Below are positions 1 through 64,000 of a stretch of 64,000 nucleotides of DNA, in pieces. The stretch spans positions 1-64,000 of the forward strand of contig NZ_CANNFH010000006.1 in the NCBI RefSeq assembly GCF_947503875.1. The letters are read 5' to 3'. The stretch's first letter is position 1. Every line of letters starts with the position of its first letter. A model generated the notes under the pieces. That model did no database searches, had not been told where the DNA came from, and saw only the letters and a program-made list of their open reading frames with translations. The stretch comes from an uncultured Polaribacter sp. (GTDB lineage: Bacteria > Bacteroidota > Bacteroidia > Flavobacteriales > Flavobacteriaceae). The position numbers were made by a program, and so were the translations under genes.

Positions 1-30
1 TTTATGTGGGAGAGTAGGTCGCCGCCTTTC
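1..30 (+). rRNA. rrf: 5S ribosomal RNA, 3' end only (truncated by window start)
   Basis: TGGGAGAGTAGGTCGCCGCC matches the conserved 3' end of Bacteroidetes 5S rRNA; followed directly by a terminator hairpin. Confidence 0.85.
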
Positions 31-38
31 TTAAACTA

Positions 39-73
39 AAGTCTCAATTCTTATGAATTGAGACTTTTTTTTT
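39..73 (+). terminator. Rho-independent terminator of the rRNA operon
   Basis: AAAGTCTCAATTC-TTAT-GAATTGAGACTTTTTTTTT hairpin plus T tract. Confidence 0.85.
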
Positions 74-334
74 ACACTAAAGCTAAATAAAAATTACAAA
101 AACCTACATAAAACTAGAAAATACCATAATTTAAAGTACAATGAATAATTTAAATTTTCTAAGTTAAATTGTTTTGAGATTTTTTACGTTTCATACGATT
201 TTTTTCAAATTTGAACTGACACTTTTCAAAAATAAAATTGATTTAAAGCTTATTTTAAATAAGATATATTCATTTATTTTATAATATTGAACTATTTTTA
301 CGTTATTATAATAGATGTAGTTTTAGGCATTTTT

Positions 335-1360
335 ATGAAGCACTTACTATTTATACTTTTTATTTTTTGCTCTTTTTTTGGGTATTCTCAAGTTGGTGGG
401 CAGTCTGTTTACCAGTTTTTGAATGTTCCTACATCTGCCAGACAAATTGCATTAGGTGGAGATATTTTTAATACAACAAATGATATTAATCAGCCTATTT
501 GGAATCCTGCTACAGTTGATAACAGCTTAGACCGTAAAATTGGTGTTAATTATTCTAACTATTTGGCTGATATAAACATAGGTTCTTTGGCTTATGCAAC
601 TGAACTTTCTAGAAGATTTGGTACTATTTATGCAAACATTACTTATTTGGATTATGGTAACCTCATAGGAGCAGATGAAGACGGTAACGAAACAGGAGAT
701 TTTGGAGCAAAGGACATTGCTGTTGCAATTGGCTACGGATATAATGTGCCAAATACTAATTTTTATTTTGGTACGAATATTAAATTTATTTCTTCTAATA
801 TTAATACGTTTAGTTCTTTTGGATTGGCTTTAGATTTAGCACTAATGTATAGAAGTGAATACAAACCATACACTTTTACATTGGTTGCAAGAAATATAGG
901 TACACAATTGCGATCTTTTAATGGAGTTATTGAAAAATTACCTTTAGAAATTGCTTTAGGAGGGAGTTATCAATTGGAATATGTGCCTTTAAAATGGTAT
1001 GCTACAATTGATAATTTACAGCAATGGGATATTTCTGTTGCTAATCCCTCTGATCAAATAATTGATTTAGAAGGTAATATTACAGAAGGAGAAGTTGGTT
1101 TTCTAGGAAATGCAATAAGACATTTTGTTATTGGTGCAGAGTTATTTCCGGAAAGTTTAATAAATTTAAGGTTAGGATACAATTTTAGGAGAGCTGCTGA
1201 ATTAAAATTACAAAATGCACGAAGCTTTAGTGGTATTTCTTTTGGTTTTGGTATTAAAATGAACCGTTTTAAGTTTAATTTTGCAAATTCTAGATTTCAT
1301 TCTGCTACTAATGTGAGTACATTTAGTTTAGAAATAGATTTAGATAGTAAGAGATTTTGA
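335..1360 (+). CDS. porQ: Type IX secretion system protein PorQ
   Basis: Signal peptide then QSVYQFLNVPTSARQIALGG...NPATVD typical of PorQ; directly upstream of cmk. Likely start is the internal Met at 335. Confidence 0.85.
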   Translation: MKHLLFILFIFCSFFGYSQVGGQSVYQFLNVPTSARQIALGGDIFNTTNDINQPIWNPATVDNSLDRKIGVNYSNYLADINIGSLAYATELSRRFGTIYANITYLDYGNLIGADEDGNETGDFGAKDIAVAIGYGYNVPNTNFYFGTNIKFISSNINTFSSFGLALDLALMYRSEYKPYTFTLVARNIGTQLRSFNGVIEKLPLEIALGGSYQLEYVPLKWYATIDNLQQWDISVANPSDQIIDLEGNITEGEVGFLGNAIRHFVIGAELFPESLINLRLGYNFRRAAELKLQNARSFSGISFGFGIKMNRFKFNFANSRFHSATNVSTFSLEIDLDSKRF

Positions 1361-1362
1361 TT

Positions 1363-2055
1363 ATGGAGAATATAACTATTGCTATTGATGGATTTTCATC
1401 TACAGGAAAGAGTACAATAGCAAAATTAATTGCAAAAAAGTATAATTATGTATATGTAGACACTGGTGCTATGTATAGAGCTGTTACTTTATTTGCAATG
1501 CAAAATAATTTGGTAACTATTGATTTTCTTAAAAAGGAAGATTTAGTTAAACAGCTTGAAAACATTTCTTTGGAATTTATATTTAATAGTGATTTAGGTT
1601 ATGCTGAAATGTTTTTGAATGGAGAAAATGTGGAAAAAGAAATAAGAACGTTAGCAGTATCTAAATTGGTTAGCAAAGTGGCCACCATTTCTGAAGTTCG
1701 AAAGAAATTAGTTTTAGAACAACAGAGATTTGGAGAAAAAGGTGGTGTTGTAATGGATGGAAGAGATATTGGAACTGTAGTTTTTCCGAATGCAGAATTA
1801 AAATTATTTATGACGGCTTCTGCGGATAAAAGAGCAACAAGGCGTTACAAAGAATTACTTGATAGAGGTGATAAGGTTTCTTTTGATGATATTTTATTTA
1901 ATGTTCAAGAGCGTGATAGAATTGACTCTACAAGAGAAGATTCACCATTATTAAAGGCTGAGGATGCAATTGAATTTGATAATTCTGATATGGGTATTGC
2001 TGAGCAATTTGAAAGAATGTGTAGCTTGGTAGATCAAAAGATAGCTCAAAACTAA
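1363..2055 (+). CDS. cmk: (d)CMP kinase
   Basis: IAIDGFSSTGKSTIAK P-loop, DTGAMYRAVT, MDGRDIGTVVFPNAELKLFMTAS motifs. Confidence 0.95.
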   Translation: MENITIAIDGFSSTGKSTIAKLIAKKYNYVYVDTGAMYRAVTLFAMQNNLVTIDFLKKEDLVKQLENISLEFIFNSDLGYAEMFLNGENVEKEIRTLAVSKLVSKVATISEVRKKLVLEQQRFGEKGGVVMDGRDIGTVVFPNAELKLFMTASADKRATRRYKELLDRGDKVSFDDILFNVQERDRIDSTREDSPLLKAEDAIEFDNSDMGIAEQFERMCSLVDQKIAQN

Positions 2056-2070
2056 TTGTTTGCAAGCGAG

Positions 2071-2214
2071 TCTAGCCGCGATTGAAACGGCATCCTTTTT
2101 ATTACTTATTTTAACTCAGTATCGTTTTTTAAAAGTTATTTGTTAATATTATTTTAGTAGATTTATAATTTCAGCAATAATAAAAAGATATAGTGTAAAG
2201 CGTGAAATAGCTTC
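2071..2214 (+). repeat. Flavobacterial intergenic repeat element (AGCCGCGATTGAAACGGCATCCTTTTT ... AAAAAGATATAGTGTAAAGCGTGAAATAGCTTC)
   Basis: Conserved 5' and 3' blocks of a dispersed flavobacterial intergenic element, recognised from memory; non-coding. Confidence 0.55.
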
Positions 2215-2252
2215 AAAAAAAATAAATTCTTGTTTTTACTAAAATTGCAACA

Positions 2253-2882
2253 CTAAGGGATATTTAAATACTTATGCGTTTGTAAAGAAATTTTCCATTT
2301 TGGGTTTTTCATCACATAATCTACAATTTCTTCGGTCATTTTTTCTTTTTTAGACCATTCTGGTTGTAAAAAAAGTTGGCATTTTTCTGATACTTTAGCA
2401 GCTTGTTCTTCTGCAAAGTCAAAATCTGATTTGTTATGAATAATCATTTTTAGCTCATCTGCTTCTGGATAAACTTCGGCCAAAGGCAATTTTGTTTTCT
2501 TTGGTGAAAGACAAAACCAATCCCATTTTCCAGAAAAAGAATATGCGCCAGAGGTTTCTATATGAGTTTTTATATTATTTTTTTGTAGATTTTCTGTAAT
2601 GTAATCCATAGACCACATTAAGGGTTCACCACCTGTAATAACTACTGTATTTGCATGTTTTTTAACGTTGTTTATAATGGTGTCTGCTAAAGTTGGTGGG
2701 TGCAAATCGGCATTCCAACTTTCTTTAACATCGCACCAATGGCAACCCACATCACAACCTCCAACACGTATAAAGTAAGCGGCAGTTCCTGTATGAGAAC
2801 CTTCACCTTGTATGGTGTAAAACTCTTCCATTAGAGGTAGCATAATACCTTTATCTACTAAATCTTGTGTTTTTTTATCCAT
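2253..2882 (-). CDS. queE: 7-carboxy-7-deazaguanine synthase (radical SAM)
   Basis: EEFYTIQGEGSHTGTAAYFIRVGGCDVGCHWCDVKESW, CxxxCxxC radical SAM motif. Confidence 0.9.
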   Translation of the reverse strand: MDKKTQDLVDKGIMLPLMEEFYTIQGEGSHTGTAAYFIRVGGCDVGCHWCDVKESWNADLHPPTLADTIINNVKKHANTVVITGGEPLMWSMDYITENLQKNNIKTHIETSGAYSFSGKWDWFCLSPKKTKLPLAEVYPEADELKMIIHNKSDFDFAEEQAAKVSEKCQLFLQPEWSKKEKMTEEIVDYVMKNPKWKISLQTHKYLNIP

Positions 2883-2885
2883 GTT

Positions 2886-3338
2886 TTACTTTTTGGCAGC
2901 AATTACTTCAATTTCAATTTTAGCATTGCCTACTAAATCGGCTGCAAATGTAGTTCTTGCAGGTAAATTATCAGTAAAAAAAGTACGATAAATTTTGTTC
3001 ATTTTAGAGAAATCATCAATATTAGAAAGTATAACTGTGCATTTTACCACATTATTTAGTGTTAAATTATGTTGTTTTAAAACAGCTTTAATATTTTCTA
3101 ATGCTTGTTTGGTTTCAGCTGCAGTGCCACCAGTAACTAATTTACCAGTTTTATGGTTTTTGCCAATTTGACCAGTTAAAAAGAATACATTATCTACTTG
3201 TACAGCATCTGAAAAAGGTAGATTTTGTCTACTTTTTTCGTGCGATTTGTAAAAATTAACGGTAGATTTAGCTTCTTGCTTGCAGGCAAAACTGATTACT
3301 ATTAAAAATAGAAAGCATAAATTTTGTAGTTTTCTCAT
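2886..3338 (-). CDS. RidA/YjgF family protein with lipoprotein signal
   Basis: FLTGQIGKNHKTGKLVTGGTAAETKQALENIKAVL...LPARTTF; N-terminal lipobox SFAC. Confidence 0.85.
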   Translation of the reverse strand: MRKLQNLCFLFLIVISFACKQEAKSTVNFYKSHEKSRQNLPFSDAVQVDNVFFLTGQIGKNHKTGKLVTGGTAAETKQALENIKAVLKQHNLTLNNVVKCTVILSNIDDFSKMNKIYRTFFTDNLPARTTFAADLVGNAKIEIEVIAAKK

Positions 3339-3422
3339 AATATTCTGATTATCAAATGCAAATATAAATACTATTACAGTAAATAAAATACTTGTAAGTA
3401 GTTAAAAATCAAATGATTTTTG

Positions 3423-3430
3423 TAAATTTG
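3423..3430 (+). promoter_or_regulatory. Bacteroidetes-type -7 element TAAATTTG upstream of rpsA
   Basis: TAnnTTTG motif about 125 bp upstream of the start codon. Confidence 0.5.
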
Positions 3431-3554
3431 CACTCCTTTTTACGAGAACAGATTTGTAGAAGGAGCAAAAAAACAATTATTTATAAAAACATCTCTTTGC
3501 GTTTTAATCGTTAAAAATCTGTAAAACAATAAGATACAAAATTAATTTAGACAC

Positions 3555-5366
3555 ATGTCTGAAGAAACAAAAAACACTGAAGAGCAAGTAGCTGCTACTG
3601 AAGTACAAGAAACAGCAACTCCTGCTGTAGATCCAAAACAATTTTTAGCAGATTTCAATTGGCACAGATACGAAGAAGGTATTGATGAAGTTGATGAGCA
3701 AAAATTAGTTGAGTTTGAAAAAGCTTTAGAAGGAACTGTAGGGTTTGTAAACGAGCGTGATGTAATTGAAGGAACTGTAATTAGAATTACAGATAGAGAT
3801 GCAATTATAGACATTAACTCAAAATCTGAAGGAGTTATTTCTTTAAACGAATTCCGTTACAACCAAGGTTTAGCAGAAGGAGACAAAGTAGAAGTATTGG
3901 TTGACAAGAGAGAAGATTCTTCTGGTCAGTTAGTATTATCTCACAAAAAAGCAAGAGTAATTAAAGCTTGGGAAAGAGTTAACAATGCACATGAAACTGG
4001 AGAAGTAGTTAATGGGTTTGTTAAGTGCAGAACAAGAGGTGGTATGATTGTAGATGTTTTTGGAATTGAAGCATTTTTACCAGGATCTCAAATTGATGTG
4101 AAGCCAATTAGAGATTACGATCAGTATGTAGAAAAAACAATGGAATTTAAGGTTGTAAAAATAAACCACGAATTTAAAAACGTTGTAGTTTCTCATAAAG
4201 CGCTTATTGAAGCAGATATTGAATTACAGAAAAAAGAAATCATTGGCCAATTAGAAAAAGGACAAGTATTAGAAGGTATTGTTAAAAATATTACTTCTTA
4301 TGGTGTGTTTGTAGATTTAGGTGGTGTAGATGGTTTAGTACATATTACAGATTTATCTTGGTCTAGAATTAATCATCCTAATGAGGTTGTAGAATTAGAC
4401 CAGAAATTAAACGTTGTAATTTTAGATTTTGATGATAACAAATCTAGAATACAGTTAGGTTTAAAACAATTATCTGCACATCCTTGGGAAGCTTTAGACA
4501 ACGAATTAAAAGTTGGCGATAAAGTTACTGGAGAAGTAGTAGTAATTGCAGATTATGGTGCATTTGTAGAAGTAGAACAAGGAGTAGAAGGGTTAATTCA
4601 CGTTTCTGAAATGTCTTGGTCTACACACTTACGTTCTGCACAAGACTTTGTAAAAGTTGGCGATAAAGTAGAGGCGCAAGTATTAACTTTAGACAGAGAA
4701 GACCGTAAAATGTCTCTTGGTATGAAGCAATTACACCCAGATCCTTGGACAGATATTACAACTAAATACCCAATTGCATCTACACACACAGGTACTGTAA
4801 GAAATTACACAAACTTTGGTGTTTTTGTAGAGTTAGAAGAAGGTATAGACGGTTTAGTATACATTTCAGACCTTTCTTGGACTAAGAAAATTAAGCACCC
4901 ATCAGACTTTGTAACTGTTGGCGATAAATTAGAAGTACAAGTATTAGAATTAGATGTAGAGAACAGAAAATTAAACTTAGGTCATAAGCAAACTCAAGAC
5001 AATCCTTGGGATTTACATGAAGCTACGTTTGCAATAGGTTCTACACACACTGGTACTATTAAAGACAAGAATGATAAAGGAGCTGTTGTAACACTTTCTG
5101 ATGGAGTAGAAGGTTTTGCACCAACACGTTTCTTAGAAAAAGAAGACGGTTCTAAGTTAGCTAAAGGAGATACTGTAGAATTTATTGTTACAGAATTTTC
5201 TAAAGAATACAGAAGAGTTGTAGTTTCTCATACTTCTATCTTTAGAGAAGAAGAAAAGAGAAATATTAAAGCTGCTGCTAAGAAATCTGCAGATGTAGAA
5301 AAAACTACATTAGGAGATATTGGTGGTTTAGCTGCCTTAAAAAAGAAAATGGAAGAAGGTAAATAA
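3555..5366 (+). CDS. rpsA: 30S ribosomal protein S1
   Basis: Multiple S1 RNA-binding repeats (GVFVDLGGVDGLVHITDLSW etc.). Confidence 0.95.
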   Translation: MSEETKNTEEQVAATEVQETATPAVDPKQFLADFNWHRYEEGIDEVDEQKLVEFEKALEGTVGFVNERDVIEGTVIRITDRDAIIDINSKSEGVISLNEFRYNQGLAEGDKVEVLVDKREDSSGQLVLSHKKARVIKAWERVNNAHETGEVVNGFVKCRTRGGMIVDVFGIEAFLPGSQIDVKPIRDYDQYVEKTMEFKVVKINHEFKNVVVSHKALIEADIELQKKEIIGQLEKGQVLEGIVKNITSYGVFVDLGGVDGLVHITDLSWSRINHPNEVVELDQKLNVVILDFDDNKSRIQLGLKQLSAHPWEALDNELKVGDKVTGEVVVIADYGAFVEVEQGVEGLIHVSEMSWSTHLRSAQDFVKVGDKVEAQVLTLDREDRKMSLGMKQLHPDPWTDITTKYPIASTHTGTVRNYTNFGVFVELEEGIDGLVYISDLSWTKKIKHPSDFVTVGDKLEVQVLELDVENRKLNLGHKQTQDNPWDLHEATFAIGSTHTGTIKDKNDKGAVVTLSDGVEGFAPTRFLEKEDGSKLAKGDTVEFIVTEFSKEYRRVVVSHTSIFREEEKRNIKAAAKKSADVEKTTLGDIGGLAALKKKMEEGK

Positions 5367-5391
5367 TTCCTTATTTTTCTTAATATATTTT

Positions 5392-5422
5392 AAAACCCGA
5401 TACATTTTTGTATCGGGTTTTT
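5392..5422 (+). terminator. rpsA terminator
   Basis: AAACCCGATACA-TTTT-TGTATCGGGTTTTT hairpin. Confidence 0.85.
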
Positions 5423-5521
5423 CTTTGTGCTGAACTCGTTTCAGCATCTCTAAATCAAGTAGAAACTATTGTTTTAAATTTTCTATATTCTTAGAGTGAT
5501 TTTAATTTTTTTAGCAACTAA

Positions 5522-5625
5522 TTTGGGCGTTACCACACAGAAAAAGTGTGGTCGGGCTTTACGCACTCGCTTTGTCCTTGCAGTCCAAGAGCTCAAACAA
5601 ACGCTTCAATCCCTAACGCGCGTAT
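5522..5625 (-). repeat. Flavobacterial intergenic repeat element (GCGCGTTAGGGATTGAAGCGTTTGTTTGAGC...AAAGCCCGACCACAC-AGAAAAA-GTGTGG...CGCCCAAA on the minus strand)
   Basis: GC-richer island in an AT-rich intergene, contains hairpin CCACAC/GTGTGG; matches a dispersed flavobacterial repeat recognised from memory. Confidence 0.6.
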
Positions 5626-5912
5626 TTGCCAACAAATAGCTATTATTCCCAATAAATCATAATTAAATTATATTTTGTAAAAAGTTATATTCAGTAAGTA
5701 TTTTATAATTAAATAATATCTAGGTTTAAAATTTGATTAATTTGTGTAAAGGTTACGTGATATTTTTTTAGTACATTTAATTGTCTTTAAGTACAAACTG
5801 ATCACTATTAGTTAAAAATTGCTAGCAAAAACAATATTTTAAAAATTGCCTACATTATTTTAAAACTTACAGAAAAAAATGTGTTATTGAATTATGAATT
5901 AAAAATCTAAAT

Positions 5913-6464
5913 ATGAAAAATAAATATATTATCAGTCTATTAGTATTATTTTCTCTGGTGATATTCATTCGCTGTGAATCAAATAATAAACAAATTCCCA
6001 CAAACTTAGAAATGGGAGCCTTAGATTTATCAGATTTAAAACTAAATATTAATTTTGGTTTTGGAGAAGAAAAACTTCTTGAAAAACAGAATTTCAAACG
6101 TTTTATCGATAGTAATTTTGATGAGATTGCGAAGATGGATAAAGATTTAATATTCTTATTTAAAATTAAGAATGGTAAAACTTTTTATTCTATAAATAAT
6201 ATGGAATCTTTGATAAAGATTGCCAGTAAAGAAAAGGGTATAGCTTTACAAAAAGTACATTCATCAGGATTTTATAATGAAACAGCAACCTGTACTACTT
6301 GTAGTGGAAAAAGTTGTATTGAAAAAGCCTTAGTAGATACAGCTGGTGATGAAAAGGAACAAGTGTTTTTTGCCATGACTCCTAGAAAAGTTGGTTTTGT
6401 TCAAAAAGGTGTTAGAGTTTGTTATGCCTCAAATATCAATGCTATAGTAGATGCATTAGATTAG
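5913..6464 (+). CDS. Hypothetical lipoprotein with CTTCSGKSC motif
   Basis: Signal peptide with lipobox (FIRC); no recognised domain. Confidence 0.6.
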   Translation: MKNKYIISLLVLFSLVIFIRCESNNKQIPTNLEMGALDLSDLKLNINFGFGEEKLLEKQNFKRFIDSNFDEIAKMDKDLIFLFKIKNGKTFYSINNMESLIKIASKEKGIALQKVHSSGFYNETATCTTCSGKSCIEKALVDTAGDEKEQVFFAMTPRKVGFVQKGVRVCYASNINAIVDALD

Positions 6465-6606
6465 AAGCTCGATAACTTTTCTTAATATAAAATACTTATA
6501 GACTTTAATGTTTATGAGTTTTTTTATGTATTCTATTTTAACCATTTTTACTTCTCATTTAATAGAATTATCTTTGTTAGAATCAATCGAAAAAAGATAA
6601 TATTTA

Positions 6607-7995
6607 ATGACATTAATAAAATCAATATCAGGAATTAGAGGAACCATAGGTGGTAAAACTGCCGATAATTTAACACCAATAGATGCCGTTAAATTTGCAT
6701 CGGCTTATGGTGCTTTTATCAAGAGTAGAAATCCAAATAAAGATCGCATTACAGTTGTTATTGGAAGAGACGCCCGTATTTCTGGTAAAATGATTTCTAG
6801 TTTAGTTGCCAATACATTAGTTGGTTTGGGTATTAATGTGATAGATTTAGGTTTATCAACCACACCAACTGTAGAAGTTGCTGTTCCTTTAGAAAAAGCA
6901 GACGGAGGTATTATTTTAACAGCATCACACAATCCAAAACAGTGGAATGCCTTAAAACTACTAAACGAAAAAGGAGAATTTTTAAACGGAGCAGAAGGAG
7001 AACAAATATTAGCATTAGCAGAAAACGAAGATTTTGAGTTTGCAGACGTAGACGATTTAGGAACGTATACCAAAGACAATACTTATTTGCAAAAACATAT
7101 AGATGAAGTTCTAAATTTAGAATTAGTAGATGTTGAAGCCATTAAAAAAGCCAACTTTAAAGTGGTTGTAGATGGCGTAAATTCTACAGGAGGTATTTTT
7201 ATACCTGCCTTGTTAAAAGAATTAAATGTAGAATGTATAGAGTTGTATTGTACTCCAAATGGACAATTTCCTCATAATCCAGAGCCATTAAAAGAACATT
7301 TAACAGATATTTCTGAATTGGTTGTAAAAGAAAAAGCAGATTTTGGTATTGTTGTAGATCCAGATGTAGATAGATTGGCTTTAATATCTGAAGACGGTTC
7401 TATGTTTGGCGAAGAATATACTTTAGTTGCTTGTGCAGATTATGTTTTAGGTAGATTAGGTGGTGGAAATACTGTTTCTAATTTATCATCTTCAAGAGCA
7501 TTAAGAGATGTAACCGAAAAACATGGTGGAACATATACAGCATCTGCAGTAGGTGAAGTAAACGTAGTAATTAAAATGAAAGAAACCAATACTGTTATTG
7601 GTGGAGAAGGAAATGGAGGTATTATTTACCCAGCTTCTCACTATGGACGAGATTCTTTGGTGGGTGTTGCTTTGTTTTTATCGCATTTAGCGCATAAAAA
7701 AGTATCTTGTAAAACACTTAGAGATAGTTACCCAAGTTACTTTATGAGTAAAGAGAAAATGAAATTGACTCCAGAAATTAACGTTGATGCAGTTTTAGAA
7801 ACTATGGCAAATAAATATGCAACTGAGAATGTAAATACAATTGACGGTGTAAAAATAGATTTTGCAGAGGAATGGATTCACCTAAGAAAATCGAATACAG
7901 AACCGATTATTAGAATTTATACAGAAGCAAAATCTCAAGAAAAAGCAGATGCGTTGGCAGAACGTTTTATAAAAGAAATTAAAGCCATAATTTAA
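6607..7995 (+). CDS. glmM: Phosphoglucosamine mutase / phosphomannomutase family
   Basis: ISGIRGTIGG, TASHNPKQWNALK active-site serine loop, DPDVDRLA metal loop. Confidence 0.9.
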   Translation: MTLIKSISGIRGTIGGKTADNLTPIDAVKFASAYGAFIKSRNPNKDRITVVIGRDARISGKMISSLVANTLVGLGINVIDLGLSTTPTVEVAVPLEKADGGIILTASHNPKQWNALKLLNEKGEFLNGAEGEQILALAENEDFEFADVDDLGTYTKDNTYLQKHIDEVLNLELVDVEAIKKANFKVVVDGVNSTGGIFIPALLKELNVECIELYCTPNGQFPHNPEPLKEHLTDISELVVKEKADFGIVVDPDVDRLALISEDGSMFGEEYTLVACADYVLGRLGGGNTVSNLSSSRALRDVTEKHGGTYTASAVGEVNVVIKMKETNTVIGGEGNGGIIYPASHYGRDSLVGVALFLSHLAHKKVSCKTLRDSYPSYFMSKEKMKLTPEINVDAVLETMANKYATENVNTIDGVKIDFAEEWIHLRKSNTEPIIRIYTEAKSQEKADALAERFIKEIKAII

Positions 7996-8002
7996 ACAAT
8001 AT

Positions 8003-9472
8003 GTGATGAATTTAGAGCAGTATTTTAGTCAGTTTAGAAAAAATATAGTAGGTATAGACCAAACTTTTGTTTCTCCTTATGGAGAACAAAAGTTAGTTTA
8101 CGCAGATTGGACTGCAAGTGGACGTTTATATAGACCTATAGAAGATAAATTACTGCATAAATTTGGGCCTTTTGTTGCCAACACACATACAGAAACTTCT
8201 ACTTCTGGTGCTGCTATGACTTTAGCGTATCATGAAGCTAGAAAAATTATAAAACGTCATGTAAATGCAAATGATAATGATGTTTTAATAACATCTGGTT
8301 CTGGTATGACAGGAGTTGTCAATAAATTTCAAAGAATTTTAGGTTTAAAAGTTTCAGAAAACTTAAAAAATCATACTACTATTCCAGAAGATATTAAACC
8401 TATTGTTTTTATATCGCATATGGAACATCATTCTAACCAAACATCTTGGCTAGAAACTATTGCAGATGTTGTAGTTGTGCCTTGTAATGAAGAAGGTTTA
8501 ATTTGTTTGCAAATTTTTGAGGATTGCATAAAAGAACATCAACATAGAAAAATAAAAATAGTTTCTATTACCTCTTGCTCTAATGTAACCGGTATAAAAA
8601 CACCTTATCATAAAGTAGCCAAATTAATACATAGCTATAATGGTTTATGTTTTGTAGATTTTGCTTGTTGTGCGCCATATGTTCATATAAACATGCATCC
8701 AGAAAATGAAGATGAACGCTTAGATGCTATCTTTTTTTCACCGCATAAATTTTTGGGTGGTCCTGGAAGCTCAGGAGTTTTAATTTTTAATAAAAGTTTA
8801 TATAAAAATACGGTGCCAGATAATCCTGGTGGTGGTACTGTAAGTTATACAAATCCTTGGGGACAACATGATTATTTTGATGATGTAGAAACTAGGGAAG
8901 ATGGAGGTACACCAGCTTTTTTACAAACGATAAAGATTGCTTTAGCAGTGCAAGTAAAAGAGCAAATGGGCACAGTACATATTAAAAATAGAGAAAACGA
9001 AATTAATAAAGTTGTTTTTAAAACCTTAGAAAGTTTAAAAGGTGTGCAAATTTTAGCTCCAAATTCTACCAATAGACTTTCTATTTTTTCTTTTTACTTT
9101 GAAAAATATCACTTTAATCTGGTAGTAAAACTTTTAAATGATCGTTTTGGAATACAAACTAGAGGTGGCTGCTCTTGTGCTGGTACTTATGGTCATTTTT
9201 TACTCAATGTAAATCAAGAAACCTCAAACAAAATTAAAGACCAAATTTTACAAGGTTGTACTACAGAAAAACCAGGTTGGGTACGTTTGTCTTTGCATCC
9301 TACAATTACCACAGCAGAGTTAAGTTTTATATGCAATGCTCTTAAAGAATTATCAGAAAATATAGCAGATTGGTCTAAAGACTATAAATATGATGCTATT
9401 AAAAATGATTTTGTGCATAAAACTGTAAAACCCTTAGAAAAAGATTTAGTTACTTCTTGGTTTGCGGTTTAA
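8003..9472 (+). CDS. Aminotransferase class V family protein (cysteine desulfurase-like)
   Basis: SGSGMTGVVNK, HMEHHSNQTSW, SPHKFLGGPGSSGVL PLP-lysine region, RGGCSCAGTYGH. Confidence 0.85.
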   Translation: MMNLEQYFSQFRKNIVGIDQTFVSPYGEQKLVYADWTASGRLYRPIEDKLLHKFGPFVANTHTETSTSGAAMTLAYHEARKIIKRHVNANDNDVLITSGSGMTGVVNKFQRILGLKVSENLKNHTTIPEDIKPIVFISHMEHHSNQTSWLETIADVVVVPCNEEGLICLQIFEDCIKEHQHRKIKIVSITSCSNVTGIKTPYHKVAKLIHSYNGLCFVDFACCAPYVHINMHPENEDERLDAIFFSPHKFLGGPGSSGVLIFNKSLYKNTVPDNPGGGTVSYTNPWGQHDYFDDVETREDGGTPAFLQTIKIALAVQVKEQMGTVHIKNRENEINKVVFKTLESLKGVQILAPNSTNRLSIFSFYFEKYHFNLVVKLLNDRFGIQTRGGCSCAGTYGHFLLNVNQETSNKIKDQILQGCTTEKPGWVRLSLHPTITTAELSFICNALKELSENIADWSKDYKYDAIKNDFVHKTVKPLEKDLVTSWFAV

Positions 9473-10382
9473 TTTTTTGCCACTCTGCAAATCTATCTTT
9501 ATGCTTAAATCTCTTATGAGACCAAAGGTAAAATTCGGGTTGTGCAAGTATGTTTTTCTCTGTAATTTTTAAATACTTTTCAGTGATTTCGTAGTCTTTA
9601 TAGTCTTTTGGTGTTTCTGTAATTAACTCAAAATCAATTTCATAATAGCCTCTTTTTACTTTTTTTGCTACATAATTAATTACTACAAAATCAAATTTTT
9701 TGGCTAACATTTCTGCGCCAGTGTGTATGGGTACTTTTACGTTTAAAAAATTACTCCAATAAAATGTTTTGTGTAATTGTGGCGATTGATCGCTTAACAA
9801 GATATAAGCAGCAGTTATTTTGTTTATTTTATTTTTAGTAATGTTTTTAACAGTTTGTGAGGTTTTATAACCATCTATACCAAACCTTTTTCTGCTTTTT
9901 TTAATAGCTTTTTCGTAGTATTTATTTGCAATTCTTGTATAAGCACCTAAAATAGTAGTTTCTAATGCTAAAGGCATGCTTGTAGACCATTCCCAATTTG
10001 CCTGGTGTGCACCAACTATAATTATACTTTTACCTTGTTTACCATATTTATCTACTAATTCTGGGTTATTAAATTTGTATCTGGCTCTAATTTGTTTTTC
10101 AGAAATAGAAAAATACTTAACGCTTTCTACAATTAAATCGGTAAAATGTTTAAAGAATTTTTTTCTAATATTTATTAATTCTGAATCTGATTTTTCGGGA
10201 AATGCCAATTTTAGATTATCTAAAACCACTTGTTTTCTATAACCAAAAACATGATAGATTAAAAAGTAAAAACCATCTGAAATTACATATAATAATGATA
10301 AAGGTAACCTTGAAAGCAACCATATTAAAGGGTAAGTAAAGGCAAAAGCTAAAAATTGCATAATGTATTTTGTGTTTTGCAA
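9450..10382 (-). CDS. Lysophospholipid / lipid A acyltransferase (LpxL/HtrB family)
   Basis: GAHQANWEW HxxxxE-like motif and SDQSP, typical of HtrB/LpxL proteins. Confidence 0.85.
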   Translation of the reverse strand: MQNTKYIMQFLAFAFTYPLIWLLSRLPLSLLYVISDGFYFLIYHVFGYRKQVVLDNLKLAFPEKSDSELINIRKKFFKHFTDLIVESVKYFSISEKQIRARYKFNNPELVDKYGKQGKSIIIVGAHQANWEWSTSMPLALETTILGAYTRIANKYYEKAIKKSRKRFGIDGYKTSQTVKNITKNKINKITAAYILLSDQSPQLHKTFYWSNFLNVKVPIHTGAEMLAKKFDFVVINYVAKKVKRGYYEIDFELITETPKDYKDYEITEKYLKITEKNILAQPEFYLWSHKRFKHKDRFAEWQKIKPQTKK

Positions 10383-10444
10383 ATATCGTATATAAATTTA
10401 AATTGTTCGCTTTTTTACCACTAGGTTTTTAGTATGTTTGTAAT

Positions 10445-11101
10445 ATGATAGGCACTATAAATCAAGCAGTTTTAATAATAATTGTGGCCAATGTTCTGGT
10501 TTCAATGAAAGGTTTTAAAGATTATCCTTTTTTAAACAAGTACAAATTTCAGGTAAGTAGTATCTTATCTGGGGATAAAATAAGAATGATTACCTCTGGT
10601 TTTTTGCACGTAGACTGGATTCATTTAGGCTTTAATATGTATGCATTGTACTTATTTGGTGGTATTGTAGCCAATAGCTTAGGTATGCCATACTTTTTCC
10701 TTATTTACTTTGGAAGCTTATTGGCGGGTAATTTATATTCTTTAAACTATCACAAAAAAGAATCTTATTATTCTGCTGTTGGTGCTTCTGGCGCCGTTTC
10801 TGGTATTATTTATGCTTCTATATTATTATATCCAGATATGAGTTTGTATTTGTTTTTTATACCGATACCAATTCCTGGTTATATTTTTGGTGTTGGTTAT
10901 TTGTTGTATTCTATTTATGGTATGAAGAAACAATTGGGAAATATTGGGCATTCTGCGCATTTAGGAGGGGCAATAGGTGGCTTTATTCTAACGTTGATTT
11001 TTAATCCAATTTTGTTTACCACCAACACTTTATTGGTCGTTTTGTTAGCAGTTCCTATAGTTTTAGTGATTTTATTTGGCGATAAACTTAGAGACCTATA
11101 A
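10445..11101 (+). CDS. Rhomboid family intramembrane serine protease
   Basis: GASGAVSG catalytic Ser motif, HLGFNMYALYLFG, HSAHLGGAIGGF. Confidence 0.9.
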   Translation: MIGTINQAVLIIIVANVLVSMKGFKDYPFLNKYKFQVSSILSGDKIRMITSGFLHVDWIHLGFNMYALYLFGGIVANSLGMPYFFLIYFGSLLAGNLYSLNYHKKESYYSAVGASGAVSGIIYASILLYPDMSLYLFFIPIPIPGYIFGVGYLLYSIYGMKKQLGNIGHSAHLGGAIGGFILTLIFNPILFTTNTLLVVLLAVPIVLVILFGDKLRDL

Positions 11102-11190
11102 TCGATAATAATCTAATTTTTGTTATTTTTTTATTTTGTTTTTAATGATGAATAGCTAATTTAAAATTACACTTTTAGTAAACTCAAATG

Positions 11191-11574
11191 CATAAAAAAA
11201 GACTTTATTATTTCTAATAAAGTCTTTGAGCGAAAGACCAGGTTTATCTCGTCTGTGCTCGATATAAACTTCTCACCTTAGTTTATTTATTTTCTTAAAA
11301 TTATTGTATAAAAAAAGACCTTATCATTTTGATAAAGTCTTTGAGCGAAAGACCAGGTTTATCTCGTCTGCGCTCGATATAAACTTCTCACCTTAGTTTA
11401 TTTATTTTCTTAAAATTGTTGCATAAAAAAAGACTTTATCATTGCTGATAAAGTCTTTGAGCGAAAGACCAAGTTTATCTCGTCTGCGCTCGATATAAAC
11501 TTCTCACCTTAGTTTATTTATTTTCTTAAAATTATTGCATAAAAAAAGACCTTATCATTTTGATAAAGTCTTTG
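11191..11574. repeat. Tandem array of ~116-bp units, each with a tRNA-Gly terminator hairpin, 16 nt of the tRNA 3' end and a palindrome-bearing spacer
   Basis: Units begin at 11191, 11307, 11422 and 11538 (spacing 116/115/116); the fourth unit runs into the real tRNA-Gly gene. Confidence 0.9.
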
Positions 11575-11647
11575 AGCGAAAGACCAGGTTCGAACTGGCG
11601 ACATTCAGCTTGGAAGGCTGACGCTCTACCAACTGAGCTACTTTCGC
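11575..11647 (-). tRNA. tRNA-Gly (anticodon TCC)
   Basis: Reverse complement GCGAAAGTAGCTCAGTTGGTAGAGCGTCAGCCTTCCAAGCTGAATGTCGCCAGTTCGAACCTGGTCTTTCGCT folds as a cloverleaf; anticodon loop CTTCCAA. Confidence 0.97.
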
Positions 11648-11801
11648 GTGGTAAAGAGTTGCAAATATAAAATGTTTTTTAACATCTGCAACCATTTTTT
11701 TCAATAAAAAAGATTACTGTTATAATAGTGCTAAAAATGAATTACTTAGCGATTTGTAAAATTTAATTTTTAGGATTTATCAAAATATAAATTGACTGTT
11801 T

Positions 11802-12800
11802 TTAGTTTCCTTTAATTCTGGCCCAAAGCTCTTTAATTAGTTTTTTACCATCTCTTTTTGCTTTTTTTTCTTCCGTAAAAAATGGAATTCCATTTTTATC
11901 TACTGTAATTTTATACTTGAAGACAAAATTGGTTGCATTTGATGCTAAACTTAAAGTGCCAAATCGTAAATCGTTAAAATAAAGTGTATCATTTTTTTTA
12001 TTGATGGTAAACCAACCTTTAGAAATAGCAATCATTCTTTGTGTTTTAGGGTGATTTTTTAAATTGCCTAATAAATGATGGTTTTTTTTATATTCTGAAA
12101 ACTGAATAGGTTTTGTATCAAAAAAAGAAGTATTTCCTATAAGAAAAGCATCTTCTGTTTTTACATTGGCAGTCCATAAAATGGTATTTAACGGACTAGG
12201 TTTTGTTTCTAATTCTTGATAAGTTATGTGCTGATTTTTTAATTCGTTTTCAAAATTAGTAAAAGCAATACTTTTTAAAAATATTGTAATTACTAAATAA
12301 CTACTGCTAAGTAGTAAACCTAAGTTATTGTAAAATCGTCTTTTTTTATGGCCTCTTTTTTTAGAAAGCGCCAGCACTAAACATATCAGAAATGGTAATG
12401 TATAAAGCGGGTCTATAACAAACACATTTTTAAAAGCCAAGCGCAAATCTAAAGGCCAAAATAATTGTGTACCCCAAGTGGTTTGTGCATCTAAAATTGG
12501 GTGTGTAATAAAAGCCCAAAAGAACAGCCAAGACCAATCTTTTAAATTTTTGTATTTCTCATATGTAGAGACAATAAATGCAAAAACGGGTGCAAATACA
12601 ACAGAAAAAAAGGTAGAATGTGTAAAACCTCTATGAATTTCTAAAGCAGTTACAGTATCTGTAAAAAGTGTAGCAACAATATCTAAATCTGGTATAGTAC
12701 CAGCAATTGCACCATATAACATGGCTTTGTTACCTATTTTTTTGCCTAAAACAGCTTCACCAACTGCAGCACCTAATACTATTTGCGTTAAAGAATCCAA
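11802..12800 (-). CDS. Membrane-bound metal-dependent hydrolase (YdjM family)
   Basis: MDSLTQIVLGAAVGEAVLGKKIGNKA, DLDIVA, HRGFTHS, HPILDAQTTWGTQ. Confidence 0.9.
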   Translation of the reverse strand: MDSLTQIVLGAAVGEAVLGKKIGNKAMLYGAIAGTIPDLDIVATLFTDTVTALEIHRGFTHSTFFSVVFAPVFAFIVSTYEKYKNLKDWSWLFFWAFITHPILDAQTTWGTQLFWPLDLRLAFKNVFVIDPLYTLPFLICLVLALSKKRGHKKRRFYNNLGLLLSSSYLVITIFLKSIAFTNFENELKNQHITYQELETKPSPLNTILWTANVKTEDAFLIGNTSFFDTKPIQFSEYKKNHHLLGNLKNHPKTQRMIAISKGWFTINKKNDTLYFNDLRFGTLSLASNATNFVFKYKITVDKNGIPFFTEEKKAKRDGKKLIKELWARIKGN

Positions 12801-12815
12801 CTTAATGTATTTGGT

Positions 12816-13931
12816 TTAATAACTTTTCTTAAACTTTTTTTCTGCAGAAAAGTGAATCAAGTTCATAAAATTATCATGCACACCTAAGGTAATGTCTAGT
12901 TGTAATTGATGTATTAATTTTAAAATTTGATCAGATTTAAACTGTAAATCTGGTATAGAAATATAATTTTCGAAAATTGTACCAATCGTTTTATAGTACA
13001 ATTGCTCGAAAGAATTTAAGTTACTAGGTTTTTCATTTACATATTCATAAGAATTCATATTAAAATACTCTAAAACCTTACCTATGTAATGTTTGTGTAA
13101 TATCTGTTTAGGATTTACAATATTCAATTCCTTAATAGAAGGATCTAGAAAAGCATGCAAAATAGCTTTAGCCACAAAATCTACAGGTACAATATTTAAA
13201 CCACTTTTCTTATCAATCCAAATTCTGAAATTATCTATGGATTTGTTAGCATATTTATCGAGAAATATCGCCCAAGCATAAAAAACATCAAACTTAGGAG
13301 TTTCAAAAAACGGTTTGTCTATTAAACGACCACAAATAATGCTAGGTCTTAAAATTTGAGATTGTATGTTTTTTTGTGCGCACATTTTTTGCACAAAACG
13401 CTCACTTTCGTACTTAGATTTTTCGTACGGATTTCTAAATTTTTCTGCTTTATAATTAGAAATGGTATCGTTCACTTTAGTGTTTTGTATACCAAATGAG
13501 AATGCTGTGCTTATGTAAATAAACCGATTTACACTATTTGGTAATTGTTCTAAAAGTTGCTTGGTTACTAGAAAATTTTGAGAATGAACTGTATTTTTAG
13601 AATCTGCAGTGCTTGCTAAATTTGTAGAGCCAGCACAATGTATTACTGTATTAAAATTATATTTTTCTAAAGTATTTTTTTGAATTGTAGTTAAATCTTC
13701 TGCTATAGGTGTAATTTTTTCCAAACAGTTTTCTAAGCTAAATTGATTTAAAAAATTGGGCCTAGAAGCGTCTTGTAAAATGGCTAGCAAACGTTCTTTT
13801 GCAGATTTTTCTCCATTTCTTATAACAACATATAAGTGATTTATTGTTTTTTCTACCAGTGCTTTGTGTATCCACTCAAAAATAATATGACTTCCAACAA
13901 TTCCTGCACCACCCGTTAATAAACAATTCAT
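12816..13931 (-). CDS. SDR / NAD-dependent epimerase family protein
   Basis: LLTGGAGIVGSHI Rossmann motif, YISTAFSFG, YEKSKYESE. Confidence 0.85.
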   Translation of the reverse strand: MNCLLTGGAGIVGSHIIFEWIHKALVEKTINHLYVVIRNGEKSAKERLLAILQDASRPNFLNQFSLENCLEKITPIAEDLTTIQKNTLEKYNFNTVIHCAGSTNLASTADSKNTVHSQNFLVTKQLLEQLPNSVNRFIYISTAFSFGIQNTKVNDTISNYKAEKFRNPYEKSKYESERFVQKMCAQKNIQSQILRPSIICGRLIDKPFFETPKFDVFYAWAIFLDKYANKSIDNFRIWIDKKSGLNIVPVDFVAKAILHAFLDPSIKELNIVNPKQILHKHYIGKVLEYFNMNSYEYVNEKPSNLNSFEQLYYKTIGTIFENYISIPDLQFKSDQILKLIHQLQLDITLGVHDNFMNLIHFSAEKKFKKSY

Positions 13932-13982
13932 AAAATATTTTTCTATATTTTTAAAGTGTAAAAATACTTTTTTAAAAATAAA

Positions 13983-14018
13983 AAAACCTTAATTCTTAAA
14001 TTTAAGAACTAAGGTTTG
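13983..14018 (-). terminator. Terminator downstream of gcvT
   Basis: AAACCTTAATTCTTAAATTTAAGAACTAAGGTTT inverted repeat. Confidence 0.7.
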
Positions 14019-14041
14019 TGTTAATCTTATACGCTTTTATT

Positions 14042-15127
14042 TTATCCTTTGTAAAAAGGCAATTTTACAATAGTTGCAGGTATTGCTTTCTTACGCACCT
14101 GAATGTAAATTTTAGCACCAGATTTGGCAAATAAAGTAGGTACATAACCCAAGCCAATTCCTTTTTGCAAACTAGGGCTCATGGTTCCAGAAGTTACACT
14201 TCCTATAATATTACTATTGCCATCTACAATGTTATAACCATGTCTTGGTATGCCTCTTTCATCTAACTCAAAACCAACCAAACGTCTTTCTGGTTTGTCT
14301 TCTTTTTGTTTTGCTAAAGCGTCTGAGTTTACAAAATCTTTAGTAAATTTTGTAATCCATCCTAAACCTGCTTCAATAGGAGAGGTGCTATCATCTATAT
14401 CATTACCATATAAGCAATAGCCCATTTCTGTTCTTAAGGTGTCTCTTGCTGCTAAACCAATAGGTTTAATTCCAAAACCTGCTCCAGCTTCAAAAACTTT
14501 GTTCCAAATTTGTGCTACTTCATTGTTTTTACAATAAATCTCAAATCCGCCAGAACCTGTGTAACCAGTTGCAGAAATAATTACATTATCTATTCCTGCA
14601 AAATCGCCAATTTTAAATTTGTAAAACGGAATATCTGCCAAGTCTAAAGAAGATAGAGATTGCATGGCATCTATTGCTTTTGGACCTTGAATAGCCAATA
14701 AAGAATACGCTTCAGACAAGTCTCTTAAATCTGCATTAAATTCTTTGTTATAATTAGAAATCCAATTCCAATCTTTTTCTATGTTGGAAGCATTTACAAC
14801 CAATAAATAGGTGTTTTCTTTAATTCTGTAACAAATTAAATCATCTACAATTCCGTTTTCTGTATTAGGAAAACAACTATATTGTGCATCGCCAACAGCT
14901 AATTTAGAAGCGTCATTAGAAGTTACTTTTTGTATTAAAGCAAGTGCATTTTCTCCACTAACTAAAAATTCGCCCATGTGACTTACATCAAAAACACCAA
15001 CAGCATTTCTAACCGTTAAATGTTCTGCAGTAACACCTTCATATTGCACAGGCATATTATAACCTGCAAAAGGAACCATTTTTGCACCTAAAGCAACATG
15101 TATATCGTTTAAAGCTATATTCTTCAT
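14042..15127 (-). CDS. gcvT: Glycine cleavage system aminomethyltransferase
   Basis: [53 protein letters not shown]. Confidence 0.95.
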
Positions 15128-15261
15128 TTATGTAGATTTCTTAATTTTTGGGCTAAATTATTGAAAAATGTACAATATAGCATCACTAATTTTTTGTTAA
15201 TTTTTTCCTTTCACAAATTTTTTTCTTTTACTTTTGATAAACATATATAAACTACTTATTA

Positions 15262-16890
15262 ATGCTATTACGTTATTTTTTATTTGTTCTTGGTTTTACA
15301 TTAACGCTGAATATATCTTCGCAAACACCAACAGATTATTTACCCAAAGAATTTCATAAAAGTAGGCGAGAAGCATTACGCGCCAAAATGCCGGTAAATT
15401 CTGTAGCTGTAGTTTTTGCAAATCCGTTAAGAAATAGAGCCAATGATGTAGATTATGTATTTCATCAAGATCCTAATTTTTATTATTTAACAGGTTATAG
15501 AGAACCAAATGGGGTTTTAGTGTTATTTTCTGATGATCAGCAAGCTGAAGATGGCACTGTATATAATGAAATGCTATTTGTGCAAAAGAAAGATAAACGT
15601 GCAGAACAATGGGATGGAAAACGTTTGGGAATTGAAGGAGCAAAGGAAAGATTGGGTTTTAAAATGGTAATGAATGGCGAAGATTTTAAAAATGCTGGCA
15701 TCAATTTTAAAGCTTTTGATAGAATTTTTGTTGAGAAATTTAATGATGATTATAGAAATTCGACAAACAATACTGGCGAAATTTATGATTTGGTAATGGC
15801 GTTTAAACAGAATGCAGACTACAATCCAAATAATTTTTTATCACCCATAAAAAAACAAATTTACGAGTTGGTAAAATCTACTCCAATAGAAAACAGTGCT
15901 AATGTTGCACAAATAATTGGTAGAGCAATTGCTTACGACCCTTCTTTAAAGGAAGATACAGATTTAATGAAATTTAAAGATGCCTCAGAAATAGCCATAA
16001 AAAAAGATTTGAAAGAGAAGATTACTTTAAAATTAAACGCCAAAACTAATATAGATATTTCTTTCTTATCTAGTAATTTAGCTACTTTAAGAGAGGTAAA
16101 AACTCCCGCAGAAATTAAATTGTTAACCAAGGCAATTCGTATTTCTGCTGTTGGACAAATAGAGGTAATGAAAGCCATGAAACCACACATGTCTGAAATT
16201 GAATTGCAAGGAATTCATGAATTCGTTTATAAAAAATATGGTGCAGAATATGAAGGTTACCCAAGTATTGTAGGAGCAGGCAATAATGGTTGTATTTTGC
16301 ATTATATAGAAAATAGTAAAACTAAAGTTGGTAACGATTTGGTTTTAATGGATTTAGGTGCAGAATATAGAGGTTACACAGCTGATGTTACTAGAACTAT
16401 ACCTGCAAATGGTAAATTTACGAAAGCACAAAAAGCAATTTATAATATTGTTTATGATGCGCAAGAAGCTGGTATTAAAGCCTATACAGTAGGTGAAAGT
16501 ATGGCTAAACCAAATCAAATTGCAATAGCAGTAGTTAACCAAGGTTTATTAGATTTGGGTATTATTAAAAGTTTAGATGAAAAACATCCTTATTTTCCTC
16601 ATGGTACATCACATCATATTGGTTTAGATGTGCATGACCCAGGTAATTATGGAAATTTTGAAGAAAATATGGTAGTTACTATGGAACCTGGAATCTATAT
16701 TCCTGAAGGTAGTAATTGTGATAAAAAATGGTGGGGAATTGGTATAAGAATAGAAGATGATATTTTAGTGACTAAAAATGGACCTGTAAACCTATCTGCA
16801 GAAGCCCCAAGAACCGTAAAAGAAATAGAAAAAATGATGGCTAAAAAATCTGTTTTAGATGATTTTGTATTGCCTAATTTAGACGAATAA
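15262..16890 (+). CDS. pepP: Aminopeptidase P family (M24) Xaa-Pro aminopeptidase
   Basis: [49 protein letters not shown] metal-binding motifs. Confidence 0.9.
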
Positions 16891-16892
16891 TA

Positions 16893-17114
16893 ATGAGTAA
16901 AGAACAACCAAATAACCCTTTGCACGGTATAAAATTAGCTACCATTTTAGAACAACTATTTAAAGAATATGGTTGGGAAGAATTAGGCTATTCTTTAGGT
17001 ATAAAGGCATTTTTAAATAATCCAACCTATAAATCTTCTTTAAAATTTTTACGAACAACACCTTGGGCTAGAGAAAAAGTAGAACAGTTTTATCTAAAAA
17101 ATATGTTGAAATAG
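16893..17114 (+). CDS. VF530-like DNA-binding protein (DUF2132)
   Basis: [25 protein letters not shown]...[22 protein letters not shown]. Confidence 0.85.
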
Positions 17115-17302
17115 TTTTAATAGATTTTTAAATTCAATTTAAACTAATTTTAGTAAATGTCTTAGTTAAAATAAAGATGTAAATCTTAATAACTTCGCGG
17201 TTTTATGTACCTTCAACTAACTGTTTTGTAAGGTAAATAACAAAGTACTTCTTTAGATTTTCTTTGTTGTTTTAGAAATTACAATAGAAAAAATAGTATT
17301 TT

Positions 17303-17698
17303 TTAATATTGTTTTTCTAAGCCTAAATAATTAATTAAATCAAAAAATATATCATTAAAAACAATTGCAAAAACTATTGTGCAAACAATACTTATCAGTA
17401 ATATTTTAGAAAAGTATTGCAACTTTTTGTTGCTATTATTTTTAATTATTTTATGAATTGTAAAGGGTAGTACAAACATAAATATTGGGATTCTAAAAAT
17501 AGGACTTAATTCTGAAGCTTTGCCTTCGAAGACATAAACCAGACAAATTAGGCTAAAAATAGTTATTGATGCTACAAAACCCCACATAAAATCTTTAACA
17601 GCTAAGGCTTTTAATTTGAAAAGCTTAATTATTTTGGTTATAGCTATTATTCCAATAATTAAGGCAATAAGTAAAAACGGTAAAAGAATTATTCCCAT
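17303..17698 (-). CDS. Hypothetical membrane protein
   Basis: ORF with four hydrophobic segments. Confidence 0.5.
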   Translation of the reverse strand: MGIILLPFLLIALIIGIIAITKIIKLFKLKALAVKDFMWGFVASITIFSLICLVYVFEGKASELSPIFRIPIFMFVLPFTIHKIIKNNSNKKLQYFSKILLISIVCTIVFAIVFNDIFFDLINYLGLEKQY

Positions 17699-17725
17699 TA
17701 GTTTTAAGTTGTTTTTATTTCAGTC

Positions 17726-18733
17726 TTACTCTGATTCTAATCTTGTAATTTTATCCCAAATCGTTTCATCTACAAAAATACCTTCTTTTAAATTTTTAGC
17801 TCTAGTTTGTGAACTTCGTTCTCCAGGATAGTAAATTTTATTTTCAGGTTGCATTACTTCTACATCGTGAGTAAAATTTATAATTTCATCTAATAACCTA
17901 TCTTGTAAAACATTGTCGCCAAAAATTTCTGGATAAATGCAAATAAATACTTGAGAAATTCCAGTTTCTATTTCCTTTTTTCCAATTTCATAGGTAGAAT
18001 TTCCTGCAGATAAAACAGTAGCTAACATATCTAAAACCATAGAAAGTGCAGAGCCTTTCCAATAACCAATAGGCAAGCCACGTTCTTTTTCTAATATTTT
18101 TTCAGGATCTTTAGAGAGTTGGTTGTTGTTATCCCAACCACCAAAATGAGGCAGTTTTTCTCCTTTTAATTTATAGTTATTTATGGTACCAAAGGCAAAC
18201 TGAGAAATGGCCATATCTAAAACTATGTTTCCTTTTTTTCTAGGAATAGAAACCACAAAAGGATTGTTACCAATTCTACTATCTTTTCCACCCCAAGGTG
18301 GCATGTTGGGTTGTGTATTTGTAAATAAAATGGAAATACAGTTGGCATTTGCGGCAAGTTTCCCGTAAGTTCCACCACGCATCCAGTGGTTTGTATTGCG
18401 CAATGCGACCATGCCCATTCCGTGGTTTTTAGCCAATTCAATTGCTCTATTAGTACATTTAGTAGCATTTATAATTCCTGGTCCTAAATTACCATCCCAT
18501 CTTTCTATATTGCCAAAAGTGCCTACATTTTCTGCCTCTGAATTAATTTTAATAACTCCTTTTTTTATGTATTCTATAAAAAGAGGTACTCTATTAATTC
18601 CATGAGAGTTTACACCATCTAGTGTGCTTTCTGTAAATGTGTTTGCAAGAGTTGTTGCTTTTTCTTGAGTAAATTTATATTTCACAAAAAGGTTTGTAAG
18701 TACCTTTTGCATTTTATTTGGTGTAATTCTCAT
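17726..18733 (-). CDS. Ldh family (malate/L-lactate dehydrogenase type) oxidoreductase
   Basis: DGVNSHGINRVP, TNHWMRGGTYGK, ILFTNTQPNMPPWGGKDSRIGNNP. Confidence 0.9.
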   Translation of the reverse strand: MRITPNKMQKVLTNLFVKYKFTQEKATTLANTFTESTLDGVNSHGINRVPLFIEYIKKGVIKINSEAENVGTFGNIERWDGNLGPGIINATKCTNRAIELAKNHGMGMVALRNTNHWMRGGTYGKLAANANCISILFTNTQPNMPPWGGKDSRIGNNPFVVSIPRKKGNIVLDMAISQFAFGTINNYKLKGEKLPHFGGWDNNNQLSKDPEKILEKERGLPIGYWKGSALSMVLDMLATVLSAGNSTYEIGKKEIETGISQVFICIYPEIFGDNVLQDRLLDEIINFTHDVEVMQPENKIYYPGERSSQTRAKNLKEGIFVDETIWDKITRLESE

Positions 18734-18902
18734 TTGTTTTGCGTTAAATTGAGTGTAAAATTTTGAATATATGATTTAATTGACTCTTAAAGCTTTTTTG
18801 TTCCGTTTTAAATTTAAGAAATAAAAATAGATTGACAGAACAAAGTTTATGTTTTTAAAATTAATTAAAATCTGTTTAATTTTGCAAAATTCAATTGGAT
18901 AA

Positions 18903-18971
18903 AAGTGTGTGATAAGATTAAAATACACGGTGAAGCATTTGACTTCGACAACATCGATAATCCGCACACTT
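18903..18971 (+). ncRNA. Candidate IS110 bridge RNA segment (stem-loop)
   Basis: AAGTGTG (18903-18909) pairs with CACACTT (18965-18971), internal GAAG-CATTTGA-CTTC hairpin; located just upstream of the IS110 transposase. Confidence 0.45.
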
Positions 18972-18991
18972 AAAATTATTAATTTTTTTTA

Positions 18992-19987
18992 ATGAAAACT
19001 TTAAAACATATTTTTGGTGTAGATGTTAGTAAAGACAAGTTAGATTTATATTCTAGCTGTAAAGGTAATTTTGTTTTGAGAAACGAGGAGTTAGGTTTTA
19101 AGAAATTACTTAAAATTTTACCAGAAAACGCTTTGGTTGTTATAGAGGCTACTGGCTATTATCATTACTTGTTAGCCCAATTTTTAGTTAAACATAATGT
19201 AAGTGTTTCTGTTGTTAATCCCTTAAGTGTAAAGCGTTTTATACAGATGAAGCTATCTCAGGTAAAAACGGATAAGAGTGATGCAAAATTTATTTATCAA
19301 TATGCTTTAACCAACAAAATGCCAGAATATAAGGTTTTATCAGAGGTACAGTTTGAGTGCTTGCAATTATACCGATTATTAGATATTTATGTAAAGCAAA
19401 GTACTGCTATTAAAAATAAAATTCATGGTGAAAAAGTATTAGGATTTCCATCAAAAGCAGTGATTGATTCTTTAAAAAGGAATTTAGAATATTTAAAAAA
19501 TGAAATGACTCTGATAGAAGAGGAGTTGGTTGGCCTAATAAGTACAGAGTATAAAGATCAGTTGGATTTATTAAAAACAATTCCTGGTATTGGTAATAAA
19601 ACAGCTATGTATTTGATAATTATTTCCAATGGTTTTAGAAAATTTGAGAAGGGAAAACAACTATGTAATTATGCCGGAATTACACCTGCTATTAGGGAAT
19701 CTGGAAGTAGTGTGAGAGGCAAAAGTAGAATAAGTAAAATGGGGAATAAAAAGTTAAGAAACCTTTTATTTTTAGCTTCTTTTACGGCTAGTAAATACAA
19801 TAGGGCCTGCAGGGAGTTGTATGAACGGATAATAGCCAAAGGAAAAAGTAAAAAATTAGCAATGATTGCAGTAGCAAACAAGCTTATAAAACAGGCGTTT
19901 GCGGTTGTTAAAAAAGGAGTTGTTTATAATGAGAATTATGTATCAAAGCTTTATAATACAGAGAATATTAAGGTTGTTTTAGAGTAA
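18992..19987 (+). CDS. IS110 family transposase (DEDD)
   Basis: FGVDVSKDKLDLY, VVIEATGYYHYLLA, KTDKSDAKFI, TIPGIGNKTAMYLI, CNYAGITPAIRESGSSVRGKSRISKMGNKKLRNLL. Confidence 0.95.
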   Translation: MKTLKHIFGVDVSKDKLDLYSSCKGNFVLRNEELGFKKLLKILPENALVVIEATGYYHYLLAQFLVKHNVSVSVVNPLSVKRFIQMKLSQVKTDKSDAKFIYQYALTNKMPEYKVLSEVQFECLQLYRLLDIYVKQSTAIKNKIHGEKVLGFPSKAVIDSLKRNLEYLKNEMTLIEEELVGLISTEYKDQLDLLKTIPGIGNKTAMYLIIISNGFRKFEKGKQLCNYAGITPAIRESGSSVRGKSRISKMGNKKLRNLLFLASFTASKYNRACRELYERIIAKGKSKKLAMIAVANKLIKQAFAVVKKGVVYNENYVSKLYNTENIKVVLE

Positions 19988-20145
19988 AATTAGTTTGTTG
20001 TAATTAAATGGTATGAGATTGTAAACTTTGTTTTAAAGAAGCTTTTACCTACTGATAAACAAAGTAAAAATGTTCTGTTATCCCGTAAATTTTAATGATA
20101 ATAGGTTATATTTGTAGAGATATAACTAGTTAGGGCACATTTCAA

Positions 20146-20934
20146 ATGAAAAAAATTACGCTAATTTTAATATCATTATTTACAATTTGGAGTTGTGAAA
20201 ATGACGGTATTTCTGATAAAGATAAAAAGAAGGCAATTGAACTTAATAATCAGGCTGTAGATTTGAGGATTAACGGAAAAATGGAAGAAGCTAAAAAAAT
20301 CTACGAAAAAGCATTGAAAATTGATGGAACTAATTTGAATATACGTTTTGCATTAATTGGAATTTATGGAGAAGAAAAGGAGACTGAGAAAGCTTTTGAA
20401 CTTTTAGAAAAACTACCCGAAAAACAGAAAGGCACAGTTTATTATTATCAAGCAAAAGCTGGAATTTTTGAATTAAATGGAGATATTGAAAATGCAAAAA
20501 TAAATTATGTAAATGCTTATAATTTAAGTGAAATAGGAGAAATTAAAAACGAAAAAGACTTAAACTCTCTTGTAGGTTATGCTATGATTGAGACCTTTTC
20601 AGGGCAGAAAGAAAGAGCTGTAGAAAGAATAAATAAAGTACTGAAATTTGACTGGTTAACAGAAAACAATAAAGAATATTTAGAAACTTTTAGAAACGAA
20701 TTTGAGTTTTATCAAGGTAATGGTGCATTGGAATTTGAAAATAAAACGGAAATTAGGATTTGTACAAAAAATACGGATAGTTTAAAAACTTTATTAAGGA
20801 ACAATCATATTAATATTTCAGGAGGCAGTAATCCAATTGGAAAAAATAAATTGTCAGAATTGAGAATTAATAGTAAATTTAGAAGTGCGATTGAGAAATT
20901 AGGAATAAAAGAATGTGAAAAAAACGTGCCCTAA
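20146..20934 (+). CDS. TPR-repeat lipoprotein (cassette 1)
   Basis: Lipobox IWSC; tetratricopeptide helices; stop codon inside the downstream attC-like core. Confidence 0.7.
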   Translation: MKKITLILISLFTIWSCENDGISDKDKKKAIELNNQAVDLRINGKMEEAKKIYEKALKIDGTNLNIRFALIGIYGEEKETEKAFELLEKLPEKQKGTVYYYQAKAGIFELNGDIENAKINYVNAYNLSEIGEIKNEKDLNSLVGYAMIETFSGQKERAVERINKVLKFDWLTENNKEYLETFRNEFEFYQGNGALEFENKTEIRICTKNTDSLKTLLRNNHINISGGSNPIGKNKLSELRINSKFRSAIEKLGIKECEKNVP

Positions 20935-21061
20935 CACCGTGTATAATTTATTGCTATTTAAGGCAATTTTGGAAAGTTTTTGCACACTTTAAATGTAGTA
21001 ATTATTTACTAACTTTACGCTAAACCAACGCAACAAACCATACACAACAACGTTATGTAAC
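20926..21061 (+). repeat. attC-like site A
   Basis: GTGCCCTAAC-ACC-GTGTATAATTTATTGC ... GCAACAAACCATACAC-AACAAC-GTTATGTAAC; arms are inverted repeats. Confidence 0.8.
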
Positions 21062-21073
21062 ATTTAACCAAAA

Positions 21074-21640
21074 ATGATAATTACACCTTCAAAAGAGAAA
21101 CTTATAATCGAGAATTTTATCGAATATTCATTTGATAATGACGATTATGACTTTACGCCAGATTTTGAGATTTTTAAAAAATTAAATTCGACTGACCAAT
21201 ATTTTCTGGCTGAAAATTATAATTGGGACGATGGAATTGAAGTTTTGAATTGGATTGTAAATAGTCCAAAATGTGATTTAGGAACTGCAACTCTAATATT
21301 TTGGAAAGCTGAACCTGATTATTATACGGAATATAATACTGAAAATATAAGCGAAAGTGATAAAGACATTTTTGATTTACTATTAAACATAATTTCAAAA
21401 ATTAAAAATCGTGAATTTAAAAAAAGGCGATTTGAATTTATTCCTTCAGAATACAATGTTGCCGAATTTAAAAGTGAGTATGATATTTGGAAATTACCGA
21501 ATGAATTAAAAACTGGAAATAAAGGAATTTTACCAATTAGTGTGAGTAGAATTAAATCAATAATTTGGAATTACCAACGAAATAAAAGACTAAAAAAACG
21601 AGAGAAACGAAAAGCAAAAAGGAGAAAAAACGTTACATAA
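21074..21640 (+). CDS. DUF4274-like hypothetical protein (cassette 2)
   Basis: YNWDDGIEVLNWIVNSPKCDLGTATLIFWKAEPDYY; highly basic C-terminus. Confidence 0.6.
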   Translation: MIITPSKEKLIIENFIEYSFDNDDYDFTPDFEIFKKLNSTDQYFLAENYNWDDGIEVLNWIVNSPKCDLGTATLIFWKAEPDYYTEYNTENISESDKDIFDLLLNIISKIKNREFKKRRFEFIPSEYNVAEFKSEYDIWKLPNELKTGNKGILPISVSRIKSIIWNYQRNKRLKKREKRKAKRRKNVT

Positions 21641-21770
21641 CAGCATGTATAAAAAATTGCTATATTTCGCTTAATTAAAGGTTAGTTGTTTTTTAGTTGC
21701 AACTATTTTCCTGCGGAAAATACTCGCACACTTTAAACGCAACTTTCCATACACATTCACGTTGTACTTA
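21632..21770 (+). repeat. attC-like site B (divergent subtype)
   Basis: GTTACATAAC-AGC-ATGTATAAAAAATTGC ... CGCAACTTTCCATACAC-ATTCAC-GTTGTACTTA. Confidence 0.75.
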
Positions 21771-21852
21771 ATGCGGGACAAAAAGTCGCATATTGAATTT
21801 AATTGAACTATTTTTTGTATTTTTGGTACATATGTAATTTACAAGAGATAAA

Positions 21853-22926
21853 ATGTCCCAAATCAATAAACTTGCAAAACTTCCACCGAAAAGAGAAAAA
21901 GTAGAAACTATTGAAATTCTTCGTCAATTGAGTAAATCCTCAAATTCATTAGGAGAATTAAAAGGAATTGCCAAAACTATTCCTAATCAAGAAATGCTGA
22001 TTAATGCTGTTGTCTTACAAGAAGCTAAAGATAGTTCTGAAATAGAAAATATTATTACAACACAAGATGAATTATATAAAGCTTTAGCTACAAACACAAA
22101 ACAAGCAACTCAAGTTAAAGAAGTTATAAATTACAGAAGTGCTATTTTTTCTGGTTTTGAATTAGTTAAGAAACAAGGATTTTTAAAGTTAAAAGATATA
22201 GAAACTATTCAAAAAACCATTATCGAAAATAATGCTGGAATTCGCTCAATGGCTGGAACTGTGCTAAAAAACGATAAAACTGGAGAAATTGTCTATACAC
22301 CACCACAAGAAAAAGACGAAATATTGGATTTATTAAGTAATTTCTTAGAACATTTTAATGTTAAACAAAACGATTTAAATCCATTAATTAATTTAGCTAT
22401 TTTACATTATCAGTTTGAAAGTATTCATCCTTTTTATGACGGAAATGGAAGAGCAGGAAGAATACTAAATATTTTATACCTAATTCTAAATGACCTTTTA
22501 GATATTCCTATTTTATATTTAAGTTCATATATCAACGAAAATAAAGCGGATTATTACCGTTTACTAAACACAGTTAACAATAAAGATGAATGGTCTAAAT
22601 ATATAATCTATATGCTAAAAGCTATTGAAATAACATCAAATAGAACTATTGAAAAAATAAATTCAATTAAAATATTGTTGGATAAAACTATATTATTTGC
22701 TCAAGAAAAGGAACCTAAAATTTATAGAAAAGAATTAATTGAATTACTCTTTGAACAACCTTATTCTAAAATAGAATTTGTTGTAGAAAAATTAAATGTA
22801 GAAAGAAAAGCGGCTTCACGCTATTTAAAAAAAATGGAAGATATTGGAATATTAACTTCTCAAAAAATTGGAAGAGAAAGTGTTTACGTAAATACAAAAT
22901 TGATAGAAATATTGAAAAAGCACTAA
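21853..22926 (+). CDS. Fic/DOC family protein (cassette 3)
   Basis: HPFYDGNGRAGRILN (HPFxxGNGR) motif; DSSEIENI possible inhibitory-helix region; C-terminal winged helix-like segment. Confidence 0.9.
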   Translation: MSQINKLAKLPPKREKVETIEILRQLSKSSNSLGELKGIAKTIPNQEMLINAVVLQEAKDSSEIENIITTQDELYKALATNTKQATQVKEVINYRSAIFSGFELVKKQGFLKLKDIETIQKTIIENNAGIRSMAGTVLKNDKTGEIVYTPPQEKDEILDLLSNFLEHFNVKQNDLNPLINLAILHYQFESIHPFYDGNGRAGRILNILYLILNDLLDIPILYLSSYINENKADYYRLLNTVNNKDEWSKYIIYMLKAIEITSNRTIEKINSIKILLDKTILFAQEKEPKIYRKELIELLFEQPYSKIEFVVEKLNVERKAASRYLKKMEDIGILTSQKIGRESVYVNTKLIEILKKH

Positions 22927-23062
22927 GTACAACACCGTGTATAATTCATTGCTAGTTATAGTCTACTTACGAAAGTCCTCGCGGACTTTCTATCTGTGAT
23001 TTATTTGCTAACTTTAGTGCTTAAACCACGCAACGAAATCATACACAAAACCGTTGTACAAC
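22924..23062 (+). repeat. attC-like site C
   Basis: TAAGTACAAC-ACC-GTGTATAATTCATTGC ... GCAACGAAATCATACAC-AAAACC-GTTGTACAAC, with central GAAAGTCC-TCGC-GGACTTTC hairpin. Confidence 0.8.
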
Positions 23063-23069
23063 ATAAAGA

Positions 23070-23630
23070 ATGAAAAATAAATCCGTTATAATAATTATAT
23101 TTTTTGCTTTCAGTTTGACTATATATTCTCAACAATCTGAAAAATACCTTGAATTGACAAAAAACTTGAAACCAATTGATTCCGTAATTAAAATTAAAAA
23201 ATATAGAAACGGAAAAACTAAACAGATTTCTAAATTTTTAGTCTACGAAAATGGAGAATATAATTACGATTTAATGAGTGATAAACAGCAGTTATTTAAT
23301 AAAAAAGGAGAATTGATTTTTGAACAATTATATGACAGTTTTGGAATCCTATTGTATCAAAAGCAATTTAATGAATTTGGAGAAATTTATAAAATAATCG
23401 AAACAAACCGAATTGAATTAAAAAAGAATATTTCAGTTGAAGAATTATTTACCACTAACAAAAATATAATAATTGAGAGTTTTGAGAAAGAATTTAATAA
23501 TACGGAAAAAGGAGAAAAACTGAAATTGTGGAAAGCTGGAAAAAGATTGAATGGAAAAAAAATTGGCGAATGGAAAATTTATAATCTTTGTGACAATACA
23601 TCGAAAATAAAGAAGTATAAAGACAATTAA
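23070..23630 (+). CDS. Hypothetical secreted protein (cassette 4, first ORF)
   Basis: Signal peptide; YENGEYNYDL/KKGELIFEQLYDSFGILLYQKQFNEFGE repeats reminiscent of MORN-like antitoxin-type repeats. Confidence 0.5.
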   Translation: MKNKSVIIIIFFAFSLTIYSQQSEKYLELTKNLKPIDSVIKIKKYRNGKTKQISKFLVYENGEYNYDLMSDKQQLFNKKGELIFEQLYDSFGILLYQKQFNEFGEIYKIIETNRIELKKNISVEELFTTNKNIIIESFEKEFNNTEKGEKLKLWKAGKRLNGKKIGEWKIYNLCDNTSKIKKYKDN

Positions 23631-23635
23631 AAGTT

Positions 23636-24046
23636 ATGAAAAACGTATTTAAAATAATAACTGGAACAACTATTTTAATAATGATTGTTTGGTTTTCACA
23701 TCCTAATTATCCTAATAATTGGAATAAAATTAAAATTAGTGATTCCAGAATTAAAATGGAAAATCAAATTGGAAAATCTCTGACATCTGAATATTATGAT
23801 ATAAAAGGAGATATTTATATTTCTGAAACTTTTTTAGGTTGGTATAGACTTGATATACATTCAGACAAAAATGAAAATATTGGAATGATAAATATTAAAT
23901 TTTATTTAGGAACGAAAGAACATTATAAATGGTGGAATTTAAAAAACGTTGTACAACAGCGTATAAATTTTATTGCTATTTTTAGCTTATTTGGGAAAGG
24001 TTTCGCACACTTTAATTTTAGTAAATATTTACTAACTTTACGCTAA
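23636..24046 (+). CDS. Hypothetical protein whose C-terminus reads into the attC-like site (cassette 4, second ORF)
   Basis: N-terminal hydrophobic segment; residues from NVVQQRINFIAIF onward are encoded by the repeat. Confidence 0.5.
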   Translation: MKNVFKIITGTTILIMIVWFSHPNYPNNWNKIKISDSRIKMENQIGKSLTSEYYDIKGDIYISETFLGWYRLDIHSDKNENIGMINIKFYLGTKEHYKWWNLKNVVQQRINFIAIFSLFGKGFAHFNFSKYLLTLR

Positions 24047-24084
24047 ATCAACGCAACAAATCTTATACAATCACGTTAGGCAAC
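23948..24084 (+). repeat. attC-like site D
   Basis: GTTGTACAAC-AGC-GTATAAATTTTATTGC ... CGCAACAAATCTTATAC-AATCAC-GTTAGGCAAC. Confidence 0.8.
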
Positions 24085-24141
24085 ATTTGGTGGAACGAAA
24101 AAAAACACATACCTTTGACGTTAGTAACGTAAAACAAGAAT

Positions 24142-24423
24142 ATGATAATTTCTTTTGGAACGAAAGAAACTGAAAAAATTTGGAATGGAATTCGAGTAAA
24201 GAAATTGCCGAACGAAATTCAAAATGTAGGTAGGAGAAAAATGAGAATGCTTAATAACTCACAAGATATTGCTGATTTAAGAATTCCACCATCAAACCGA
24301 CTTGAAAAGTTAACAGGAAATCTGAAAGAATATTATAGTATTAGAATTAATAAACAATGGAGAATCATCTTTATTTGGAACAACGGAAACGCAAGTGAAG
24401 TTGAAATAGTTGATTATCACTAA
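24142..24423 (+). CDS. higB: RelE/HigB-type toxin (cassette 5)
   Basis: TEKIWNGIRVKKLPNEIQNVGRRKMRMLNNSQDIADLRIPPSNRLEKLTGNLKEYYSIRINKQWRIIFIW is typical of HigB. Confidence 0.9.
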   Translation: MIISFGTKETEKIWNGIRVKKLPNEIQNVGRRKMRMLNNSQDIADLRIPPSNRLEKLTGNLKEYYSIRINKQWRIIFIWNNGNASEVEIVDYH

Positions 24424-24434
24424 AAAAGAAAATT

Positions 24435-24737
24435 ATGGAAAAATTAGCAAATATTCATCCAGGAGAAATTTTATTTCACGAATTTCTTGAGCCTCTTGAA
24501 ATTTCTGCATATAGACTTTCAAAAGACTTGAAAATTCCTCAAACAAGAATTTCTGAAATTATAAAAGGAAATCGAAGAGTTACAGCGGATACAGCTTTAA
24601 GGTTAAGTAAATATTTTGGAAATTCTGCAAAATTTTGGTTAGGAATCCAAGATGACTTTGATATTGAAAATCAAAAGGAAATTAAAGAAGCTGAATTGAA
24701 AAATATAAAACATTACGAAAACAACAACGTTGCCTAA
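24435..24737 (+). CDS. higA: HigA-type antitoxin, XRE family HTH (cassette 5)
   Basis: HPGEILFHEFLEPLEISAYRLSKDLKIPQTRISEIIKGNRRVTADTALRLSKYFGNSAKFWLGIQ. Confidence 0.93.
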   Translation: MEKLANIHPGEILFHEFLEPLEISAYRLSKDLKIPQTRISEIIKGNRRVTADTALRLSKYFGNSAKFWLGIQDDFDIENQKEIKEAELKNIKHYENNNVA

Positions 24738-24866
24738 CAACGTGTATAATTCATTGCTAGTTATAGCCTACTTACGAAAGTCCTCGCGGACTTTCTATCT
24801 GTGATTTATTTGCTAACTTTAGTGCTTAAACACGCAACGAAATCATACACAAACACGTTACCAAAA
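24729..24866 (+). repeat. attC-like site E (nearly identical to site C)
   Basis: GTTGCCTAAC-AAC-GTGTATAATTCATTGC ... GCAACGAAATCATACAC-AAACAC-GTTACCAAAA. Confidence 0.8.
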
Positions 24867-25274
24867 ATAGCTCACTCACTCAAATGTTGAATTGAAAATA
24901 GTGAATGAAAACTAAAAAAAGTGAAATTTAAAATCGCTTAAACAACCTCTCAACAATCGGAATTTTCCCAAAGTTTGCGGAATTTCTAAAAACGTGAAAA
25001 ATTACTCAAACGCTGAAAACAAAATTGCGGAATTATCACTCAAATGTTGAATTGAGCAAAATACGGAAAACCAAAATTGCTCAATTTTTTCTTAAAATGG
25101 GGAATTTAAAATGGCAGAATAATCACTCGAATGTTGAATTTAGCAACCTAGATATTTATTATAAGTGGAATTGAACTAAAACAGGAATTAAAAATGTGGA
25201 ATTATCTCTCAAACGTGAAAAATAAAAAAAATGAGAAATTAATGAAATCTGAAATTCCTAATAAAAATCACTAC
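24867..25274 (+). other. ORF-less cassette 6 with degenerate internal repeats
   Basis: No ORF of 60 aa or more; repeats of TCACTCAAATGTTGAATTGAGCAAAA near 24876, 25036 and 25123 and shorter relatives at 25004 and 25205. Confidence 0.6.
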
Positions 25275-25410
25275 TTTTGGTAACAGCGTGTATAGTTTAT
25301 TGCTATTTATGGCAACTTTGGAAAGTTTCTGTTGACTTCAAATGTATTAAATTTTCACTAACTTTACGTTATATCAACGCAACAAACCATACACAATCAA
25401 GTTGTGCAAA
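25275..25410 (+). repeat. attC-like site F
   Basis: TTTTGGTAAC-AGC-GTGTATAGTTTATTGC ... CGCAACAAACCATACAC-AATCAA-GTTGTGCAAA. Confidence 0.8.
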
Positions 25411-25434
25411 ATATCCAAACCCGAAACTAATTGA

Positions 25435-26658
25435 ATGAATTTAACAGAAAGATACCCAAAAGTAGTTTTAGAAGAAGTAGAAGAAAATAGAGTTCACATA
25501 AAAAACTTATGGAATGATGACAGTTTTTTATTGCGATTTAATAAAGATACTGATTTAACTTTTTTGAATAGTTTGTACTTTCCTGAAGAACTTATGGCTT
25601 CTTACTCAATTGAAAAAGGAATTATAGAAGTTTACGCATTTCCATTAGACCCAAATGAAGAATTGGTAAAGCGAAGTTTTACTTTCAATTATAAAGGGAA
25701 TTCATATTTATGTAATTGGGAAAAACCTACAGAAGACTTTGAAAAAATAGCAACAGCTTTTAGAGAAGATAAAGAAGAAAGCAAAACTTCTTACAGAAAC
25801 TTAAGACAATTTCGAGATTATTATAGAAAAGATGAATTACCTGATTTTTTATCTAAATATTTTAAAGATAAGGAACCGTTTAACTTCTTCATAAAAGGAA
25901 ACTTTAAACCCATAGAAAACGAAATCGTGGAATTTTGTCGACATCTAAACTTTTATATGTCATATTTTGACAGATTAACACCCAACGTTCAGATATTTCA
26001 AAAGAGTTATAAAAAAGAAAACTTTAAAGTTCCTTGTTATTCATTATTCGATACTTTTCCAGATACAATAAATGGTACAGAAATAGATAACATTCTTTTA
26101 GAAATAATAACAGTTGCAAATAGCACAACAGATAATAGATTGAGTTTTATATTTTATTATCAAATTTTAGAATATGCATCATATTATTATTTAAAATCAG
26201 ATATTAAACACAAATTAACAACACTATTAAAAAAACCAGATATATCTTATAATTCAGAAGAATATAGTAAAACTATAATTGAAGAATTTAAAAATCATTT
26301 TAAAAACAATGATGATAAAGCGAAATTAGAAATGCTAATATCTGAACACGTTAAACTGAAAGATTTGAAAATCGAACTAGAAGATAATATTGAATATTTT
26401 AGTAGAAAATTAGAATTTGAAGGTGGATTTAAGTTAGACCCAATAATGAAAAATGAATTAACTGGAATTGAACAATTACCTGAAAATACAATAAAAATAA
26501 TTAAAGAAAATATTGTCAGTATTAGAAATAGTCTTGTACATTTAAGAGAATCTCGTGAAAATAAAGTTATACTTCCGACTGCAAAAAATGACGATTTATT
26601 GACACCATATCTTTATGTTTTAAGAAGAATATCTGAAAAAATAATAATTGAAAGATAA
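25435..26658 (+). CDS. Hypothetical protein (cassette 7)
   Basis: 407-aa ORF bounded by attC-like sites; no recognised domain. Confidence 0.6.
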   Translation: MNLTERYPKVVLEEVEENRVHIKNLWNDDSFLLRFNKDTDLTFLNSLYFPEELMASYSIEKGIIEVYAFPLDPNEELVKRSFTFNYKGNSYLCNWEKPTEDFEKIATAFREDKEESKTSYRNLRQFRDYYRKDELPDFLSKYFKDKEPFNFFIKGNFKPIENEIVEFCRHLNFYMSYFDRLTPNVQIFQKSYKKENFKVPCYSLFDTFPDTINGTEIDNILLEIITVANSTTDNRLSFIFYYQILEYASYYYLKSDIKHKLTTLLKKPDISYNSEEYSKTIIEEFKNHFKNNDDKAKLEMLISEHVKLKDLKIELEDNIEYFSRKLEFEGGFKLDPIMKNELTGIEQLPENTIKIIKENIVSIRNSLVHLRESRENKVILPTAKNDDLLTPYLYVLRRISEKIIIER

Positions 26659-26662
26659 ATAC

Positions 26663-26799
26663 TTTGCACAACAGCGTATAAATTTTATTGCTATTTTTGG
26701 CTTACTTGGGAAAGATTTCGCACACTTTAAATGTAGTAAATTTTCACTAACTTTACGCTAAACCAACGCAACAACTCATACACAACAACGTTGTACACC
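26663..26799 (+). repeat. attC-like site G
   Basis: TTTGCACAAC-AGC-GTATAAATTTTATTGC ... CGCAACAACTCATACAC-AACAAC-GTTGTACACC. Confidence 0.8.
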
Positions 26800-27206
26800 A
26801 TTTACGAAAATGTACTTTCCTGAAATAGGTTGACTAAAAATTAAACACTTAATTATAGTCAGTTACGAAAACGCAAAAAGAACACTGGCAGAGAAGAAAG
26901 TACTAAAAAGTAACATTAGAAACCAAATTATTTGTCGTTGACCAAATTCAAAATGGTCAAATCTCAAGAAACTTTGCTTCCAAAAAATAGGATGTTCCAA
27001 GAACAACGATTGGTTATTTGGATAAAAAAATACAATACTTTAGTGCAACAAAACACAGGTATGAGTAAAAACGATGAAATAAAAAAAATGAAGGAAAAAA
27101 CTGAAAAATTTGAGTTTGTAAAAGACTTTCGGCAAGATATTTTTGCTAATATGGAAATTTTTAGAGGCGTGGATATGTCAAAAAAGTCATTACCCAAAAC
27201 ACCTTC

Positions 27207-27222
27207 CTGCCGGCAGGCAGAT
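27207..27222. repeat. GC-rich palindrome copy 1, TCCTGCCGGCAGGCAG
   Basis: Inserted in the transposase between KTP and LAKEIAL, causing frameshift and stop. Confidence 0.75.
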
Positions 27223-27902
27223 TAGCAAAAGAAATAGCGCTAAAGAAGAAAAACCGTTTAAAACAAAGTGGTTCTATGGATGTTTTGGGATTAGTAAACA
27301 AGCCTTTTGCAAAAGACTTAAAAGCCAACAAAAACAACAAATCAATCAACAAAAAATAGTTGTGTTAGTGTTAAATTATAGAAAGTCAGTTGGTATGAGA
27401 ACAGCTGGAATCAAGCTCTATAGCGAACTAAAATAAGATTTTATAACCAATGATATTAAAATTGGTAGAGACAAGTTTTACAACGTTTTAAGAATGTACA
27501 ATTTTCTTGTTCCAAAGTTAAAAAACTATATAACAACAACAGACTCTAAACATCAGTTTAGAAAATACAAAAACCTAATTAAAGATAAAGTACCCACTAG
27601 ACCAGAGCAGTTGTGGGTTAGCGATATTACCTATATAAAAACAGAAAACGGACATAACTATTTAGCAATCGTAACAGACGCATATTCTAAGCAAATTATG
27701 GGCTATAAATTAGCAAATCATATGAGAACATCACTTTGTACAGAGGCACTCGCTATGGCTATTAAAAATAGAAAATATCCTAATAAAGGGTTGATACATC
27801 ATTCTGATAGAGGTTTTCAATATTGTAATCCTAAATATACTCAGTTTGCTGAGAAAAATGGAATTACAATGAGTATGACTGAGCAATATGACCCTTATGA
27901 AC

Positions 27903-27921
27903 CTGCCTGCCGGCAGGCAGA
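27903..27921. repeat. GC-rich palindrome copy 2, CTGCCTGCCGGCAGGCAG
   Basis: Inserted within DPYE^NAIAERIN of the transposase, causing frameshift. Confidence 0.75.
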
Positions 27922-28296
27922 AATGCAATTGCAGAACGTATTAATAGAACTTTAAAATATGAATATGGTTTAAGACAAACGCTTAAAAATACAGATATAG
28001 CAAAGAAAACAGCGATGCAAGCAGTGTATATTTACAATCATTTAAGAGCACATTGTAGTCTAAAATTAAGAAAACCAAGCGAAGTACATCAAAATCCAAA
28101 TATCAAATACAAGTCATATCGAAAAAATAAACTAAATTTGACGAATTTGAAATTTAAGCAACAACTTAGTTCAAATTATTTTTTACCGTTCTAAACGGCC
28201 AAAAAAGATAGTTTGGAAGGTATAAAAAAGACCAAAAAATTGTCATCCTATATCAGTATAATTAAGAAAACCAACAACCTTAACAGAACTTGAAAA

Positions 28297-29664
28297 ATGA
28301 ATCAGCATATTTTAATAAAAAAACCTACAATAGTAAATGAAGGAAAGTCATTTGTGGCAGATGTACTTTTAATTGACGGACTAATTGATAAAATTGGAGA
28401 TATTGACATTGAATCAAATTATAAAATAATTGACGGAGCAGGGAAATACCTTTTTCCAGGAATTATTGACGGACAAGTTCATTTTAGAGACCCTGGCCTT
28501 ACACATAAAGGCGATTTATATACCGAAAGTAAATCTGCCATTGCTGGTGGAGTTACTTCTTTTATTGATATGCCAAATACAGTTCCGAATATTTTAACGG
28601 TTAAAAGTCTTAAAGAAAAATTTGAAATTGCTTCAAAAAAATCTTTAGCAAATTACTCATTTTTTCTTGGTGTAAACGGAGATAATATTGACGAAGTTAT
28701 AAAGATGGATACTAGTCAATTTATTGGTGTTTCAGATGACGGATTATATTTTACAAAAAAGGGTAATCTTTTGGCTGATAGTCCAGAAAAAATGGAAAAA
28801 CTTTTTGCTAACTGTAAATCGATTATAGCCATTCATTCAGAAAAAGAAGAAATTGTAGAGGCAAATGAACAGGCTTTCAGAGAAAAATATGGAGAGGACA
28901 TTCCTGCAAAATTTCATCCAGTTATTAGGAGTACTCAAGGCTGTTTTGAGGCTACTAAACGTGCAATTGAAATAGCAAAAAAACACAATGCGAGACTGCA
29001 CATTTTACATTTAACAACTGAAGCAGAAACCCACCTTTTTCAAAATGACACTCCGTTAAAAGACAAAAAAATAACTACTGAGGTTTCAGTACATCATCTA
29101 TGGTTTTCAGAAAAAGATTATGACCGACTTGGAATGCTTATAAAGTGGAATCCAGCAATAAAATCAGAAAAGGACAGAAAAGGTTTATTAAAAGCACTTC
29201 TTGACGACAAGATTGACCTTATAACTACTGACCACGCACCACACACTTTAGAAGAAAAAGAAAAACCTTATTTTCAATCTATGTCAGGTGCACCAATGGT
29301 TCAGCATACTTTAAATTGTATGTTGGAATTTTACAAACAAGGTCTGATTTCTTTAGAAAAAATAGTGGAGAAAATGTGCCATAATCCAGCAATTTTATAC
29401 AGTATGACAAAGAGAGGATTTATCCGAGAAGGTTATTTTGCAGACTTGACCTTGGTGGATTTGAACAGCAAATGGACAGTCACTAAAGATAATATTTTGT
29501 ATAAATGCGGTTGGTCACCATTAATAGGAACGACTTTTCAAACGAAAATAAAACAAACATTTGTGAACGGAAATTTAGTTTACGACGATGGTGAATTTTT
29601 TGAGCAAGAAAAAGGAAAAGAAATTGAATTTGGTAGTAGAAATGACGAAAACACTACCGCTTAA
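28297..29664 (+). CDS. Dihydroorotase-family amidohydrolase
   Basis: FPGIIDGQVHFRDPGLTHKGDLYTES, MPNTVPN, LHLTTEAE, TDHAPHTLEEKEKPY. Confidence 0.88.
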   Translation: MNQHILIKKPTIVNEGKSFVADVLLIDGLIDKIGDIDIESNYKIIDGAGKYLFPGIIDGQVHFRDPGLTHKGDLYTESKSAIAGGVTSFIDMPNTVPNILTVKSLKEKFEIASKKSLANYSFFLGVNGDNIDEVIKMDTSQFIGVSDDGLYFTKKGNLLADSPEKMEKLFANCKSIIAIHSEKEEIVEANEQAFREKYGEDIPAKFHPVIRSTQGCFEATKRAIEIAKKHNARLHILHLTTEAETHLFQNDTPLKDKKITTEVSVHHLWFSEKDYDRLGMLIKWNPAIKSEKDRKGLLKALLDDKIDLITTDHAPHTLEEKEKPYFQSMSGAPMVQHTLNCMLEFYKQGLISLEKIVEKMCHNPAILYSMTKRGFIREGYFADLTLVDLNSKWTVTKDNILYKCGWSPLIGTTFQTKIKQTFVNGNLVYDDGEFFEQEKGKEIEFGSRNDENTTA

Positions 29665-29725
29665 AATGTATAAAAAAATAGGGTAAAAAGTGCTTTGTCG
29701 AAAAGTCTATGTGTATTTGCAAGTC

Positions 29726-29791
29726 GCCAAATTTTTAAATTTGATATAATTAAAATGAGAGAAGATAATTAACAAAATTTAAAAATTTCGC
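29726..29791. repeat. Inverted repeat GCCAAATTTTTAAATTTG / CAAAATTTAAAAATTTCGC within a second, unrelated intergenic repeat element
   Basis: Near-perfect 17-bp arms separated by ~29 nt. Confidence 0.6.
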
Positions 29792-29878
29792 TTTAGTTTA
29801 ATCCGAAAAGTAACGCTTACAACTGTTTTATTTTTATTGCATTAGACCTTTGAGCAAGGCATTAAATGAAAATTTAGA

Positions 29879-30400
29879 ATGAAAAAGAAAATTTTAGGAA
29901 TATTGGTTTTATTTGCAACGATATTTTTTAGTTGTAAAGGGACAATAAATACGGTGAGATATTCGGAGAATAGTCCGAAAAAATTTAAACGTGCATTTAT
30001 AATTTCATTAGAAAATTCTGAATATATAAAATTCAAGTTTGGTAATTTTACTTACGCAGGATATTTGCCATCAAAAGACGATAAAGCTAAGAAAGTTGAG
30101 GTTATTGGAAATACAGACACAATAATAAAACGAGAATTAGAAAAACGTGGAATTTTAGCTGTAATTGGAAAAAAAGGAGACGAACCTGAAAATTTTGACT
30201 TAATAGTAAAATACAAAGATAAATGGAGGTGGGATTTTAAAAAGATATTAGATGAACTTGAAATTTCTTTTATCTCTCCAAAAGGAAATAAAGTTATTGC
30301 AAAATCGCATTTTAGTATTTACAAAAATAAAGAATTACATAACTTCCCAACACCAGAAAAAGAGGTGCCAAAAATGATTAAAGAATTAATCGGAAAATAA
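29879..30400 (+). CDS. Hypothetical lipoprotein
   Basis: Lipobox FFSC; no recognised domain. Confidence 0.6.
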   Translation: MKKKILGILVLFATIFFSCKGTINTVRYSENSPKKFKRAFIISLENSEYIKFKFGNFTYAGYLPSKDDKAKKVEVIGNTDTIIKRELEKRGILAVIGKKGDEPENFDLIVKYKDKWRWDFKKILDELEISFISPKGNKVIAKSHFSIYKNKELHNFPTPEKEVPKMIKELIGK

Positions 30401-30402
30401 AA

Positions 30403-30516
30403 AACGTTTCTATAAATGTAAAGGATTTAGAAAAAGGTAAATTAGTACCGAAAGATTTGAGTAATGATGCTAATCAAACCACTAATGAGTTTATGCGTAT
30501 TATTGAATATTTCTAA
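30403..30516 (+). pseudogene. Orphan C-terminal gene fragment (NVSINVKDLEKGKLVPKDLSNDANQTTNEFMRIIEYF*)
   Basis: Open frame with protein-like composition but no upstream start or 5' region. Confidence 0.4.
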
Positions 30517-30582
30517 AATTTAAAACGCACTACAACACCATATATTTTATTCAGAGATATCATTAATATCCTTAAAAAATAT

Positions 30583-30590
30583 TATTTTTG
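30583..30590 (+). promoter_or_regulatory. Bacteroidetes-type -7 element TATTTTTG upstream of rocD
   Basis: TAnnTTTG motif upstream of the start codon. Confidence 0.5.
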
Positions 30591-30695
30591 TACAACTTCG
30601 AGGATGATTTCTTTCCCACGCTGAATTTCTAGTACTTTCTAGAAAGATAAAGGTAGAACAGGAATGTTTTAGTTTAAACATTTAAAAATAATAAA

Positions 30696-31970
30696 ATGAC
30701 TGTTTTAGATAATTTAAGTTCGCAAAAGGCGATAGATTTAGAGAACAAATATGGTGCACACAACTATCATCCATTACCAGTAGTTTTAAGTAGAGGAGAA
30801 GGAGTACATGTTTGGGATGTTGAAGGAAAAAAATATTATGATTTTCTATCAGCATATTCTGCTGTAAACCAAGGGCATTGTCATCCAAAAATTGTAGCTG
30901 CAATGATAAAGCAGACGCAAACATTAACATTAACATCTCGTGCATTTTATAACGATATGTTAGGAAAGTACGAGAAATTTGCATCTGAATATTTTGGTTT
31001 TGATAAGTTACTACCAATGAATACTGGTGCAGAAGCTGTAGAAACCGCCTTAAAAATTGCAAGAAAGTGGGCTTATGAAGTTAAGGGAATAGATGAAAAT
31101 AAAGCAGAAATTATAGTTTGTGAAAACAACTTTCATGGCAGAACAACCACAATTATCTCTTTCTCTAACGATCCTGTAGCTCGCAAAAATTTTGGTCCTT
31201 ATACTCAGGGGTTTATTAAGATAGAATATGATAATTTAAAGGAGTTACAAAAAGCACTCGAAAACAACTCAAACATTGCTGCGTTTTTGGTAGAACCAAT
31301 ACAAGGTGAAGCAGGAGTTTATGTACCTTCTAAAGGGTATCTTTCTGCTGCTAAAGCATTGTGCGAAAAACATAATGTGTTGTTTATTGCAGATGAAGTA
31401 CAAACGGGAATTGCAAGAACAGGTCGTTTATTGGCAACTTGTGGTAATTGTTCTTGTAAAGATAAAAACTGTTCTGGTACGCCAGAAGTAAAACCAGATA
31501 TTTTAATTCTTGGAAAAGCCCTTTCTGGAGGTGCATACCCAGTGTCTGCAGTATTAGCAAATAACCAAATAATGAATGTAATTAGACCAGGAAATCATGG
31601 GTCTACTTTTGGAGGCAATCCTGTAGCTGCTGCTGTTGCTATGGCTGCTTTAGAGGTAGTAGCTGAAGAGAATTTAGCGATTAATGCAGATAAATTGGGT
31701 GAAATTTTTAGAAAAGAAATTGCTGTGTTTTGTAAAACAAATGCCTTAGTAAAATCTGTTAGGGGTAAAGGTTTGTTAAATGCAATTTTAATAAATGATA
31801 CAGAAGATAGTGCTACAGCTTGGGATATTTGTATAAAGTTAAGAGATAATGGTTTATTAGCAAAACCAACACACGGTAATATTATTAGGTTTGCGCCACC
31901 TCTTATAATTACAGAGGCTCAGCTTAGAGATTGTATTGCAATAATTAAAAAAACAATCACAGATTTTTAA
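30696..31970 (+). CDS. rocD: Ornithine--oxo-acid transaminase
   Basis: [69 protein letters not shown]. Confidence 0.95.
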
Positions 31971-31996
31971 TAATTTTAATTTTATTTAATAATATA

Positions 31997-32031
31997 AGCC
32001 ACAAGTTCTATTTATGAATTTGTGGTTTTTT
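31997..32031 (+). terminator. rocD terminator
   Basis: GCCACAAGTTC-TATTTAT-GAATTTGTGGTTTTTTG hairpin. Confidence 0.7.
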
Positions 32032-32090
32032 GTTAAAAAAAAATATTTACTTTTGATTACACTAGGAATTAACTCACTAAAAAATAAATA

Positions 32091-32534
32091 ATGAAAAATG
32101 CAATAACAGAATTAGAGGAATTAACATTAAACTCAGCATCTAAAAGCTTTTTAAAAGAAACTGCAAAATGGACCTATTTTCTATCTATTATGGGGTTTAT
32201 TTTTGTAGGATTAATGGTGATTTTTAGTTTTTTTGCTGGAGTTATTTTTAATAACCTTCCTAATATGGAGCAAATGCCTTTTGATATAGGGCCAGTTATG
32301 ACAGTTACTTATTTAATTTTTGCAGTTATTTACTTTTTTCCAATATTATATTTATATCAGTTTTCTGTAAAAATGAGAAAAGCATTGCAATCTAAAGGTG
32401 ATGAGGATTTGGCATTAGCCTTAGAAAAATTAAAATCACACTACAAGTTTGTTGGTGTATTTACAATTATTATTATTTCTATTTACCTTTTATTTTTTGT
32501 TTTAGGTATTGCAGGCGCTGCCTTTTTTGCTTAA
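32091..32534 (+). CDS. DUF5362-like membrane protein
   Basis: Four hydrophobic segments and RKALQSKGDEDLALALEKLKSHYKFVGV. Confidence 0.65.
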   Translation: MKNAITELEELTLNSASKSFLKETAKWTYFLSIMGFIFVGLMVIFSFFAGVIFNNLPNMEQMPFDIGPVMTVTYLIFAVIYFFPILYLYQFSVKMRKALQSKGDEDLALALEKLKSHYKFVGVFTIIIISIYLLFFVLGIAGAAFFA

Positions 32535-32543
32535 TTTTTATTT

Positions 32544-33263
32544 CTAAAAAAGGAGCATAGCAAAGGCCATAAAAATCATAATGGTGTTCTCTATTAATGT
32601 AGCCTGGGTCATTGGAAGTTTTAAAGCTGTGCCTAAACAAGCACATTGAATTTCTCTTTTTTTTAAGAGTGTTTTGGTTACTCCAATAGTTGTAATTCCT
32701 AAAATTAGTATAGTGGTTATAATTGCAACATCAACTTGAAAGCGCATTAAAAAAAATAGCCCTAAAATTGTTTCTAAAAACGGATAAATTTTACCATAAA
32801 TATGTGCCTTTTTAGCTAAAGGGTCATACATTTTAAAAGAAGTAACAAAACCTTTTAAGTCTAACATTTTAAAGAAACTAAAAACAACAAAAAATAAACC
32901 CATAAAATCTAACATTACTTCTTTTGTGTTCCAACTTTTATAATTTAATAATACACAAGACACTGTAATGTAGAATAAAATAAGAAAAAGAGGTTTTAAT
33001 TGCTTTAGTTTAGAAGGTTTATTTAATTCATCTTTGCCACTAGAAAAAATAGCTTTTTCTTTCTTAAAAGTTATGTTATATTTCTCTGATAATATGTTTT
33101 GAAATTCTTTTATTTCAATTTTTTTGTTACTAAAAACTGTTGCTTCTTTTTCTTCTAGATTTATAGTTACCTCTTTAACATCAGGTACACTTTCTAAATA
33201 TTTAAGAACTGTATTTTTACAGTTTTGGCATGTCATTCCTAAAATTTGATAGGTGTTTTTCAT
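32544..33263 (-). CDS. Heavy-metal-associated (HMA) domain fused to a MauE/DoxX-like membrane protein
   Basis: GMTCQNCKNTVLKYLESVPDVKEVTINLEEKEATV HMA motif plus C-terminal four-TM region. Confidence 0.85.
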   Translation of the reverse strand: MKNTYQILGMTCQNCKNTVLKYLESVPDVKEVTINLEEKEATVFSNKKIEIKEFQNILSEKYNITFKKEKAIFSSGKDELNKPSKLKQLKPLFLILFYITVSCVLLNYKSWNTKEVMLDFMGLFFVVFSFFKMLDLKGFVTSFKMYDPLAKKAHIYGKIYPFLETILGLFFLMRFQVDVAIITTILILGITTIGVTKTLLKKREIQCACLGTALKLPMTQATLIENTIMIFMAFAMLLF

Positions 33264-33267
33264 ATAT

Positions 33268-35883
33268 CTAGTTTACCGTATCTTTTTTCTTCTTACTAAA
33301 AAGACCATTTAAAACATTTTTTACCTTTTCTTTTGCCGCTTCTTTTACAGTCTCTTTGCCTTTAATAGAATCTTTTTCATTTTCTTTTTTACTACCTAAA
33401 ATGTTAAAAAGCTTATTTTTACCTTTATCAACTAAGCTAGCTTTTTGTTTTGCTACAAGCTGTTTTACTAAACTTGTGGTTGCTTGTTTAATATTAGTAT
33501 TAAAATTAGGGCTAGAAAAGCTACCTGTTAAAGTTGCGTTTATAGGAATGCTCTTAATTTCACTGGCGTCTTTTGCGTTTAATTTAGCCAATATAGAGGT
33601 AACTGAATTTCCTAAATATTGCACAGGTACATCAAAAGTAATATTATAATTCATATTATTATCAAAGCCATGTGTGCCATCTATATTCATACCAATATCT
33701 TTATACTTTATAGCTAATGGAGCAACATTTACTTGCCCATTTTTAAACGTAAGCAATGCTTTTAAATCTTTTAAATTTAGTTTATTCATATCTAAAAAAT
33801 CTATCTTAGAACCAACAGCATTTAAAACTTTAGATTTATTTGAGTTTAATTTTGGATTTAAAAGTGTACCAATTAGATCTCCAGAAATACTTTGCAAATC
33901 TGGTGTTAAATCATCTTTTAAAAAGCCTTGCACATTTAATTTAGTATTTATTTTACCTTCTATAATTTTAGCAATAGGAGCTATAGCTTTTAACATTTCT
34001 AAATTGCCAAAAGCTTTATTAATACTTAATTTATTCAGGTCTAAATTCATGTTAAATTTAGACTTTTCTCCTTTAGTATTTACCTTACCACTAAAACCAA
34101 TGTTACCACTAAATGCATCTGTGTTTACATTTTTTAAACTTATGGTCTCTTCTTTTATCAATAATGCGCCATTTACATTAGCCAATTTAATATTATCATA
34201 TAAAACGTTATTTGCTTTTGCATTTATTGTAATGTCTAAAAATTCAGGGATTTTTAATGCGCTTGTTGGTTCGTTATCCTTAGTTTCTTTGGTGTTAGAC
34301 ATAAAGTCATCAACTTTAATATTGTTAGAATTTAAGTTGAAACTACCTTGCAATTTTTTGTCTTTGAATAAAAAACCGTAAAAATTATCTAGTTTTCCTT
34401 TTAAATCAACATCAGAGCTTCCTGTTTTTGCTTTAAAATCTTCTAATTTAATAGTATTTGTATTAAATGTTACTGTTGTGTTGTCTATAAAAAAAGGATT
34501 TGCAACATCATCTCCTTCGTATTTAAAATTTGATAAAGAAATCTGTCCTTCGTTTTTTATGTTTTGATAGTTTTCTTTTTCAATAGAATTCATATCAAAA
34601 TTAGTAATAACATCTGCTTTAAGTATTCCTTGCAATTCTTTTTCTAATGCAACAGGGTAAACTTTGCTTATGTTTTTTAGGTTTATTATGCCTTTAGCTT
34701 TTAGTTTAATTAATGCGTTTGTAGTAAAATTAGCAATACTTCCGTTTGCGTTAAACACATCTTCATCTATTTTAAAAGAAGAATTATTTAAATTAATATA
34801 GGTGTCTTTAGGAAACCCAGTTTTGTTAATAATAGATGCATCAATATTTATATTAGTTACAGCTTTAGGTAAATCTGCATATTTAAACCTAGCATTTTTA
34901 GAACTTAATGTAATATTTAAGTTAGGTATTTTTGTTTCAGAAAGTGTGCCTTTTACAATACCATTTAAATTGAAATTACCAGAAGTAGTAATAGATGCTA
35001 AGTTACCTGCATATTTTTTAGGTAGTAAGGCCAAAACATTTTTAAAAGAGGAATTTGGGGTTTTAAAATTTATGTCATACAATTGGGCATTTTCCAATAA
35101 TTGCATAAATCCATCAAATTGCAATGGTAATTCATTTATATAACCCGTGTTTTCTTTAAAGGTAAATTTAGAATTTTCTATATCTAAGCCTAAAATAGCA
35201 TCTAATTTTACAGGAACTTCTTTTAAATAATTACTGTTTTCCATATAAAATGAAATATTAGCAGCACTTTTGGTATCTAAATCTAAAATAGCATTAGCAA
35301 AATTTCCTTTACCAGTATGGTAAATGCTATCTGCTACAAGCTTAATTTTAGAATTTACATCAAAATAAGTGAATTTTAAATTGCTTGCACTGTAAGATTC
35401 TATATTTAAAGCTAAAGCACTTTCTGTATTTTGTGTTTTGGTAACTTCTGTTGTTTTTGCAATATCATAATTACCTAAATTGTCTTTATTAAATAAGATG
35501 TTAACAATACTGTTTTCTGCTACAATATCTTTAATACTTAAAGTTTCTGTTTCATTTTTAAACAGTTCGGTAATTTCTAGGTTAATATCTAACTTTTCAG
35601 AAAAGAATAAAGTATCTCCTAAAAATGGTGCTTTATTAATTATAGCTATATCGTTTATTCTTAAACTTGCGTTGGGGAAATCTCTAAATAAACTTAAGTC
35701 TGTTTCTTTAAAGCTAAGCGTTGCATTTATATTGTTGTTAGCTGTACTTTTTATCATAGCCACAATTTTATCTTTAAATAAAAACGGAATAGATACTAAG
35801 CCAATAACCAATAAAAATATGGCAACTAATAACCATTTTATTATTTTTTTTGACGAACTTTTTTTCTTCTTTTCTGTATTCAT
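33268..35883 (-). CDS. AsmA-like family protein
   Basis: N-terminal TM, long repetitive beta-rich domain, PVQYLGNSV...LTGSFSSPNFNTNIKQA C-terminal signature. Confidence 0.85.
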   Translation of the reverse strand: MNTEKKKKSSSKKIIKWLLVAIFLLVIGLVSIPFLFKDKIVAMIKSTANNNINATLSFKETDLSLFRDFPNASLRINDIAIINKAPFLGDTLFFSEKLDINLEITELFKNETETLSIKDIVAENSIVNILFNKDNLGNYDIAKTTEVTKTQNTESALALNIESYSASNLKFTYFDVNSKIKLVADSIYHTGKGNFANAILDLDTKSAANISFYMENSNYLKEVPVKLDAILGLDIENSKFTFKENTGYINELPLQFDGFMQLLENAQLYDINFKTPNSSFKNVLALLPKKYAGNLASITTSGNFNLNGIVKGTLSETKIPNLNITLSSKNARFKYADLPKAVTNINIDASIINKTGFPKDTYINLNNSSFKIDEDVFNANGSIANFTTNALIKLKAKGIINLKNISKVYPVALEKELQGILKADVITNFDMNSIEKENYQNIKNEGQISLSNFKYEGDDVANPFFIDNTTVTFNTNTIKLEDFKAKTGSSDVDLKGKLDNFYGFLFKDKKLQGSFNLNSNNIKVDDFMSNTKETKDNEPTSALKIPEFLDITINAKANNVLYDNIKLANVNGALLIKEETISLKNVNTDAFSGNIGFSGKVNTKGEKSKFNMNLDLNKLSINKAFGNLEMLKAIAPIAKIIEGKINTKLNVQGFLKDDLTPDLQSISGDLIGTLLNPKLNSNKSKVLNAVGSKIDFLDMNKLNLKDLKALLTFKNGQVNVAPLAIKYKDIGMNIDGTHGFDNNMNYNITFDVPVQYLGNSVTSILAKLNAKDASEIKSIPINATLTGSFSSPNFNTNIKQATTSLVKQLVAKQKASLVDKGKNKLFNILGSKKENEKDSIKGKETVKEAAKEKVKNVLNGLFSKKKKDTVN

Positions 35884-35908
35884 TTTTAGGTTGATTTGTG
35901 GTCCAAAA

Positions 35909-35942
35909 CAAAAATACCTCTTTTACAAGAGGTATTTTTGTT
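35909..35942 (-). terminator. Terminator downstream of the YbaB gene
   Basis: CAAAAATACCTCTTTTACAAGAGGTATTTTTG hairpin. Confidence 0.8.
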
Positions 35943-35967
35943 AAGATACTATTAAATAAGCTATTGG

Positions 35968-36291
35968 TTATTTAAACATATCCATACCAGGTATGTTTGG
36001 CATTCCTGCTTTTGCAGCAATTGCCATTTCATTTTCATTAATTTGTGTTGCTTTATTAATGGCCTTGTTTAAGGTTAAAATAAGATAATCTTCTAATTCT
36101 TCAGCATCATTAAGTAACGATTCGTCTATGCTTATCGTTTTAATTTGCCTGTTTGCCGTTAAAGTAACTTTAATTTTATTGTCTGTAGAATTTTCATCTA
36201 CTAAAACAGTATCTAGTCTTTTTTTAGTTACTTCTACTTTTTGTTGGGCATCTTTTAATTTACCCATCATTCCAGAAATATCTCCAAACAT
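35968..36291 (-). CDS. YbaB/EbfC family nucleoid-associated protein
   Basis: [27 protein letters not shown]...[11 protein letters not shown]. Confidence 0.88.
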
Positions 36292-36351
36292 AATCTTATA
36301 TTTTTTCTATTAATTTAAGTAAACAAATTTAATAAAATAGATTCTAAAAAA

Positions 36352-38517
36352 ATGAATAAAATATTTCTAAAAACATGGTTTTTAAGCCTTATTTTTGCAA
36401 TCGCTTGTAAAAATAAGAATATGAAAAGTACAGATGCAAAAATACCAGTTGCAGAAAAACAACCTATAGAATTAGAAAAACACGGAGATATTAGAACAGA
36501 CAATTATTTTTGGATGCGTTTAAGTGACCAACAAAAGTTGGGCGAGGTAAAAGATGCACAAACACAAAAAGTAATTAATTATTTAGAGCAAGAAAATACT
36601 TATTATGAAGAGGTAACACAATATACCAAAAATTTCGAAGAAAAATTATTTGAAGAAATGAAAGGTAGAATTAAAGAAGATGATTCTTCTGTACCTTATA
36701 AAGATAATGGCTATTTCTATATTACAAGCTATCAAAAAGGGATGCAATACCCAATCTATACCCGTAAAAAAGAAAATTTACAAGCCCAGGAAGAAGTTTT
36801 GTTTAACGTAAACGAAATGGCAAAGGGTTTTGATTATTTTCAACTAGGTGGTTTAAACATTTCTCCAGATAATAAATTAGCCGTTTTTGCAACAGATACA
36901 GTAAGTAGAAGACAATATTTTTTAAGGATTAAGAACTTAGAAACAGGTGAAATTTATAAAGATATTATAGAAAATACAAGTGGTGGTTCTGTTTGGGCAA
37001 ATGATAATAAAACCATTTTTTACACCAAAAAAGACCCAGTTACTTTAAGAAGTGTAAAAATATTTAGACATGTTTTAGGCACACCAACTGCTGAAGATGT
37101 TCTTGTTTATCACGAAAAAGATGAAACGTTTGGAACTTATGTTACCAAATCAAAATCAGATAAATACATTATAATAGGTTCTCATAGCACAGTTTCTACA
37201 GAGGCGCAATTTTTAGATGCGAATAACCCAACAGGTAATTTGCAAATGTTGCAGCCAAGGCAAAGAGATTTAGAGTATAGTGTTTCTCACTTTAAAGACC
37301 ATTTTTATTTATTAACTAATAAAGACAATGCTACCAATTTTAAGTTGATGAAAACTCCAGTATCTGCCACAACAAAAGAGAATTGGGTAGATGTTATTCC
37401 TCATAGAGAAGATACGCTTTTAGAAGATTTTTCTATATTTAAAGAGTATTTGGTTTTAGAAGAACGTGCGAATGGTTTAAATAAAATACGCATAAAACGT
37501 TGGGATAATAAAGAGGATTATTATTTGCCTTTTAATGAAGAAACCTACGCTGTTGGTGTTTATAATAATCCAGAATTTGATACAGATATTATTAGATATA
37601 GGTATAATTCTTTTACAACGCCAAGCTCTATTATAGATTTTAACATGGCAGATAAATCTAAAGAGATTAAAAAAGAGCAAGAAGTTTTAGGAGGTAAATT
37701 CAATAAAGAAAACTATAAAAGTGAGCGTGTTTGGGCAACAGCAAGAGACGGCAAAAAAGTAGCTATATCTTTAGTTTATCATAAAAATACTGCATTAAAT
37801 AAACATACACCTTTATTACAATATGCTTATGGTTCTTATGGTTATACTATTTCAGACGGATTTTCTACTACCAGATTAAGTTTATTAGATAGAGGTTTTG
37901 TGTATGCTATTGCACATATTAGGGGAAGTGAGTATTTAGGAAGAGATTGGTACGAAGATGGTAAAATGCTACACAAAAAAAATACATTTAACGATTTTGT
38001 AGATTGTTCTAAATATTTAATAGCAAATAATTATACATCTGATGCACATTTGTATGCAATGGGAGGTTCTGCAGGAGGTTTGTTAATGGGTGCAATTGCA
38101 AATATGAATGCTGAATTATACAATGGTATTATAGCAGCAGTTCCATTTGTAGACGTTATTTCTACAATGATAGATGATTCTATTCCTTTAACCACAGGTG
38201 AATATGACGAATGGGGAAATCCTAATGATAAGACCTATTATGAGTATATAAAATCATATTCTCCTTATGATCAAGTGGAAGCAAAAGCTTACCCAAATAT
38301 GCTAGTTACCACAGGTTATCACGATAGCCAGGTGCAATATTGGGAGCCTGCAAAATGGGTAGCGAAATTAAGAGAATTAAAAACAGATACCAATCTTTTA
38401 ATGCTTAGAACTAATATGGAAGCAGGGCATGGAGGAGCATCTGGACGTTTTGATGCTTTAAAAGAAACAGCAAAAGACTATACATTCTTTTTAGCTTTAG
38501 AAAATAAATTAGACTAA
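36352..38517 (+). CDS. S9 family peptidase (oligopeptidase B-like)
   Basis: YGSYGYTISDGFSTTRLSLLDRGFVYAIAHIRGS, GGSAGGLLMG, HGGASGRFD catalytic motifs. Confidence 0.92.
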   Translation: MNKIFLKTWFLSLIFAIACKNKNMKSTDAKIPVAEKQPIELEKHGDIRTDNYFWMRLSDQQKLGEVKDAQTQKVINYLEQENTYYEEVTQYTKNFEEKLFEEMKGRIKEDDSSVPYKDNGYFYITSYQKGMQYPIYTRKKENLQAQEEVLFNVNEMAKGFDYFQLGGLNISPDNKLAVFATDTVSRRQYFLRIKNLETGEIYKDIIENTSGGSVWANDNKTIFYTKKDPVTLRSVKIFRHVLGTPTAEDVLVYHEKDETFGTYVTKSKSDKYIIIGSHSTVSTEAQFLDANNPTGNLQMLQPRQRDLEYSVSHFKDHFYLLTNKDNATNFKLMKTPVSATTKENWVDVIPHREDTLLEDFSIFKEYLVLEERANGLNKIRIKRWDNKEDYYLPFNEETYAVGVYNNPEFDTDIIRYRYNSFTTPSSIIDFNMADKSKEIKKEQEVLGGKFNKENYKSERVWATARDGKKVAISLVYHKNTALNKHTPLLQYAYGSYGYTISDGFSTTRLSLLDRGFVYAIAHIRGSEYLGRDWYEDGKMLHKKNTFNDFVDCSKYLIANNYTSDAHLYAMGGSAGGLLMGAIANMNAELYNGIIAAVPFVDVISTMIDDSIPLTTGEYDEWGNPNDKTYYEYIKSYSPYDQVEAKAYPNMLVTTGYHDSQVQYWEPAKWVAKLRELKTDTNLLMLRTNMEAGHGGASGRFDALKETAKDYTFFLALENKLD

Positions 38518-38564
38518 GGTTTCATAAAGCATTAAATTCAATTTTATTATTCAAACTGAAAATG

Positions 38565-38572
38565 TATTTTTG
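38565..38572 (+). promoter_or_regulatory. Bacteroidetes-type -7 element TATTTTTG
   Basis: TAnnTTTG motif upstream of the cysteine synthase-like gene. Confidence 0.45.
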
Positions 38573-38630
38573 TAGTAGGAAAAGATAAACCTTATAGTAA
38601 TAACTTAAAGGTTTTTTATGAAATTGTAGA

Positions 38631-39629
38631 ATGACAAGTAATCCGAATATACACAATAGTTTACTGGAATTGGTTGGAGACACACCAATTGTAAAACTTC
38701 AAAAAATAACACAAAATTTAAAAGGAAAGTACTATGCAAAATTAGAATCCTTTAATCCTGGCCACTCTTCTAAAGACAGAATTGCTTTACATATAATTAA
38801 TGATGCAGAAAAAAAAGGTATTCTAAAAAAAGGAGCAACTATTGTAGAAACAACCTCAGGTAACACAGGCTTTTCTTTAGCAATGACTAGTATTGTAAAA
38901 GGTTACAAATGTATTTTAGCAGTTTCAGACAAAGCTTCACAAGACAAAATAGATTTATTAAAAACAATGGGAGCAGAGGTGCATGTTTGTCCTGCTAATG
39001 TCCCTTCAGATGATTCTAGATCTTATTACGAAGTAGCTAAAACCATTCATAAAAAAACAGAAAATTCCGTTTATATCAATCAATATTTTAATGAGCTAAA
39101 TATAGAAGCGCATTATAGAACTACAGGGCCAGAAATTTGGAAACAAACTCAGGGTAAAATAACCCATTTAATAGCCGCAAGCGGAACAGGAGGGACCATT
39201 TCTGGTACAGGGAAATATTTAAAAGAACAAAATCCTGCTATTAAAATTTTAGGCGTAGATGCTGTTGGATCTGTTTTAAAGAAATATCACGAAACAGGAG
39301 AATTAGATACTAACGAAATAAAACCTTATAAAATAGAGGGTTTGGGTAAGGCTTTAATACCTACAGCAACAGATTTTGATGTAATTGATGTTTATGAAAA
39401 AGTGGCAGATAAAGCAGCTGCATTTACAGCAAGAGAAATTATAAAAACAGAAGGTATTTTTCCTGGCTATACTTGTGGTGCAGTTATGCAGGCTACTAAG
39501 CAATACGCAGCTAAAAATTATTTTACAGAAGATAGCTTTGTGGTACTTATTTTTCCCGATCATGGCTCTAGGTATTTAAACAAAATTTACAATGATTCTT
39601 GGATGCAAGAGCAAGGGTTTTTAGACTAA
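38631..39629 (+). CDS. PLP-dependent cysteine synthase family protein (possible cysteate synthase)
   Basis: [59 protein letters not shown]. Confidence 0.88.
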
Positions 39630-39682
39630 ATAGTAATACCACCAACTAACATCTCTAAATTGCGAAAGCGATTAAATTTTTT

Positions 39683-39690
39683 TAAATTTG
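39683..39690 (+). promoter_or_regulatory. Bacteroidetes-type -7 element TAAATTTG
   Basis: TAnnTTTG motif 23 bp upstream of the start codon. Confidence 0.5.
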
Positions 39691-39712
39691 CTTCCTCAAA
39701 AAAAACAGAATA

Positions 39713-40963
39713 ATGACAACAGATTTATTTGACAGAATCATAAAAGACAAGGGGCCACTAGGGAAATGGGCAGACCAAGCAGAAGGCTACTACGTATTCC
39801 CAAAATTAGAAGGACCTATTTCTAACAGAATGTCTTTTAATGGTAAAAAAGTAGTTACTTGGAGTATAAATGACTATTTAGGACTGGCAAATCATCCAGA
39901 GGTTTTAAAAATAGATGGAGAGGCAGCTTTAGAGCATGGTATGGCTTACCCAATGGGTGCAAGAATGATGTCTGGCCACACACCATTGCACGAACAATTA
40001 GAGGAAGAATGTGCTGCATTTGTAGATAAAGAAAAAGCATATTTATTAAACTTTGGTTATCAAGGTATTATGTCTGCAATAGACGCTTTGGTTACTAAAA
40101 ACGATGTTATTGTGTATGATATAGATACGCATGCTTGTATAATAGACGGTGTTCGTTTACATGCAGGTAAACGCTTTGTTTATAAGCATAACGATATGGA
40201 AAGTTTTGAGAAAAACATTAAACGTGCCAAAAGAATGGCAGAGAAAACAGGAGGAGGAATCTTAGTGATTTCTGAAGGTGTTTTTGGAATGCGAGGAGAA
40301 CAAGGGCGTTTAAAAGAAATTGTAGCTTTTAAAGAAGAATACAACTTTAGATTGTTAGTAGATGATGCACATGGTTTTGGAACTTTAGGAGAAGGAGGAA
40401 GAGGTACTGGTTTTGAGCAAGGTGTACAAGATGACATTGATGTATATTTTGCAACTTTTGCAAAATCTATGGCGGGTATTGGTGCTTTTTTAGCAGGAAA
40501 TAAAGATGTAATTCAGTTTTTACAGTATAATTTACGTTCGCAAATGTTTGCAAAATCATTACCAATGGCAATGGTTAAAGGCGCATTAAAACGTTTAGAT
40601 ATGATACGTACAATGCCAGAATTAAAAGAAAAACTTTGGGAAAACACCAATGCTTTACAATCTGGTTTGCGTGCTGCAGGTTTCGATTTAGGAACAACAC
40701 AAACGTGTATTACTCCTGTTTTCTTAAAAGGAGATATACCAGAGGCAATGGCAATGGTGAATGATTTACGCGAAAATCACGGAATTTTTTGTTCAATTGT
40801 AGTATATCCTGTAATACCTAAAGGATTAATAATTTTAAGATTAATACCTACAGCAACGCATACGCAAGAAGATATAGACGAAACAATTGCTGCCTTTTCT
40901 GCAATTAGAGCAAAATTAGAAAATGGTACGTATAAAAAAATTGCTGAAGCTTTAGTTTCTTAA
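39713..40963 (+). CDS. Serine palmitoyltransferase-like alpha-oxoamine synthase (candidate cysteate fatty acyltransferase)
   Basis: VVTWSINDYLGLANHPEV, MGARMMSGHTPLHEQLE, LLVDDAHGFGTLGEGGRGTGFEQG, TFAKSMAGIGAFLAG. Confidence 0.9.
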   Translation: MTTDLFDRIIKDKGPLGKWADQAEGYYVFPKLEGPISNRMSFNGKKVVTWSINDYLGLANHPEVLKIDGEAALEHGMAYPMGARMMSGHTPLHEQLEEECAAFVDKEKAYLLNFGYQGIMSAIDALVTKNDVIVYDIDTHACIIDGVRLHAGKRFVYKHNDMESFEKNIKRAKRMAEKTGGGILVISEGVFGMRGEQGRLKEIVAFKEEYNFRLLVDDAHGFGTLGEGGRGTGFEQGVQDDIDVYFATFAKSMAGIGAFLAGNKDVIQFLQYNLRSQMFAKSLPMAMVKGALKRLDMIRTMPELKEKLWENTNALQSGLRAAGFDLGTTQTCITPVFLKGDIPEAMAMVNDLRENHGIFCSIVVYPVIPKGLIILRLIPTATHTQEDIDETIAAFSAIRAKLENGTYKKIAEALVS

Positions 40964-41051
40964 ATAGAAACAATAGTTTTAGCAAACAGAATTGGCTGAC
41001 TTAAAAGTATGAAGTATTGCTAATTTTTGATAGAAATGCAATGAAATTAAA

Positions 41052-41084
41052 AAACGTATTCAATTAAATTTGAATACGTTTTTA
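41052..41084 (+). terminator. Terminator-like hairpin
   Basis: AAAACGTATTCAA-TTAAA-TTTGAATACGTTTTT. Confidence 0.75.
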
Positions 41085-41142
41085 AATTTATACAGATAAG
41101 ATAAAACAATAAGATGAAATTACTTTTAAGGCGATTTATATT

Positions 41143-42183
41143 TTAATTTGTTGTTTTAAAATATTTCTTTTTTAGCCAAAAGGAAACTTTAACTAATAAA
41201 ATTAGTGCAGGCACTTCTACTAATGGTCCTATTACGCCTGTAAAAGCTTGTCCAGAATTTAAACCAAAAACGGCAATAGCTACTGCAATGGCAAGTTCAA
41301 AGTTGTTACCAGCAGCAGTAAAAGCTACAGCTGCAGTTTTATTATAAGTTGCGCCAGTTGCTTTTGTAAAAAAGAAACCTATTACAAACATTATTGTAAA
41401 GTAAATTAGTAATGGTACTGCAATAATTAATACATCTAAAGGAATAGCCACAATAAGCTCTCCTTTTAAAGAAAACATTATTAGAATTGTAAAAAGTAGC
41501 GCAATTAAAGTTAACGGAGAAATTGTGGGAATAAATTTTTCTGTATACCACTGTTCTCCTTTTAATTTTACTAAAATTAATCTACTAAAAATACCTAAAA
41601 CAAAAGGTATACCTAAATAAATAGCAACACTTTCTGCAATTGTTTGTATAGAAATATCTATAATTGCTCCTTCAAAACCAAAGTATGGTGGTAAAATGGT
41701 TATAAATAACCAAGCATAAAAAGAGTAGGCAAATACTTGAAAAATACTATTAAGTGCAACTAAACCTGCACCATATTCACTGCTACCTTCTGCTAAATCA
41801 TTCCAAACTAAAACCATAGCAATACATCTTGCCAAACCAATTAAAATAAGCCCTACCATATATTCTGGGTAATCTTGCAGAAAAATAATGGCTAATAAAA
41901 ACATTAAAACGGGTCCAATAATCCAATTTAAAATTAGAGAGATAGATAATATTTTCAGGTCTTTAAATATTTTAGGTAAAAGTGCATAGTTTACTTTCGC
42001 CAAAGGCGGATACATCATTAAAATTAAACCTATGGCAATAGGAACATTTGTAGTACCTTTATTAAAAGAGTTTACAAAATCTGGTAATTTGGGAAAAAAG
42101 TATCCAAAGCCTACACCTAAAATCATGGCTATAAAAATCCATAACGTTAGGTTTTTGTCTAAAAAACTTAATTTTTTTTTCAT
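41143..42183 (-). CDS. arsB: ACR3 family arsenite efflux transporter
   Basis: [77 protein letters not shown]. Confidence 0.93.
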
Positions 42184-42190
42184 AACTTAT

Positions 42191-42658
42191 TTAGCAGCAA
42201 TTACTATTTGGGTCGCAAGCATTTGCCTGCGTTAAATTTGAAATTCTAATTCTAGGTTTTTTTTGAGGAATGCCACATGCATCTTCTGCTAAACAAGCAG
42301 TTTGTTTAGAAGTTAATAAAAAAGTATCGTTTTTAAAATCTAACCCAAATTTACCAATAGTCTCTGCTTGGTATTCTACTTCAATTTCTAGATCTTCTAT
42401 TTTTAGAATTTTCTCAGAAAGTTCTATAATGCTCATTAACTTTTCTGGGTGTAATCTATGATTGTAGTCGTTAGCGTTCCATAATTGAAAATTGGCAACT
42501 TCTTCTTTGCGCATAACCCCACCACAATCAATAAAATTTTTAGTTATTTTACCAACTTCAGTTACGTGAAAATGGCTAGGAACCAATTCTCCATTAGGCA
42601 ATTGAAAAGCAATAGTTTTTAATGTTTTTAATGTTTGTTTTACTTCAGATAATTTCAT
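42191..42658 (-). CDS. DUF6428 family protein (arsenic-operon associated)
   Basis: FQLPNGELVPSHFHVTEVGKITKNFIDCGGVMR; Cys-rich C-terminus ACDPNSNCC. Confidence 0.8.
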   Translation of the reverse strand: MKLSEVKQTLKTLKTIAFQLPNGELVPSHFHVTEVGKITKNFIDCGGVMRKEEVANFQLWNANDYNHRLHPEKLMSIIELSEKILKIEDLEIEVEYQAETIGKFGLDFKNDTFLLTSKQTACLAEDACGIPQKKPRIRISNLTQANACDPNSNCC

Positions 42659-42701
42659 TTTATGCTATTTTTAGTGAGGTAATTAAAAGGTACGTTTGGT
42701 A

Positions 42702-43031
42702 TTAACAGCAATTCAGGTTTTTTAAATCTTGATTTAAAAATTGCTCCATAACTGTTTTCATGCTCGTCCATTTTTCTGAATTAATGCAATAACAAACACT
42801 TGTACCACTTATGTTTCCTTTAATTAAATTTAACTTTTTTAATTCTTTTAAATGTTGGGATATTGTTGGTTGTGCTAAACCAATTTCTTTTACTAAGTCT
42901 CCACAAACGCAGCTATTCAATTGAAAAAGATGTTCTAAAATGGCAACTCTTGCAGGATGCCCAAAGACTTTTGCAAAATCTGCAATTTGGTTCTGCAAGT
43001 CTGTAAATTTTTCTGTTTTTGTAAGACCCAT
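42702..43031 (-). CDS. arsR: ArsR family metalloregulator
   Basis: FGHPARVAILEHLFQLNSCVCGDLVKEIGLAQPTISQHLKELKKLNLI winged helix. Confidence 0.92.
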   Translation of the reverse strand: MGLTKTEKFTDLQNQIADFAKVFGHPARVAILEHLFQLNSCVCGDLVKEIGLAQPTISQHLKELKKLNLIKGNISGTSVCYCINSEKWTSMKTVMEQFLNQDLKNLNCC

Positions 43032-43279
43032 AATTTTATCAATTACTATATTGCAATATTACGATTAATAAATTAAATCAAATCTTAAAAATAAAGAAAT
43101 GTAATAAAAGTTTAAAGTAAATGTATTTTGAGTAGTTTAAATTTTAGTAGAATTTTCATAATTCAATTTTTAAACTTTACAGATTGTGAGTGGCATATTT
43201 TTAGTTTCAAACTTTTAAAAGTATACAGAAAATTAACTTATCTTAGAATTATAATCCTTAAGGAGCTTGATTTAACGTT

Positions 43280-43639
43280 ATGGAGAATCTAAATATTTAT
43301 TATTTCCCTTTAATTGTTGGAGGAATTTTTGTTTTTGTAGGTGTCATCTTAAAAATATTTGCACCAAAAGAACGTAGTTTTCTTTTTGGTTATAGAACAC
43401 CTAGTTCAATGAAATCTAATGAGCATTGGGTATTTGCTCAGGAGTATTCATCAACAAAAAGCTTACAGATTGGTTTATTTTTATGGTTAGTTGTTTTAAT
43501 TAACTTTTTTGTAGATACACAATACTATTTCAGCACAAAGCACCAATTAATTTTAGTTTTTATTGCTGTTCTATACTTATTTATAACTACAGAATTTGCT
43601 ATTTGCAGAAAATTTAAAAGTGTAGGTAATAAAAATTAA
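43280..43639 (+). CDS. SdpI family membrane protein
   Basis: FAPKERSFLFGYRTPSSMKSNEHWVFAQEYSS. Confidence 0.8.
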   Translation: MENLNIYYFPLIVGGIFVFVGVILKIFAPKERSFLFGYRTPSSMKSNEHWVFAQEYSSTKSLQIGLFLWLVVLINFFVDTQYYFSTKHQLILVFIAVLYLFITTEFAICRKFKSVGNKN

Positions 43640-43662
43640 GGTTGTAACATCACCCAATTAAT

Positions 43663-44295
43663 TTACAAACGCTCTTCAATCCACTTTTTAAAGCTAAAAA
43701 AGTTTTGTGGTGCAACACCATGGCCAGCATTGTACTCAGAATATTCATTTTTAAAACCTAAATTATCTAAAAATGGTTTTGAGTTTCTTGCCCACTCTAC
43801 TGGCAAAACTTGGTCTACAGAACCATGACTGCAGTAATAATCTGTATTAATTTCTTTAGAAATTTCTGCTGGTAATAACTCTTTATTAATATAACCACTT
43901 AAGGCAATTACATGATTTATTTTGTTTGGATAGTAAAAACTTAAAGAATAGCTTAAAATTGCACCTTGACTAAACCCTAGCAAGAATATTTGCTCTGTTT
44001 GATATTTCAATTTTATTTCATCAATAAAAATAGCAATTTTATCTATAGATTCTTTTGCTTCTTTTAAATCTGAGAACTTACCATTTATATCATCAAAATT
44101 AATAGAGTACCAAGCATATGCGCTAAAGCTCATAGGTAAAGGCGCTTGTGCGCTTACAATTGTTAATTCTTCTGGTAATTCTTTTGCAAAAGAAAATAGG
44201 TCTTGCTCATTACTTCCATAACCGTGTAGTAAAATAAGTAAAGGTTTCTTTTTAGCAGCTATTTTAGGTTCTCTAACTATATAATGTAAACTCAT
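43663..44295 (-). CDS. Alpha/beta hydrolase (phospholipase/carboxylesterase family)
   Basis: LLILLHGYGSNEQDL, LLGFSQGAILSY, HGSVDQVLP, AGHGV. Confidence 0.92.
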   Translation of the reverse strand: MSLHYIVREPKIAAKKKPLLILLHGYGSNEQDLFSFAKELPEELTIVSAQAPLPMSFSAYAWYSINFDDINGKFSDLKEAKESIDKIAIFIDEIKLKYQTEQIFLLGFSQGAILSYSLSFYYPNKINHVIALSGYINKELLPAEISKEINTDYYCSHGSVDQVLPVEWARNSKPFLDNLGFKNEYSEYNAGHGVAPQNFFSFKKWIEERL

Positions 44296-44310
44296 TTCTG
44301 TAAACTCTAT

Positions 44311-44637
44311 TTAAATATTTTTAAACCATTCTTGAAATTTTTCTCCAAATAATGGTACCAATTTTAACTCTTCTTGTACGGCACTAATTATACCTAAAAC
44401 AAAAAGAACCAAAACTCCAATTTTACCAATATTACCAGCAGTAGTTCCAAAATATGCGAAAACGATCCATTTATTAGCAAAATATAAAATATGTAAACCT
44501 AAACTTTGTCTAATATGAAAGCTAGCAAAATAATTGTTGTTTTGTCTGTTTGTGAAAAATGCATAGAGTAAGCCAATTATTGTTATATAACTTACTGTAC
44601 CAAGTGTTTTACCCTCTTTAAACGTTTGGTTTATCAT
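44311..44637 (-). CDS. DUF4870-like membrane protein
   Basis: Small three-TM protein; FHIRQSLGLHI and C-terminal FGEKFQEWF. Confidence 0.6.
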   Translation of the reverse strand: MINQTFKEGKTLGTVSYITIIGLLYAFFTNRQNNNYFASFHIRQSLGLHILYFANKWIVFAYFGTTAGNIGKIGVLVLFVLGIISAVQEELKLVPLFGEKFQEWFKNI

Positions 44638-44642
44638 CCTTG

Positions 44643-45902
44643 TTATTCGTTTAAAATTAACTGATTATTCGCAAAAACACCATACACTTTACCTTTTACT
44701 TTTTTGTTGATAAAAGGACTGTTTTTTGAAGTTGAAAGTATATTGTCTTTCTTAAAAACATAATTTTCAAACGGATTAAAGAACGAAAGTTCTGCAGGAT
44801 TTCCTTCCTTAATTTTAACTTCACTTAAGCCAAAAATAGCCCTTGGTTTGTTGGTAATGTTTTCTATATAATCCTCTAAGTTAAATACTGTGTTTAAGGC
44901 TCCAAATGCACTTTCTAAACCAATAACACCGTCTTTTGCCTGGCTAAATTCTACCTTTTTATGTTCTATGTCTATAGGGTTATGGTCGGAGGTAATCACG
45001 TCTATAACACCAGATTTTACCGCTTTTTGCAATGCATCAACATCTTTAGTTGTTCTTAAAGGTGGGTTGGTTTTAAAATTACTATCAAAACCATGCAGCT
45101 CTATATCTGACAGTGTTAAATGATGTACAGCAACACTACAGGTAATATTTAATTTTTTCTTTTTAGCCTCTTTAATTAGGTCAACAGATTTTGCTGTAGT
45201 AATGGTAGGTATGTGTAATTTACCACCAGTATATTCTAATAAATACAAGTCTCTAGCAATTTGTATATGTTCTGCTAAAGCAGGAATTCCCTTTAAGCCC
45301 AACTTTGTGCTATTTATGCCTTCGTTTGCAATACCTTCTCCTGCAATTGCATTGTTTTTAGGAAAACTTAAAACTAATCCATTAAAATTCTGTGCATACA
45401 ATAATGCAATTTTCATTAGATTGTCATTAGCAATTGGTTTGTTATAATCTGCAAACGCAATGGCTCCAGATTGCTGCATATCATACAGTTCTGCCATTTC
45501 TTCGCCTTTACTGCCTGCAGTTAACGCTGCAATTGGGTGTAAAGAGGTAGCGTTATTGGCTGCCTTATGTATTAAAAATTCTACGCTAGATTTATTGTCT
45601 ATTACTGGGTTGGTATTTGCATTTATTGCAATTGCAGTAAATCCGCTTTTAGCGGCTACTTTTAAGCCATTATCAATAGTTTCGCGTTCCTCAAAACCAG
45701 GTTCTCCAAAAGATACACTAGCATCAAACCAACCACAAGAAACATGTAAATTTTCTTTTTCTACTATTTGATAATTTTCTTTTGATGTTATGGAATCTGC
45801 TATTTTTTTAATAGAACCATTTTCTATTAAAATATCTTTTTTCTGCTGATGGTAAGTGCTTGAGGAATCTATAATCGTTGCCGATTTAATAAGCGTAATC
45901 AT
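44643..45902 (-). CDS. Dihydroorotase-like protein, probably catalytically inactive
   Basis: Amidohydrolase fold motifs (TSDHNPIDIEHKKVEF) but WFDASVSFGEPGFEERE in place of the DxHxHxRxPG metal site. Confidence 0.85.
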   Translation of the reverse strand: MITLIKSATIIDSSSTYHQQKKDILIENGSIKKIADSITSKENYQIVEKENLHVSCGWFDASVSFGEPGFEERETIDNGLKVAAKSGFTAIAINANTNPVIDNKSSVEFLIHKAANNATSLHPIAALTAGSKGEEMAELYDMQQSGAIAFADYNKPIANDNLMKIALLYAQNFNGLVLSFPKNNAIAGEGIANEGINSTKLGLKGIPALAEHIQIARDLYLLEYTGGKLHIPTITTAKSVDLIKEAKKKKLNITCSVAVHHLTLSDIELHGFDSNFKTNPPLRTTKDVDALQKAVKSGVIDVITSDHNPIDIEHKKVEFSQAKDGVIGLESAFGALNTVFNLEDYIENITNKPRAIFGLSEVKIKEGNPAELSFFNPFENYVFKKDNILSTSKNSPFINKKVKGKVYGVFANNQLILNE

Positions 45903-47836
45903 GATTTAAAGAATTTTAAGATAAAAATTTCTAATAACAAAGATACAACTGCTAAGCCTAAAAACCATTTCCAAAGCCATTGAACTTCATTATTTTTAGT
46001 TATTTTTTTAAAAACATTTGCAATAGAAGATGAGATTTCTATACTCTTGTTTTGTTCTTGCAGTGTTTTTAAGTCTATATACTTTAACAAACTCTCTTCT
46101 TTAGGATTGTTAAAAGCTAAGTTTTGTAGGGTAAAATCTTCTTTTAAAACACTATAAAACCCGGCAGTTAATGGTTGCTCTTTTGTTATTATAGCTACTT
46201 TATTTTGATAGGTTTTCTGTAACGGAATAAACTTTTCTTTTGTACCTGATAAAGTTAAAATTTCATCTTTCCCTATTTTTGTATCAATTTCGATATTATT
46301 TTCCTTTTGTAGTCTGTATGCTATTTTTGGATATTTAAAACTCATTTTACCCAAATTGTAAAAGATGGGTACAATTAAAGGAGAGTTTAAAAAATTACTA
46401 TTTTTCTTATTAAGAGCACCTGTAACATAGTAAAAGTTGTTTTTTAGTTCGCTAATAAATGCAGTGTTATTTTCTAGACTTACCAAAGCAATCGTTTTAC
46501 CAGAAATAGGGTAGTGGCTTTTAAGGTTTGGGTATTGAAAGTTATTTACCTGCTTAGAAAAAACCTTATCAAAAACAGGATGGTTGTAATTAATTTTTGT
46601 GATTTTTAATGGGATAGATGTCTTGTTTTGTAATGCATTTAAGTTGCATTTTTTTAGAAAATTATTGTAAGAATTTAGTGAGATTTCTTCATTAGGAATT
46701 AGAATAATATTGCCTCCATTTTTGTGAAATTGCTGTAAGCTTTTAGCTAGTATTTCAGGGATGTTTTTTAGCTCGTTTAAAACTATTAATTGTTGTTTTT
46801 CTATGCTACTATAATTTAGATTTAATAGCGATACTTTAGTTAAATTAAACTCGTTTTTTGTGTAAATTTTTGCGAGGTAATCTAGGTTTTCTCCTATGGC
46901 TAAAATGTTGGTTTTTGTTTGGTTATTAATGGTAAAAAAATAACGATTATCAAAGCTGAAAGTATCGCTAAAATTTACTTCTAATTTTCCTAGGAATTCA
47001 GGTTCGTTTTGTATAGTAAATTTTATTGTTTTTTGTTCATCTTTGTCAATAAAGAAAGACTGTTTACTTAGTAGTTTTTCTTTGTTAAAAAGGGCAAGTG
47101 GTACATTATCTATTTTGCTACCTTGGTTTTTAATTATAGTGTTTACAACAAAATTGGTGTTATTCGCATCGCTTACAAAAACACTATCAATAGAAATATT
47201 ATTTTTAACAGTAGGTGTTAATTGAATTGCTTTAAAACTAGGTGTTACATCTGTAAACTTATCTGTGTAAAGTCCCTGAAAATCAGATATTAATATATTT
47301 TTATTTAAAGTTTTGGTTTTATTTTTTTCTTCTTGCTTTATTTTTAAGAAAACGGTGTTTAGGTTTAATGTTTTGGTTGTATTTTCTATATTTAGTAGTG
47401 TATTTTTTAATTCATCTTTAGTAATATTTTTATAGAAATTTGTATTTGTTAATAAAGAGTAAGAGATTTCTTTTTGCGTATTTTCTATAATTTCTTGTGC
47501 TGCTATTTTTAATAAGTCTCCTTTTTCTCCTTTAGTATTTGTGCTTAAAGAGTTGTCTAAATAAATAAAATTATGTTGCTTTTCTTCTGCTTTTTTGTTC
47601 CCAAAATAAGGTTGAGCAAATGCTAAAATAATAGCACTAAATAAAAGCAATCTGGTAGCCAAAATAAGCCACTTTTTTATTTGAGAACTTTTACGGGTAT
47701 GTTGCTCTAATTTTTTTAAAAAAGCAACATTTGTAAATGGTACTTTTATAAATTTTTGTAACTGAAAAAGATGTACTAAAATTGGTGTAATTAGTAAGCT
47801 TAAAAAATATAAAATTTCTGGATTTTTAAATTGCAT
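45899..47836 (-). CDS. BatA domain-containing membrane protein
   Basis: MQFKNPEILYFLSLLITPILVHLFQLQKFIKVPFTNVAFL, typical N-terminal BatA domain. Confidence 0.88.
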   Translation of the reverse strand: MQFKNPEILYFLSLLITPILVHLFQLQKFIKVPFTNVAFLKKLEQHTRKSSQIKKWLILATRLLLFSAIILAFAQPYFGNKKAEEKQHNFIYLDNSLSTNTKGEKGDLLKIAAQEIIENTQKEISYSLLTNTNFYKNITKDELKNTLLNIENTTKTLNLNTVFLKIKQEEKNKTKTLNKNILISDFQGLYTDKFTDVTPSFKAIQLTPTVKNNISIDSVFVSDANNTNFVVNTIIKNQGSKIDNVPLALFNKEKLLSKQSFFIDKDEQKTIKFTIQNEPEFLGKLEVNFSDTFSFDNRYFFTINNQTKTNILAIGENLDYLAKIYTKNEFNLTKVSLLNLNYSSIEKQQLIVLNELKNIPEILAKSLQQFHKNGGNIILIPNEEISLNSYNNFLKKCNLNALQNKTSIPLKITKINYNHPVFDKVFSKQVNNFQYPNLKSHYPISGKTIALVSLENNTAFISELKNNFYYVTGALNKKNSNFLNSPLIVPIFYNLGKMSFKYPKIAYRLQKENNIEIDTKIGKDEILTLSGTKEKFIPLQKTYQNKVAIITKEQPLTAGFYSVLKEDFTLQNLAFNNPKEESLLKYIDLKTLQEQNKSIEISSSIANVFKKITKNNEVQWLWKWFLGLAVVSLLLEIFILKFFKS

Positions 47837-48028
47837 TCCACTTTATTTTTTTATGTTTTTTGTCTTAGAGATATTGATTGTAAAATTTGTGTAATTACTT
47901 GTTTTTTAAATTTGTTTTTCATTATTTTAAATACCTTAAAAAGTATATCTAATATGCTACATTTTACCTTTTAAAAAAGTCTAAATTATTACAATTAACT
48001 TAATTAGTAGTCTGTTGTTAACTTCTAA

Positions 48029-48793
48029 TTAAAAATTTTCGAAAACGCCTAAACCAAAAAGCGCAAAATCATATTTTACGGGATCTAATTTATCTAATTT
48101 TCGTAAGTTTTTATCTAATTCAGCAACCGCTTTCCAATCGTTTTGTTTTCTTGTTAGTAGTTTTAGTTTTCTTGCTACATTTCCAGAATGTACATCTAAA
48201 GGACAAGACAAATGTGCAGGGTTGTGTGTTTTCCAAACTCCAAAATCTACGCCAGTTTTATCATTTCTAACCATCCACCTTAAAAACATGTTAATGCGTT
48301 TTGCTGCAGAATTTTTTAAAGGATCAGAAATGTGCTTTTGTGTTCTCTGTTCATGAGGGACTTCAAAAAAGATTTGCTTAAAATTATGAATAGCAGTTTG
48401 GTAAGTGGTGGTGGTGTCTTTTATAGATAAAGCACTTTCTAGACCATCGTGATGTATGTAAATGTGTTTTAATGATTTTACAAATTGCTGAAAATCGATA
48501 AAATTAAATGTTCTATGCACAAAATTCTCAAAACTTTTTAGGTCTTTATTGGTATGATTTATTATAAAATCATGAGGAGATTGTTCTAACAACTCCATCA
48601 TTTTATTGGCGTTTCTAATAATCATTGTGCGGTTTCCCCAAGAAATAATGGCCGTTAAAAAGGCGGCAATTTCTATATCTTCTTTTTTGGTAAACAAATG
48701 CGGAATTTGAATGGGATCTGACTCTATAAAGTTGGGTTTATTATACAACGCTACTTTCTCATCTAAGAATATCTTTAAATCGGCTTTTTTCAT
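48029..48793 (-). CDS. TIGR02757 family protein
   Basis: NRTMIIRNANKMMELL, AKRINMFLRWMVRNDKTGVDFGVWK, LDVHSGNVARKLKLL. Confidence 0.9.
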   Translation of the reverse strand: MKKADLKIFLDEKVALYNKPNFIESDPIQIPHLFTKKEDIEIAAFLTAIISWGNRTMIIRNANKMMELLEQSPHDFIINHTNKDLKSFENFVHRTFNFIDFQQFVKSLKHIYIHHDGLESALSIKDTTTTYQTAIHNFKQIFFEVPHEQRTQKHISDPLKNSAAKRINMFLRWMVRNDKTGVDFGVWKTHNPAHLSCPLDVHSGNVARKLKLLTRKQNDWKAVAELDKNLRKLDKLDPVKYDFALFGLGVFENF

Positions 48794-48799
48794 TTGTAA

Positions 48800-49342
48800 T
48801 TATTCTAAAAAACTAACAGAAATTAAAATTCCATTGTAAGCTGCATGCAATAACATGGCCCAAATTAAGCCAAAACGCACTCTTATAAAACCTAAATAAA
48901 GACCAAGTAGTGCTTGTGGTAATACCAATAAAGGTGATAATAGGATAACATTTGTGGTTATTTCAAAATTAGAAATATGCACAAAACCAAACATTATAGC
49001 AAATATGTAAAATGCATTTTTAAATGCAATTTTATTTTTAAATAGTGTAAGTGGTGCTCTAAAAATGGTTTCTTCTATTAAAGGCGCTAAAACTACCACA
49101 AATAAAAATATTTTTAGGTTACTCATATCAGTAAACATTTCTTGTATTTTATGGGTATCTAAATCTATAAGATTTAGCATTTCTAGTAAAGCAAATAAAG
49201 GCGAAATTACAATACCTGTTATTAAACTGAGTAGAAGTAGATGAAAAAATATGTTTAACCTGTAATTAATGTTTTGGTTCGTATCTTTTTCTAAAACAGG
49301 GTTTTTTATGTAACCTAAAAGTGTATTTAGTGTTTGTTTCAT
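48800..49342 (-). CDS. CPBP family intramembrane metalloprotease
   Basis: APLIEETIFRAPL (EExxxR), FGFVHISN, LLHAAYN. Confidence 0.9.
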   Translation of the reverse strand: MKQTLNTLLGYIKNPVLEKDTNQNINYRLNIFFHLLLLSLITGIVISPLFALLEMLNLIDLDTHKIQEMFTDMSNLKIFLFVVVLAPLIEETIFRAPLTLFKNKIAFKNAFYIFAIMFGFVHISNFEITTNVILLSPLLVLPQALLGLYLGFIRVRFGLIWAMLLHAAYNGILISVSFLE

Positions 49343-49351
49343 AGCCTTTTT

Positions 49352-50017
49352 TTAAGATGAAGCTATTTTACCATCAATCATTGTTAATTTGCGATCTGCC
49401 ATTGTTGCCAACTCTTCATTATGAGTAACTAAGACAAATGTTTGCCCAAATTGGTCTCTTAATTTAAAAAATAATTCATGTAAATTTTTAGCAGATTTAC
49501 TATCTAAATTTCCACTAGGCTCATCAGCTAGAATCACAGATGGATTATTAATTAATGCTCTAGCAACAGCTACACGTTGCTGCTCGCCACCAGAAAGTTC
49601 ATTTGGTTTATGGTTTATTCTATGTGATAATCCTAAAAATGCTAAGATTTCTTTAGCACTTTTTTCTGTCTCTAATTTCGTTTTTTTAGCAATATATGCA
49701 GGTATACAAACGTTTTCTAAAGCGGTAAATTCAGGCAATAACTGATGAAATTGAAAAATAAAACCAATGTGTTTATTTCTAAAAGCAGAAATTTCTTTAT
49801 CAGAGAGGTTTTTCAGTGAAATATTATTTAAAGCAAGTTCAAAGTCATTTTCTTTTAAAGGTTTGTCTAACGTTCCTAAAATTTGTAATAATGTTGTTTT
49901 ACCTGCTCCAGAAGGGCCAACTATAGCTACAACTTCTCCTTTTTTTATATCTAAATCAACGCCTTTTAAAACTTCAACTTCACCGTAATATTTGTGTATA
50001 TTTTTACAAATTATCAT
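49352..50017 (-). CDS. lolD: ABC transporter ATP-binding protein (LolD-like)
   Basis: [11 protein letters not shown] Walker [16 protein letters not shown] signature, [12 protein letters not shown] Walker B. Confidence 0.93.
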
Positions 50018-50362
50018 GCTTTTTAATTTGTAACGAAATTATAAAAAAGAAATCAGAATTACATAGTAGTACTTCTGATTTCTAAACTCAAAAACTTAAA
50101 ATAATTCAAAAAAATAATATTAAAAATATATTTTATGTATTGGTCTATAAATTTCTGTAAAACTTACAAGTATCGTTACTTTAATTTTGTGACTTGATAA
50201 AAATGTTTGTTGGAACGCAAAATAATTAGGAAAAAATTTTAAGAATTGTTGTTTTGAGAGTAGTAAGTGCTTGTTAATGTTAAAGAATTCATAAAGAATA
50301 CATTTCGTTTTATTTTTAAGTTTTTTTATGAGTGAGATTACAGAATATTATATCTGAATTTG

Positions 50363-50370
50363 TATTTTTG
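50363..50370 (+). promoter_or_regulatory. Bacteroidetes-type -7 element TATTTTTG upstream of sucC
   Basis: TAnnTTTG motif 24 bp upstream of the start codon. Confidence 0.5.
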
Positions 50371-50393
50371 CCTTCGTTTTAAATATTAAAAGG

Positions 50394-51587
50394 ATGAATT
50401 TACACGAATATCAAGGAAAAGAAATATTAAATAGCTTTGGAGTTAGAATTCAAAGAGGAATTGTAGCAAATACGCCAGAAGAAGCGGTTGCAGCAGCAAA
50501 AAAATTAACAGAAGATACTGGTACAGGTTGGCATGTTATAAAAGCTCAGGTGCATGCAGGTGGCCGTGGTAAAGGTGGTGGAGTTAAACTAGCTAAAAAC
50601 TTAGATGAAGTAAAAAGTATTTCTAATGATATTTTAGGTATGATGTTGATTACCCCACAAACTTCAGCAGAAGGAAAGTTGGTAAATCAAGTCTTAATAG
50701 CAGAAGATGTTTACTATCCAGGAGATGAAGAGCCAGATGAATATTATATGTCTGTTTTATTAAACAGAGCAACTGGTAAAAACATGATTATGTATTCTAC
50801 TGAAGGTGGAATGGATATTGAAACTGTTGCAGAAGAAACGCCACATTTAATTTTTACAGAAGAAGTAGATCCTTTATTAGGATTAATGCCTTTTCAAGCG
50901 CGTAAGGTAGCTTTTAATTTAGGTCTATCTGGTGTTGCTTTTAAAGAAATGACAAAATTTGTTACTAATTTATATAAAGCATATATAGGTTCAGACTCTT
51001 CTATGTTTGAAATTAACCCAGTATTAAAAACATCTGACTCTAAAATTATGGCGGTAGATGCCAAAGTTTCTTTAGATGAAAATGCGTTATATAGACACAA
51101 AGATTACGCAGCAATGCGCGATTTAAGAGAAGAAAACCCAATTGAAGTTGAAGCGAAAGCTGCAGGTTTAAATTATGTAGATTTAGATGGTAATGTGGGG
51201 TGTATGGTAAACGGAGCAGGTTTAGCTATGGGGACTATGGATTTAATTAAAGAATCTGGAGGTGAACCAGCAAACTTTTTAGATGTTGGTGGTACAGCAG
51301 ATGCAGCAAGAGTTGAAACTGCGTTTGGTATTATATTAAAAGATCCAGCTGTAAAAGCAATTTTAGTAAACATTTTTGGTGGTATTGTGCGTTGTGACAG
51401 GGTTGCACAAGGTGTTGTAGATGCTTATAAGAATATGGGAGACAAAATTACAGTGCCAATTATATGTAGATTACAAGGTACAAACGCAGTAGAAGCAAAA
51501 CAGCTAATAGACAATTCTGGAATGGAAATTATTTCTGCTACAGAATTTCAAGAAGCAGCAGATAAAGTAAGTGAAGTTTTAGGCTAG
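50394..51587 (+). CDS. sucC: Succinate--CoA ligase, ADP-forming, beta subunit
   Basis: MNLHEYQGKEIL, KAQVHAGGRGKGGGVKLA, FLDVGGTADAARVE, NIFGGIVRCDRVA. Confidence 0.97.
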   Translation: MNLHEYQGKEILNSFGVRIQRGIVANTPEEAVAAAKKLTEDTGTGWHVIKAQVHAGGRGKGGGVKLAKNLDEVKSISNDILGMMLITPQTSAEGKLVNQVLIAEDVYYPGDEEPDEYYMSVLLNRATGKNMIMYSTEGGMDIETVAEETPHLIFTEEVDPLLGLMPFQARKVAFNLGLSGVAFKEMTKFVTNLYKAYIGSDSSMFEINPVLKTSDSKIMAVDAKVSLDENALYRHKDYAAMRDLREENPIEVEAKAAGLNYVDLDGNVGCMVNGAGLAMGTMDLIKESGGEPANFLDVGGTADAARVETAFGIILKDPAVKAILVNIFGGIVRCDRVAQGVVDAYKNMGDKITVPIICRLQGTNAVEAKQLIDNSGMEIISATEFQEAADKVSEVLG

Positions 51588-51617
51588 ACAGCTCTAAAAT
51601 ACATAACCTTATTGTAA

Positions 51618-51650
51618 AAAAAGCCTCGTGAAAACGAGGCTTTTTTTATT
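51618..51650 (+). terminator. sucC terminator
   Basis: AAAAAGCCTCGT-GAAA-ACGAGGCTTTTTTT hairpin. Confidence 0.9.
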
Positions 51651-51848
51651 AAAATTTTAAAATGTTAAAAAAACTTTAAATTTTTTAGTTTATTTTGTTT
51701 TTAATAAAAACTCTTTATTCTAGTGTTTTTATTATGGTTTTATTAGTAATTTAAGAGTATTATTAAACCATAACAGGACAGTACAGGACATCATAACATA
51801 ATGTCATTTCTATTTTTGTTTAAAAATATATACTAAATTAACTAAAAT

Positions 51849-52802
51849 ATGAAAAATTTTAACATTAAAGTAGGGGTGTTAGGAATTGTATTGTCTCTTG
51901 GAACTTTTTATTCTTGTCAGCAAGAAGATGAATTATTAAATGAAGAACTGTCTTCTGGGAAAGAAGTAGCTTTAGAAGATGAGTATGCAGCAAAAGGTAC
52001 TTGTGACCCCAATGAATTTAAGCTTATAGATGCCATATCAGGTACGGATTATAATGATGCTGTAAGTACGCAGATTGACGATAGAAGCTGTTCTTTTGAT
52101 TATAGACAGTCTTCATACGGTTCTAGCTTTAATTGGGGAGGTTATAGGTTGAGAGCTTCTAATAACCAACCAGGAAAATTGCAAGTTAGAATGGAACGTT
52201 CTACAAGACAGACAAACTATGCTAATGGTAAATATATTGATTTGTCTGGTACAGTAAGAATATTAAACGCAGGTTTGGTTAACGGACCTTATGCTCCAAA
52301 CGATCTTAGAGATAAAAATGGAACTTACATTGCACAAGTAAAGGGTAAGCATACCAATTTAAGAACTGACCTAAATGAGTCTAGAGATCCTGCAATTGTT
52401 TTATTTATTGCAAAACCTAAAAGATTCAATAATGGAACTGGAAGTGTGATTAGAGATAGCAACGGGAAAATAAAAGAGTTTGTTATTTATGCAGAACTTG
52501 TAAGAAAAAGAGGGGGGTCTTCAAATTCTGGAAGACGACTTATAAAAATTACAACAGTTAAACGTAATAGAGATTTTAATGTTAACATTAGAACAGAATT
52601 TTATAATAGTGGTAGTACAAAAAGACAGCGAGTAAGAGTGAATATTAACGGTGTTGCAAAAACATTTGAAATTTCAGTTCAGAATACAGCAGGTCAATCA
52701 GCAGAACCAACAGAAATGAGAATTCGCATGGGAGCTTATAGATGTGTTGGAGGAGGAGCAGAAATTTTATGGAAAGATGATTTAAGTGTATCTAGAAATT
52801 AA
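51849..52802 (+). CDS. Hypothetical lipoprotein, possible jelly-roll (polysaccharide lyase-like) domain
   Basis: Lipobox FYSC; beta-rich YIDLSGTVRILNAG...NGTYIAQVKGKHT...RIRMGAYRC; family assignment tentative. Confidence 0.5.
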   Translation: MKNFNIKVGVLGIVLSLGTFYSCQQEDELLNEELSSGKEVALEDEYAAKGTCDPNEFKLIDAISGTDYNDAVSTQIDDRSCSFDYRQSSYGSSFNWGGYRLRASNNQPGKLQVRMERSTRQTNYANGKYIDLSGTVRILNAGLVNGPYAPNDLRDKNGTYIAQVKGKHTNLRTDLNESRDPAIVLFIAKPKRFNNGTGSVIRDSNGKIKEFVIYAELVRKRGGSSNSGRRLIKITTVKRNRDFNVNIRTEFYNSGSTKRQRVRVNINGVAKTFEISVQNTAGQSAEPTEMRIRMGAYRCVGGGAEILWKDDLSVSRN

Positions 52803-52827
52803 AATTACTACTTTTAAAAAAAATTAA

Positions 52828-52860
52828 AACCAAAACAAATCATTGTTTTGGTTTTTTTGT
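52828..52860 (+). terminator. Terminator
   Basis: AAACCAAAACAA-ATCA-TTGTTTTGGTTTTTTT hairpin. Confidence 0.85.
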
Positions 52861-52982
52861 TTTCAGAAAATTTTAAATATTCTTCATATCGTTGTTAGTG
52901 AATAAGTAAACATATAAGATGAGCTAATGCTAGCTTTAAACGTAGAAATAAATAATTAAGAAATTTATTGTTTATGATAATA

Positions 52983-53021
52983 ACCTCAAAACGAATGAAA
53001 ATTTGTTTTGAGGTTTTTTTC
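52983..53021 (+). terminator. Terminator-like hairpin
   Basis: CCTCAAAACGAA-TGAAAA-TTTGTTTTGAGGTTTTTTTC. Confidence 0.75.
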
Positions 53022-53077
53022 TTATTATTTATTTAAAGAGTATCAATTTTGAAATTACTTAAAAGCTCATAAAGATT

Positions 53078-55987
53078 TTATTTAGTATTGTTATTGATTA
53101 GTTTCTGATTTACTTTATAAGAGGTTTCATAATAGCCTAATTTTCCATCTTCATTAATACTTTCTATGATAACTAACATTTCTCCAATATTATCATCGGC
53201 ATAAAACTCCACTTTAGCAGTTCCGTTTTTGTTTATTTTTAAATTGGGTTGCCAAAAAACGGTGGATCTTAAATCTGGAACTTCCCAGTCTTTTTTGGTT
53301 ACGTTTTCGTGTTTTGGAGCATAAAACTCTTTCTCAATTGAAAAACTTGGTAATGTATTTTTAAAGATGCCTTTTGTTTCTGTAATTCCAAATAATCCTT
53401 TGCCAGGGTAGGTATAAATATTTAAAAATGAATAATTGGGTGTTGCTATCGGAACTTGATCAAATACATCACTTAGATATATTGCAGGAAGTTTAGGGTT
53501 TTTAATAATTTCAACACTTTTAATTTCTTCAATTGGAATATTTTCTAGAATGGGATAATTTTCAATATGAACTGGTTTTCCATCTATAATTACAAACGTA
53601 AATAAAGACTCATCAACATGAGCATATCTAAATCTTTCACCATTAATTGTGGGAACTGGTTTTCTCGCATATGTAAAGTCAACTATAGAGAGAATTACTC
53701 CATTTTCTATTGAAAAACCTAAATCTGTTCCAATAGCTGGTACTGTTTTTACCTCATCATCCATAACCTGTGGTAATGGAATATCTATAATACTTATGTC
53801 ATCAGGAAACTTAAATAAAAGTAAGCTAAAAAGCCCAGACATCCATTTTTCATTTTTTTCTATTAACTTTTCGTTTTCAATAATAACATCAGGTTCTCCA
53901 TGTTCATCAGTCATTTTCTTTTGAATAGGAGATAGTATCCTTGTTTTAACAATAATTTCATCTAAAACAAAACCATTTTTATCTACACTAAACGGATTTT
54001 CTTTAACAAACCTTTTTCTATTTTCTTTTACATATATATTAAATTCATCTGCAAGTTGTAGCTTTTCTTGTTTTTCAAAATTTATTTTTAAAGGAGTGGG
54101 TTTATCTATAGCAATGGTCAATTCTTTCTTTCTTCCTTTATGGTTTTTAGTTTGTATTAAATATTTTAAATCGTCTTTAAAGACATCTTGCAAATCAAAA
54201 ATAAATCTACCCACACTATCTATAGTGGTAACATTAGCTTGAAGATTTTTTTTATCTAAAGTCATTAAAGTGAGTTCTATTGGTTTTTTACGCTTTCTTT
54301 TACGCTTTTTATACTGTTCAATAGTCCCAGAAATTTGCAAGTTTTTTTCAGGTTGTTTTTTAAAATAAACGTCTTCTTTTGTTGGTTTAAAGATATAATT
54401 TCGCCAACCTTGGGTTAGTAGTAAAGCATCCATTGCATAAAAACGATGTTTGTTTTGGCTATCAAAATAAAAATTAGGTTGCTCAATTTTTCCTTTTAAT
54501 TCAGATTCTAGTAAAAAGTAAGACAATATATTTCCCCTTTGCAATTGCATCTCACCCAGCTGTTTTTTGTTTAATACTAAAAAAGATGTATTTGTGTTTT
54601 TGCCGTCTTTAATATTAAGGTCAAAAGTAACTTTGTCTCGTTGTTTATATTCCTTTTTATCGGCTTTAGCATTAACGTTTAATCGATTGCTATTTTCTTT
54701 AAAATTAAAAACCAAGCGTTCACAAATCGGTTGGTTATTTTTGTTAAATACGGTAAACGTTACAATTCCCTCTGGGAATAAACTTTTCTTAAAAGCCATT
54801 TTTACCTTTTCGTTTATAAATTGCATTTTAGAGTTGAAATAAGTGATACCTCTCGCTTGCACTTTAACAAACAAACTATCAGTTTTAGAAAAGTTAGAAC
54901 GAACTAATAACTTAAAAAAATCTTGACTAGAATTTACTGTTAATACATATCCTTTTTCATATATTTTAGGCAATTGAAATTTGTAAGTAGTGCTTTTGTT
55001 ATTAAGAATTTCTGCATAATAAGTTTTGTTTTTATCAGGTTTTAATTGATAAAAGCCCATTCCTAATAGATTGCTTTTAAACTCAGTAACAATTAAATTA
55101 TTTTCATCTTTAATGATTCCTTTAACAGGAAGGCCTTCATTTTTATAATCTAAAGCTTTAAAAGCAATATTACTTGTTAGGCCATGCACTAGTTTGCCAC
55201 CTTCAGGAAAAAATTGTAAATCGATAAAATTTTTATCAATGGCTATGGTTTTACTGTGTGAATTAAAGGTGATAAAATTGTTGTTTTTAACTCGAATTGA
55301 ATCTAATTGAATATCAATTTTAGCTTTAACAGCACCATTAGTAAGCGGGTAGCTAAATGTGTATTCTTTGTTTTTATCTTCTTTAATTAATACCGAATCT
55401 TTTTTGCCATTAATAGTTAAAAGTACTTTTAGTTTTCCTTTAAATCTAGGGTTTATAATTTTTGGAAACACTTTTGCGGAAAGTTCTAATTGTTTGTTGG
55501 CTTTTTCTGAAATAACAACATTTCTAATTACTTTTTTATCATAAGCTGTTTTTGTGGGTTTGTAAATATCAATGTATTGTTTGTTTGTAAAGTTTTCTTT
55601 AAAATTTTTGTTCCATTTGGTGTACGCGCGTACCATGTATTTACCAGGTAGCAAAGGTTCTATGGTTTTTAGATCAAAAAAATTATTTCCAATACCGTTT
55701 TCTAATTTTAGGATTTTAGAAGCTATAATTTTTTCATCAAAATTAATAAGTTGTACGTGCAATACATTACTTAAAATTGTGTTTTTTTGGTTTATATTGG
55801 TTACAATTCCTTTAAACCATATATTTTGATCACTTGTAAAAATTGTACTGTTTAATTGTAGGTATATTTTTTCTGCGTATGCAATTTTATCAATATCTAT
55901 AGTATCTTTTTTAATTTGCGCTTTCGCGTTATTCTGCAGTAGGATACTAAAAGAAATAAATATATAATACAAGTAGGATTTTTTCAT
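53078..55987 (-). CDS. Large secreted protein with MG2-like N-terminus and TonB plug-like domain
   Basis: Signal peptide MKKSYLYYIFISFSILLQNNAKAQ; AEKIYLQLNSTIFTSDQNIWFKGIV, LPGKYMVRAYTKW, C-terminal EIKSVEIIKNP plug-like segment. Confidence 0.7.
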   Translation of the reverse strand: MKKSYLYYIFISFSILLQNNAKAQIKKDTIDIDKIAYAEKIYLQLNSTIFTSDQNIWFKGIVTNINQKNTILSNVLHVQLINFDEKIIASKILKLENGIGNNFFDLKTIEPLLPGKYMVRAYTKWNKNFKENFTNKQYIDIYKPTKTAYDKKVIRNVVISEKANKQLELSAKVFPKIINPRFKGKLKVLLTINGKKDSVLIKEDKNKEYTFSYPLTNGAVKAKIDIQLDSIRVKNNNFITFNSHSKTIAIDKNFIDLQFFPEGGKLVHGLTSNIAFKALDYKNEGLPVKGIIKDENNLIVTEFKSNLLGMGFYQLKPDKNKTYYAEILNNKSTTYKFQLPKIYEKGYVLTVNSSQDFFKLLVRSNFSKTDSLFVKVQARGITYFNSKMQFINEKVKMAFKKSLFPEGIVTFTVFNKNNQPICERLVFNFKENSNRLNVNAKADKKEYKQRDKVTFDLNIKDGKNTNTSFLVLNKKQLGEMQLQRGNILSYFLLESELKGKIEQPNFYFDSQNKHRFYAMDALLLTQGWRNYIFKPTKEDVYFKKQPEKNLQISGTIEQYKKRKRKRKKPIELTLMTLDKKNLQANVTTIDSVGRFIFDLQDVFKDDLKYLIQTKNHKGRKKELTIAIDKPTPLKINFEKQEKLQLADEFNIYVKENRKRFVKENPFSVDKNGFVLDEIIVKTRILSPIQKKMTDEHGEPDVIIENEKLIEKNEKWMSGLFSLLLFKFPDDISIIDIPLPQVMDDEVKTVPAIGTDLGFSIENGVILSIVDFTYARKPVPTINGERFRYAHVDESLFTFVIIDGKPVHIENYPILENIPIEEIKSVEIIKNPKLPAIYLSDVFDQVPIATPNYSFLNIYTYPGKGLFGITETKGIFKNTLPSFSIEKEFYAPKHENVTKKDWEVPDLRSTVFWQPNLKINKNGTAKVEFYADDNIGEMLVIIESINEDGKLGYYETSYKVNQKLINNNTK

Positions 55988-56441
55988 AACTAACTTTTTA
56001 GAAAGCAATTTTTTAAATTTACAAAAAAACAATTCTTTTTAAAGTGTTGTACTGAAATTAATTAACTGTTTTGAAAAAAAATATGAATTAAAAGAGTTTA
56101 CTAAATTTGGTGTTTAGTTTTACATAAACTTTTTTACAAATAAGTACTTATAAAAATTTCTGTAATAACACTAAATGAACTTAATTTTCACAAATTAGAT
56201 TTTTTAAAAAAAGTATTACAGAATTCGTAACAATTTATTTGTCAGGTGTAATAATAGTGAGCTACTTCTTTTAAAAGACATCAATAATTACAAGTAAAGC
56301 CAATTCTTTTTAGCTGTTTAATAATTAAAATATGAATAATATGTAATTTTAATGTTTATTTAATGTAAATAATTTATTTTTATGGTGTTTTTTGATTATT
56401 TTTTTAAGGAATTTATAACATTTAGAAGTTTTATTCCTTCG

Positions 56442-56449
56442 TATTTTTG
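56442..56449 (+). promoter_or_regulatory. Bacteroidetes-type -7 element TATTTTTG
   Basis: TAnnTTTG motif 43 bp upstream of the start codon. Confidence 0.5.
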
Positions 56450-56491
56450 CGGCAGTTTTAAAATAGACAAATAAAATAAATAAAAAACAAA

Positions 56492-56842
56492 ATGAATACT
56501 TTAAAAATTAAAACAGTAGTAGTAGCCTTTTTATTAGGGTTTAGTACTTTAGTAGCCGCATCAAATGAAGGGCCATCTTTTGATAAAAAGGAGGTAAAAA
56601 CAACAATTACAAAAGATGTACAAAAGCTTTTAAAAAATTCCGAATTAACTTTAGCTGATACAGAAAAAGCGACGGTAAAAATTATGATTAATAGTAAGAA
56701 CGAAATTGTAGTTTTATCTGTAGATACCAATAACAGTGCAGTAGATGCTTTTGTAAAAAGGAGATTAAATTATAAGAAAGTCTCTACTAAAACAGCTTCA
56801 GAAATATTTATATTACCAATTAAAGTGTTGGGAGCTAGATAG
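56492..56842 (+). CDS. Hypothetical secreted protein
   Basis: Signal peptide ...LVAASNEGP; small beta-rich protein. Confidence 0.6.
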   Translation: MNTLKIKTVVVAFLLGFSTLVAASNEGPSFDKKEVKTTITKDVQKLLKNSELTLADTEKATVKIMINSKNEIVVLSVDTNNSAVDAFVKRRLNYKKVSTKTASEIFILPIKVLGAR

Positions 56843-56865
56843 TTTAATTGTTTTTTTAAAATAAA

Positions 56866-56907
56866 AGAGTCATATAAAAATCATATTTTTGTATGACTTT
56901 TTTTTGT
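56866..56907 (+). terminator. Terminator
   Basis: AAGAGTCATATAAAAATCATATTTTTGTATGACTTTTTTTT. Confidence 0.75.
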
Positions 56908-57177
56908 GTATTATTTTTGGTTTAACAATACTTAAATAGTCTTTTAAATTTGTAAGTTTAAAACAATATTTAAAGAATAATACTAATTTAGTTTATTTAG
57001 ACTTGCGCTGCGGAGTACTGCCGTTAATTGAACTTAAAAAGCTATAGAGTTTGACAAATTTTATAACGATAAAACGTTTTTAGTTAAAAAGATAAAATCT
57101 AAAGCCGCTGTATTATACAAAAAGAGAGAAATTTAAACCTTTAAATAAGTGGACTGCTGCCCAAAGAAAATACATGC

Positions 57178-57303
57178 AAAAAGCAAATTAGTGCGTATCA
57201 AAATAGTTTAAAAAAGTTAGGTTTTGCATTAGAATCTAGAGTAGATATTAGTGCTATAATTTTAAAATTGCAAAAGGAATATAAAATACATAAACAACGT
57301 TAG
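57178..57303 (+). pseudogene. Gene remnant (KQISAYQNSLKKLGFALESRVDISAIILKLQKEYKIHKQR*)
   Basis: Short protein-like frame without start, preceded by further broken frames. Confidence 0.35.
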
Positions 57304-57375
57304 AATTAATAACACTATCAAGTTAAGAAGAAATTAAAACTAAACTGTTCTTTATCTTTGTATTAAATAAAAAAA

Positions 57376-57416
57376 TAACCATCAAAAACTATATAGTTTT
57401 TGAGGGTTATTTTTTT
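57376..57416 (-). terminator. Terminator downstream of the PPIase gene
   Basis: AATAACC(A)TCAAAAACTATATAGTTTTTGAGGGTTATT inverted repeat. Confidence 0.75.
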
Positions 57417-57433
57417 ATAACTTAATTTAATGT

Positions 57434-58366
57434 TTATTTCACATCCATTAACTCAACATCAAATATAAGTGTTGCATCTGGTGGAATTACACCTCCTGCA
57501 CCAGCAGAACCATAAGCTAAATCAGATGGAATTACAAAACGAGCTTTGTCTCCAACTTGTAATAGTTGTATGCCTTCATCCCATCCAGAAATAACTTGAC
57601 CAACACCTACATTAAAGTCTATTGGTTGCTTTCTTTTGTAAGAAGAATCAAAAACGGTACCGTCTAATAGCTGGCCTTTATAGTGTACAGAAACACCTGC
57701 ACCTTTAGTGGCTTTTTTACCTTCTCCTTTTTGTAAGATTTGGTAACGTAAACCACTAGCAGTTTCATCATAACCTGCAGCAACTTTGTCTAACATTTCT
57801 TTTTGAGCAGCTTTTGCTTCTGCCTCTCTCTTTTCTCTAGAACCTTCAAAAGTCCTAAACGCTTCTACCGCATTAAATGCTTCAGCATCTGTACCAACTC
57901 TAATAATTTCTACTGCTTTTAACTCATCTCCTTGTGCAATAGCATCTACCACATCTTGTCCTTCTATTACAGAACCAAAAACAGTATGTTTGCCGTCTAA
58001 CCAAGGTGTAGGTACGTGAGTGATATAGAATTGAGAACCATTAGTTGCTGGTCCAGAATTTGCCATAGCTAATTTACCAGGCGTATCGTGCTTTAAATCA
58101 GGATGAAATTCATCATCAAACTTATAACCTGGGTTTCCAGTTCCTGTGCCTTGTGGGCAACCACCTTGTATCATAAAATCTGGTATTACTCTATGAAATT
58201 TTAAACCATTATAATAAGGTGTTCCTTGGTCTTTTGCCGAGTTTTCTAAATTACCTTCTGTTAAAGCAACAAAATTACCTACTGTTCCAGGTGTTTTTTC
58301 GTGCTCTAATTGTACTAAGATATCTCCTTTAGGAGTATTAAATTTTGCGTAAATTCCGTCTTTCAT
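57434..58366 (-). CDS. Bifunctional peptidylprolyl isomerase: cyclophilin plus FKBP domains
   Basis: FHRVIPDFMIQGGCPQGTGTGNPGYKF, ATNGSQFYITHVPTPWLDGKHTVFG (cyclophilin) then VSVHYKGQLLDGTVFDSSYKRKQPIDFNVGVGQVISGWDEG (FKBP). Confidence 0.95.
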   Translation of the reverse strand: MKDGIYAKFNTPKGDILVQLEHEKTPGTVGNFVALTEGNLENSAKDQGTPYYNGLKFHRVIPDFMIQGGCPQGTGTGNPGYKFDDEFHPDLKHDTPGKLAMANSGPATNGSQFYITHVPTPWLDGKHTVFGSVIEGQDVVDAIAQGDELKAVEIIRVGTDAEAFNAVEAFRTFEGSREKREAEAKAAQKEMLDKVAAGYDETASGLRYQILQKGEGKKATKGAGVSVHYKGQLLDGTVFDSSYKRKQPIDFNVGVGQVISGWDEGIQLLQVGDKARFVIPSDLAYGSAGAGGVIPPDATLIFDVELMDVK

Positions 58367-58384
58367 TTTATTTTAATTTGGTTT

Positions 58385-58439
58385 TCTCGAGCGCAGTCGA
58401 GAGCTATTGTTTTATTTTATGTTCTCGACTGCGCTCGAA
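58385..58439. repeat. Inverted pair of flavobacterial palindrome TCTCGAGCGCAGTCGAGA / TTCTCGACTGCGCTCGAA
   Basis: Two oppositely oriented copies forming a potential ~16-bp stem between the PPIase start and the next gene. Confidence 0.8.
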
Positions 58440-58479
58440 CTTACATTTAGTTATTTTCTGAAAAATATCAGAAAAAATA

Positions 58480-60060
58480 TTATTTTTTAGCGTTTAACAC
58501 AGACAAACTATATGTAAATCCTACATTTAAATTCGTAGAGTTTACGTTTCCATAGGGAGACCACATTTGCCCTAAAGAAGTGTTTAAATTAAAATTATCT
58601 GTAATATGATAATTAATACCTACACTAGGTCTTATTAAAACACCTATACCAGAATCTACACCACCACCACCAGCAACACCTGTTGCTGCCTCTGCAAAAA
58701 GTGAAAGTTTGTCTTTTACAAATTTATTAGATTTAATTCCTAAACCAAAAATACCATGCGCATAACCACCAGCACTGCCTAAATAGGCAAATGAGGCTTC
58801 TCCTGAAACATATACTCTTTCAGAAATATCGTAATTTATTTTTAAAGCTATTTGCTCTAAATCTCTATCAGGTCTATCTAAAATAGCAACATCAAAATAA
58901 GTTTGATTTTGTACACCAATTTGCACGCCTTGTGTTTTAATTGTTTTTAAAACTTCACCTGTTTTTGGGTCTTTTGTGCCACCACTTAAACCATAATATT
59001 TTAAACTGATACCACTTGTAATTGCCTCAAAGGTACCACCAATAGATCTATGGTAACCTCCATGAGCACTTATACCAAAATGTTCAGACATTCTTACATC
59101 AAAACCTGCACTTGGGTACATAGTTAAACCGTTTTCTGGAAAAATTCTACCACCAGCAACACCAAGTCCCATTTTGGCAAAGAAATTTACATATTTAGTT
59201 TCTATAAAGTTTCTACCAATACCAAAAAACATATCCATAAAACCTGCTCTTAAGCCACTATACATAGTATCTAAATGCGCATATAAAAATGTATTTGTAT
59301 TTACATAACGTTGATATTCAAAACCAATAATGTAAAGTGTTTGGTTTATAGGTGTTGTGTTGTTAAAGTTACCTAAACCATCGTTTCTGGTATCTCCTAT
59401 AGGAAAAAAGAAATCGAATTTTACTTGTTGTACACTTTTAACGGCAGATTTTCCCCAAAAAGGATCATCAGAAGCTACTATGTTGTAGGTTTCATGTGCA
59501 TTTTTATAAGAGCCAGCTCTTATAGTTGTGGGTATTTCTACAAAAAAAGATACATTTTCTCCTCCTTGAATGCCATCAAAAAAATCTACAATACCATATT
59601 GTACACCAAAAGAAGCATATTTAGTTTTATATTGCAAACCTGCATTTGGGTATAAGATAGCCCCACCATTTACCAAACTTCTAAATCCACCACCACCACC
59701 AAAGTGCACGTTAGCATCAAAGTATAAGTTTTTATAGATTGGTAAATTTACTCCTAAATTTACACCTAGAGTAAATAAACCGCCTTGATCTCCAATACTT
59801 GCTGCATGAAAACCAGCACCTGTATACAGCCAATCATTTAAAGGAATATTATAATTTAAACCTAAAAACCCCATTTTTGGTTTTAAATCGTAAGTAGAAC
59901 CATCCCCATATTGATAAGTAATGTCTGGTTGATTTATAATAATATGATTTAAACGAATTCCGTTTTTTAATTCTACAGTTTTAATATCATTTATAGTAAA
60001 ATCTTGAGAAAAGATTTGTAAAGTTGATAAAAACAGTAAAAATAGGATACTTTTTTTCAT
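58480..60060 (-). CDS. Hypothetical outer membrane beta-barrel protein
   Basis: Signal peptide MKKSILFLLFLSTLQIFSQ; Gly/aromatic-rich beta strands ending in aromatic residues. Confidence 0.65.
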   Translation of the reverse strand: MKKSILFLLFLSTLQIFSQDFTINDIKTVELKNGIRLNHIIINQPDITYQYGDGSTYDLKPKMGFLGLNYNIPLNDWLYTGAGFHAASIGDQGGLFTLGVNLGVNLPIYKNLYFDANVHFGGGGGFRSLVNGGAILYPNAGLQYKTKYASFGVQYGIVDFFDGIQGGENVSFFVEIPTTIRAGSYKNAHETYNIVASDDPFWGKSAVKSVQQVKFDFFFPIGDTRNDGLGNFNNTTPINQTLYIIGFEYQRYVNTNTFLYAHLDTMYSGLRAGFMDMFFGIGRNFIETKYVNFFAKMGLGVAGGRIFPENGLTMYPSAGFDVRMSEHFGISAHGGYHRSIGGTFEAITSGISLKYYGLSGGTKDPKTGEVLKTIKTQGVQIGVQNQTYFDVAILDRPDRDLEQIALKINYDISERVYVSGEASFAYLGSAGGYAHGIFGLGIKSNKFVKDKLSLFAEAATGVAGGGGVDSGIGVLIRPSVGINYHITDNFNLNTSLGQMWSPYGNVNSTNLNVGFTYSLSVLNAKK

Positions 60061-60061
60061 C

Positions 60062-61657
60062 TTAATTATTCTTAAACTCACTTGTAAAATGCAGTTTTAC
60101 AGTTGGGTATTTGCTTTGGGTCATTTGTATTGTAAATGCAGAATCTGCTAAAAACACCAATTGCCCTTGTTTGTCTTTTGCTAAATAACGTTGTTTTACA
60201 CGTTTAAAGTCTTTAAACTCGTCGTTTTTAGCATCTTCAGGTTCTACCCAACATGCTTTATGTACTTGTAAATTTTCGTATGTACATTTTGCACCATATT
60301 CGTGTTCTAATCTGTATTGAATTACTTCATATTGTAAAGCACCAACTGTACCAATTACACGTCTACCATTCATGTCTAAGGTGAATAATTGCGCAACACC
60401 TTCATCCATTAATTGATCTAAACCTTTGTATAATTGTTTAGATTTCATTGGATCTGCATTATTCACATATCTAAAATGTTCTGGAGAAAAACTTGGTATT
60501 CCTTTAAAATTCAATTGTTCGCCTTCAGTTAAGGTATCTCCAATTTTAAAATTACCAGTATCATGAATTCCTACAATATCTCCCGGGAAAGATTCGTCTA
60601 CAATTTCTTTTTTCTCAGCAAAAAAAGCATTCGGACTAGAAAATTTTACTTTTTTACCGTTTCTAACATGTAAATAAGGAGAATTTCTTCTAAAAACTCC
60701 TGATACAATTTTTATAAAAGCCAAACGATCTCTGTGTTTAGGATCCATATTGGCATGTATTTTAAATACAAAACCTGTTAATTTTTCTTCTTTAGAATCT
60801 ACTAGACGTTCTTCTGCTTTTTTAGGTTGAGGTGATGGCGCTATTTCTATAAAAGCATCTAACAACTCTTTTACCCCAAAATTATTTAATGCAGAACCAA
60901 AAAATACGGGTTGTAATTTACCTTCTAAATACTGAGCGCTATCAAAAGTAGGATATACTTCACTAACCAATTCAACTTCTTCTCTTAGGGTTTCTGCGGC
61001 AGTTTCTCCTATAATTTCATCTAATTTAGGGTTTGCCAAATCATCAAATTCTATACCTTCAGATATTGATGTTTTGTTATCACCAGAAAAAAGGTTTAGT
61101 TTCTTTTCCCAAATGTTGTAAATTCCTTTAAAATCATAACCCATACCAATAGGAAAACTCATTGGTGTAACTGTTAAACCCAGTTTTTGCTCAACTTCAT
61201 CTAATAAATCAAACGCATCTTTACCTTCTCTATCTAATTTATTTATAAAAACAAGCATAGGTATGCTACGCATTCTACAAACTTCTACTAATTTTTCTGT
61301 TTGTGGCTCAACACCTTTGGCAACATCAATAACAACAATAACACTATCTACAGCAGTTAAAGTTCTAAACGTATCTTCTGCAAAATCTTTGTGACCAGGT
61401 GTGTCTAATATATTTATTTTTTTGTTTTTGTAGATAAAAGCTAAAACAGAGGTAGCTACAGAAATACCACGCTGACGCTCAATTTCCATAAAATCTGAAG
61501 TTGCGCCTTTTTTAATTTTGTTATTCTTTACAGCGCCTGCTTCTTGTATTGCACCACCAAAAAGTAACAACTTTTCTGTTAATGTGGTTTTACCAGCATC
61601 AGGATGCGATATAATACCAAAAGTTCTTCTACGTTCTATTTCTTTTAAAAAGTTCAT
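60062..61657 (-). CDS. prfC: Peptide chain release factor 3
   Basis: RRRTFGIISHPDAGKTTLTEKLLLFGGAIQEAGAVK, DTPGHKDFAEDTFRTL, FINKLDREGKD. Confidence 0.97.
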   Translation of the reverse strand: MNFLKEIERRRTFGIISHPDAGKTTLTEKLLLFGGAIQEAGAVKNNKIKKGATSDFMEIERQRGISVATSVLAFIYKNKKINILDTPGHKDFAEDTFRTLTAVDSVIVVIDVAKGVEPQTEKLVEVCRMRSIPMLVFINKLDREGKDAFDLLDEVEQKLGLTVTPMSFPIGMGYDFKGIYNIWEKKLNLFSGDNKTSISEGIEFDDLANPKLDEIIGETAAETLREEVELVSEVYPTFDSAQYLEGKLQPVFFGSALNNFGVKELLDAFIEIAPSPQPKKAEERLVDSKEEKLTGFVFKIHANMDPKHRDRLAFIKIVSGVFRRNSPYLHVRNGKKVKFSSPNAFFAEKKEIVDESFPGDIVGIHDTGNFKIGDTLTEGEQLNFKGIPSFSPEHFRYVNNADPMKSKQLYKGLDQLMDEGVAQLFTLDMNGRRVIGTVGALQYEVIQYRLEHEYGAKCTYENLQVHKACWVEPEDAKNDEFKDFKRVKQRYLAKDKQGQLVFLADSAFTIQMTQSKYPTVKLHFTSEFKNN

Positions 61658-61847
61658 CTACAAAAATTGAGGTGCAAAGATAAGTTTTATTATATAATTT
61701 TTATAGCGTTTTTAGTGCTATACTCACAAAAAACTTAAGGTAGCTTTTACCTATTTTTTAAGATTAAATTTCTGAAATCGTAATTACTTCTTATAGCAGT
61801 AAATTTTAAGGAGATTTTACTTTTTCTTAAGGTGAAATAAGTAAATT

Positions 61848-62531
61848 TTATTCTAATATTTCAATAGTCATTCTAATATCTTCCATAGGCCATTCATCTA
61901 CACCAACTTTTACTTTAGATATTTTATTCATAGTATCAAAGCCAGCAATTACTTCACCAAAAACTGTATGTTCTTTGTTTAAATGATGGGCACCTCTTTT
62001 GCTATGTACCATATAAAATTCAAATGGGTTAGAAAGTTTATCAGGATTGTCTTCCCAATCTCTGGCAGCTGCTAAAGCACCATATTTGTGTTTTCTATTG
62101 CTTCTAAACTCTGGTTTTATTCTGTAATTACCATATAATCTGCGTTGTTTTAAAGTATATGTATCATCAGAATTACCACCTTGTATTACAAAGTTTTTAG
62201 CCACTCTGTAGATTTCTGTAGTATCAAAATATTTTATTTTAGTTAAAAAAATAAAATTAGCTCTATGCACAGGCACATCATCGTACAAACGTATTTTAAT
62301 ATTACCAAACCTTGTTTTTATAATAACCTTATTTTCTTTATTTGTCTTGCCATATGCTGTAAAAAAGGCTTCAACATTGCTTTCATTTAAACTGTCCCAA
62401 CGTTTTTCTACTTTTTTTTCTAGATTTTTTTGAGGATTTGTTGCCTTATTGTTTTTAATGGTTTCTTCTCCTTTGCATTGAAAAAGAAATACGCTAAAAA
62501 AGACAATTAAAAATTTTACAACTATTTTCAT
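61848..62531 (-). CDS. Peptidylprolyl isomerase (cyclophilin type) lipoprotein
   Basis: Lipobox LFQC; IKTRFGNIKIRLYDDVPVHRANFIFL, RVAKNFVIQGGNSDD, HTVFGEVIAGFD. Confidence 0.88.
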   Translation of the reverse strand: MKIVVKFLIVFFSVFLFQCKGEETIKNNKATNPQKNLEKKVEKRWDSLNESNVEAFFTAYGKTNKENKVIIKTRFGNIKIRLYDDVPVHRANFIFLTKIKYFDTTEIYRVAKNFVIQGGNSDDTYTLKQRRLYGNYRIKPEFRSNRKHKYGALAAARDWEDNPDKLSNPFEFYMVHSKRGAHHLNKEHTVFGEVIAGFDTMNKISKVKVGVDEWPMEDIRMTIEILE

Positions 62532-62650
62532 GAAAAGATGATTTTTTGAGAAGTCAAATATAAATCATCAACATAAAATAAAACGGAAATTTGATTTGTT
62601 TTAATTTTTTTTTATGATTTATTGCTACCTCATTTGCTATTTTTGTTAAA

Positions 62651-63181
62651 ATGATAGAAAACGTAATTTTAGTAGATTCTAATGACCAAAAAATTGGTTT
62701 AATGGAAAAGATAGAAGCACATGAAAAAGCTTTATTACACAGAGCATTTTCTGTTTTTATTTTTAATGATAAAGGAGAATTGATGTTACAACAAAGAGCG
62801 GCCTCTAAATACCATTCGCCCTTGTTATGGACGAATACTTGCTGCTCTCATCAAAGAGATGGAGAAACCAATTTACAAGCAGGTAAAAGAAGATTGATGG
62901 AGGAAATGGGTTTTACAGCAGAGTTAAAAGAGGTTTTTTCTTTTATTTACAAGGCGCCTTTTGATAATGGATTAACTGAGCACGAACTAGACCATGTTAT
63001 GGTTGGTTTTTATAATGATGCACCTATTGTAAATAGGGAAGAGGTAGAAGCTTATAAGTGGATGCCTTTGGAAGATGTTAAGAAAGATATTGAAGATAAA
63101 CCTGAGCTATATACAGCTTGGTTTAAAATTATTTTTGAAAAATCTTACGAGAAAATTGCGAATTACAACTTAATCAAATAA
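62651..63181 (+). CDS. idi: Isopentenyl-diphosphate Delta-isomerase
   Basis: HRAFSVFIFNDKGELMLQQRAASKYHSPLLWTNTCCSHQRDGE Nudix-type IDI-1 motifs. Confidence 0.95.
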   Translation: MIENVILVDSNDQKIGLMEKIEAHEKALLHRAFSVFIFNDKGELMLQQRAASKYHSPLLWTNTCCSHQRDGETNLQAGKRRLMEEMGFTAELKEVFSFIYKAPFDNGLTEHELDHVMVGFYNDAPIVNREEVEAYKWMPLEDVKKDIEDKPELYTAWFKIIFEKSYEKIANYNLIK

Positions 63182-63185
63182 AAAT

Positions 63186-63599
63186 ATGCCTAAAGTTACC
63201 GTTCATAGAAAAGCGCATTTTAATGCAGCACACAGATTGTACAGAAAGGATTGGAGTGATGAGAAAAACTTTGCGGTTTTTAATAAATGTAGCAATCCAA
63301 ACTTTCATGGCCATAATTATGAGATGATTGTTTCTTTAAAAGGAGAAATTGATCAAGAAACAGGTTATGTGTATGATTTAGGTATTTTAAAAAATCATAT
63401 AAAGTCTGAAATTGAAGAATGTTTTGACCATAAAAACTTAAATTTAGAGGTTGAAGAGTTTCAGGATTTAAACCCTACTGCAGAAAATATTTGTGTGGTT
63501 TCTTATCAAAAGTTAAGAAAATTATTACCTACGCATTTAGATTTAGAAATTACTTTGTACGAAACTCCTAGAAACTTTGTAAGTTATTCTGGAGAGTAA
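63186..63599 (+). CDS. queD: 6-carboxytetrahydropterin synthase (6-pyruvoyl-tetrahydropterin synthase family)
   Basis: FNAAHRLYRKDWSDEKN, CSNPNFHGHNYEM, LDHKNLN-like DHKNLNLEV, PTAENI. Confidence 0.92.
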   Translation: MPKVTVHRKAHFNAAHRLYRKDWSDEKNFAVFNKCSNPNFHGHNYEMIVSLKGEIDQETGYVYDLGILKNHIKSEIEECFDHKNLNLEVEEFQDLNPTAENICVVSYQKLRKLLPTHLDLEITLYETPRNFVSYSGE

Positions 63600-63622
63600 T
63601 TTTAAAGATTACAACACAATTA

Positions 63623-63661
63623 AAAAAGCCTCGTTTACAACTTGTAAACGAGGCTTTTTTA
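63623..63661 (+). terminator. Bidirectional terminator
   Basis: AAAAAAGCCTCGTTTACAA-CT-TGTAAACGAGGCTTTTTT hairpin. Confidence 0.9.
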
Positions 63662-63678
63662 ATCTAGAAAAACAAACT

Positions 63679-64000
63679 TTAGTTTTTCTGTTTATTTTTA
63701 AATTCATCAAACTTATCGCCTTCTTTTTTAGGCCAAGTATTGTTAGAAGTATCTACATCTGCAGTTTCAAAATCTGGATCTACCACGATACTTTTAATTT
63801 CTTTGGTTGATGCAAAAACTCTTGTTGCAGCGTTGTCATTCTTCATCCAAATTTGAGCAGGAAAAGTTTCTCTTTTTGTAGTACCATCTGCATAAGTTAA
63901 TTCTACAATTAATGGCATAATTAAACCTCCTGGCTTTTCAAATTCTACAGCATATAAATAAGCAGGTACTTCAGCACCATCAGCATATTTGTCTAAAGCT
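63679..64000 (-). CDS. C-terminal part of an M1 family metallopeptidase (truncated by window end)
   Basis: PLIVELTYADGTTKRETFPAQIWMKN...KEIKSIVVDPDFETADVDTSNN; frame open to the window edge. Confidence 0.7.
   Translation of the reverse strand, partial: ALDKYADGAEVPAYLYAVEFEKPGGLIMPLIVELTYADGTTKRETFPAQIWMKNDNAATRVFASTKEIKSIVVDPDFETADVDTSNNTWPKKEGDKFDEFKNKQKN

Follow-up and report, generated by a model that had tools for sequence, protein, structure and literature searches.

The window, by which we mean the whole stretch of 64,000 nucleotides analysed here (contig NZ_CANNFH010000006.1 of an uncultured Polaribacter sp., positions 1 to 64,000), raises the question of whether seven long repeats separating small gene modules form an integron, and, if so, which recombinase moves its cassettes. 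The original prediction had offered a remnant cluster, an island mobilised in trans or a cassette system using a different recombinase, and a combination of these is favoured here: we estimate a probability of about 90% that the window contains the portion of a chromosomal integron next to attI, its own integrase having been lost, in a system run by a non-canonical tyrosine recombinase of the type of L002, which is encoded on another contig of the same genome.

The seven repeats are present in the sequence at the predicted positions and with the predicted shape, and a covariance model built from them re-finds all seven and also detects further sites scattered over other parts of the genome. 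The most telling evidence is one that the original prediction did not mention, the pairing of the cassette ends. All seven window cassettes (7/7) begin with GTT-N7 and end with N7'-AAC, giving exactly 10 complementary bases, whereas the ends of non-matching window cassettes pair over 3-8 bases only. Delimited by this end pairing, with gene content read from ORFs and Pfam unless noted, the cassettes follow one another on the plus strand, each with an attC site (same strand) recognized from the repeat, end pairing and the covariance model. Cassette 1 (20129..21051; start GTTAGGGCAC, end GTGCCCTAAC) carries a TPR lipoprotein-like protein (ORF 20146-20934) and most of attC site 1 (20926..21061), cassette 2 (21052..21760) a DUF4274 protein (ORF 21074-21640; attC site 2, 21632..21770), and cassette 3 (21761..23052; Pfam and relatives) a Fic-domain protein (ORF 21853-22926; attC site 3, 22924..23062). 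Cassette 4 (23053..24074) has two hypothetical ORFs (23070-23630 and 23636-24046; attC site 4, 23948..24084), and cassette 5 (24075..24856; Pfam), which finds a 92% match in another genome (G627), pairs a HigB-like toxin (24142-24423) with an HTH antitoxin (24435-24737; attC site 5, 24729..24866). Cassette 6 (24857..25400; ORFs) contains no ORF of at least 60 aa and has diverged internal repeats of ~85 bases (attC site 6, 25275..25410), and cassette 7 (25401..26789) encodes a hypothetical 407-aa protein (25435-26658; attC site 7, 26663..26799). An eighth cassette begins at 26790 (GTTGTACACCAT) and its end is missing; disrupted IS3-like transposase ORFs on the plus strand (26932..27955), with similar ORFs in relatives, probably cut the array off at this right edge.

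Several further features were recorded in the window and the source genome. Single or paired attC-type sites lie off the array in the source genome (G000) at C1:491475, C5:319441, C4:291301 and C5:289579-290591, with weaker ones besides. A dihydroorotase-like gene (pyrC) at window positions 28297-29664 is a divergent second copy, 54% identical to the usual one, with a close match (88%) in one sampled relative only; an empty-site comparison via pyrC was uninformative because the window gene is this divergent paralogue. Positions 2070-2211 match the Rfam Flavo-1 RNA.

The head of the array points to a recombinase family. An IS110-family transposase gene (18992..19987, plus strand; ORFs, Pfam PF02371 and PF01548) stands directly upstream of a 3' integrase remnant of the L002 family (20021..20095, plus strand; tblastn and blastn), which consists of 25 codons including the stop, reads VNFVLKKLLPTDKQSKNVLLSRKF-stop, and aligns by blastn to the genome's own integrase with 40/46 positions identical (E 1e-8). 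The earlier statement that the window encodes no tyrosine recombinase thus stands for intact genes and fails for this remnant. Overlapping the integrase 3' end is the attI region (20049..20128, plus strand), assigned from the same layout in relatives, with its crossover at 20128/20129, where the integrase remnant is followed by TATAACTA and then by the GTT of cassette 1. The conserved order before the crossover is GATAA...TTATCC...TATAAC-N-A, and the integrase stop region, TTATCC, TATAAC-N-A and the GTT of the first cassette recur 3' of an integrase gene in ~24 relatives. A promoter-like TAnnTTTG was seen within attI in 9/25 only, and a general internal promoter is not claimed. Since attI and the end of an integrase gene are present, the window is not a bare attC cluster; the loss of the integrase was likely linked to the adjoining IS110 element.

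The sites are about 138 bp long. In an alignment of 150 of them, compensatory changes mark 11 of the 16 L-stem pairs and 99.1% of cells pair; the alignment was fitted to the model, and a de novo fold on it gives the same stem. This covariation was reached by 0/500 shuffles, and slid controls gave 30-53% pairing. The bottom strand is the more stable in 152/157 sites, by a mean of 3.5 kcal/mol (random segments, as a strand control, split 68 vs 84), and where the bottom strand has conserved G-T pairs, the top strand would have A-C mismatches. We infer that the single bottom strand of attC is the recombination substrate. AAC followed by G occurs in 149/150 sites, and at least 148/150 have central spacers 6 and 3 nt long, as in known attC sites, which have AAC then G and an unequal central spacer (PMC2727003). 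By definition, the L stem of a canonical attC site also contains two or three extrahelical bases (PMC2727003), and here the stem has none in 143/150 sites and one in seven. Cassette ends in relatives match over 8-10 complementary bases in 226/261 and over more than 10 in none; among shuffled end pairs a 10-base match arises in 0.8%. Rfam yielded no attC family, and phage records gave no match to an attC.

Comparison among genomes indicates that cassettes come, go and relocate one at a time, with exact junctions. Thirty cassette pairs are at least 97% identical over their full length at different places, and in 28/30 of these the right flank is unrelated. Identity begins exactly at GTT; at two loci (L085 and L098), one copy of a cassette sits at attI and another at attC. 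The window's Fic cassette has counterparts in ~10 related genomes at 78-95% identity, and in at least four it lies between attC sites with other neighbours. The strain comparison that the original prediction had set as its refutation test turned up precise single-cassette relocation, in the Fic cassette and in the 30 pairs, and the proposed integron-like array with attC-like sites is upheld by end complementarity, covariation, bottom-strand folding bias and this relocation. One array (L080) consists of numerous short cassettes, near-identical and 459 and 510 bases long, that recur in repeated order, which suggests repeated re-insertion or tandem duplication.

What, then, could move these cassettes? 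The suggested search of the source genome for tyrosine recombinases yielded seven, namely XerC, XerD, a phage-region enzyme (L004), three others, and the intact L002, a 385-aa full copy of the remnant's family (contig C3:359799-360953) that could act in trans on the window array. By profile, L002 exceeds the cut-off of NF040815 and reaches 208.6 with the integron profile TIGR02249, under its cut-off of 265. A genus-wide search found clear relatives of it in most genomes of the source genome's genus. A search of the L002 neighbourhood with the R1 model found no attC beside it, and there is no attI either, so its activity in the source genome may be gone. AHSA1 and aminotransferase genes adjoin L002 (at L023) and also the complete integrons at L070 and L108; from the coordinates, L002 is oriented oppositely to those two relative to these genes, which suggests a rearrangement.

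In intact systems the integrases of this family measure 370-400 aa, and the catalytic residues are invariant in 31 members. The patch (I2) region spans 24-26 residues in the L002 family vs 67-72 in 15 canonical IntI proteins. Evolutionarily, canonical IntI forms one clade (100/100), with the Bacteroidota integrases outside it and XerC/XerD in a separate clade; the AU test does not reject a clade uniting IntI with the L002 family (p 0.265), and an independent origin is not established. AlphaFold2 models match Xer proteins and the IntI structure 2a3v, the best matches among solved structures being archaeal Xer. The N-terminal ~80 residues show a weak but consistent match to the SMARCAL1 HARP domain and to XPB damage-recognition domains: Pfam HARP is hit in 2/31 family members (E about 0.01), and Foldseek on the N-terminal domain returns 4o66 (probability 0.93, E 0.03) together with XPB damage-recognition domains. 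This domain is absent from the XerC/D sequences, and a profile of it matches a Treponema IntI (L156, E 3.6e-5); the domain may help to recognise folded attC. The latter protein, from a Treponema sp. MAG, is the sole one of the 15 canonical IntI with a HARP-like N-terminal domain. Patch-less recombinases with the N-terminal domain also occur in Spirochaetota, Firmicutes and Undinarchaeales MAGs (L129, L130, L136), beside which the R1 model revealed no arrays.

In relatives this recombinase family and the arrays are linked. All attC sites lie past the integrase 3' end and on its strand in 37/37 untruncated integrase neighbourhoods, the first usually within ~0.4-2.5 kb of the gene. Two complete arrays comprise 118 and 120 sites and span 114 and 156 kb, respectively, with every site on the same strand. 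The longest ORF of a cassette (at least 50 aa where found) is co-directional with the array in 150/158 cassettes. Taxonomically, sites occur in 74/80 genomes of the source genome's genus, in 211/251 family genomes (174/203 sampled genera) and in 35/297 genomes of a phylum sample, and the integrase (E below 1e-80) in 169/251 family genomes and 137 of the 203 sampled genera. The two co-occur within the family (Fisher p 1.6e-7 for presence, 1.5e-11 for at least five sites), and site number tracks the integrase, with genus medians of 30.5 vs 3. A clear integrase is absent from 82 family genomes, of which 54 carry sites and 25 at least five, so that remnants or other recombinases exist. Canonical IntI was found in 0/251 family genomes and 0/80 genus genomes, with a positive control of 4/4. 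Among the matches listed, hosts with an integrase and adjoining sites include Winogradskyella ursingii, Seonamhaeicola aphaedonensis and Algibacter onchidii, all Flavobacteriaceae; judging by such named relatives, the host family appears to be mostly marine. Plasmids of Tenacibaculum finnmarkense combine attC sites with toxin-antitoxin genes; on two of them (L239, L240) the attC sites occur with tyrosine recombinase genes and RelE/HigA modules, and L240 also has IS91-type transposases and a TssD gene nearby. On one Flavobacteriaceae contig (L138), two attC-type sites lie on the opposite strand, 5' of an integrase with the N-terminal domain, the reverse of the usual layout.

As seen in relatives, an intact system comprises the integrase gene, an attI overlapping its 3' end and a same-strand array of cassettes, each carrying one or two genes and ending in an attC of ~138 bp. 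Comparison of copies shows that breaks fall precisely at the attI and attC GTT, and the exchanged unit is one cassette with ends complementary over 10 bases. By analogy with known integrons, the attC bottom strand would form a hairpin consisting of R and L stems, the recombinase would insert the folded attC at attI or at another attC, and replication would resolve the product. An L002-family integrase probably catalyses this attI x attC recombination, as its place at array heads suggests, and in the source genome, where the array's integrase is cut to 25 codons, the 385-aa family member on the other contig may do so in trans.

These data also bear on other accounts of the locus. A detector seeking canonical IntI would call a plain CALIN remnant, that is, attC sites once moved by a canonical IntI and now a dead cluster, and the array does stand without an intact integrase in the window and lies between IS elements. 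The presence of attI and an integrase 3' end largely refutes this account; moreover, the integrase family at the array head is not canonical IntI, which is itself absent from the 251 family genomes, and full arrays occur in relatives, with cassettes that are near-identical and have relocated; we regard a dead CALIN as very unlikely. The scattering of single sites in the source genome would fit passive hairpin repeats, spread by themselves or by a transposase and separating genes by chance, but such repeats are not expected to produce cassette-specific complementary ends, same-strand order behind an integrase or relocation of whole cassettes at GTT; for the arrays this account is refuted, and for the locus overall we give it next to no weight.

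It is also conceivable that XerC/XerD or another recombinase moves the cassettes and that the L002 family is a mere passenger, given that the source genome encodes both XerC and XerD and that some genomes carry sites with no clear L002 relative. Such an arrangement seems very improbable to us in view of the L002 family's place at array heads in fixed orientation (37/37), the overlap of attI with the integrase 3' end, and a site number that follows integrase presence. An integron that has lost its integrase and is served by an L002-type recombinase remains the reading we prefer. The system works like an integron and, judged by the I2 patch and extrahelical bases, is not a canonical IntI integron. 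More tentatively, and with somewhat less than even confidence, we suggest that it may represent a second kind of integron in Bacteroidota, in which a patch-less recombinase acts on attC sites without extrahelical bases, using an N-terminal HARP-like junction-binding domain instead, and in which single-strand recombination arose or persists without I2.

For the field, integron sites and the integrase are widespread in a Bacteroidota family where integrons were thought nearly absent: an IntegronFinder 2.0 survey of complete genomes recorded one complete Bacteroidetes integron, in Salinibacter (PMC9024848). Predicted attC sites have been reported from a Polaribacter phage, one of them active with IntI1 (PMC9892861). 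We found no earlier description of these integrons in the open-access literature, and their novelty is provisional. Detectors requiring canonical IntI are expected to miss the L002-family integrase. The arrays reach the scale of Vibrio superintegrons and give access to a large pool of cassette genes in these bacteria, some of it plasmid-borne. The I2 helix is held to be what enabled integron integrases to recombine attC in single-stranded form, and because deleting I2 kills IntI1, causality could not be proved (PMC7790495); a natural integrase without I2, paired with attC sites that lack the bases on which I2 docks, would make the question directly testable.

Compared with known systems, the arrays resemble canonical integrons and the Vibrio cholerae superintegron in having an attI, large same-strand arrays and attC sites with R and L boxes, and they share with canonical integrons the bottom-strand folding, the unpaired asymmetric central spacer, the G after the bottom-strand AAC, the GTT crossover and toxin-antitoxin cassettes. 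Cassette ends are complementary over 10 bases here and over 7 in classical integrons. Unlike canonical IntI, the L002 family lacks the patch (I2) insertion and bears an extra N-terminal domain; its gene lies on the array strand, whereas canonical intI is divergent from the cassettes, and its attC stems lack the canonical extrahelical bases. XerA, XerC and XerD resemble the L002 family in a catalytic domain without the insertion, with archaeal Xer as the best structural matches, but XerC/D fall in a separate clade without the N-terminal domain and, to our knowledge, are not known as integron integrases. Spirochaetota integrons have been reported with the integrase in reverse orientation relative to the array (PMC9668308), an orientation that the L002 family shares with those of Treponema, whose L156 IntI also has the N-terminal domain, so that this domain may go with that layout; unlike the L002 family, the Treponema IntI has the patch insertion, with 67 residues in that region, and falls in the canonical IntI group.
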